A stretch of 32,683 nt of DNA from an uncultured Lachnospiraceae bacterium (GTDB lineage: Bacteria; Bacillota; Clostridia; Lachnospirales; Lachnospiraceae), in NCBI GenBank assembly GCA_905236025.1, contig CAJOOB010000024.1, forward strand, positions 1 to 32,683, read 5' to 3'. The translations under genes were made by a program, and so were the position numbers. Positions 1-32,683 of the stretch are shown here, in pieces (position 1 is the stretch's first letter; every line of letters starts with the position of its first letter). Under the pieces are notes generated by a model that searched no databases, was not told the origin of the DNA, and worked only from the letters and a program-made list of their open reading frames with translations.

Positions 1-69
<69 letters not shown>

Positions 70-118
70 TTTGCCTTTTATAGGCATAATTTAATAGCAG
101 AAATGCCCAAGGCATTAT

Positions 119-193
119 GGTGGATATAGCGCAGCTGGCTAGCGCACCAGATTGTGGCTCTGGGGGTCAAGGGTTCGAATCCCTTTATCCACC
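119..193 (+). tRNA. tRNA-His (anticodon GTG)
   Basis: The anticodon stem CCAGA/TCTGG encloses TTGTGGC, giving anticodon GTG. The acceptor stem GTGGATA pairs with TATCCAC. A G just before the stem faces C73, which is the extra G-1 identity element of tRNA-His, so the gene is placed one base earlier than a normal seven-pair stem would suggest. CCA is not encoded. Confidence 0.96.
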
Positions 194-207
194 CTTAAAT
201 TTTGCAT

Positions 208-279
208 AGGGCTATAGCCAAGTGGTAAGGCAAGGGACTTTGACTCCCTCACGCGTTGGTTCGAATCCAACTAGCCCTG
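208..279 (+). tRNA. tRNA-Gln (anticodon TTG)
   Basis: The anticodon stem AGGGA/TCCCT encloses CTTTGAC, giving anticodon TTG. The acceptor AGGGCTA pairs with TAGCCCT, and the discriminator is G. The T arm GTTGG-TTCGAAT-CCAAC is perfect. It lies 14 bases after tRNA-His and is probably part of the same transcript. Confidence 0.96.
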
Positions 280-313
280 TCTATAACAACTATGTGTCTG
301 CTAAATTTAATAT

Positions 314-386
314 GGGATATTAGCTCAGGTGGTAGAGCACTTGACTTTTAATCAAGTTGTCGGGGGTTCGAATCCCCCATGTCTCA
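314..386 (+). tRNA. tRNA-Lys (anticodon TTT)
   Basis: The anticodon stem CTTGA/TCAAG encloses CTTTTAA, giving anticodon TTT. The acceptor GGGATAT pairs with ATGTCTC, using two G-T pairs, and the discriminator is A. It is the last gene of the tRNA cluster and is followed within five bases by a terminator. Confidence 0.96.
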
Positions 387-390
387 GATA

Positions 391-416
391 ACGCCTTACA
401 TTATGTAAGGCGTTTT
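391..416 (+). terminator. terminator of the tRNA cluster
   Basis: A perfect 10-bp stem ACGCCTTACA/TGTAAGGCGT with a three-base TTA loop runs straight into TTTT. It begins five bases after tRNA-Lys. Confidence 0.9.
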
Positions 417-418
417 AC

Positions 419-447
419 TTTACTGTTTTGCTTTAGTGTGTTAAAAT
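419..447 (+). promoter_or_regulatory. SigA promoter of the yerC-methyltransferase-hslO operon
   Basis: TTTACT (419-424) is followed after 17 bases by TAAAAT (442-447), which is preceded by TG one base upstream (extended -10). The predicted start is near 454, giving a leader of about 69 bases before the yerC ATG. The leader contains a small GCCT...AGGC hairpin (about 467-485), for which I recognise no riboswitch class. Confidence 0.6.
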
Positions 448-522
448 TGTACAGTACGAAAGCCACGCCTAGTGACGGGGCAGGCTAAAGGGCATACAAA
501 CGTCACAGAAACGGGAAGAAAT

Positions 523-804
523 ATGGATAAACTCAGAACAAAAGAAGTTGAATCACTTTTTGACGGCATTCTTACACTTAAGAACAGGGAAGAATGTTTT
601 GCTTTTTTTGAAGATTTGTGCACGGCAAACGAGTTAATCTCAATGGCGCAAAGACTTGAAGTTGCAAAGATGTTAAGAAACAACAACACATACGTGGAAA
701 TATCGGAAAAGACCGGCGCTTCAACGGCAACAATCAGCAGAGTGCGACGTTCCTTGGATTATGGTAACGATGGCTACGATACCGTAATAAAGCGTGTTAA
801 ATAG
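523..804 (+). CDS. yerC: YerC/YecD family TrpR-related DNA-binding regulator
   Basis: A 93-residue helix-turn-helix protein of the TrpR-like YerC/YecD family. These are small regulators in Firmicutes with a Trp-repressor fold; the effector and targets are generally not known. Seen here are the family hallmarks: the N-terminal LRTKEVESLF and REECFAFFEDLC segments, then AQRLEVAKML, and the recognition part TGASTATISRVRRSL followed by YGNDGYD near the end. I chose the ATG at 523, preceded by GGGAAG, over an upstream GTG at 472, because family members start close to the RTKEV segment and the upstream residues are unlike them. It is first in a tight operon; the next gene begins seven bases after its stop. 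Confidence 0.9.
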   Translation: MDKLRTKEVESLFDGILTLKNREECFAFFEDLCTANELISMAQRLEVAKMLRNNNTYVEISEKTGASTATISRVRRSLDYGNDGYDTVIKRVK

Positions 805-811
805 GTGAATC

Positions 812-1579
812 ATGTACGAAGATTTTTCAACAAAATATGATCTTTTAATGGATAACGTACCATATGACAAATGGGAAAAGCGTATATTAAAAGAATTCAA
901 AAAATATGATATTAAACCCTCATTATGCCTTGATTTGGGATGCGGAACGGGTGAAATGACGTTACGCCTTGCAAAAGCAGGGTATGATATGATTGGCGTT
1001 GACTCGTCATTTGAAATGCTTGAAGAAGCAACAAAAAAGAGCGAAAAAGAAGACGAAGACATTCTTTTCCTTTGCCAGGATATGAGGGAGTTTGAACTCT
1101 ACGGCACGGTACAAAGTGTAATATCCGTATGCGACTCAATAAATTACATAACAAATAAAGATGATTTATTAAAAGTCTTTAAGCTTGTAAATAACTACCT
1201 TGAGCCCGGCGGATTATTCATCTTTGATTTTAATACACCAAAGAAATACAAAATGATAGGGTGTAACACAATTGCAGAAAACAGAGAAGATTTAAGCTTT
1301 ATCTGGGAAAACTGGTATGACTCTGAAACAAATATAAATGAAATTGATTTAACCCTGTTTATAAAGCGGGAGGAAGAAACATACGAAAGATGCGAGGAAA
1401 CCCACATTCAAAGGGGATATGAAAAAGAAGATATTGAGTACATATTAAAACTGGCAGGTTTGGAAGTGTTATCATTTACGGATATAAGTAAAGATGAGGG
1501 AGAAACAAGACAGAAAAGGTATCTTGCGGTATCAAGACTTCCAAAAGATACGAAGAAAAAGATATTTGAAGAAAACTAA
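812..1579 (+). CDS. class I SAM-dependent methyltransferase
   Basis: A 255-residue soluble methyltransferase of the Rossmann type. Motif I is CLDLGCGTGEMTLRLA (about residues 42-57), followed by the acidic end of strand 2, GVDSSFEML, which should bind the adenosyl ribose. Motif II/III is seen as LFLCQDMREFEL, and ISVCDSINYI marks strand 4. The substrate cannot be read from the sequence; close homologues are annotated only as methyltransferase domain 25-type proteins. It sits seven bases after yerC and nine bases before hslO, so all three are probably co-transcribed. The coupling to Hsp33 is common in this group of bacteria but its meaning is unclear. Confidence 0.88.
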   Translation: MYEDFSTKYDLLMDNVPYDKWEKRILKEFKKYDIKPSLCLDLGCGTGEMTLRLAKAGYDMIGVDSSFEMLEEATKKSEKEDEDILFLCQDMREFELYGTVQSVISVCDSINYITNKDDLLKVFKLVNNYLEPGGLFIFDFNTPKKYKMIGCNTIAENREDLSFIWENWYDSETNINEIDLTLFIKREEETYERCEETHIQRGYEKEDIEYILKLAGLEVLSFTDISKDEGETRQKRYLAVSRLPKDTKKKIFEEN

Positions 1580-1588
1580 GGAGAAGAA

Positions 1589-2464
1589 ATGTCAGATTAT
1601 ATTGTAAAAGCAACTGCAGCAAACGGCACAATAAGAGCGTACGCGGCAACAACAAAAGAACTGGTTGAAGAAGCCAGAAAGACGCATAATTTAAGCCCTG
1701 TTGCAACGGCGGCTCTTGGAAGAACAATGACTGCAGCAGTAATAATGGGCAGTATGCAAAAAAATGATGATGATATGGTAAGCATAATAATAAGAGGGGA
1801 CGGTCCAATGCAGGGACTTGTTGTAACGGCAACCTCAAAGCTTACCGTTAAAGGATATGTTTACAACCCTTCATTTGTAAACGAAGCAAATTACTTCGGT
1901 CACTTTGATGTGGGTGGTGCGCTTGGTTACGGCACACTTACGGTAATAAAAGACATTGGCTTAAAAGAGCCGTATTCGGGAACCGTAAACCTTGTAACCG
2001 GAGAAATTGGAGACGACCTTACATATTACTTTGCAACAAGTGAGCAGACACCTTCATCTGTAGGCCTTGGCGTTTTAATGAATAAAGAAAATACGGTAAG
2101 AGAAGCGGGCGGCTTTATCATCCAGTTAATGCCTGATGCACCTGAAGAAGTGATTGGAAAGCTTGAGGCAAAGATTGGTGAAATTACATCTGTTACGGAT
2201 ATGCTTGATAAGGGAATGACGCCTGAAGACATTCTTTCAATGCTTCTTTCAGATATGGATTTAAAGATAAATGAAAAGGTAAATCCTAAGTTTATGTGCG
2301 ATTGCAGCAAAGAAAGAGTAATGCGCGCCGTAATGAGTACCGGTAAAAAAGAGATTGAATCAATGATTGCAGACGGTAAGCCTGTTGAGGTTAATTGCCA
2401 GTTCTGCCGTAAAAACTACGAAATAACCTTAGATGAATTAAAGGCAATGATAAGCGATAAATAA
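1589..2464 (+). CDS. hslO: Hsp33 redox-regulated holdase chaperone
   Basis: Cytosolic chaperone that is off when reduced and zinc-bound, and unfolds into an active holdase on oxidative stress. The 291 residues match the family's usual length. The N-terminal core begins DYIVKATAANGTIRAYAATT and carries the RGDGPMQGL and GTLTVIKD segments. The C-terminal redox switch has the four zinc cysteines as CDC (about 239-241) and CQFC (about 272-275), here in the standard CxC...CxxC form, so the switch should work. The ATG follows AAGGAGAAG. It is third in the operon with yerC and the methyltransferase. Confidence 0.97.
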   Translation: MSDYIVKATAANGTIRAYAATTKELVEEARKTHNLSPVATAALGRTMTAAVIMGSMQKNDDDMVSIIIRGDGPMQGLVVTATSKLTVKGYVYNPSFVNEANYFGHFDVGGALGYGTLTVIKDIGLKEPYSGTVNLVTGEIGDDLTYYFATSEQTPSSVGLGVLMNKENTVREAGGFIIQLMPDAPEEVIGKLEAKIGEITSVTDMLDKGMTPEDILSMLLSDMDLKINEKVNPKFMCDCSKERVMRAVMSTGKKEIESMIADGKPVEVNCQFCRKNYEITLDELKAMISDK

Positions 2465-2532
2465 TTATATGAAAAATAACAGTTTTGTTATATATCAAAT
2501 TTGTAATCTACGTAAATTTCACAGAATTTACA

Positions 2533-2561
2533 TTGCTTTTAGAAATTGATTAGAGTATTCT
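2533..2561 (+). promoter_or_regulatory. candidate SigA promoter of the cyclophilin gene
   Basis: TTGCTT (2533-2538), a 17-base spacer and TATTCT (2556-2561) lie about 35 bases before the cyclophilin ATG. No strong terminator separates hslO from this gene; only a weak ATAACA/TGTTAT hairpin near 2477-2492 is seen, without a T run. Confidence 0.5.
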
Positions 2562-2595
2562 TGATATACCAAATTATGATTTAAGGAGACTAGAA

Positions 2596-3351
2596 ATGAA
2601 AAAATTTTGGAAAAAGAATAAGTCCACTTTAATTGGAATCCTTGCAGCGGTTATATTCTGCCTGGTTTGCTATTTTACAATATTCAGAGAGAATACAACA
2701 TCAGATGCCACATCATCAACAACCACAACAACGGCATCTGCTGACTCGGTAGATTACGAAGTGGATCCGGACAGCCTTTCGGGCACATATTATGCAGAAA
2801 TGGTGATTGAAGATTACGGTACCGTAACAATTGCGCTTGATGCAGATACAGCACCAATCACGGTTGCAAACTTTATTGAACTTTCACTTGAAGGCTTTTA
2901 TGACGGTCTTACATTCCACAGATATGTAGAAAACTTCTGTTTACAGGGTGGTGACCCGGATGCTGACGGAACGGGCGGATCAGATGAAACAATCACAGGT
3001 GAATTTTCATCAAACGGTGTAGATAACGATATTTCGCATACAACAGGCGTTATCTCAATGGCTCGTTCATCGACGGGTTATGACACGGCTTCAAGTCAGT
3101 TCTTCTTTACATTATCAGATGATTACACATCTTCACTTGACGGCTTATATGCTGCATTTGGTTATGTTACTGAAGGCTGGGACATTATCGAAGAACTTTG
3201 TGAATACCTTTCAGAAAACGCTGAATATTCAGATTCTTCAAGCGGAACACTTGCATCAACATCACAGCCTGTGATCACATCCGTTACAATTTATAACGAA
3301 GACGGCACAGTATTTACGGTTGAAGATGAAGCATCAACTGACGAAGAATAA
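2596..3351 (+). CDS. membrane-anchored cyclophilin-type peptidyl-prolyl isomerase
   Basis: A 251-residue cis-trans prolyl isomerase expected to act outside the membrane on secreted proteins. A basic start (MKKFWKKNK) precedes one hydrophobic segment (about residues 11-28). There is no lipobox cysteine in the normal place, so it should be a signal anchor rather than a lipoprotein. A Ser/Thr-rich linker (about 34-50) leads to the cyclophilin domain: ITVANFIELSLEGFYDGLTFHRYV, then LQGGDPDADGTGG, then GVISMARS...SSQFFFTLSD. The catalytic arginine in FHRY and the QGGDP and SQFFF signatures are all present. The C-terminal tail is acidic. The start follows AAGGAGACTAG. Confidence 0.93.
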   Translation: MKKFWKKNKSTLIGILAAVIFCLVCYFTIFRENTTSDATSSTTTTTASADSVDYEVDPDSLSGTYYAEMVIEDYGTVTIALDADTAPITVANFIELSLEGFYDGLTFHRYVENFCLQGGDPDADGTGGSDETITGEFSSNGVDNDISHTTGVISMARSSTGYDTASSQFFFTLSDDYTSSLDGLYAAFGYVTEGWDIIEELCEYLSENAEYSDSSSGTLASTSQPVITSVTIYNEDGTVFTVEDEASTDEE

Positions 3352-3403
3352 TTAAACGAATTAAGAACATATAAACGTGCAAGTATGCGGGATTTAATGA
3401 GCA

Positions 3404-4447
3404 ATGAATGTTAAGAAAATTGTAGGTTACATAAAAAAAGTAAATATACTGTATATGTTAATGCCGCTTGTTGCGCTTATTCTGCTTTCCCTAGTATTTA
3501 TACTTATTCCGTTTAAGGATATTATTTTTCCAAAAACCATAAAGATAAATCAGGAGTCCTCGTATGAGGAGACGCTGGATATACTTAACAACAGCGATTA
3601 TTACAAGATAAACTTTGAAAAACTTACATATACGGGATACGACGTCGTTGGAAGAAACTCCGTAACGGGCGCGTATTATTACGCAATAATCGGAGATCAC
3701 AGCGTTTTTGTACTTCTTTCATCTGATTATAAACCGGATGAATCAGGCGTAATATCTAATGTGACCGTGTATTGTAAAAAGGCGGAAATCGATGATAAAT
3801 ACGAAAAAATGCTTACGCTTTATGCTGCAGATATATCCTGGACAATGGAAGGCTTAGAAGAGGCAACGCCTAAGTTCTTTCTTGATAATGCAACGTACAG
3901 CTTTTATGCATACGTGATTTTATACATTATACTTCTTTTGTTTGTGGGATTTGCGGTTGTAATGTTTGTAATATTTATTACGTATATTGTGAATCCGTTC
4001 ATATTACATCCGACATTTAGAACGCTTAGAAAGCTTAACCACCTTAATTACAAGGAGTTTAAGGGATTTCTTCCGAAGCTTGATAACGAGCTTACGTACG
4101 GTGTGATAATGCGTACGGCAAATACAATTGTTACAAAGAATTACTTTATAGACTTAAATTATCACGAAACCCTGATAATTCCCAATGATAAGCTTGTCTG
4201 GATGTATAGCTATCAGCATATAAGGGAGATATTCAATAAACACGTGGGAGTCCATACAGATATGGTGTTTATCCTTGCCGATGGCCAGAAAAAGACTATT
4301 TACAACGTTCATCCGGACCACGCAAGAAAAGTGTACGGATACTATATGGAGAAATATCCGAATATACTGTATAAATATTCAGAAGATAATAAGAAAACCG
4401 CGATGGATATTATTTCAAAAAATAATGAAGAAGCGCATAAAAAATGA
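3404..4447 (+). CDS. uncharacterised membrane protein with two transmembrane segments
   Basis: I do not recognise the function of this 347-residue protein. One transmembrane segment lies near residues 13-36 (LYMLMPLVALILLSLVFILI) and a second near 168-198 (YVILYIILLLFVGFAVVMFV). The roughly 130 residues between them should be outside the cell, and the C-terminal half (about 200-347) inside. The inner part has the look of a small folded domain (HETLIIPNDKLVWMYSYQ, VFILADGQKKTIYNVHPD), similar in style to stress-linked YcxB/PH-like membrane proteins, but that is inference. It ends in a basic, helical tail. The start has only a weak ribosome site. It lies 52 bases after the cyclophilin gene on the same strand and may be co-transcribed with it. 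Confidence 0.75.
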   Translation: MNVKKIVGYIKKVNILYMLMPLVALILLSLVFILIPFKDIIFPKTIKINQESSYEETLDILNNSDYYKINFEKLTYTGYDVVGRNSVTGAYYYAIIGDHSVFVLLSSDYKPDESGVISNVTVYCKKAEIDDKYEKMLTLYAADISWTMEGLEEATPKFFLDNATYSFYAYVILYIILLLFVGFAVVMFVIFITYIVNPFILHPTFRTLRKLNHLNYKEFKGFLPKLDNELTYGVIMRTANTIVTKNYFIDLNYHETLIIPNDKLVWMYSYQHIREIFNKHVGVHTDMVFILADGQKKTIYNVHPDHARKVYGYYMEKYPNILYKYSEDNKKTAMDIISKNNEEAHKK

Positions 4448-4478
4448 TAAAATACACATCATTTAGCGTTTATTTTGA

Positions 4479-4507
4479 TTGACTATCACAATTTATTGTG
4501 GTATTCT
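4479..4507 (+). promoter_or_regulatory. strong SigA promoter of the cold-shock gene
   Basis: TTGACT (4479-4484) and TATTCT (4502-4507) are exactly 17 bases apart. The predicted start near 4514 gives a leader of only about 43 bases. This is much shorter than the long thermosensor leader of E. coli cspA, so control by the same RNA switch is unlikely. Confidence 0.75.
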
Positions 4508-4556
4508 AAAACAGGATTGGTTTTACAGTCTTAATGTTATTTTTTGGAGGTATCCT

Positions 4557-4754
4557 ATGAAAGGTACTGTAAAGTGGTTTAACAACCAAAAGGGTTACGG
4601 ATTCATCAATACTGAAGAGGGTAAGGATGTATTCGTTCATTTCTCCGGTATTCAGGGAGAAGGCTATAAGCAGTTAGAAGAAAGCCAGGCTGTTGAGTTT
4701 GAAATAACTGACGGCGCTAAGGGACCACAGGCTGTTAATGTAGTTAAGTTATAA
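4557..4754 (+). CDS. cspA: cold-shock protein, CspA family
   Basis: A 65-residue single cold-shock domain that binds single-stranded RNA and DNA and acts as an RNA chaperone. The RNP1 motif KGYGFIN and the RNP2 motif VFVHFS are intact, and the start [13 protein letters not shown] is typical of the family. I chose the ATG at 4557, preceded by TTGGAGG at a six-base spacing; a longer open frame upstream is not supported because it would put 26 unrelated residues before the domain. The gene has its own strong promoter and a terminator shared with the convergent gene. Confidence 0.96.
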
Positions 4755-4832
4755 TTCGAGGCAATTAGTATTATTATATATTCGACATCAAGAGATTACG
4801 TAATAATAAAGCAAAGGTTTATGGATTATAAG

Positions 4833-4862
4833 AAAAGGAACTGTTTACACAGTTCCTTTTTT
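4833..4862. terminator. bidirectional terminator between cspA and the DUF1836 gene
   Basis: A 12-bp perfect stem AAAAGGAACTGT/ACAGTTCCTTTT with loop TTAC. It gives a T run on both strands and so can stop transcription of both convergent genes. The stop codon of the minus-strand gene lies within the hairpin. Confidence 0.88.
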
Positions 4863-5555
4863 CGCGCTCTTTTTGTTGCTTTTTTCAATCTCTTTCAGAA
4901 GACGTTCCGCCTCTTCTTTTTGCTTCTTTTCTTCTTCTAAGGCAGCTTCCTTCTTTTCTGCGAGTCTGTCAATATATTCTTCCAAAAGTCTTTTCTTTAA
5001 AGTAATATCAACCGCAAGGTCCGCTAAAATAATGAAATCACGGGATTCAGCAATTGCTTCGTTGTCGGCAATCTGATTATCAACGATGTTGCATATCTTT
5101 TCAATATCCTTATCAACTCTGTCCGCAACCTTTGGAGAAGAGGTGTAAAGGTATGAATAGATGTCCACAAGGTTTGGGCCTTCCTGATTGTTGAAATGCT
5201 TATCCGTTACGTTTTCCATAAGAGTAGTAATGTCCGAAATGGATAGAACGTTCTTAAGATAGTAGATCATAATCATTAGTGCAAGATGGTCTTTGGAATA
5301 TTTCTTTTTTTCCGGAGAAGGCATGAGATTTGCTTTTGCATAATTATTAATCATTGTCTTTGTAAGAATCTTGTCTTCTTCTTTTCTTTTGTAGTATGTA
5401 AGATGTTCATCCATGAAGGTTGTAACCTGGTCCATATATAAATCAATGTTTGGAATATCCGAAGGATTAATACCCTTTAATTTTGAACGGATATTTCTGT
5501 ATATCTTCATAATATCAACCGGTTCGTTATCAAATTGATTCTTGGGATTGTCCAT
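4845..5555 (-). CDS. DUF1836 domain protein, putative DNA-binding regulator
   Basis: A 236-residue protein with the DUF1836 signature in its middle: TKTMINNYAKANLMPSPEKKKYSKDH, then LALMIMIYYLKNVLSISDI (about residues 64-108). The INNY-K--L-P---KKYS pattern resembles the winged-helix start of MerR-type regulators, so DNA binding is likely, though targets are unknown. The C-terminal part (about 190-236) is a charged coiled coil (KKEAALEEEKKQKEEAERLL) ending in a basic KKSAKKG tail, which is longer than in minimal family members. The start follows AAGGAGACAGAT. It diverges from pcrA with promoters placed back to back. Confidence 0.85.
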   Translation of the reverse strand: MDNPKNQFDNEPVDIMKIYRNIRSKLKGINPSDIPNIDLYMDQVTTFMDEHLTYYKRKEEDKILTKTMINNYAKANLMPSPEKKKYSKDHLALMIMIYYLKNVLSISDITTLMENVTDKHFNNQEGPNLVDIYSYLYTSSPKVADRVDKDIEKICNIVDNQIADNEAIAESRDFIILADLAVDITLKKRLLEEYIDRLAEKKEAALEEEKKQKEEAERLLKEIEKSNKKSAKKGTV

Positions 5556-5581
5556 ATCTGTCTCCTTTATGTTATGACCTT

Positions 5582-5610
5582 ATTATATAGTATTAAAAAC
5601 TATGATTCAA
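5582..5610 (-). promoter_or_regulatory. SigA promoter of the DUF1836 gene
   Basis: On the minus strand TTGAAT and TATAAT are exactly 17 bases apart. Only six bases separate its -35 box from that of the pcrA promoter, so the two polymerase sites face away from each other and nearly touch. Confidence 0.7.
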
Positions 5611-5616
5611 GAATTA

Positions 5617-5645
5617 TTTAAATATAACCGATAATGTGGTACAAT
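5617..5645 (+). promoter_or_regulatory. SigA promoter of pcrA
   Basis: TACAAT (5640-5645) carries an extended -10 TG at 5637-5638. A weak -35 box TTTAAA lies 17 bases upstream. The predicted start is near 5652, about 60 bases before the pcrA ATG. Confidence 0.6.
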
Positions 5646-5710
5646 ATTTTGGTGTCGTCTAATGTACAGAGACAGATTTATTATATGAAATTATATAAAA
5701 GAGGATATAT

Positions 5711-7966
5711 ATGGAAGTTAAATTAAATGATATGCAGGCGCAGGCTGTCTGCCAAACAGAAGGACCTTTACTTATTCTTGCCGGCGCAGGCTCCGGTAAG
5801 ACAAGGGTTATAACTCACAGAATAGCATACCTGATCGAGGAACGAATGGTTCCTCCATGGAATATAATGGCCATTACCTTCACTAATAAAGCGGCTGCCG
5901 AAATGAGAGAAAGAGTTGACAGAATTGTAGATAAAGGCTCTGAAAGTGTTTGGGTAAGTACCTTCCATTCGCTTTGCGTAAGGATTTTAAGAAGGCACAT
6001 AGACAGACTTTTGTATGATACAAACTTTACCATTTACGATACGGACGATCAAAAGACACTTATGAAGGATATTTGTAAGCGTCTTAATATTGATACAAAG
6101 CAGTATAAGGAAAAGAGAATACTGCGTGATATTTCTGCGGCAAAAAATGACATGATAACACCGGGAATGTGCAGACAAAAAGGCGCAGAAAACGGCGGAT
6201 ATTATGAAGCGGACATTCTCCCTAAAGCTTATGAAAAATATGAACAGGAACTTAAAAAGAATAACGCCCTTGATTTTGATGACCTTTTAGTAAAGACAGT
6301 GTTACTCTTTGAGCAGTGTCCGGATGTTTTGGAATCGTACCAAAACAGATTCCTTTACATAATGGTGGATGAATACCAGGATACAAACAACGTGCAGTTC
6401 AGACTGGTTGAACTGCTTGCTCGTAAAAACAGAAACCTCTGTGTTGTGGGTGATGATGATCAGTCCATTTATAAATTCAGAGGTGCAAACATATATAACA
6501 TTTTAAACTTTGAAAAGGTGTTTACCGAAGCAAAGGTGATTCGTCTTGAACAAAATTACCGTTCAACTCAGACCATCCTTGATGCTGCAAATGCAGTGAT
6601 TTCAAATAACGAAGGAAGAAAGAGAAAGCGCCTTTGGACTGAAAATGAAAAGGGTGAAAAGATAACACATAAAGAATGTGCCACCGCATATGATGAGGCG
6701 GAGTATGTTGCAACGGATATTTTAAAGGCAGTAAGAAACGGAAGAAGTTATAATGATAACGCTGTATTTTACAGAACAAACGCGCAGTCACGTATCTTAG
6801 AAGAAAAACTTATTGCATACAATATTCCTTACAGGCTTTTTGGTGGCGTAAACTTTTATGCGCGTAAGGAAATTAAAGATGTTTTGGCATACCTTAAAAC
6901 CGTTGATAACGGGCTTGATGATGTTGCCACAAAAAGAATCATAAATGTGCCAAAGCGTGGTATTGGTGCAACCTCGGTTGAAAAGTTAAGCACATACGCA
7001 GAGACGTACGGTACAAGTTTCTTTGAAGCATGTAAGCATGCAAACGAACTGCTTTCTGCAAAGTCAGCAGCAAAGGTTTTGGAGTTTGTAAATCTTATAC
7101 AGAGATTAAGAACGGAACTTGATCCTTCTGACGTACTTTCATTATATGATGAGATACTTGATGTAACGGAATATATAAAAGAACTTCAGGCAGAAAATAC
7201 TGAAGAGTCACTTGCAAGAATTGAAAATATTGATGAACTTCGTAACAAGATTTTGAATTACGAAGACAATATTGCGGATGATGAAGAAGAAAGCCTTTCA
7301 TCTTTCTTAGAAGAAGTGGCGCTTGTTGCTGATATTGATAATTATGATGAGAATGCGGATTACGTTGCCTTAATGACAATTCACAGTGCCAAGGGACTTG
7401 AATTTCCAAGAGTTTATATATGCGGTATGGAAGAAAATCTCTTCCCGGGTTTTGCGGCAAATGAGGATAATGAAGAACTTGAAGAAGAAAGACGTCTTTG
7501 TTATGTTGCAATTACAAGAGCAATGGAAGAGCTTACAATCATTAATTCAAGAACCCGTATGTTAAGGGGCGAAACGCAGTATAATGCGCCTTCAAGGTTT
7601 ATTGAGGAAATTCCTTGCGAACTGCTTTCAAGTGACAAGGAAAACTATAATCCTGTCAAAAAGAACTATAAAAAAGAAAAACCGAACTATATTTCGAATT
7701 TCAGATCCAAACCGTTTGGCTTTGGCGCTCCTTCTGATGATTCAGATGAGCCAACAGTCGGCTTTACAAAGGGAATCACTCTTAAAAGTAAGCCGCAGGC
7801 CCTTTTATACGGTATTGGAGACAGGGTTTCTCATGTAAAATACGGTCGCGGTACCGTTCTTAGCATAACTGATGCCGGAAGAGATTATGAGGTGACGGTT
7901 TCGTTTGATAATTTTGGCGTGAGAAAAATGCTCGCTGCATTTTCAAAATTGATAAAAATTCAGTAA
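5711..7966 (+). CDS. pcrA: ATP-dependent DNA helicase PcrA/UvrD
   Basis: Superfamily 1A 3'-5' helicase of 751 residues, used in repair, rolling-circle plasmid replication and removal of RecA or stalled RNA polymerase. Visible motifs in order: Q motif LNDMQAQAV, Walker A AGAGSGKT (24-31), Ia FTNKAAAEMRERV, Walker B MVDEYQDTN, motif III GDDDQSIYKFRGA, motif IV LEQNYRST, motif V TIHSAKGLEFPRV, and motif VI CYVAITRAMEEL. The C-terminal GDRVSHVKYGRGTVLSI is the Tudor-like domain that binds RNA polymerase in PcrA, which favours PcrA over Rep. Length and motifs are normal. The ATG follows AGAGGATATAT. Confidence 0.97.
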   Translation: MEVKLNDMQAQAVCQTEGPLLILAGAGSGKTRVITHRIAYLIEERMVPPWNIMAITFTNKAAAEMRERVDRIVDKGSESVWVSTFHSLCVRILRRHIDRLLYDTNFTIYDTDDQKTLMKDICKRLNIDTKQYKEKRILRDISAAKNDMITPGMCRQKGAENGGYYEADILPKAYEKYEQELKKNNALDFDDLLVKTVLLFEQCPDVLESYQNRFLYIMVDEYQDTNNVQFRLVELLARKNRNLCVVGDDDQSIYKFRGANIYNILNFEKVFTEAKVIRLEQNYRSTQTILDAANAVISNNEGRKRKRLWTENEKGEKITHKECATAYDEAEYVATDILKAVRNGRSYNDNAVFYRTNAQSRILEEKLIAYNIPYRLFGGVNFYARKEIKDVLAYLKTVDNGLDDVATKRIINVPKRGIGATSVEKLSTYAETYGTSFFEACKHANELLSAKSAAKVLEFVNLIQRLRTELDPSDVLSLYDEILDVTEYIKELQAENTEESLARIENIDELRNKILNYEDNIADDEEESLSSFLEEVALVADIDNYDENADYVALMTIHSAKGLEFPRVYICGMEENLFPGFAANEDNEELEEERRLCYVAITRAMEELTIINSRTRMLRGETQYNAPSRFIEEIPCELLSSDKENYNPVKKNYKKEKPNYISNFRSKPFGFGAPSDDSDEPTVGFTKGITLKSKPQALLYGIGDRVSHVKYGRGTVLSITDAGRDYEVTVSFDNFGVRKMLAAFSKLIKIQ

Positions 7967-7980
7967 TTTTTAAAAAATAC

Positions 7981-8009
7981 TTGCAAAAAAAATATCGTTA
8001 AAGTATATT
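7981..8009 (+). promoter_or_regulatory. SigA promoter of the transglutaminase lipoprotein gene
   Basis: TTGCAA (7981-7986) and TATATT (8004-8009) are 17 bases apart, starting only 15 bases after the pcrA stop codon. The predicted transcript start near 8016 leaves about 270 bases of leader before the next gene. Confidence 0.6.
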
Positions 8010-8015
8010 TATTTA

Positions 8016-8284
8016 TGGAGAAGAAAACCGCTGTTTTACCATGGCTTTTGAGGATTCAAAAAAAGTGGTTGTCCTTGTTTTGCGGCAGTTTGAGAAAGTC
8101 AAATGTGCTCTTGCGGTTTAATCCTTTATAAATAAAAGGCAGTATAAATGGTTTACATAATTTAGGTCGGTTAACACAGTTTACTTTTACATGACCGGTG
8201 CAGACGGTCGGATAATTAATTAAGGTTTAATTTATACTTTTTAACTAAGGACATACACCGCAAAATGCGCGGTTGGTGATATAT
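8016..8284 (+). promoter_or_regulatory. long untranslated leader, possibly structured
   Basis: No convincing gene lies in this stretch. AAACCGC (8025-8031) can pair with GCGGTTT (8113-8119) and would close a domain of about 95 bases. A second hairpin GACCG/CGGTC lies near 8194-8210, and a third small hairpin (CCGC/GCGCGG) sits just before the ribosome site. I do not recognise any known riboswitch consensus. A 38-codon open frame from 8015 has no ribosome site. Confidence 0.35.
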
Positions 8285-9607
8285 ATGAAAAAGAGAATAT
8301 TTTCAAATCTTGCCATTTTAATTTTGGCATCTTTTTTGGTTACTTCCTGCGGTAGCGACAGGGCAACCGTTACTACTGCCAATTCTTACAAGACGGTAGA
8401 TGAAACATCGGATTTGACAGACGAAGTCGGTTCTTCGGTTGAAGGCGCAACTCAGACAATAACAGACGGCGCAACAACAAATGTTTCGGATGAAACAACC
8501 ACAATAAGTCCGTTTTCGGATGCTTCGTTAAACAATACGACGACAGATGATTCATCCGCTGTTACTACGGATTCTTCAGATTCCTCAGATGAAATAACAA
8601 CTACAACAACGCAAACAACAACTACTACAACGACTACGACTTCTCAAATGACTACGGAAGCCGCGACAACGTCTGCAACGCAGGCGGCGGCATTATATAA
8701 TGCAACATATGAAGCGGTCAGCTCGATGGGATTAAGTAAAACGCTTTTATCGACGGATGCAGGAAAAGTTGTGGCAATAAAGCTTGTGTATGAATGGATT
8801 GTAAGATATGTAACGTATGATGTTGAAGGATATGAACTTTACCAGACATACATATCACAAGGATATTCGGATGAAGATGCGGCAAATCTTTCCTTTGATT
8901 TATCGGTATTTGAAGCGTACGGAGCAATTGTTAATCATGAAGCTGTGTGTGAAGGATATGCAAAAGCTTTTGATTATATGCTTGATATAATTTACGAGAT
9001 ATATAATGTAGAGATTAAATGCAGAACCATTTACGGATATATGTATGATACCTCAACATCGGGTTCTGAGTATCATTGCTGGAATGCAGTATATATTGGA
9101 AGCAACTGGTATTACATTGATGTAACCGCGGGTGATCCGGTAATATCCAAAAATGGAAGCGTTACGGTTACGGCTTACGGAAGTATCGATAACATCCTTT
9201 ATAATACATTTCTTCTTCCGTATGATTATTGGAGACTTTCGTATCAGACGGAAAAATCAGGCAGCAGCGATACTTCATACAGAATATATTCAATTGATAA
9301 AGACGGAAATGCTATTGTGATGGGAAGCTCGTCAGATGCACCAAACAGTACAAATTCAAACTCGTACACGTATGTAAATTATGTTTCTCCTCTTTGTAAG
9401 GTGGATGAACTTACACAAACAGTGTTTGATACGTATGTTTTACCATATATAAGCACAGGTTCAAGCAAAATAAGGCTTTTGATGCCAACCTCCATATATA
9501 ACTGGAGTACAATTCAAACCTTGCTTTCACAGTATGCAACCATTCAAAGTGCTACAAAGGTTAATTACGGAACAAGTTACGTAATAATAACCGTTACATT
9601 ATCATAA
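8285..9607 (+). CDS. surface lipoprotein with transglutaminase-like domain
   Basis: A 440-residue exported lipoprotein. The signal peptide ILILASFLVTSC ends in a lipobox with Cys22 as the predicted lipidated residue. Residues 23-135 are a Ser/Thr/Asp-rich low-complexity linker with runs of threonine, likely spanning the wall. The transglutaminase-like fold follows: YEWIVRYVTYD, then the nucleophile in NHEAVCEGYAKAF, the histidine in EYHCWNAV, and the aspartate in WYYIDVTAGDP. The triad is complete, so it is probably an active peptidase or cross-linking enzyme of the cell surface. The C-terminal 120 residues form an unrecognised domain. I chose the ATG at 8285, with GGTTGGTGA upstream, over a TTG four codons earlier. 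Confidence 0.9.
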   Translation: MKKRIFSNLAILILASFLVTSCGSDRATVTTANSYKTVDETSDLTDEVGSSVEGATQTITDGATTNVSDETTTISPFSDASLNNTTTDDSSAVTTDSSDSSDEITTTTTQTTTTTTTTTSQMTTEAATTSATQAAALYNATYEAVSSMGLSKTLLSTDAGKVVAIKLVYEWIVRYVTYDVEGYELYQTYISQGYSDEDAANLSFDLSVFEAYGAIVNHEAVCEGYAKAFDYMLDIIYEIYNVEIKCRTIYGYMYDTSTSGSEYHCWNAVYIGSNWYYIDVTAGDPVISKNGSVTVTAYGSIDNILYNTFLLPYDYWRLSYQTEKSGSSDTSYRIYSIDKDGNAIVMGSSSDAPNSTNSNSYTYVNYVSPLCKVDELTQTVFDTYVLPYISTGSSKIRLLMPTSIYNWSTIQTLLSQYATIQSATKVNYGTSYVIITVTLS

Positions 9608-9650
9608 AAAGCGGATTTCAGCTACTAAACAGCGATCCTAATAGAAGAAC

Positions 9651-9684
9651 AAAACCTGCAGGTTATTAAAGCCTGCAGGTTTTG
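9651..9684. terminator. terminator between the lipoprotein gene and mscL
   Basis: A 12-bp perfect stem AAAACCTGCAGG/CCTGCAGGTTTT with a nine-base loop. Both flanks are A/T-rich in the right sense, so it can serve the convergent mscL transcript as well. Confidence 0.88.
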
Positions 9685-9776
9685 TTATATTTTGAAAAAT
9701 TATAGTTCGTTTTTTGAAAATTAAAGTTTCTTTTGTGGGATTTTTAATTCCCGGAGTTTAACTTCATAGAAATTAT

Positions 9777-10205
9777 TTATGCATCTAAATCAGCTGTACA
9801 ACAAGGACACTTTGTCGCGTCAATGTTGATTTCGCTCCGGCACTTAGGACAAATCTTTGTTGTTGGAGCAGCAGGTGTTTCTTTCTTTTTGCCAATGCTT
9901 GTAAGCTTGTTTACTGCTTTAACCATTAAGAAAATACAAAATGCCATGATAATGAAGTTAATTACCTGAGTAAGGAAATCACCCCAAAGAAGATACTGTG
10001 CATTTTCTCCGGTTCCTGTCCAAGGAAGGTGAATCTTTCCGCCAAATGTTGCGCCGCCGATTGAATTGATGAGCGGATTAATAAAGTCTGTTGTGAATGC
10101 TGTTACAATGCTTCCGAAAGCTGCACCGATAATTACACCGACAGCCATGTCCATAACATTGCCTTTAAGGGCAAACGCCTTGAACTCTTCTAAGAACTTT
10201 TTCAT
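9777..10205 (-). CDS. mscL: large-conductance mechanosensitive channel MscL with C-terminal zinc ribbon
   Basis: Pentameric membrane channel that opens under turgor stress to release solutes. Of 142 residues, the first 90 are typical MscL: the amphipathic MKKFLEEFKAFALKGNV, TM1 with DMAVGVIIGAAFGSIVTAF, then TM2 (FLTQVINFIIMAFCIFLMVKAVNKL). The family's usual C-terminal helix is replaced by a zinc-ribbon-like tail: CPKC at 119-122 and CPCC at 133-136. I chose the ATG at 10205, preceded by AGGAGGCAAT; nine upstream in-frame residues are not family-like. It stands alone, convergent with the lipoprotein gene. The tail should be cytoplasmic; whether it binds zinc or a partner is not known to me. 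Confidence 0.95.
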   Translation of the reverse strand: MKKFLEEFKAFALKGNVMDMAVGVIIGAAFGSIVTAFTTDFINPLINSIGGATFGGKIHLPWTGTGENAQYLLWGDFLTQVINFIIMAFCIFLMVKAVNKLTSIGKKKETPAAPTTKICPKCRSEINIDATKCPCCTADLDA

Positions 10206-10265
10206 ATTGCCTCCTATACAAAATATGTGCAAGATTTATTGTGTAATATACACCAAAACAATAAG

Positions 10266-10271
10266 ATTATA
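10266..10271 (-). promoter_or_regulatory. extended -10 promoter element of mscL
   Basis: On the minus strand TGCTATAAT is an extended -10 with a perfect TATAAT. No good -35 box is seen 16-18 bases upstream. It lies about 60 bases before the mscL start codon. Confidence 0.5.
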
Positions 10272-10382
10272 GCACAATAATGCCTTAAAAACCATAATTA
10301 AGTGGCATAAAAATGAGGCGTTATTACATATATTTTTCGTTACCCATAAATAAGAAAATTATAATTGAAATAAGCAAAATCC

Positions 10383-10411
10383 TTGATATTTTTCTTTGTA
10401 TGTTCTATTAT
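10383..10411 (+). promoter_or_regulatory. SigA promoter of the pyridoxal kinase gene
   Basis: TTGATA (10383-10388) and TATTAT (10406-10411) are exactly 17 bases apart. The predicted start near 10418 lies about 25 bases before the start codon, with AGGAG between. Confidence 0.72.
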
Positions 10412-10442
10412 ACAAGGAACTAATGGCGAAAGGAGAAGAATG

Positions 10443-11288
10443 ATGCCAAGTCACAATAATCAGAAAAAGATTGCGGTTATTAATGATTTTTGCGGTTTTG
10501 GACGCTGTTCAATTGCAGCGGAACTTCCAATAATTTCAGCGATGCAGATACAGTGCTGTCCGCTTCCTACGGCTATCTTCTCCAATCATACGGGATTTTC
10601 GGAGTATTACTGGAATGATTATACAAAGCATATGCCTTTGTATGCGCAGGAATGGAAGAAGTTAAACTTAAGATTTGACGGTATTACAACGGGTTTTTTG
10701 GGTTCCGAGCATCAGATTGAAATTGTAACAGATTTTATTAAGGAATTTAAGGATAAGGATACGGTGGTGGTTGTGGACCCGGTAATGGGTGATTACGGAA
10801 AACTTTATCCAACGTATTCTCTTTCGCTTGCAAATAAAATGAAAGAACTTGTTGAGCACGCAGACGTTCTTACACCTAATCTTACGGAGGTTTGCTTCCT
10901 TACAGATACAGAGTATGACGAATACATGCCTGCAAGCAAACTTTTAAATATGTGTAAAGCGCTTTCTGAAAAAGGACCGGGAAAGATTGTAATATCCGGC
11001 CTTGATCACGGTGAGCATTTAAGCAACTTTGTGTATGATAAGGATAAGGGTTCAACAATAATAACAAAAGAACGAACCGGTCCAAACCGTTCAGGTACGG
11101 GCGATGTATTTGCGGCCATCTTAACGGCTGACTGTGTAAACGGTGTGGATTTAAAGGAATCGGTTGACAAGGCTGCAAGCTACATTGCAACAACCATTGC
11201 CAGATGCGTTGAACTTGGAATACCGGAAACAGACGGAATATGCTTTGAAGAAACACTTCATATGCTTATTCCAAAGAAATCAAAATAA
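10443..11288 (+). CDS. pyridoxal/pyridoxamine kinase (PfkB/ribokinase fold)
   Basis: A 281-residue ribokinase-fold enzyme predicted to phosphorylate pyridoxal, pyridoxamine or pyridoxine in the vitamin B6 salvage pathway. The N-terminal IAVINDFCGFGRCSIAAELPIISAM is typical of the pyridoxamine kinase group, where other ThiD-like kinases read differently. The middle carries VVVVDPVMGDYGKLYPTY and LTPNLTEVCFLT, and the C-terminal anion hole with the catalytic aspartate is seen in NRSGTGDVFAAIL. Two ATG codons are adjacent at 10440 and 10443; the second is better spaced (seven bases) from AGGAG. PLP made by it serves enzymes such as the TrpB2 encoded 15 kb away, but there is no operon link. The radical SAM gene follows after 28 bases. 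Confidence 0.88.
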   Translation: MPSHNNQKKIAVINDFCGFGRCSIAAELPIISAMQIQCCPLPTAIFSNHTGFSEYYWNDYTKHMPLYAQEWKKLNLRFDGITTGFLGSEHQIEIVTDFIKEFKDKDTVVVVDPVMGDYGKLYPTYSLSLANKMKELVEHADVLTPNLTEVCFLTDTEYDEYMPASKLLNMCKALSEKGPGKIVISGLDHGEHLSNFVYDKDKGSTIITKERTGPNRSGTGDVFAAILTADCVNGVDLKESVDKAASYIATTIARCVELGIPETDGICFEETLHMLIPKKSK

Positions 11289-11316
11289 ACAGACTTTTGA
11301 GCGGAAGGTGATATAT

Positions 11317-11931
11317 ATGAAGAAATCTTTTACACTTACATATAAGGTGGGCGACAATATATATGTAAATATGACAAACAGGTGTCCTTGCTCCTGCACG
11401 TTTTGCTTAAGATTTAATGCAGACGGTGCGTACGGATCAGACCCGTTGTGGCTTGAAAGAGAGCCAAGTGTTGAAGAGGTTTGCGCTTCACTAGATACAT
11501 GGGATATGAGCAAATATAAGGAAATTGTATTTTGCGGTTACGGCGAGCCGACGGTAAGACTTGATGATTTGCTTTTGGTTGCAAAGTATGTAAAAGAAAA
11601 ATACAATATGCCAACCAGAATAAACACAACCGGTCTTTCTGACTTAATATTTAAAAAAGATACGGCTCCAATGTATGAGGGCTTGATTGATACGGTTTCA
11701 ATAAGCTTAAATGCAACAAATAAAGAAGATTATCTTAAACTTACAAGAAGCAGTTTTGGTATTGAATCATATGATGCAATGCTTAAGTTTGCTAAGAATG
11801 TAAAGAAATACGTTCCAAATGTTGTAATGACGGTGGTGGATCAGGTTACGTCAAAAGAAGAGCAAAAAAAGGCACAGGAAATCTGCGATTCTATTGGAGT
11901 AAAGCTTAGAATAAGACCTTTTGAATCATAG
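11317..11931 (+). CDS. radical SAM protein of the TatD-associated type
   Basis: A compact 204-residue radical SAM enzyme. The Fe4S4-binding cysteines are in the form Cx3Cx2C (C23, C27, C30), with an extra cysteine at 25, giving CPCSCTFC. FCGYGEPTVRLDDLL is the glycine-rich SAM-contact motif, followed by RINTTGLSD and DTVSISLNA. Length, the NIYVNMTNRCPC start and the VRIRPFE-like end fit the family described as TatD-nuclease-associated radical SAM proteins, whose substrate is not known. No tatD gene lies in this window; its neighbour is the pyridoxal kinase gene, 28 bases upstream. The ATG follows GGAAGGTGATATAT. Confidence 0.85.
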   Translation: MKKSFTLTYKVGDNIYVNMTNRCPCSCTFCLRFNADGAYGSDPLWLEREPSVEEVCASLDTWDMSKYKEIVFCGYGEPTVRLDDLLLVAKYVKEKYNMPTRINTTGLSDLIFKKDTAPMYEGLIDTVSISLNATNKEDYLKLTRSSFGIESYDAMLKFAKNVKKYVPNVVMTVVDQVTSKEEQKKAQEICDSIGVKLRIRPFES

Positions 11932-11959
11932 ATAAAAGTGTTAAAAACAGCCCCAAATA

Positions 11960-11988
11960 TTGACACAAAGCGCATTTTAGCGTAAAAT
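11960..11988 (+). promoter_or_regulatory. SigA promoter of the EAL gene
   Basis: A consensus TTGACA (11960-11965) and TAAAAT (11983-11988) are exactly 17 bases apart, starting 29 bases after the radical SAM stop codon and about 48 bases before the ATG. Confidence 0.78.
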
Positions 11989-12035
11989 TAAATTAGCGAT
12001 ATGTGCTTTGTGGTATTATATTGGGTGGTGAAAAA

Positions 12036-13685
12036 ATGAATTCAGAAGAATTGATTAATAAAATATTTGACGCAATTGCGGATACTTCAGACAACAGATA
12101 CATCTTTATGTGTGAGATGAAACGTGATTTTTCGCATTGGTCAAAGCAGGCGGTCAAGTATTTTGACCTTCCGGGCGAATATATGTATCAGGCAGGAAAG
12201 ATTTGGGAAGGGCTGATACATCCGGATGACAGAAAAGTATATAGAGACAGCATAAATAATGTCTTCTCGGGGCGCAGCGATGAACATAATATTGATGCGC
12301 GAATAAAAAACAGAGAAGGCAATTATGTAATGTGCACCTGTAAGGGTGTGGTAATAAGGGACAATAACGAGATGCCCCTTTATTTTGCCGGTTCAATTGT
12401 TAACCACGGAATACAGGAAAGCATTGATTCGACAACGAATCTTTATAATCTTTACACCTTCCTTTCTGATATTGACAAGCTTAAAGCTAAAGAACAGGAA
12501 GCAAGGATTCTTTTTATTGGAATTACAAACTTTAACGAAATAAATGCCACATATGATTATTCTTTCGGTAACAGTGTGCTTAAATATGTTGCAACGGAAC
12601 TTCTTGCAAAAGCAAAGGGAAAGTGCAAGGTTTACAGACTTGACGGAACAAAGTTCGGCGTATATTCAACAGCGCTTAATGATGAGGAAGTTGCCGAGTT
12701 TTACAATGATTTTTCTAAGTGGTGCAAGAGCGAGGTAAAGATTGGAAACATAAATGTTTCGCTTCATCTTTGCGCAGGTCTGGTGGATTATAATGATTTT
12801 TCGCTTGATTCACATGCGGTTTATTCCTGCGCAAGATACGCGTATACAACCTCAAAAACCAAGGAAAACGGCGAACTGGTAATGTTAATGAGCGAGGAGC
12901 TTAAGGATTACAGCAATCCTTCTCTAAAAGTTGCAACAGAGCTTAGAAAGAGTATACTTAATGAGTGCGATGGCTACTATATCAACTACCAGCCAATCAT
13001 TTCCGCCGACAAAGAAGAAATTAAGGGAATGGAAGCGTTACTCAGATGGAAGAAAGAACCTGTGGGGGATGTTCCGCCGGCAGAATTTATACCGTGGCTT
13101 GAATCAGATCCTCTGTTTATGGATTTGGGCTTCTTTGTAATTAGAAAGGCGTGTGAGGATACACTTCCTATACTTAAAAAATATCCAAGATTCAAGCTTC
13201 ATTTGAATCTTTCGTATGCACAGCTTGAAAACAGGGATTTCCGTTCGGGACTTTTGCAAATCCTTTCGGAAATTAATTTCCCTCCGACAAATCTTTGCTT
13301 TGAACTCACGGAAAGATGCAAACTGCTTGATATGGATGCCTTAAGAAAAGAAGTGCTTTTCTTTAAATCAAAGGGTATTGCAATTGCAATTGATAACTTT
13401 GGAACCGGATTTACTTCACTTAATTTATTAAGAGAGCTTCCAATGGTTGATATAATAAAGGTTGATCGTAAGTTTATAAAAGATATAGAAGAGAGTAAGA
13501 CAGACCAGTACATGATTGACGCCATTATAACCGTTGTTAAGAAGATGGGCGTTTCGGTATGTATTGAAGGCATTGAAAATAAAGACTTAAAAGAATTCAT
13601 GAAGAAATATGATGTTTCGGCCTTCCAGGGATATTATTTCTCGAAACCCTGCAAAATTGAGGAATTGAAAAAGAAATACATTTAA
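12036..13685 (+). CDS. PAS-GGDEF(degenerate)-EAL cyclic-di-GMP signalling protein
   Basis: A 549-residue cytosolic protein with no membrane segment. Residues about 15-130 form a PAS domain of the PAS_3 type (LIHPDDRKVYRDSI, then RIKNREGNYVMC). Residues about 135-285 fold as a GGDEF domain, but the signature is DGTKF in YRLDGTKFGVY, so it should not make cyclic-di-GMP, though it may bind GTP. The EAL domain (about 300-549) keeps EALLRW, HLNLS, FELTER, IIKVDRKF, CIEGIE and FQGYYFSKP. The usual DDFGTG reads DNFGTG, which changes one metal-site aspartate. Predicted role: cyclic-di-GMP hydrolysis or sensing under PAS control. The start at 12036 follows GGGTGGTGA. Confidence 0.92.
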   Translation: MNSEELINKIFDAIADTSDNRYIFMCEMKRDFSHWSKQAVKYFDLPGEYMYQAGKIWEGLIHPDDRKVYRDSINNVFSGRSDEHNIDARIKNREGNYVMCTCKGVVIRDNNEMPLYFAGSIVNHGIQESIDSTTNLYNLYTFLSDIDKLKAKEQEARILFIGITNFNEINATYDYSFGNSVLKYVATELLAKAKGKCKVYRLDGTKFGVYSTALNDEEVAEFYNDFSKWCKSEVKIGNINVSLHLCAGLVDYNDFSLDSHAVYSCARYAYTTSKTKENGELVMLMSEELKDYSNPSLKVATELRKSILNECDGYYINYQPIISADKEEIKGMEALLRWKKEPVGDVPPAEFIPWLESDPLFMDLGFFVIRKACEDTLPILKKYPRFKLHLNLSYAQLENRDFRSGLLQILSEINFPPTNLCFELTERCKLLDMDALRKEVLFFKSKGIAIAIDNFGTGFTSLNLLRELPMVDIIKVDRKFIKDIEESKTDQYMIDAIITVVKKMGVSVCIEGIENKDLKEFMKKYDVSAFQGYYFSKPCKIEELKKKYI

Positions 13686-13729
13686 AATATGTATCATGAA
13701 AACATATCATAAATTGGTGAATACATAAA

Positions 13730-13764
13730 AAGGACCGGTACTTAAGTATCGGTCCTTGGTTTTT
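13730..13764. terminator. bidirectional terminator between the EAL and SCP2-H1 genes
   Basis: A near-palindrome of 28 bases, AAGGACCGGTACTT paired with AAGTATCGGTCCTT (one G-T pair), flanked by A-rich sequence on the left and GGTTTTTATT on the right. It serves both convergent genes. Confidence 0.88.
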
Positions 13765-13775
13765 ATTATATAAAA

Positions 13776-14504
13776 CTACTTTGTCTTCTTTGCAGGCTTT
13801 TTGCCAACTGCAACGATTGCAGCAGCGGCTTCTTCGACTGACATGTTCTTCTTAACAGTCTTTGCCTTTGTAGCAGCCTTTTCTTTAGCTGCAACTGTCT
13901 TAGTTGTGGCTTTGGCTTTAACTTCAGTGGCTTTAGCAGTTGCTTTTGCTTTAGTTTCTGTAGCCTTAGCAGTTGCTTTTGTCTTAGTTTCGGCAGCAGT
14001 AGCCTTTGCCTTAGTGGCTGTAGATTTAGCCTTTGCAGCAGCCTTTGTTTTTGTTTCAGCGGCAACTGTCTTTGTTTTTGTAGCTGCCTTAGTGGCAGTT
14101 TTCTTTGCTTTTGCTGCTTTTGTGGTTGCGGTCTTTTTAGCGGTTGTCTTAACCTCTGCTATCTTTTCAGCAGTTTCCTTAGTAGTGGGTGTTTTCTTTG
14201 CTTTTGCAGGGAAAACCAGGCTTAAAAGCTTAACTGTTTCATCATTTCCTGTATGATAAAGGTCAATTGGATTAACCTTTCCCTTTGTTAAGTCAATAAT
14301 CTGTTCTGCAGTTGCAATAATCTTTGCGTCGTTGTCGTAGTATTCATATGGTTCGACATCGACTGTACCGTTTTCAACTTTAATATAGAAAGCGCCGTGG
14401 CCTTCTTCGATAATATCTACCTGATAAGCAACAGTAACATTTTTGTCAACTTTTGCTTTCTTTGCGGCAGTTGTTACTTTTTTTACAATTTCTTCATACG
14501 TCAT
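13776..14504 (-). CDS. SCP2-like domain fused to an alanine/lysine-rich histone H1-like tail
   Basis: A 242-residue protein in two distinct parts. Residues 1-95 resemble an SCP2 sterol-carrier-type lipid-binding domain: GHGAFYIKVENGTVDVEPY, then DAKIIATAEQIIDLTKGKVNPID, then TGNDETVKLLSLVFP. Residues 100-242 are almost wholly Ala, Lys and Thr in irregular repeats such as KATAKATETKAKATAKA, like the tail of histone H1 and bacterial HC1/AlgP-type proteins that bind DNA or polyphosphate. It ends VGKKPAKKTK. There is no signal peptide. The start follows GGAGGTAAGTT. Predicted roles are speculative: a nucleoid, polyphosphate or granule-associated protein. The tail's reverse strand holds a long open frame, which is an artefact of its composition. 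Confidence 0.85.
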   Translation of the reverse strand: MTYEEIVKKVTTAAKKAKVDKNVTVAYQVDIIEEGHGAFYIKVENGTVDVEPYEYYDNDAKIIATAEQIIDLTKGKVNPIDLYHTGNDETVKLLSLVFPAKAKKTPTTKETAEKIAEVKTTAKKTATTKAAKAKKTATKAATKTKTVAAETKTKAAAKAKSTATKAKATAAETKTKATAKATETKAKATAKATEVKAKATTKTVAAKEKAATKAKTVKKNMSVEEAAAAIVAVGKKPAKKTK

Positions 14505-14822
14505 AACTTACCTCCGTTCTCAATTGAACAATTCACGAAAAATGCTTAAAGCAACCAACGCCTTTAATTATAAACAAATTTTATAAAAAATCAACAGTTT
14601 TGTGCGTTTTTGCAATATTCTTATAAAAAAATGATTAAAAATAAATGCTTTATGGAGACGGATTTTGGCTATCGTCGAATAGTTTACTTAAAAAATAGTT
14701 GAAAATACAATATAATGTGATAAAATCTATGTATGGTGAATGAAGTTATTGTGAATATAACTTGTTGTTGGGAACATGCAGTATATAGGGATATTGTATG
14801 TTTGTATTAAAGGTATGAAAAT
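14505..14822. other. AT-rich intergenic region between divergent genes
   Basis: This stretch of 318 bases between divergently read genes holds no credible open frame. The part from 14560 to 14700 is very AT-rich. The only clear signal is the promoter of the HD-GYP gene, entered separately. Confidence 0.6.
14699..14726 (+). promoter_or_regulatory. candidate SigA promoter of the REC-HD-GYP gene
   Basis: TTGAAA (14699-14704), a 16-base spacer and TAAAAT (14721-14726). The predicted start near 14733 leaves a leader of about 90 bases. Confidence 0.5.
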
Positions 14823-15953
14823 ATGAAAAAAACTATTTTGGTTGTGGACGATGTAAAACTTAATCTTGTTGCAGCAAGGGACGTATTGCAGGATACGTAT
14901 GAGCTTTATGAGGCCATAAGCGCAGAAGAAGGCTTTAAGATTTTGGATGAGCATATCCCTGATCTTATCCTTTTGGACATTTATATGCCTGAGATGGATG
15001 GGTATGAGATGCTTGAGAAACTTAAGGCCAGCAACAGACTTAAGAAAATCCCGGTAATTATTTTGACGGCGGATACGCAGAGCGCCAGCGAAATTAAGGG
15101 TTTTCAGTTAGGTGCGGTTGATTTCATAACAAAACCTTTCATTGCACCTGTTATGAAGCAAAGAATCAGAACGCAGTTAGAACTTGCTTCGTATCAGCAT
15201 TCACTTGAAGCCGAGGTTGAACGAAAGGTAATGGAAAACGAGAAATTGCAGGATATGCTTTCACGTGGCTTTGCAGAACTGGTTGAGTCAAGAGACGGTA
15301 TTACCGGTGGTCACGTAAAGAATACTTTCGTTTATTACAAAGCTTTTGTTGAGGTCCTTAAGGATCTTCCTAAATACAGAGATGAAGTCACTGATGATTT
15401 TATCAAGTGTACTGAGCGCTCTGCGCCTTTACATGATATTGGTAAAATTGGCATTGATGACGTTGTACTTAGGAAAAACGGTTCTTTAGAACACGTGGAA
15501 ATGGATTACATGAAGCGCCACGCAGAACTTGGCGGCTTGACATTCCACAAAATTCGTAAGATTTTTCCGGAAAATGAATTTTTGAAAATAGCAGAGGAAA
15601 TGGCTTTATTCCATCATGAAAGATGGGATGGTAAAGGTTACCCTTGTGGGCTTAAAGGGGAAGAAATTCCGCTTTGTGCAAGGATAATGTCCCTTGTAGA
15701 CGTTTATGATGCTCTTACATCAAAGCGTCCTTATAAGGAACCGTACAGCCATGAAAAAGCAATGGGTATAATTGTGGAGGGCAGAGGAACGCAGTTTGAC
15801 CCTGATTTGGTAGATGAATTTGTTAAGCAGAGTGAACTCATTAAAGAGTGTCTCAATGCAAAATACGAACTCACAAAATTCATGCATGAAGGAACGGAAG
15901 AATTTTACGAGATGTATAATCTTCCAAATACTCCAATTGAACAGGAAGAATAG
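14823..15953 (+). CDS. response regulator with HD-GYP cyclic-di-GMP phosphodiesterase domain
   Basis: A 376-residue two-component output protein. The receiver domain (about 1-120) has the acidic pair in VVDDVKL, the phospho-acceptor in LLDIYMPEMDGYEM, the threonine in ILTAD and the lysine in ITKPF. A coiled linker (LEAEVERKVMENEKLQDML) joins it to an HD-GYP domain (about 150-345) with LHDIGKIGI, KRHAELGG, HHERWDGKGYP and LVDVYDALTSKRPYKEP. All hallmark HD and GYP residues are present, so hydrolysis of cyclic-di-GMP is expected on phosphorylation. No histidine kinase gene is nearby, so its partner must be encoded elsewhere. The start has only a weak ribosome site. Confidence 0.94.
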   Translation: MKKTILVVDDVKLNLVAARDVLQDTYELYEAISAEEGFKILDEHIPDLILLDIYMPEMDGYEMLEKLKASNRLKKIPVIILTADTQSASEIKGFQLGAVDFITKPFIAPVMKQRIRTQLELASYQHSLEAEVERKVMENEKLQDMLSRGFAELVESRDGITGGHVKNTFVYYKAFVEVLKDLPKYRDEVTDDFIKCTERSAPLHDIGKIGIDDVVLRKNGSLEHVEMDYMKRHAELGGLTFHKIRKIFPENEFLKIAEEMALFHHERWDGKGYPCGLKGEEIPLCARIMSLVDVYDALTSKRPYKEPYSHEKAMGIIVEGRGTQFDPDLVDEFVKQSELIKECLNAKYELTKFMHEGTEEFYEMYNLPNTPIEQEE

Positions 15954-16003
15954 TCTTTAGTTCATATATGCGTGCTTTTTAACTCTACCGGGAAGGAGAT
16001 TAA

Positions 16004-16879
16004 ATGGAACGTGTTGATATTGCAATTATCGGCACAGGCCCGGGTGGTCTGGAAGCAGCTATCACAGCAATTAATCGAAATAAGAAAATATTACTTATCG
16101 GAAGTAGGGATTTTAGTGATAAGGTAAGCAAGGCCCATATGATCAAGAATTATCTGGGCTTACCTGATGCTGCCGGTGATGTTTTGGCAAAAAGTTTTAA
16201 AAATCACATTGAAGGTATGGGCGTTGAAATCACAGAAGATAAGATAAATGCGGTGTATGCAATGGGTAAGTATTTCTCTTTGCAGGGCGCAAATGAAACA
16301 TATGAAGCTACAACCGTTATTTTGGCAACCGGAGTTGTAATGGCAAAGCCGTATCCGGGTGAAAATGAATTCCTTGGAAGGGGCGTAAGTTATTGCGCGA
16401 CGTGTGATGCACCTTTATACAAAGGAAAAACGGTTGCAGTAATTGCGGCAACAAAAAAAGAAGAGGCGGAAGCGGATTTCCTTACGGAAGTATGCGAAAA
16501 TGTCCTTTATTTCCCTCTTTATAAGGAAACACCTTCTGTGTGTGACAAGGTTACGGTTATTAACGAAAAGCCTTTGGAAATTAAGGGAGATATGAAGGCA
16601 CGCACGCTTGTAACAAGCGAGGGTGAGCATAATGTTGATTGTATATTTGTGCTTCGTGATGCAATTTCACCGGGACAGCTGGTTCCGGGGCTTGCAACGG
16701 AAGGGGCACATGTTAAGACAGACAGGCAAATGACAACAAATATACCGGGTTGCTTTGTGTGCGGCGATTTGGCGGGTAAGCCTTATCAGTACATAAAGGC
16801 AGCAGGTGAAGGAAATGTAGCGGCGCTTTCAGCGGTTGACTACATTGCGGAACTAAAAAAAGGAGAGCAGCAGGCTTAA
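16004..16879 (+). CDS. thioredoxin reductase-like flavoprotein lacking the NADPH motif
   Basis: A 291-residue low-molecular-weight thioredoxin reductase-type flavoenzyme. FAD binding is seen at the start (IAIIGTGPGGLEAAI) and at the end (GCFVCGDLAGKPYQYIKAAGEG). The redox pair is CATC in VSYCATCDAP. Where normal enzymes have GxGxxA and HRRxxxR for NADPH, this protein reads VAVIAATKKEEAEADFL and has no HRR motif. That matches what is known of the ferredoxin-dependent flavin thioredoxin reductases of clostridia, which do not use pyridine nucleotides. The thioredoxin gene starts 14 bases after its stop, so thioredoxin is its probable substrate. The start follows GGGAAGGAGATTAA. Confidence 0.88.
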   Translation: MERVDIAIIGTGPGGLEAAITAINRNKKILLIGSRDFSDKVSKAHMIKNYLGLPDAAGDVLAKSFKNHIEGMGVEITEDKINAVYAMGKYFSLQGANETYEATTVILATGVVMAKPYPGENEFLGRGVSYCATCDAPLYKGKTVAVIAATKKEEAEADFLTEVCENVLYFPLYKETPSVCDKVTVINEKPLEIKGDMKARTLVTSEGEHNVDCIFVLRDAISPGQLVPGLATEGAHVKTDRQMTTNIPGCFVCGDLAGKPYQYIKAAGEGNVAALSAVDYIAELKKGEQQA

Positions 16880-16893
16880 AAAAGGAGAAAAAT

Positions 16894-17202
16894 ATGGTAA
16901 AAAACGTAAACACTAATGAATTTGATGAAGTAAGAAATGCAGATATAGCGGTTGTAGATTTTTATGCAGACTGGTGCGGCCCTTGTAAGATGGTTGGCCC
17001 TGTGGTTGAAGAAATCTCAAACGAGGTTACGGACGTTAACTTTTATAAAGTAAACGTTGACAATAACCATGATTTGGCAACAGAGTTTGGCATCATGTCA
17101 ATTCCTGCAATCTTCGTATTTAAGAAGGGCGTAAAAGTTGCTGAGCAGATTGGGTTTGCACCAAAGGATGCGCTTCTTGCAATGATTAATGCGGCAAAAT
17201 AA
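16894..17202 (+). CDS. trxA: thioredoxin
   Basis: A 102-residue cytosolic dithiol oxidoreductase with the classic active site FYADWCGPCKM (Cys28, Cys31) and the cis-proline in IMSIPAIFVF. The length is normal for the family. It follows the reductase-like gene by 14 bases with AAAGGAGAAAA as ribosome site, so the two are almost certainly co-transcribed and form one redox couple. The last 17 bases of the gene, stop included, are repeated just downstream. Confidence 0.97.
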   Translation: MVKNVNTNEFDEVRNADIAVVDFYADWCGPCKMVGPVVEEISNEVTDVNFYKVNVDNNHDLATEFGIMSIPAIFVFKKGVKVAEQIGFAPKDALLAMINAAK

Positions 17203-17260
17203 GATTTATTCTGCTGAATTTTGATTTTAATGCGGCAAAATAATTAAAGAAATGTATTAA

Positions 17261-17292
17261 AGATAAGCTGCGTTTTGCGGCTTATCTTTTTT
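17261..17292 (+). terminator. terminator of the thioredoxin operon
   Basis: Stem AGATAAGC/GCTTATCT, extended by a GC pair past a T-G contact, with a short T-rich loop, followed by TTTTTT. It lies 58 bases after trxA. Confidence 0.87.
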
Positions 17293-17513
17293 GCCTTATA
17301 ATTCGTAAACGTGATGCTTTCAAAGAAATTTGAAAATTTCATATTTCGTGTTTGTTTTTTGGTTTATGCTACATTCTCAATTTAAAAATTTAAGTCAATT
17401 ATCGAAATAATTGTAACGCAGGTTTGAAAATATGTGTTTATTAGAGTGAAGGCCTTTATAAAACCGATATTATAACTGAATGTCGGTAAATAATCTGACG
17501 GAGGACAGTGGTT
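17293..17513 (+). promoter_or_regulatory. upstream region of the sigma factor operon with a hairpin
   Basis: No gene is seen. A 9-bp hairpin ACCGATATT/AATGTCGGT (17463-17487, seven-base loop, one T-G pair) lies 12 bases before the GGAGGA ribosome site. I could not place a convincing SigA promoter. ECF factors often drive their own operon from unusual boxes; GTAACG near 17414 might be part of one, but the -10 is unclear. Confidence 0.4.
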
Positions 17514-18074
17514 ATGGAAGATAAGGAAATTATCAGATTATACTTTGAAAAAGATGAGACGGCAATTGAAAAGACTAAGGAAAAGTATGGCCATTGGCTT
17601 AAAACTCTTTCATATGGAATTGTAAGGGATATTCAAACGGCTGAGGAATGTGAGAACGACACTTATTTAAAGGCGTGGCAGACCATTCCGCCAAAAGACC
17701 CAAAAGAGTATTTTTACCCGTATTTGGCCTGTATAATCAGAAATATTTCCCTTAATTGCTGCAGAATTAAGAAAAGCTTAAAGCGAAGTGCTCATATTTG
17801 TGAGCTTAGTGCGGAACTTGAAACGGTTCTTCCGGGCGGCTCTGACACAGAATCAATGATTGATGAGTATATTCTTAAATCGACAATAAATAACTTCCTT
17901 GCCTCCATATCCAAGGATAAGCGGATAGTTTTTGTAAGAAGGTATTTTTATCTTGATTCGGTAAGCGACATTGCAAAAAATATAGGCGTTTCGGAAAGCA
18001 AGGTAAAGGTGACTCTTATGAGATTAAGACAGAAATTGTCGGGATATCTTAAAAAGGAGGGCTACACACTATGA
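17514..18074 (+). CDS. ECF-type RNA polymerase sigma factor
   Basis: A 186-residue sigma-70 family protein with regions 2 and 4 only, as in ECF factors. Region 2 shows AEECENDTYLKAWQTIPP and FYPYLACIIRNISLNCCR; region 4 shows RIVFVRRYFYLDSVSDIAKNIGVSESKVKVTLMRLRQKL with a helix-turn-helix. It is likely to direct polymerase to a small stress or envelope regulon. The start at 17514 follows GGAGGACAG at good spacing; a GTG two codons earlier is less likely. Its stop overlaps the start of the next gene (ATGA), the usual arrangement for a sigma factor and its membrane anti-sigma partner. Confidence 0.92.
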   Translation: MEDKEIIRLYFEKDETAIEKTKEKYGHWLKTLSYGIVRDIQTAEECENDTYLKAWQTIPPKDPKEYFYPYLACIIRNISLNCCRIKKSLKRSAHICELSAELETVLPGGSDTESMIDEYILKSTINNFLASISKDKRIVFVRRYFYLDSVSDIAKNIGVSESKVKVTLMRLRQKLSGYLKKEGYTL

Positions 18075-19120
18075 ACGGAAATGAATTATTAGACAAAATG
18101 GACTTAATTGATCCAAAATATATTGAAGAAGCGGGGAAAATGCAGAAAAAGAGAAATGTCATGCTTAAATATTTGCCTTATGTTGCATCTCTTTTGCTTG
18201 TGTTGTCTTTGGCGGGTACGTATTTTGCATATGTACACAAATCTCAGGGACTGCGAGAGTCACAGATTTTGGATTATACGGAAGAAAGTAGTCAAAACAG
18301 CGAATACATCACAAAGCATGTAACTTCGGATGAGGGAACCGGCGAAGAAATTGCCGTTGTAATGCAGTGGGATGATATGACAGATGCCTGCAGGTATAAA
18401 TCCCTTGTTTACGGGGATAAGGAATATACAACCGGTTTAATTGCTGTGTGGGAAGAAAATGTGGGAGATGCGCTTGATTACGCGGATATTAGCGGGTACG
18501 ACATATATACGGACACCACACATACACTTAACAGATTATGCTGTGCAATTGCGGGAATTAATCCGGAGGCAGCGGTTTGCGTAAAATTTAATGAAACGGA
18601 TAAATACCACTATGCATACGTAAATACAAATTATACGCCGGAAACTCTTGGTGATTTTATAAGTGATTTAAATCTTACAGAAACGCTTGAAACAGGGCTT
18701 ATTTACGATGAAAGAGATTCGTCACAGACCATTGTGTATGAAGATGTGGATAAAAGTCTGATTTTTGAAATGCTTCTTTCTGACACAACCTTGGAAAATG
18801 AACCGGATGGGACTTATAAAGATGTTGGAAAAAATATATTTGAAATAAGTGTGAGTGTGGACGTGCTTGGCTATCATAACGTAACAATTACCCTTACGGA
18901 CACAGGATATATGTGGACAAACATTCTTTCAAGCGGCAAGTATTTCTATGTTGGAACGGAGAAAATTGAGGCGTTTATTGAGGAAGTGACAAAAAACCAC
19001 CAGGGATACATATATATTTATGATTCTCTTACGGGTACGGGCGAACTTAATGAAGATGTAACGGCAGAGGAAGAAGAGTTAGAAACCGTTGTAATGACAA
19101 CGTCTGCGGCAAAAGAGTAA
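18071..19120 (+). CDS. probable membrane anti-sigma factor
   Basis: A 349-residue single-pass membrane protein read from an ATGA overlap with the sigma gene, which implies coupled translation. The first 30 residues (NELLDKMDLIDPKYIEEAGKMQ) are cytoplasmic and are the likely sigma-binding part. A transmembrane segment follows at about 34-53 (LPYVASLLLVLSLAGTYFAYV). The extracellular part of nearly 300 residues matches no domain I can name; it contains a stretch with repeated beta-like segments and two close cysteines (RLCCAIAG). It ends in an acidic, Thr-rich tail. Function is inferred from gene order and topology, not from a recognised anti-sigma zinc motif, which is absent. Confidence 0.75.
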   Translation: MNGNELLDKMDLIDPKYIEEAGKMQKKRNVMLKYLPYVASLLLVLSLAGTYFAYVHKSQGLRESQILDYTEESSQNSEYITKHVTSDEGTGEEIAVVMQWDDMTDACRYKSLVYGDKEYTTGLIAVWEENVGDALDYADISGYDIYTDTTHTLNRLCCAIAGINPEAAVCVKFNETDKYHYAYVNTNYTPETLGDFISDLNLTETLETGLIYDERDSSQTIVYEDVDKSLIFEMLLSDTTLENEPDGTYKDVGKNIFEISVSVDVLGYHNVTITLTDTGYMWTNILSSGKYFYVGTEKIEAFIEEVTKNHQGYIYIYDSLTGTGELNEDVTAEEEELETVVMTTSAAKE

Positions 19121-19172
19121 GCGTGGTTTAAGTTAAGATGACAATACATGCAGGATAAAAATGAGAAGAAAA

Positions 19173-19218
19173 AGTACCGGCTTCAAACAAAGGCGTTTGG
19201 GGCCGGTACTGTATTTTT
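19173..19218. terminator. bidirectional terminator between the anti-sigma and MIF-like genes
   Basis: A 16-bp stem: AGTACCGGCTTCAAAC pairs with GTTTGGGGCCGGTACT (two T-G pairs) around a six-base loop. An A run lies before it and TATTTTT after it, so it works for both converging genes. Confidence 0.9.
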
Positions 19219-19227
19219 GATATTTAC

Positions 19228-19569
19228 TTAGAAATTTCTGCCGTTCCAGCCCCAATCGTTTGTGCCAAGATATGAAACGTAAACATTCTTTGCCGGGATA
19301 TCCAGTTCTTCTTCAAAGATATTGCAGATGGCCGCCGTGAACTTGTCACATTCACTTGATTTTGGCTGACCAAAGACTCTTACCGCAACGTAAGCTCCCT
19401 TTTCAAGCTTGTTACCTGCCATATAAAGGCAGTATTCGTCTTCAAATCCAACCATAAGAAAAGATTCAGGCTTTCCGATTATTGAAATTTCTTTACCCAA
19501 ACGGGCTTTGATGGCTTCTCTTTTTTCGTCAGAAACCTTGAGTGTGATTTTTGAATCTATAAAAGGCAT
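19228..19569 (-). CDS. macrophage migration inhibitory factor-like (phenylpyruvate tautomerase) protein
   Basis: A 113-residue member of the MIF/tautomerase superfamily. Proline 2 (MPFIDSK), the catalytic N-terminal base after methionine removal, is present, and the C-terminal GWNGRNF matches the MIF end. The middle FLMVGFED---LYMAG--LEKGAYVAVRVFG fits the beta-alpha-beta repeat of the trimer. Bacterial members can tautomerise phenylpyruvate in vitro; the real substrate is usually not known. I chose the ATG at 19569, preceded by TAGGAGGAATT, because a longer frame would bury the catalytic proline. It stands alone between a terminator and the divergent rlmD-type gene. Confidence 0.93.
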   Translation of the reverse strand: MPFIDSKITLKVSDEKREAIKARLGKEISIIGKPESFLMVGFEDEYCLYMAGNKLEKGAYVAVRVFGQPKSSECDKFTAAICNIFEEELDIPAKNVYVSYLGTNDWGWNGRNF

Positions 19570-19714
19570 AATTCCTCCTAAATGTTGCAAACTTTGGTTA
19601 CACGGATATATTAAGGCAAAACTTTGCCAAAAGTCAATAAATCTAAAGGATTTCCTTGTTATAATTTGCTTAAACTGATATTATAAAATGGTAAAAAAGA
19701 TTTAGAGGTATATC

Positions 19715-21118
19715 ATGAAAAAAGGCGAAATATACGAAGGTACGGTCTTGGAATTGTGCTTTCCAAACAAAGGAAAAATAAAATATACGGATGAAGACGG
19801 TACGGTCTATACATGTACCGTAAAAGATGCGCTTTCGGGACAGACGGTTCGCTTTGCGGTTAAGAAAAAACGTGAAAGAAAGTGCGAATGCGTGCTTTTA
19901 GAGGTGTTAGAGAAATCCCCGTTACAAAGTAAGGAGCCAAAGTGCGCGCATTTTGGCAGGTGCGGCGGATGTACGTATGAGGAACTTGAATATGAAAAAC
20001 AGGTGGAACTTAAGGCAGAGATGGTAAAAAAGCTGATTGATCCGGTCTGCTCGGATTATATATTTGAGGGCATTACAAAAAGCCCAAATCCGTGGGAATA
20101 CAGAAACAAGATGGAGTTTTCATTTGGCGACGAATATAAGGACGGGCCGCTTGCGCTTGGTCTTCATGCAAAGAATTCCAATTACGACCTTGTGAATGTG
20201 ACCAATTGCCACATAGTAAATAACGATTTTAACCAAATTTTGAATGCGGTGTTTGAATACTGCAATAAAAAAGAACTTCCGTATTTTCATGTAAGGAGAA
20301 GATGCGGATATTTGAGGCATTTACTTATAAGAAGAGCGCAAAAAAGAGGAGAAATCCTTGTGGATTTGGTTACAAGAAGTGATGTAACGGGATATGAAGG
20401 GAAAGAGCCGCTTTCAGACGCAGAATTAAAAGAGCTTTCGGAAATTGTAACGGGCCTTAATTTAAACGGCGAAGTTGTGGGCTTTTTGCATACAATAAAT
20501 GATTCATTCGGAGATGCGGTAATAAATGAAAAGACGGATATTGTGTATGGCCGCGATTATATTTATGAGGAACTTTTGGGCTTAAAATTTAAGATATCGG
20601 CATTTTCATTCTTTCAGACAAATTCGCTTGGCGCTGAGAAACTCTATGAAAAAGCCCGTGAATACATTGGTGAAATAAAAGGGAGCACAGTGTTTGACTT
20701 ATACAGCGGAACCGGTACAATTGCGCAGATGCTTGCAAAAAGTGCCGGCCACGTAACGGGTGTTGAGATTGTTCCTGAGGCTGTTGAAGCCGCAAAAGTA
20801 AACGCAAAGTTAAATAACCTTGAAAACTGCGATTTCCTTGCGGGCGACGTCTTAAAGGTATTAGACGACATCAAAGAAAAGCCTGACTATATTGTGCTTG
20901 ACCCGCCGCGCGCCGGCATTATGCCAAAAGCAATGGAGAAAATTATTAATTACTCGGTGGACAGAATTGTCTATATTTCCTGCGTTCCAACGAGTCTTGC
21001 AAGGGATCTTGAGCCGCTTTTGGCAGCAGGATACAAACTGCAGAAAGTGGCCTGCGTTGATATGTTCCCGCAAACCAAAGGGGTAGAGACTGTAGTGTTG
21101 CTACAAAGAGTGAACTAA
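19715..21118 (+). CDS. rlmD: 23S rRNA (uracil-C5)-methyltransferase, RlmD/RumA type
   Basis: A 467-residue SAM-dependent methyltransferase that makes 5-methyluridine in 23S rRNA. An N-terminal TRAM-like RNA-binding domain (about 1-70) is followed by the iron-sulfur cysteines in CAHFGRCGGC. The methyltransferase domain has FSFFQTN, then VFDLYSGTGTIAQMLA as the SAM motif, GVEIVPEAVEAAKVNAKLN, and LDPPRAG with the catalytic cysteine in VYISCVPTSLARDL. Family members in Firmicutes often modify U747, U1939 or both (RlmCD type), so the exact site is uncertain. The start follows TTAGAGGTATATC. Confidence 0.93.
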   Translation: MKKGEIYEGTVLELCFPNKGKIKYTDEDGTVYTCTVKDALSGQTVRFAVKKKRERKCECVLLEVLEKSPLQSKEPKCAHFGRCGGCTYEELEYEKQVELKAEMVKKLIDPVCSDYIFEGITKSPNPWEYRNKMEFSFGDEYKDGPLALGLHAKNSNYDLVNVTNCHIVNNDFNQILNAVFEYCNKKELPYFHVRRRCGYLRHLLIRRAQKRGEILVDLVTRSDVTGYEGKEPLSDAELKELSEIVTGLNLNGEVVGFLHTINDSFGDAVINEKTDIVYGRDYIYEELLGLKFKISAFSFFQTNSLGAEKLYEKAREYIGEIKGSTVFDLYSGTGTIAQMLAKSAGHVTGVEIVPEAVEAAKVNAKLNNLENCDFLAGDVLKVLDDIKEKPDYIVLDPPRAGIMPKAMEKIINYSVDRIVYISCVPTSLARDLEPLLAAGYKLQKVACVDMFPQTKGVETVVLLQRVN

Positions 21119-21247
21119 TAGAAATCCTTGAATTTACGCACTTTTTTGAGCGTTTTAATGAAAACGTATTAAACGGAATAGGAATTGCAGGTATGGATTA
21201 GAGAAATGTAGTAAAATCAGGACATCGAATAAAGATGGTGGAGGAAG

Positions 21248-22150
21248 ATGGAGTTTATGGAAAAACGGACAAAACAAATCCTAAAACAGATATTTATATG
21301 GCCGTTTCGGAGGGCATTATTGATTTCTGTTCCCGGGTTTATCATGGTCGGATATGCGCTGAATCATGGCTTCGGAAATGTTTTGGATTATGTGGCTTAT
21401 ATGTACTCAAGTTACGGACTTGTGGTACTTGGGATTGCTACGGCGACGGGCATATTTGAGGTGGCTGGGAGACTTAGAAACAGCGCATTTTATAAATGGT
21501 TGCAAAGCCTGCCGGTGATCGGCAGGCTTATATGCGATGTGGAGCACAGAGTAAGGGTATCCTTATACTTAGGAGGAATCTTTACTTGGATATATGCTTT
21601 CTTGAAAATCAGTACGGGAATCATTTATAACTCTTTATGGCTTTTGTTTTTTGGTTGTTATTATGTGATGATCAGTTTCTTAAGGCTCTATATTATTGAC
21701 GGAGAACGGCGATATTCCGATGATACCCGGATACGGGATGAATACAAAAGATACCTGAAATGCGGGATTGTGCTTCTTGTTATAGATTCAAGTCTGATTC
21801 CGATTATTGATATGGCCTCCGCTCTGGAGGGCGTGATCGAATACCCCGGCTATCTCATTTATGGTATGGCAACCTATTCGTTTTTTACGGTCATTGTCTG
21901 CGTTGTCAATGCCATCAAGTTTAAAGGGTATCATCGGCCCATATTTTCTGCGGCGAGGATCTGTAGTCTGACCGGGGCGCTGGTCTCCATGTTATCACTT
22001 GAAATTGCCATGACAGCCAGATTTGGCGCAGCGGAAACGGCCTTCAGGAAGTATATGACCGCCGTTACGGGAGGGCTGATTATTATCCTTGTGATGGTCA
22101 TGGCTCTCATGATGATCTTAAGATCCAGACGCTTTTTTAGGCAACAATAA
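21248..22150 (+). CDS. uncharacterised polytopic membrane protein
   Basis: I do not recognise this 300-residue protein. By eye it has about six or seven hydrophobic segments: around 19-37, 50-72, 98-117, 121-144, 166-186, 196-218 and 265-290. Between them are basic cytoplasmic loops, for example DGERRYSDDTRIRDEYKRYLK after the fourth. The start ATG follows GGTGGAGGAAG. Codon use looks unlike the neighbours: CGG, GGG, ATC and CTG are frequent, and the stretch reads as richer in G+C. That suggests a separate origin for this gene, but I have not computed it. It lies between rlmD and a broken gene. Confidence 0.7.
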   Translation: MEFMEKRTKQILKQIFIWPFRRALLISVPGFIMVGYALNHGFGNVLDYVAYMYSSYGLVVLGIATATGIFEVAGRLRNSAFYKWLQSLPVIGRLICDVEHRVRVSLYLGGIFTWIYAFLKISTGIIYNSLWLLFFGCYYVMISFLRLYIIDGERRYSDDTRIRDEYKRYLKCGIVLLVIDSSLIPIIDMASALEGVIEYPGYLIYGMATYSFFTVIVCVVNAIKFKGYHRPIFSAARICSLTGALVSMLSLEIAMTARFGAAETAFRKYMTAVTGGLIIILVMVMALMMILRSRRFFRQQ

Positions 22151-22253
22151 AGTCGACACAGTAATGTGGACAAATCGCATTTAATAAGTTAAAATGTGTG
22201 AGAATTTTTTAAAGTAAACGATATTTAAAAAATTATAAAATAAAGTGATCATT

Positions 22254-23394
22254 ATGGAAGAAATATCATACGAACAATTAAATAAAATGCCGAAAAGTTC
22301 TTATATATTAGTGGATATCAGAGATGAGGCCTTAACAACATACGGAATGATTCCTGGAGCAGTGAACATATGCGAAAAAGACCTTGATGGTGCCAATGGT
22401 CTTGAGTTACTTCCGCCTGATAAGAAAGTGATTTTTTACTGTGAAGTGGGTCATAAATCAAGGCTTATTGACGAAAAACTGTCGAAGTTTTCCGGAAGAG
22501 ACTGTTACAGTCTTGCCGAAGGTTATATTGGATATGTAAGAGCCTGTATGGCTACTGAGGATTTGAAAAAGGAAAAGAGAAAAAAGGCAGAAGAAAGTAT
22601 ACAAAAAAAATTTCATAAGCGGCTTTTCTCTCCTTTTGCCAAAGCGTGCAAAACATATCAACTTATCAGTGAAAACGATCATATTGCGGTATGTATCTCC
22701 GGAGGGAAGGATTCCGTGCTCATGGCCAAACTTTTTCAAGAGATACAGCGTCACAGACAGATGAATTTCCGACTGACTTTTTTGGTGATGAATCCGGGAT
22801 ATAATGAGGAAAATCTTCAACTTATCAAGAGTAATGCGAGTGCTTTGGGAATACCGATTACCGTATTTGAAAGTACCATTTTTGATGCGGTTGATACGGT
22901 TGAAAAGAACCCTTGTTATTTGTGCGCCAGAATGAGGAGAGGTCATCTATACAATAAAGCAAAAGAATTAGGATGTAACAAAATTGCGCTGGGACATCAT
23001 TATGATGATGTGATTGAGACTATATTGATGGGGATGTTACATGGCGCTCAGATTCAGACGATGATGCCGAAACTCCACAGTACTAACTATGAGGGAATGG
23101 AATTGATAAGGCCGCTTTATCTGGTAAGAGAGCGATATATGTGCATGGAGAGATTATAATGATCTGCATTTTCTTCAGTGCGCATGTCATTTTACCGAAA
23201 CTTGCAGTGTATGTCATATTGATGGAACCACAGCGTCAAAGCGTCTTGAGACAAAGAGGTTAATTGCTGAGTTAAAAAAGACAAATCCGTATGTGGAATC
23301 AAATATTTTCAGAAGTATGGAAAATGTAAATCTTGATACGGTTATTGAATATAAAAAAGATGGTATACGTCACAATTTTTTGGATGAGTACTGA
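22254..23394 (+). pseudogene. rhodanese-TtcA-like fusion gene with a +1 frameshift
   Basis: The frame from 22254 codes for an N-terminal rhodanese domain (about 1-100, active-site Cys in FYCEVGHKS), followed by a PP-loop ATPase domain of the TtcA/TilS type with SGGKDS at 149-154 and CYLCARMRRG. TtcA proteins thiolate cytidine 32 in tRNA using an iron-sulfur cluster. The frame ends early at 23159. Dropping one base at about 23133 (a C after codon 293, GAG) restores reading for 86 more codons, including HFTETCSVCH, ENVNLDTVIEYKK and the end RHNFLDEY, which is typical of this family. The intact protein would have 379 residues. Either the gene is recently broken or the base is a sequencing error. 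Confidence 0.87.
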
Positions 23395-23434
23395 TCTTTT
23401 GACGGTTGTACTAAAAAGAATGAAGATGGAAATA

Positions 23435-24097
23435 ATGAATAATAAAATCAACACAGTTATTTTTGATTTGGATGGAACGCTTTTAGATACATTAAAAGAT
23501 TTGCAAATCAGCACAAACTACGCCCTTAAAAAACACGGAATGAAGGAACGAACGCTTGATGAAGTGAGATGCTTTGTCGGAAACGGTGTGGCAAAGTTAA
23601 TTGAAAGGGCGATTGACGGTGGTCTCGAAAATAAGGAATACGCCGAGGTTTTAGAAGATTTTAAAAATCATTACAAACTTCACTGTAACGACAACACAGC
23701 GCCGTATGACGGGATTCCTGCGCTTTTATCAGAGCTTAAGAAAAGCGGAATGAAGATGGCCATCGTCTCGAATAAGTTTGATGCGGCGGTTAAGGAGCTT
23801 AACAGCCTTTATTTTTCTGATTATATTCAGGTTGCAATTGGGGAGAGTGAAAAAATTAAGAAAAAGCCGGCGCCGGATACGGTGAATGCCGCAATTGAGG
23901 AGCTTGGCAGCTGTGTTAATGAATGCGTATACGTGGGGGATTCCGATGTGGACGTTATGACCGCAAAAAATGTTGGGATTCCGTGCATTAGCGTGACATG
24001 GGGGTTTAGAGATAAGGATGAGTTGAAGGACCGCGGAGGGACGATGTTTGCGGATGTTCCGGGGGATATTCTTAAGATTTGCGCCTCCGAAGAGTAG
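23435..24097 (+). CDS. HAD-family phosphatase, phosphoglycolate phosphatase-like
   Basis: A 220-residue HAD superfamily hydrolase of the Gph/PGP subfamily. Motif I VIFDLDGTLLD carries the nucleophile Asp11 and acid/base Asp13; motif II is IVSNKF; motif III and IV are KKKPAPDT and VYVGDSDVDV. The cap domain between about 20 and 85 is helical. Possible substrates are phosphoglycolate, pyridoxal phosphate or small sugar phosphates; the sequence does not decide. The start is uncertain: ATG codons at 23420, 23426 and 23435 are all in frame, and I chose the last because it directly precedes the FDLDGT strand and has GATGGA upstream. It lies 40 bases after the frameshifted TtcA-like gene, on the same strand. 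Confidence 0.9.
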   Translation: MNNKINTVIFDLDGTLLDTLKDLQISTNYALKKHGMKERTLDEVRCFVGNGVAKLIERAIDGGLENKEYAEVLEDFKNHYKLHCNDNTAPYDGIPALLSELKKSGMKMAIVSNKFDAAVKELNSLYFSDYIQVAIGESEKIKKKPAPDTVNAAIEELGSCVNECVYVGDSDVDVMTAKNVGIPCISVTWGFRDKDELKDRGGTMFADVPGDILKICASEE

Positions 24098-24220
24098 GAA
24101 AGCCATTAACTTGTTTGTAACGTAATGACTGCATATCTTTCTCAGAGCGCTTAAAAATGCGCCTTCGAAAAATATACAGTCATTACGTTTCTACGTTTTC
24201 CCGCTTTCTACTCTACGAGG
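24084..24220 (+). repeat. long imperfect inverted repeat, about 137 bases
   Basis: The left arm begins inside the end of the HAD gene. AGAGTAG and AAAGC (24091-24102) face GCTTTCTACTCT (24203-24214), and CCTC (24085-24088) faces GAGG (24217-24220). Further in, ACGTAATGACTG (24120-24131) pairs perfectly with CAGTCATTACGT (24177-24188), extended by ATAT/ATAT. A small GCGC/GCGC hairpin sits at the tip. It could be a structured RNA, a DNA repeat element or part of a compound terminator. No second copy is seen in the window. Confidence 0.65.
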
Positions 24221-24224
24221 CTTT

Positions 24225-24249
24225 AAGGCGTGGCCACGGCTTTTTTTTT
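24225..24249 (+). terminator. terminator after the long hairpin
   Basis: AAGGCGT/ACG-GCTTT pairs with one bulged G around a GGCC loop and runs into nine T residues. It closes the HAD transcript, or an RNA made from the preceding inverted repeat. Confidence 0.65.
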
Positions 24250-24284
24250 AACAGTGCGGTTGGGATTTTTGTGCAACTCTTGGC

Positions 24285-24313
24285 TTGACATTAAAGTTTT
24301 AAAAGTTTAAAAT
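24285..24313 (+). promoter_or_regulatory. SigA promoter of the DUF6935-like gene
   Basis: Consensus TTGACA (24285-24290), a spacer of exactly 17 bases and TAAAAT (24308-24313), 51 bases before the start codon. Confidence 0.8.
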
Positions 24314-24363
24314 TTTTATCAGGATGTTACGTAAACGTGCAAATTTCATTAAAAGGAGAAGGT

Positions 24364-24966
24364 ATGGGATTATTTGACAGTGTTAAGAATTCTTTGAAAC
24401 AGGGAGCATCTAAGGTTATTAATGAGGCGGCGGATTCTGCGGCAGCAGGCGTTAAGAAGGCAGTGGAAAGTAAGAAAGAGACATTTACTTTCAATGACAT
24501 TCCTACTACGGTTGAGGAACTTCAGGCAATTCCTGAGTATTCAATGGACACACCGTATAAGACGGCTGCGCTTGCAATTTTGGTACTTTGTAATTATGAG
24601 AACAATCCGGAAAACACATATGCAATGCTTGATGCGCTTCGTGGTCCGGATCCAATGACAGTTGTGGCTAAAAACTTTATTAAAGATCGTCTTGAAGGTA
24701 AGACTTACAAGCCTTATTCATTCTTTGAAGGGGCGACGGTTGAAAATAATTACACGCCAAACCTTCCGCTTAAGATTACGGTGTCTTCAAATGCATATTC
24801 GTTCCCTGAGGAAAATTGGGCAACTATCCATGCAAAGAGTGCCGGTGCTGATTCTGACAGACCAATCAAGCTTCGCTTGAAACCGTCCACAAATCAGTGG
24901 TTCTTAAATGATATCCAGATTTTGGCGGATATTCGCGTTCCTGTGGCAGAAAACCCATGGGCTTAA
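24364..24966 (+). CDS. uncharacterised DUF6935-like protein
   Basis: A 200-residue soluble protein of unknown function. It starts with an amphipathic helix rich in Ala and Lys (MGLFDSVKNSLKQGASKVI), then FTFNDIPTTVEELQAIPEYS, LAILVLCNYENNPENTYAMLDALRGPDPM, FFEGATVENNYTPNLPLKITV and the end DIRVPVAENPWA. These segments match a family widespread in Clostridia that I recall as DUF6935; the number is from memory. There is no signal or membrane segment. Start and end phrases are strongly kept in the family, so the gene is likely intact. AAAAGGAGAAGGT precedes the ATG. It has its own promoter and terminator and is therefore a single-gene unit. Confidence 0.8.
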   Translation: MGLFDSVKNSLKQGASKVINEAADSAAAGVKKAVESKKETFTFNDIPTTVEELQAIPEYSMDTPYKTAALAILVLCNYENNPENTYAMLDALRGPDPMTVVAKNFIKDRLEGKTYKPYSFFEGATVENNYTPNLPLKITVSSNAYSFPEENWATIHAKSAGADSDRPIKLRLKPSTNQWFLNDIQILADIRVPVAENPWA

Positions 24967-24981
24967 AATTTGAATCATGAT

Positions 24982-25010
24982 AAAAGGCGTCGCTTTGCGG
25001 CGCCTTTTTT
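24982..25010 (+). terminator. terminator of the DUF6935-like gene
   Basis: AAAAGGCGTCGC pairs with GCGGCGCCTTTT (one T-G pair) around a TTT loop and continues into TTTTTT, 16 bases after the stop codon. Confidence 0.9.
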
Positions 25011-25022
25011 GCTTGCTTTTCT

Positions 25023-25196
25023 CAGTTTTTATATGAGGAAAAACTGTGGAGCCGGCAACCGGGGACGAGTTTTTTTAGTAAGAATGGGGCTTGCAAGATT
25101 TGCCTTGGCGATAACCTGATTATCACGGAGGAGACCGCGGCCGACCCGCTTGGCGCGGACGAAATCGAGTTTGTGATTAAAAAGTACCTGATTTAA
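25023..25196 (+). pseudogene. possible gene remnant in the 359-base gap
   Basis: One frame is open from at least 25023 to a TAA at 25196 and ends SKNGACKICLG, then ADEIEFVIKKYLI. It has no ATG, GTG or TTG start with a ribosome site. The part from 25130 to 25170 is much richer in G+C than its surroundings. An 8-bp hairpin CAGTTTTT/AAAAACTG lies at 25023-25046. It may be the 3' end of a lost gene or chance. I could not assign a family. Confidence 0.25.
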
Positions 25197-25274
25197 CGCT
25201 TTTGATATATAATAGATATACAATTGTTTTTGCCGATGGCCACGAAATGCGCGAATTTTGATTTGGCTTTGTTT

Positions 25275-25283
25275 TGGTAAAAT
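25275..25283 (+). promoter_or_regulatory. candidate extended -10 promoter of the HD hydrolase gene
   Basis: TGGTAAAAT is an extended -10 element, 43 bases before the start codon. A TTGATT upstream is only 14 bases away and too close to serve as a good -35 box. Confidence 0.35.
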
Positions 25284-25326
25284 TAAGGAAGGATTTAGAA
25301 AGTGCGGCTGCATTTTCGGGTTTTGA

Positions 25327-25920
25327 ATGATGGATGAACGCTTAAGAAAACAGCTTGATTTTTCACTGGAAATTGATAAAGAAAAGAATATTTTCAGGCA
25401 GACGCATCTTACAAATTATTTGAGAAATGAGAATGATGCGGAACACGCCTGGCACATGGCTATCATGGCATATTTACTAAGGGAGCACGCAAACGAAGAC
25501 GTTGATATTTCCAAGGTTATGATAATGTGCTTAATTCATGATATTGTCGAGATTGACGCGGGTGATACGTATGCCTACGACGCGGAAAATTTAAAGACTC
25601 AAAAAGCAAGGGAAGATGCGGCAAAAGAGAGGATTTTTTCTTTGTTGCCACAGGATCAGAAAGAGGAAATGATTGCGCTTTTTGACGAGTTTGAGGAAGC
25701 AAAGACGCCGGAAGCGCTGTATGCGCATGCTATGGACAATTTGCAACCGCTTATGCTAAATGATTCTAATGACGGCAAGGACTGGAGATTGCACAATGTC
25801 TGCGCAAGCCAGGTTTATGGAAGACAAAAGACTACTAAGGGCGGCTCTGAAGTGATTTTTAATGTTGTGGATGAAATGATTAAGAAAAATGTTGAAAAGG
25901 GGAATATCAGACCTGAATAA
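25327..25920 (+). CDS. HD-domain hydrolase, YfbR/HDDC2-type
   Basis: A 197-residue HD-superfamily metal-dependent phosphohydrolase. The metal ligands are in NDAEHAWHMA (His), LIHDIVEIDAGD (His-Asp) and AHAMDNLQP (Asp), the pattern of the YfbR and HDDC2 5'-deoxynucleotidases, which hydrolyse deoxynucleoside monophosphates. The spacing and the EIDAGDTYAYD segment fit that group, so nucleotide cleaning is likely but the substrate is not proven. Two ATG codons (25327, 25330) follow each other with no good ribosome site. The DUF6472-like gene starts 26 bases after the stop and may share the transcript. Confidence 0.88.
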   Translation: MMDERLRKQLDFSLEIDKEKNIFRQTHLTNYLRNENDAEHAWHMAIMAYLLREHANEDVDISKVMIMCLIHDIVEIDAGDTYAYDAENLKTQKAREDAAKERIFSLLPQDQKEEMIALFDEFEEAKTPEALYAHAMDNLQPLMLNDSNDGKDWRLHNVCASQVYGRQKTTKGGSEVIFNVVDEMIKKNVEKGNIRPE

Positions 25921-25946
25921 ACAGAGAAGCAAGAAAGGCAAAGAAT

Positions 25947-26129
25947 ATGGCGAGTGGCGGAACGTGTGATACATGCGCATATTATATGTATGATGAAAAT
26001 TTTGATGAATATGTGTGTGACATGGATATGGACGAAGATGATTACGTAAGGCTTGTAGAAAGCAAGTTCAAGGGGTGCCCGTATTATAAGGACGGGGACG
26101 AATATAAGGTGGTCAAACATCAAATGTAA
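25947..26129 (+). CDS. small four-cysteine protein, DUF6472-like
   Basis: A 60-residue acidic protein with CDTC (Cys7, Cys10), Cys24 and Cys44 arranged as a possible zinc or metal site. The segments NFDEYVCDMDMDEDD, CPYY and the end GDEYKVVKHQM match the small DUF6472 family common in Lachnospiraceae, of unknown function. It is read just after the HD hydrolase gene, a pairing worth checking in other genomes. It starts at ATG 25947, preceded only by AAAGGCAAAGAAT, a moderate ribosome site. Confidence 0.85.
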   Translation: MASGGTCDTCAYYMYDENFDEYVCDMDMDEDDYVRLVESKFKGCPYYKDGDEYKVVKHQM

Positions 26130-26306
26130 TAAAGGGAAGCAAGAAGACGATTGCCAAAAAAACGGCGGCATCGATAACAGAAAAAACTTGATTTTCGATG
26201 TCGGCCCCAAAAAAGGACGAAAAAAGTCCCAAAAAGCTCCAAAAAGGACTAAATAAGCCAAAAGCAAGCCAAAATCAATCCACCCCCGAACACACTCAAT
26301 AAATAA
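26130..26306 (+). promoter_or_regulatory. phased A-tract region upstream of trpB2
   Basis: No gene. Seven runs of three to six A begin at 26209, 26220, 26231, 26241, 26251, 26260 and 26271, that is every 9-11 bases, close to one helix turn. Such phasing causes intrinsic DNA bending. A CATCGA/TCGATG inverted repeat (about 26170-26200) lies just before it. The bend would sit about 35-120 bases upstream of the trpB2 promoter. Confidence 0.6.
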
Positions 26307-26335
26307 TTGCAAATTGCATCCAAAATAACTATAAT
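26307..26335 (+). promoter_or_regulatory. SigA promoter of trpB2
   Basis: TTGCAA (26307-26312), a 17-base spacer and a perfect TATAAT (26330-26335). A small GGAC/GTCC hairpin (26347-26358) lies at the start of the transcript. The leader of about 44 bases is too short for a T-box or a trp leader peptide. Confidence 0.8.
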
Positions 26336-26385
26336 AAAATAAACAAGGACATCCGTCCAAATCTATGTAATGTCTAGGAGGAGAA

Positions 26386-27759
26386 ATGGAAAAAGAAATT
26401 CCATATAAGATTTATCTAGAAGAAAATGAATTACCTACACAATGGTACAATGTAAGAGCAGATATGAAGAATAAGCCTGCTCCGCTTCTCAATCCGGCCA
26501 CAATGCAGCCAATGACTGCCGCTGATCTTGCCGGTGTTTTTTGCGACGAGCTTATTGAACAGGAACTTGATAATGAACATGCATATATTCCAATTCCGGA
26601 AGAAATTTTAAAGTTCTACAAAATGTACCGTCCGTCACCTCTTGTAAGAGCATACTGCCTTGAAGAGAAGTTACAGACACCTGCAAAGATTTATTATAAA
26701 TTTGAAGGAAACAACACAAGTGGCAGCCACAAGCTTAACTCAGCCATAGCCCAGGCTTACTACGCAAAGAAGCAGGGACTTAAGGGCGTTACCACGGAAA
26801 CCGGCGCAGGCCAGTGGGGAACGGCTCTTTCAATGGCGTGCTCATATTTTGGGCTCGATTGCCAGGTTTACATGGTTAAGGTTTCTTATGAGCAGAAGCC
26901 GTTCCGTCGTGAAGTTATGCGTACTTACGGAGCAACCGTAACTCCTTCACCAAGTGACACTACTGAAGTTGGAAGAAAGATTCTTGCTGCTCATCCGGGC
27001 ACCACAGGAAGCCTTGGATGCGCAATTTCTGAAGCTGTTGAAGCTGAGATGAAGCAGGAAGGATATAAGTATGTTTTGGGAAGTGTTTTGAACCAGGTGT
27101 TGTTACACCAGACGGTTATTGGCCTTGAGACTAAGGCGGCGCTTGATAAATACAAAATCACTCCTGATATTATTATTGGCTGCGCCGGCGGCGGTTCTAA
27201 CCTTGGCGGTCTTGTTTCACCGTTTATTGGCGAAATGTTAAGAGGAGAGAAGAAATACAGAATTATCGCTGTTGAGCCGGCTTCCTGTCCAAGCCTTACA
27301 AGAGGCAAGTTTGCGTATGATTTCTGTGATACCGGTAAGGTTTGCCCTCTTGCAAAGATGTACACTCTTGGCAGCAACTTTATTCCATCTCCTAACCACG
27401 CAGGCGGTTTAAGATATCACGGAATGAGCCCGGTTCTTTCACAGCTTTATCATGACGGCTATATGGAAGCAACTTCTGTTGAGCAAACAGCTGTTTTTGA
27501 AGCTGCAACGCAGTTTGCAAGAATTGAAGGTATTTTACCTGCTCCTGAAAGCAGTCATGCAATCAGGGTTGCAATTGATGAAGCTCTTAAGTGCAAGGAA
27601 ACAGGCGAAGAAAAAACAATCGTCTTTGGTCTTACAGGTACAGGTTACTTTGATATGGTTGCATACCAGAAGTACAATGACGGCGTTATGATGGATTACA
27701 TCCCGACTGATGCAGAACTTGAAGCAAGCTTTGCGGAACTTCCAAAGGTAAATTTATAA
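26386..27759 (+). CDS. trpB2: tryptophan synthase beta chain, TrpB2 type
   Basis: A 457-residue PLP enzyme of the TrpB2 group, longer than TrpB1 (about 400). The PLP lysine lies in NTSGSHKLNSA, the phosphate loop is GCAGGGSNLGG, and ETGAGQWGTALS and EQKPFRREVMRTYGATV are typical of the type-2 protein. It joins indole to serine (or in some members O-phosphoserine). No trpA or other trp gene is near, and TrpB2 often works alone to rescue free indole. AGGAGGAGAA precedes the ATG. It has its own strong promoter and no visible tryptophan-sensing leader. Confidence 0.96.
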   Translation: MEKEIPYKIYLEENELPTQWYNVRADMKNKPAPLLNPATMQPMTAADLAGVFCDELIEQELDNEHAYIPIPEEILKFYKMYRPSPLVRAYCLEEKLQTPAKIYYKFEGNNTSGSHKLNSAIAQAYYAKKQGLKGVTTETGAGQWGTALSMACSYFGLDCQVYMVKVSYEQKPFRREVMRTYGATVTPSPSDTTEVGRKILAAHPGTTGSLGCAISEAVEAEMKQEGYKYVLGSVLNQVLLHQTVIGLETKAALDKYKITPDIIIGCAGGGSNLGGLVSPFIGEMLRGEKKYRIIAVEPASCPSLTRGKFAYDFCDTGKVCPLAKMYTLGSNFIPSPNHAGGLRYHGMSPVLSQLYHDGYMEATSVEQTAVFEAATQFARIEGILPAPESSHAIRVAIDEALKCKETGEEKTIVFGLTGTGYFDMVAYQKYNDGVMMDYIPTDAELEASFAELPKVNL

Positions 27760-27842
27760 AACTAATGATGGATTCTTAAAATAAACGCGAAACAGAATTC
27801 CACAAGTAAACTTATAATTTTAAATCACAAAGGAGGATTATC

Positions 27843-28517
27843 ATGCAGTATGAAGTAAAAGGCGGAAATCTGCCGGTAGTATTAATCAAACTTGAGCAGG
27901 GCGAACGTGTAACCTGCGAATCGGGTGCCATGGCCTGGATGGACAGAGGCATCAGGATGGAAACTGAAGGCGGCGGAATTGGTAAGATGTTTGGAAGAGC
28001 ATTTACAGGAGAATCTCTCATGCTTAACCATTACACGGCAGAACGAGCCGGTGAAATTGCTTTTAACTCAAGCTTTCCGGGCTCAATTAAGGTTATTGAA
28101 GTAACACCTGAGAAACCTGTGATTGCACAAAAGGGCGCTTTCCTTGCATCATGCGGAAACATCAACATGAGCGTTCACTTTCAGAAAAAAATTGCCAGCG
28201 GTTTCTTTGGCGGCGAGGGCTTCCTTATGCAGAAATTTGAAGGAAACGGACTTGTGTTCCTTGAAATTGACGGTTCGGCAATTGAATATGAATTACAGCC
28301 GGGTGAAAGCAAAGTTGTTGACACGGGTTATCTTGCAATGATGGACGCAACAGTAAGTCTTGATATTGAAACGGTTAAGGGTGTAAAGAATGTGCTATTT
28401 GGCGGTGAAGGCTTCTTTAACACAGTACTTACGGGCCCGGGTAAAATTGTCTTACAGACAATGCCAATCTCCGGCACCGCAAGCGTTATTGCAAGATATA
28501 TTCCGTCAGGAAACTAA
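27843..28517 (+). CDS. AIM24/TIGR00266 family protein
   Basis: A 224-residue beta-rich protein of the family that includes mitochondrial AIM24 and many bacterial homologues of unclear role. The marks are CESGAMAWMDRGIRMETEGGG, FMGRAFTGES-like KMFGRAFTGESL, PGSIKVIEV, SGFFGGEGFLMQKFEGNG, and the repeat-like end NVLFGGEGFFNTVLTGPG. Glycine-rich turns of the TRAP-like fold are intact. There is no signal or membrane segment. The start follows AAAGGAGGATTATC. It lies 83 bases after trpB2 with no clear terminator between, so it may share the transcript or use its own weak promoter. Confidence 0.9.
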   Translation: MQYEVKGGNLPVVLIKLEQGERVTCESGAMAWMDRGIRMETEGGGIGKMFGRAFTGESLMLNHYTAERAGEIAFNSSFPGSIKVIEVTPEKPVIAQKGAFLASCGNINMSVHFQKKIASGFFGGEGFLMQKFEGNGLVFLEIDGSAIEYELQPGESKVVDTGYLAMMDATVSLDIETVKGVKNVLFGGEGFFNTVLTGPGKIVLQTMPISGTASVIARYIPSGN

Positions 28518-28527
28518 ATAAAAGCTT

Positions 28528-28557
28528 AAAAAGGACGGCTTTTGTCGTCCTTTTTTT
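28528..28557 (+). terminator. terminator of the AIM24 gene
   Basis: AAAAAGGACG pairs with CGTCCTTTTT around an eight-base loop and continues into T residues, 11 bases after the stop codon. Confidence 0.88.
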
Positions 28558-28577
28558 AAAGCGTGACAAGGAGAAAT

Positions 28578-28979
28578 ATGGGAGATTTTAAAAACAAAGA
28601 AGAAGCGACAGAATTTTTTAAGGATGATTTATTTGCTGTGTCAAACGGTATTACAATAGATGAGCTTACCGACGATGGCTGTGTTTGCAGCATGATTATT
28701 AAGCCTGAGCATAGAAATGCGATGGGCGGAGTAATGGGAGGAGCGATATTCACACTCGCAGACTTTGCATCGGCTGTTTCATCAAACAACGACCATTTAA
28801 AAACGGTTGGGCTTAATGCAAGCATCAATTATCTTTCAACATCTAAGGGAACTAAGCTTATTGCGACGGCATATAAAGAAAAAAACGGCAGAAACACCGC
28901 GGTTTACAGAGTAAGTGTTAAGGATGACCTTGGAAAAGATATTGCGTTATTTGTTGGAACGGGATATAAAATGGACTAA
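28578..28979 (+). CDS. PaaI-type hotdog-fold thioesterase
   Basis: A 133-residue acyl-CoA thioesterase of the PaaI/4HBT hotdog class. Seen are the NAMGGVMGGAIFTLADFA segment, which holds the conserved glycines and the catalytic aspartate on the central helix, and the following strand VGLNASINYLS. The length is typical. The substrate is not known. The start at 28578 follows AAGGAGAAAT; a GTG at 28563 would include the ribosome site. The CinA-type gene begins four bases after the stop, so they are probably co-transcribed. Confidence 0.9.
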   Translation: MGDFKNKEEATEFFKDDLFAVSNGITIDELTDDGCVCSMIIKPEHRNAMGGVMGGAIFTLADFASAVSSNNDHLKTVGLNASINYLSTSKGTKLIATAYKEKNGRNTAVYRVSVKDDLGKDIALFVGTGYKMD

Positions 28980-28983
28980 TAAA

Positions 28984-29466
28984 ATGGATAAAATACAGGC
29001 AGACAATTTAATAAAATCGCTCATATCTGCAAATATCACGATTTCTTGTATGGAAAGTTGCACGGCTGGGATGATTGCATCCATAATCACAGACACCGAG
29101 GGAGCTTCCGCCGTTTTTAAGGGAAGTTACGTTACTTACTCAAACGAAGAAAAGATAAGAATGGGCGTGAATGCAGACGTAATCAGGGATTATGGAGTGT
29201 ACTCAAGGGAGTGCGCAAGTGAGATGGCTTGGGTTGTAAAACGTGATTTTAAGGTGGATGTGGCTATCGGCATCACGGGGAATACGGGCAATACGGATGT
29301 GAATAACCCGAAGGGGAAGGTTGGAGAAGTCTTCTTTTGCATTATAAAAGGGGATGAGGAGCATACGTATTCATATAAGATTGACGTGAAAAATTTAAGC
29401 AGACATGAAATCAAGAAGGCTTATGCATATCAGGTATTTACTGAGCTTTCTGAACTTTTAAAATAG
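28984..29466 (+). CDS. CinA C-terminal-domain protein, NMN amidohydrolase PncC-type
   Basis: A 160-residue stand-alone CinA C-terminal domain, as in PncC, which converts nicotinamide mononucleotide to nicotinic acid mononucleotide for NAD recycling. The hallmarks are ISCMESCTAGMIASIIT with the catalytic serine, FKGSYVTYSNEEKIRMGV and IGITGNTGNTDVNNPKGKVG, where most PncC proteins read GITGIAGP-GG--KPVG. The NTGNTD variant is a visible departure, so activity is likely but not certain. It lies four bases after the thioesterase gene with the start inside a weak ribosome-site context. The CIRCE-controlled hsp gene begins downstream. Confidence 0.87.
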   Translation: MDKIQADNLIKSLISANITISCMESCTAGMIASIITDTEGASAVFKGSYVTYSNEEKIRMGVNADVIRDYGVYSRECASEMAWVVKRDFKVDVAIGITGNTGNTDVNNPKGKVGEVFFCIIKGDEEHTYSYKIDVKNLSRHEIKKAYAYQVFTELSELLK

Positions 29467-29492
29467 AGGACACAAAATGTTCACAAAAATTA

Positions 29493-29519
29493 TTAGCACT
29501 CACCATTGACGAGTGCTAA
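29493..29519 (+). promoter_or_regulatory. CIRCE operator for HrcA
   Basis: A perfect CIRCE element: TTAGCACTC (29493-29501), a nine-base spacer and GAGTGCTAA (29511-29519). The HrcA repressor binds this inverted repeat. It overlaps the -35 box of the hsp promoter. The hrcA gene is not in the window. Confidence 0.97.
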
Positions 29520-29534
29520 TAAAAGTGATATAAC
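29506..29534 (+). promoter_or_regulatory. SigA promoter of the small heat-shock gene, overlapped by CIRCE
   Basis: TTGACG (29506-29511) and TATAAC (29529-29534) are 17 bases apart. The -35 box lies in the CIRCE spacer and the right arm covers the spacer between the boxes, so HrcA would block polymerase directly. Confidence 0.82.
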
Positions 29535-29636
29535 ATAGTCAGAAAGAGAGAAAAGCAATAAATACTTAGTATCTCTAACTTTAACATATAGATATTTACT
29601 TGGAAAACCAAGCAAGAATTAAAGGAGGAATGACTT

Positions 29637-30122
29637 ATGTTATATTTACCTGATGTTTTTGGAAAAGATTTGATGGATGATTTCTTTGGAGATACGTTTG
29701 GATTATTTGACAAAGAGATGTGCAATTTAGATAACGAATTTTCAAAGAAGAACCCTTTGTACGGCAAGCACGCAAAGAATCTGATGAAGACTGATGTGCG
29801 TGAACTTGAAAATGCGTATGAAGCAGACATTGAGCTTCCGGGCTTTAAGAAGGAAGATATTAATGTTTCACTTGAAAACGGATATTTGACAATTACCGCT
29901 GCTAAAGGCCTTGATAAAGAGGAAAAGGACGAAAAGAAGGGCAAAGTGATCCGCAGCGAACGTTATGTTGGTTCACTTTCAAGAAGCTTCTATGTTGGCG
30001 AGGAAATAAAGGAAGACGATATTAAGGCTAAACTTGAGCACGGCGTACTGATGCTTACAATTCCAAAGAAGGAAGTAAATCCGGAAGTACCTGCAAAGAA
30101 GACAATTATGATTGAAGGATAA
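29637..30122 (+). CDS. small heat-shock protein, Hsp20/alpha-crystallin family
   Basis: A 161-residue ATP-independent holdase. The alpha-crystallin domain (about 48-145) has MKTDVRELENAYEADIELPGF, then EDINVSLENGYLTI, RSERYVGSLSRSFYVG and AKLEHGVLMLTIPK. The C-terminal I-x-I anchor that links dimers into oligomers is IMI near residue 158. The N-terminal arm (LPDVFGKDLMDDFFGDTFGLFD) is rich in Phe and Asp. The start follows AAAGGAGGAATGACTT. Control by CIRCE and HrcA follows from the operator upstream. Confidence 0.96.
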   Translation: MLYLPDVFGKDLMDDFFGDTFGLFDKEMCNLDNEFSKKNPLYGKHAKNLMKTDVRELENAYEADIELPGFKKEDINVSLENGYLTITAAKGLDKEEKDEKKGKVIRSERYVGSLSRSFYVGEEIKEDDIKAKLEHGVLMLTIPKKEVNPEVPAKKTIMIEG

Positions 30123-30188
30123 CCGACCATAATGATGATAAATTAATTATTTTGCCTCCCCCCAAAGAAAGTGCAAAACAGCAAAGGA

Positions 30189-30221
30189 CCCCTTTCTCAG
30201 TAAGTGAGAGAGGGGCTTTTT
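30189..30221 (+). terminator. terminator of the small heat-shock gene
   Basis: CCCCTTTCTCA pairs with TGAGAGAGGGG (one T-G pair) around a five-base loop, followed by CTTTTT, 66 bases after the stop codon. Confidence 0.88.
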
Positions 30222-30399
30222 GTGATGTAAAACGCACTATTTAAGTAAATTATCTCAGGCTTTAAACAAAATAATCACGCAAATTTTACTGTAAATTATG
30301 AAGAAAATATAGTAAAATTAAATCAGTGAATTATGTGAAAAAAGTAAATAGAATAAACCACGCATATGCAGTATCTAAATCATATAAAGGAGTGCATTT

Positions 30400-30612
30400 A
30401 TGGACAAAAACGAAACTAAACACAGCTACGGGGTTGTTAACAGACTGATGTACGGAATGGCTGAATTTTACAACGGCGGGTGTTTTGTTATCATTATAGT
30501 AAATGTCTGGACCGTCAACACAAACGAGCATTTGATGATTTGCAAAGAATACGGTGTGGATGCGGTAATAACAAATTATCCTGCAAAAGCAAAAGCTCTG
30601 TATGAAGGATAA
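30400..30612 (+). pseudogene. chimeric fragment ending in a glycerophosphodiesterase C-terminus
   Basis: This 70-codon frame has a good start (AAAGGAG then ATG). Its last 39 codons (VNVWTVNTNEHLMIC, then YGVDAVITNYPAKAKALYEG) are the last strand-helix unit of a glycerophosphodiester phosphodiesterase barrel. The catalytic core of about 200 residues is missing. The first 27 codons (KHSYGVVNRLMYGMAEFYNGG) do not belong to that family and resemble the beginning of some other cytosolic clostridial protein, perhaps an HD-domain hydrolase; that point is weak. The fragment looks like a deletion scar joining unrelated gene ends. It is followed at once by a truncated hydrolase frame. Confidence 0.7.
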
Positions 30613-31389
30613 TTGCAAAAATACCATGAATATGTATATTACCTTTGGCGGGCGGGATTTACCGTGTACTTTTTGGAGCAGCGCGGGTACGGATACTCTG
30701 AAGGAAAGCTTGCAGAGCCGGACTTGGTGTATATTGATTCGTTTGATACATATGTGGAGGATTTAAACGAGTTTGTGACAAAGGTGATAAAGCAGGAAAG
30801 CGCGGGACTTCCGCTTATAATGCTTTCACATTCAATGGGTGGTGCAATTGGGGCGCTTTACCTTGAAAGTTACCCGGATGTCTTTAAAGCGGCCGTGTTT
30901 TCGTCTCCAATGCTAAAAATGAATACCGGGGGAATGAGCCGGTTTAAAATAAATCTTGTAAAGGTTTATATGCTTCTTATGCACAAGCAAAAGAGTTTAA
31001 GCCCGGGGCAGAAACGTTTTGCCACAGAGCCTGATTTTGAAAACAGCAGTGCCTTATCAAAAGCGAGGTTTGATTATGTATTTAAGATGCGGGTGTCGGA
31101 TTATCATTATCAGACATTTGGTGCAAGCCTTGGCTGGGTGATGGCTGCGTTAGATTCTGAAAAAAAGATTTTAGAAAATGCATATAAAATAAAAATCCCG
31201 GTTGTGCTTATTCAGGCGGGGATGGACAGCCTTGTAATGCCGCGGGGGGTTGAACTTTTTATGCAAAAGGTGCCGCAGGCAAGGAAACTTATGTACGAAG
31301 ATTCAAAGCATGAAATCTTTAATGCGCATGATGATGTGAGAAAGAAGTATTTTAATGACGTTTTAGAAGAACTGAACAGCTTTTTGTAA
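30613..31389 (+). pseudogene. N-terminally truncated alpha/beta hydrolase, lysophospholipase-like
   Basis: The frame continues from a TTG directly after the preceding stop codon, without a proper ribosome site. It encodes the main part of an alpha/beta hydrolase of the PldB/monoglyceride-lipase type: KYHEYVYYLWRAGFTVYFLEQRGYGYSEG, the nucleophile elbow MLSHSMGGA, the acid in AGMDSLVMPRG and the histidine in DSKHEIFNAH. The triad is complete, but the first strands and the HG oxyanion motif that should come before KYHE (about 50-60 residues) are absent. The protein is thus unlikely to be active as it stands. It is followed by a good terminator. Confidence 0.75.
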
Positions 31390-31392
31390 GAT

Positions 31393-31432
31393 AAACCTCT
31401 TTATGCGGTTATGGCCCGGTAAAGAGGTTTTT
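31393..31432 (+). terminator. terminator after the truncated hydrolase
   Basis: AAACCTCTTTA pairs with TAAAGAGGTTT around a 16-base loop and runs into TTTT, right after the stop codon. Confidence 0.85.
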
Positions 31433-31447
31433 GTACACAAATTCAGA

Positions 31448-31476
31448 TGGAAAAATAAATCTTTGAATGTTATAAT
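31448..31476 (+). promoter_or_regulatory. SigA promoter of the DUF4230 gene
   Basis: A perfect TATAAT (31471-31476) with an extended -10 TG at 31468-31469. TGGAAA lies 17 bases upstream as a weak -35 box. Confidence 0.55.
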
Positions 31477-31546
31477 TATTTTAGAAATTTGGTCGTTAAT
31501 ATATTGTGTGAACGTAAATAAACCTTTTTAATCAGGAGGGCTTATT

Positions 31547-32242
31547 ATGAGAAAGAAAGATGTGGAAAATATGGAAAAACCCGCAAGAAGAAGGTTTAAT
31601 CCAAGCAGATTTTTGGTAATATGCATACTTGTTGCTGCAATTGTTTTTTGTGTATGGTTTTCAATTCATATATCAAGCAAAGAATCCGGCAGCACCATCA
31701 TCACCGAAGAAAAGAAAATCACAAGCATAACCATTAGCTCAGGAATTGAGGATATGGGAAGGCTTATAACAGCGGAATATTACTACACCCATATGGAATA
31801 TTACGAAGAATCAAAGAAAGCGTGGGGATTTACCATTCCTTTTTCAACAAAGTCCTTTATTCTTAAGTGCACGGGCGTTGTAAATGCCGGAGTTGACTTT
31901 ACGGAGGTAAGGGTAGATGTGGATGATGTGTTAAAGACAATCACGGTATATCTGCCAAATGCCGAGGTATATGATAATTACGTGGATACAGACAGCGTGG
32001 AATTGTGCGACGTGGATGAGGCGCTTTTTAATAAGATTGAAGCGTCAGATGCAACAGATCTTTTGGATGAAATAAACGATGCGGAGCTTTTGGCTGCGCT
32101 TGATAAGGGCGTACTTGAAACGGCTGAGAAAAACGCGGAAGACATTGTTGAAAGCTTTGTAAGAAGCCTTATAGATGACGATGAATACGGAATCATTGTA
32201 AGCTTTACAGATGATACGGACGAGGAAGAAACCAAAGAATAG
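31547..32242 (+). CDS. membrane-anchored DUF4230 protein
   Basis: A 231-residue single-pass protein. The basic N-terminus (KPARRRFNPSR) is followed by a transmembrane segment at about 23-43 (FLVICILVAAIVFCVWFSIHI), so the rest should be outside. The outer part is of the DUF4230 kind: SGIEDMGRLITAEYYYTHMEYYE, then FILKCTGVVNAGVDFTEVRVDVDD, ITVYLPNAEVYDNYVDTDSVEL, and a C-terminal helix with NAEDIVESFVRSL. The function of the family is not known. The tail is very acidic. AGGAGGGCTTATT precedes the ATG. The next membrane gene begins 14 bases later. Confidence 0.88.
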   Translation: MRKKDVENMEKPARRRFNPSRFLVICILVAAIVFCVWFSIHISSKESGSTIITEEKKITSITISSGIEDMGRLITAEYYYTHMEYYEESKKAWGFTIPFSTKSFILKCTGVVNAGVDFTEVRVDVDDVLKTITVYLPNAEVYDNYVDTDSVELCDVDEALFNKIEASDATDLLDEINDAELLAALDKGVLETAEKNAEDIVESFVRSLIDDDEYGIIVSFTDDTDEEETKE

Positions 32243-32256
32243 CATAGAGGAATCAT

Positions 32257-32683
32257 ATGAAGAATCAAAATACCAAAAAGAAAATAAAGTTTTGCATAGA
32301 GGTTTTAATCGTTGTGTTTACGGCTATTGGCAGTGCGATTATGTTTACAAACACTGACACAACCACGGGCCTTGCGGATACGGGCCTTTCAAACCTTAAG
32401 TACTTTACGGTGCTTTCAAACCTGCTTTGCGGAATGGTGTATTTTGTGGACTTAATCCTTTATCTTACGGTAAAGAAAAACGTTCACTTTATGTTAAAAT
32501 TCTTTGCTGTTTCGGCAGTGGGTCTTACTTTTGCGGTTGTTGCATTCTTTTTGCAGCCCCTTTATTTTGGCACAAACCTTTATAAGGACGGAAACCTCTT
32601 TTTTCACCTTTTGGTGCCTGTAACGGCAATGATTGAATTTATGTTTTTTGAAGGAGAAAATGGAAAGATTCCGTTTAAAAATA
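32257..32683 (+). CDS. polytopic membrane protein, cut by the window edge
   Basis: The frame is open from the ATG at 32257 (ribosome site AGAGGAATCAT) to the end of the window, 142 codons, with no stop. Hydrophobic segments lie at about 12-30, 50-72, 81-100 and 115-131. The phrase LKYFTVLSNLL after the first membrane segment, and the following VYFVDLILYL, recall the Pr6Pr/FAR-17a-like membrane protein families, where an FT--SN motif is common. That assignment is tentative. It is 14 bases after the DUF4230 gene and probably shares its transcript. Confidence 0.72.
   Translation, partial: MKNQNTKKKIKFCIEVLIVVFTAIGSAIMFTNTDTTTGLADTGLSNLKYFTVLSNLLCGMVYFVDLILYLTVKKNVHFMLKFFAVSAVGLTFAVVAFFLQPLYFGTNLYKDGNLFFHLLVPVTAMIEFMFFEGENGKIPFKN

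Follow-up and report, generated by a model that had tools for sequence, protein, structure and literature searches.

What supplies electrons to a thioredoxin reductase that has no recognizable site for NADPH? This question is raised by a gene pair in the window, a 32,683-nucleotide stretch of DNA from an uncultured Lachnospiraceae bacterium, in which a trxB-like gene is followed by a thioredoxin gene (Table 1). A preliminary description, made from the sequence letters, had proposed a system linked to ferredoxin, leaving open whether the reductase is a ferredoxin-dependent flavin thioredoxin reductase (FFTR) or belongs to the related group of diflavin disulfide oxidoreductases (DDOR). Sequence scores, a maximum-likelihood (ML) tree, the predicted fold and domain arrangement, and the operon context support its membership in the clostridial FFTR family, which resolves that choice at the family level.

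Table 1. Coordinates of the gene pair and of the diagnostic sites in trxB, numbered from the first nucleotide of the window.
Feature	Position	Strand	Evidence
trxB, FFTR-family protein, 291 aa	16004..16879	+	332 bits and 52% identity to C. acetobutylicum FFTR 6GNC; tree; NADPH motifs absent
CATC redox disulfide, residues 131-134 (C131/C134)	16394..16405	+	translation; invariant in 32-sequence alignment A1
Degenerate VAVIAATKKEEAEA at the second nucleotide site, the position of GxGxxA in NADPH-type TrxB	16433..16474	+	alignment with E. coli TrxB
trxA, thioredoxin with WCGPC, 102 aa, presumed same-operon partner	16894..17202	+	TIGR01068 over cut-off; PDB matches

The trxB reading frame is genuine, with an ATG start, the sequence AGGAGA shortly upstream and no internal stops in the translation. 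Its product carries FAD motifs near the N-terminus (GTGPGG) and the C-terminus (GDLAG), and GTGPGG and the CATC pair are part of the invariant core of alignment A1. A GRG thioredoxin-binding motif precedes CATC. When the protein is aligned with E. coli TrxB, the GGGNTA site of the latter falls within VAVIAATKKEEAEA, and its HRRDGFR site is opposite PLYK plus a gap. Translation and alignment therefore confirm the earlier claim that the FAD motifs and CATC are kept and that GxGxxA and HRRxxxR are both gone. Nearly all of the NADPH-clade proteins among the relatives keep both NADPH motifs, and all 90 proteins of the group that score above 200 bits (the window protein included) are missing both. 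Because the loss extends to all 90, it reflects neither chance nor a damaged NADPH site in this one protein, and is therefore old and conserved.

In a search of all PDB sequences, the best matches of the window protein were 6gnc (331.8 bits), 6gna (307.7 bits) and 6gnd (303.2 bits). The first two are titled as ferredoxin-flavin thioredoxin reductases of C. acetobutylicum, and the third is the complex with thioredoxin. The next match after these clostridial FFTRs was the NADPH TrxB of Methanosarcina at 116 bits, with E. coli TrxB at 87 bits and the Gloeobacter FFTR at 84 bits. A scan of one genome per species across 84,980 species found 152 stretches that encode relatives; the best 80 of these share 50-68% identity with the window protein, and almost all of them belong to Clostridia, the few exceptions being MAGs with the labels Acholeplasmatales, Erysipelotrichaceae or Coriobacteriales. 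The ML tree comprised 72 proteins (model LG+C20+F+G4). In it the window protein shares a clade with the two C. acetobutylicum FFTRs, 6gnc and 6gna (97/97), which is nested in a larger FFTR-like clade (100/99), and E. coli TrxB and the other NADPH enzymes cluster separately (100/99). Placement among those NADPH enzymes, named in the preliminary description as a result that would refute its reading, did not occur. For the Gloeobacter FFTR and DDOR (GvFFTR and GvDDOR), the comparison with the window protein is based on PDB score and fold rather than on this tree.

Several further proteins stood out. Five distant FFTR-like proteins scoring 212-236 bits (L045, 4077-4937; L047, 3943-4809; L048, 3980-4846; L050, 3892-4833; L052, 4008-4892) have CATC, are devoid of the NADPH motifs and are basal to the clostridial FFTR clade; no thioredoxin gene was found on their flanks of about 4 kb. 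A second TrxB-like lineage (L041, 2228-3100; L042, 3978-4844; L043, 3998-4879) has CAVC as its redox pair, GxGEYAxHE in place of GxGxxA and TNGKE in place of HRR, so that the NADPH arginine motif is seemingly lost. These three proteins form their own clade beside the NADPH enzymes (100/99); ArsR-like regulators lie near two of the three, and no adjoining thioredoxin gene was seen. In one further TrxB-like protein (L040, 506-1411, from relative G016), NAAK replaces the redox CxxC and the HRR motif is missing.

The structure prediction suggested in the preliminary description was carried out with AlphaFold2 (pLDDT 85, pTM 0.67, with residues 46-52 poor), and the predicted model shows the open domain arrangement of FFTRs. 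Foldseek aligned it to 6gnc with a TM of 0.91 and, despite only 24% sequence identity, to the Gloeobacter FFTR (5j60/6xtf) with a TM of 0.80. Matches to NADPH enzymes mostly had a TM of about 0.54 with an rmsd of 10-15 A, because the domain arrangement of those enzymes differs. Since the alignment used for the prediction consisted of FFTR relatives, the model backs the placement but does not stand apart from the sequence evidence.

The neighbouring gene fits the same family. As the preliminary description had noted, trxA adjoins trxB; it starts 14 bp 3' of the trxB stop and encodes a WCGPC thioredoxin that scores 114.5 bits against TIGR01068 (cut-off 96.8). Its closest PDB entry is 6gn9, and 6gnd_B, the thioredoxin bound to the FFTR in the C. 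acetobutylicum complex, is among its top four. A same-strand thioredoxin gene lies no more than 200 bp away in 62 of the 90 FFTR-group loci, in an order that is mostly trxB-trxA in the Lachnospiraceae/Oscillospiraceae-like clade and mostly trxA-trxB in Clostridium and Tepidibacter. Elsewhere in the window are a minus-strand gene (13776-14504) whose product has an SCP2 domain and, after it, a long histone H1-like tail rich in alanine, lysine and threonine, another (19228-19590) for a small MIF/tautomerase-family protein with PF01187 over cut-off, and a plus-strand gene (22245-23159) in which a rhodanese domain is fused to a TtcA-like PP-loop ATPase domain, the reading frame stopping shortly after the PP-loop.

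Loss of the NADPH motifs with retention of CxxC is common to FFTRs and DDORs (as defined in PMC9025218), and would also be seen if the window protein were DDOR-like, with a second FAD substituting for NADPH and a target other than thioredoxin. That reading is disfavoured because GvDDOR (5ODE) is not in the 48 PDB chains listed at E<=1e-10 and is likewise missing from the best 60 profile matches and the top 50 fold matches, where FFTRs are at the top; because the GR/KG thioredoxin-binding motif, absent in DDORs (PMC9025218), is present here as GRG; and because a thioredoxin gene is adjacent. DDORs are furthermore compact (PMC8469568), unlike the predicted fold, and we regard a DDOR-like enzyme as exceedingly unlikely. 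The NADPH-type reductases share the superfamily as well, and one of them might have retained NAD(P)H use behind a drifted cofactor site. The best NCBIfam match of the window protein is in fact TIGR01292, but at 171 bits it is far under the cut-off of 343 that an NADPH-dependent TrxB would exceed while also carrying GxGxxA and HRRxxxR. Such drift is very unlikely in view of the position of the protein outside the NADPH clade, a predicted domain arrangement unlike that of the NADPH enzymes, and a motif loss that is ancient and shared by the whole group. Both of these readings were rejected.

A different kind of alternative accepts the FFTR family and changes the donor, which might be another low-potential carrier, e.g. 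flavodoxin, rather than ferredoxin. The trxB-trxA operon contains no donor gene, as this alternative would allow, but the FAD potential of the best-studied FFTR, about -448 mV, matches that enzyme to ferredoxin (PMC12796991), and a classical small 2[4Fe-4S] ferredoxin is encoded in the window's genome; a donor other than ferredoxin would thus seem improbable.

The gene pair is, with high probability, a clostridial-type FFTR-thioredoxin operon with a proposed route from ferredoxin through FAD and disulfide to thioredoxin. The analysis establishes the family placement, the missing NADPH site and the trxB-trxA pairing. By analogy with the tested members of the family (PMC12796991, PMC8469568), ferredoxin would take the place of NADPH as electron donor, and the window enzyme would work as a homodimer with swinging domains. 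Reduced low-potential ferredoxin would deliver two one-electron transfers to the FAD of the homodimer, the disulfide domain would swing inward, and the reduced FAD would then reduce the C131-C134 disulfide. The resulting dithiol would swing outward and pass the electrons to the adjacent thioredoxin by reducing its WCGPC disulfide, and that thioredoxin could in turn serve the protein disulfides of the cell. The C-terminal tryptophan tail of the cyanobacterial FFTR is missing in clostridial FFTRs (PMC8469568), so details of the mechanism as measured in the Gloeobacter FFTR may not hold here.

Does the bacterium have any other thioredoxin reductase? Its genome, which is 85% complete, yielded no second TrxB, no Fe-S ferredoxin:thioredoxin reductase (PF02943) and, with the query used, no second thioredoxin. 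A second TIGR01292 match (C71, 496 aa) was rejected as a TrxB, as it follows a 280-aa NfnA-like reading frame and resembles NfnB/GltD. The window FFTR therefore appears to be the sole thioredoxin reductase. Besides the ferredoxin, the genome encodes pyruvate:ferredoxin oxidoreductase (PFOR), [FeFe] hydrogenase domains and an NfnAB-like pair, which could be makers or users of reduced ferredoxin. Among 298 Lachnospiraceae genomes from 281 genera (all at least 90% complete except the window's own), 42 carry an FFTR. No NADPH-type TrxB was found in 26 of these 42 compared to 17 of the 256 non-carriers, its status being assigned by score rather than by reading each sequence (absent when the best TIGR01292 E-value was worse than 1e-85 or there was no match); the association has a Fisher p of about 1e-15 without phylogenetic correction. 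These counts suggest that FFTR has probably replaced NADPH TrxB entirely here and in a minority of the family, leaving the whole thioredoxin system run by ferredoxin. If so, thiol repair in these anaerobes would be tied directly to fermentation through ferredoxin, and the pattern would offer a testable refinement of a published survey of Clostridia in which both reductases mostly coexist (PMC10880999).

The window trxB is an ordinary member of a published enzyme family of anaerobes, to which it adds another clostridial lineage; our literature search found no paper linking FFTR with Lachnospiraceae. Its resemblance to the DDOR of Gloeobacter violaceus (5ODE) is that of a related flavin disulfide enzyme also missing the NADPH site, but 5ODE is not among the matches listed, and DDORs are compact and have no thioredoxin-binding motif. 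The FFTR of the same organism (5J60, 6XTF) has likewise lost the NADPH site and has the open domain arrangement found in the predicted model, but it shares only 24% identity with the window protein, and the tail whose tryptophan stacks on FAD in that enzyme is absent here. The operon type has already been described in C. difficile, where TrxA1, a thioredoxin, and TrxB1, an FFTR without GxGxxA and HRRxxxR, are encoded in a two-gene operon (PMC10880999). C. difficile differs in having two additional NADPH-type TrxBs (PMC10880999); no TrxB of that type was found in the 85% complete genome of the window. The closest likeness is to the C. acetobutylicum FFTRs (6GNC and 6GNA, with 6GND as the complex), which share about 50% full-length identity, CATC and the absence of the NADPH motifs, and of which 6GNC matches the predicted fold at the TM given above. 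In these enzymes the flavin is not covered by a C-terminal tail (PMC8469568), and the window protein ends at the same place; its gene order is trxB-trxA, whereas most of the Clostridium relatives examined have trxA-trxB.
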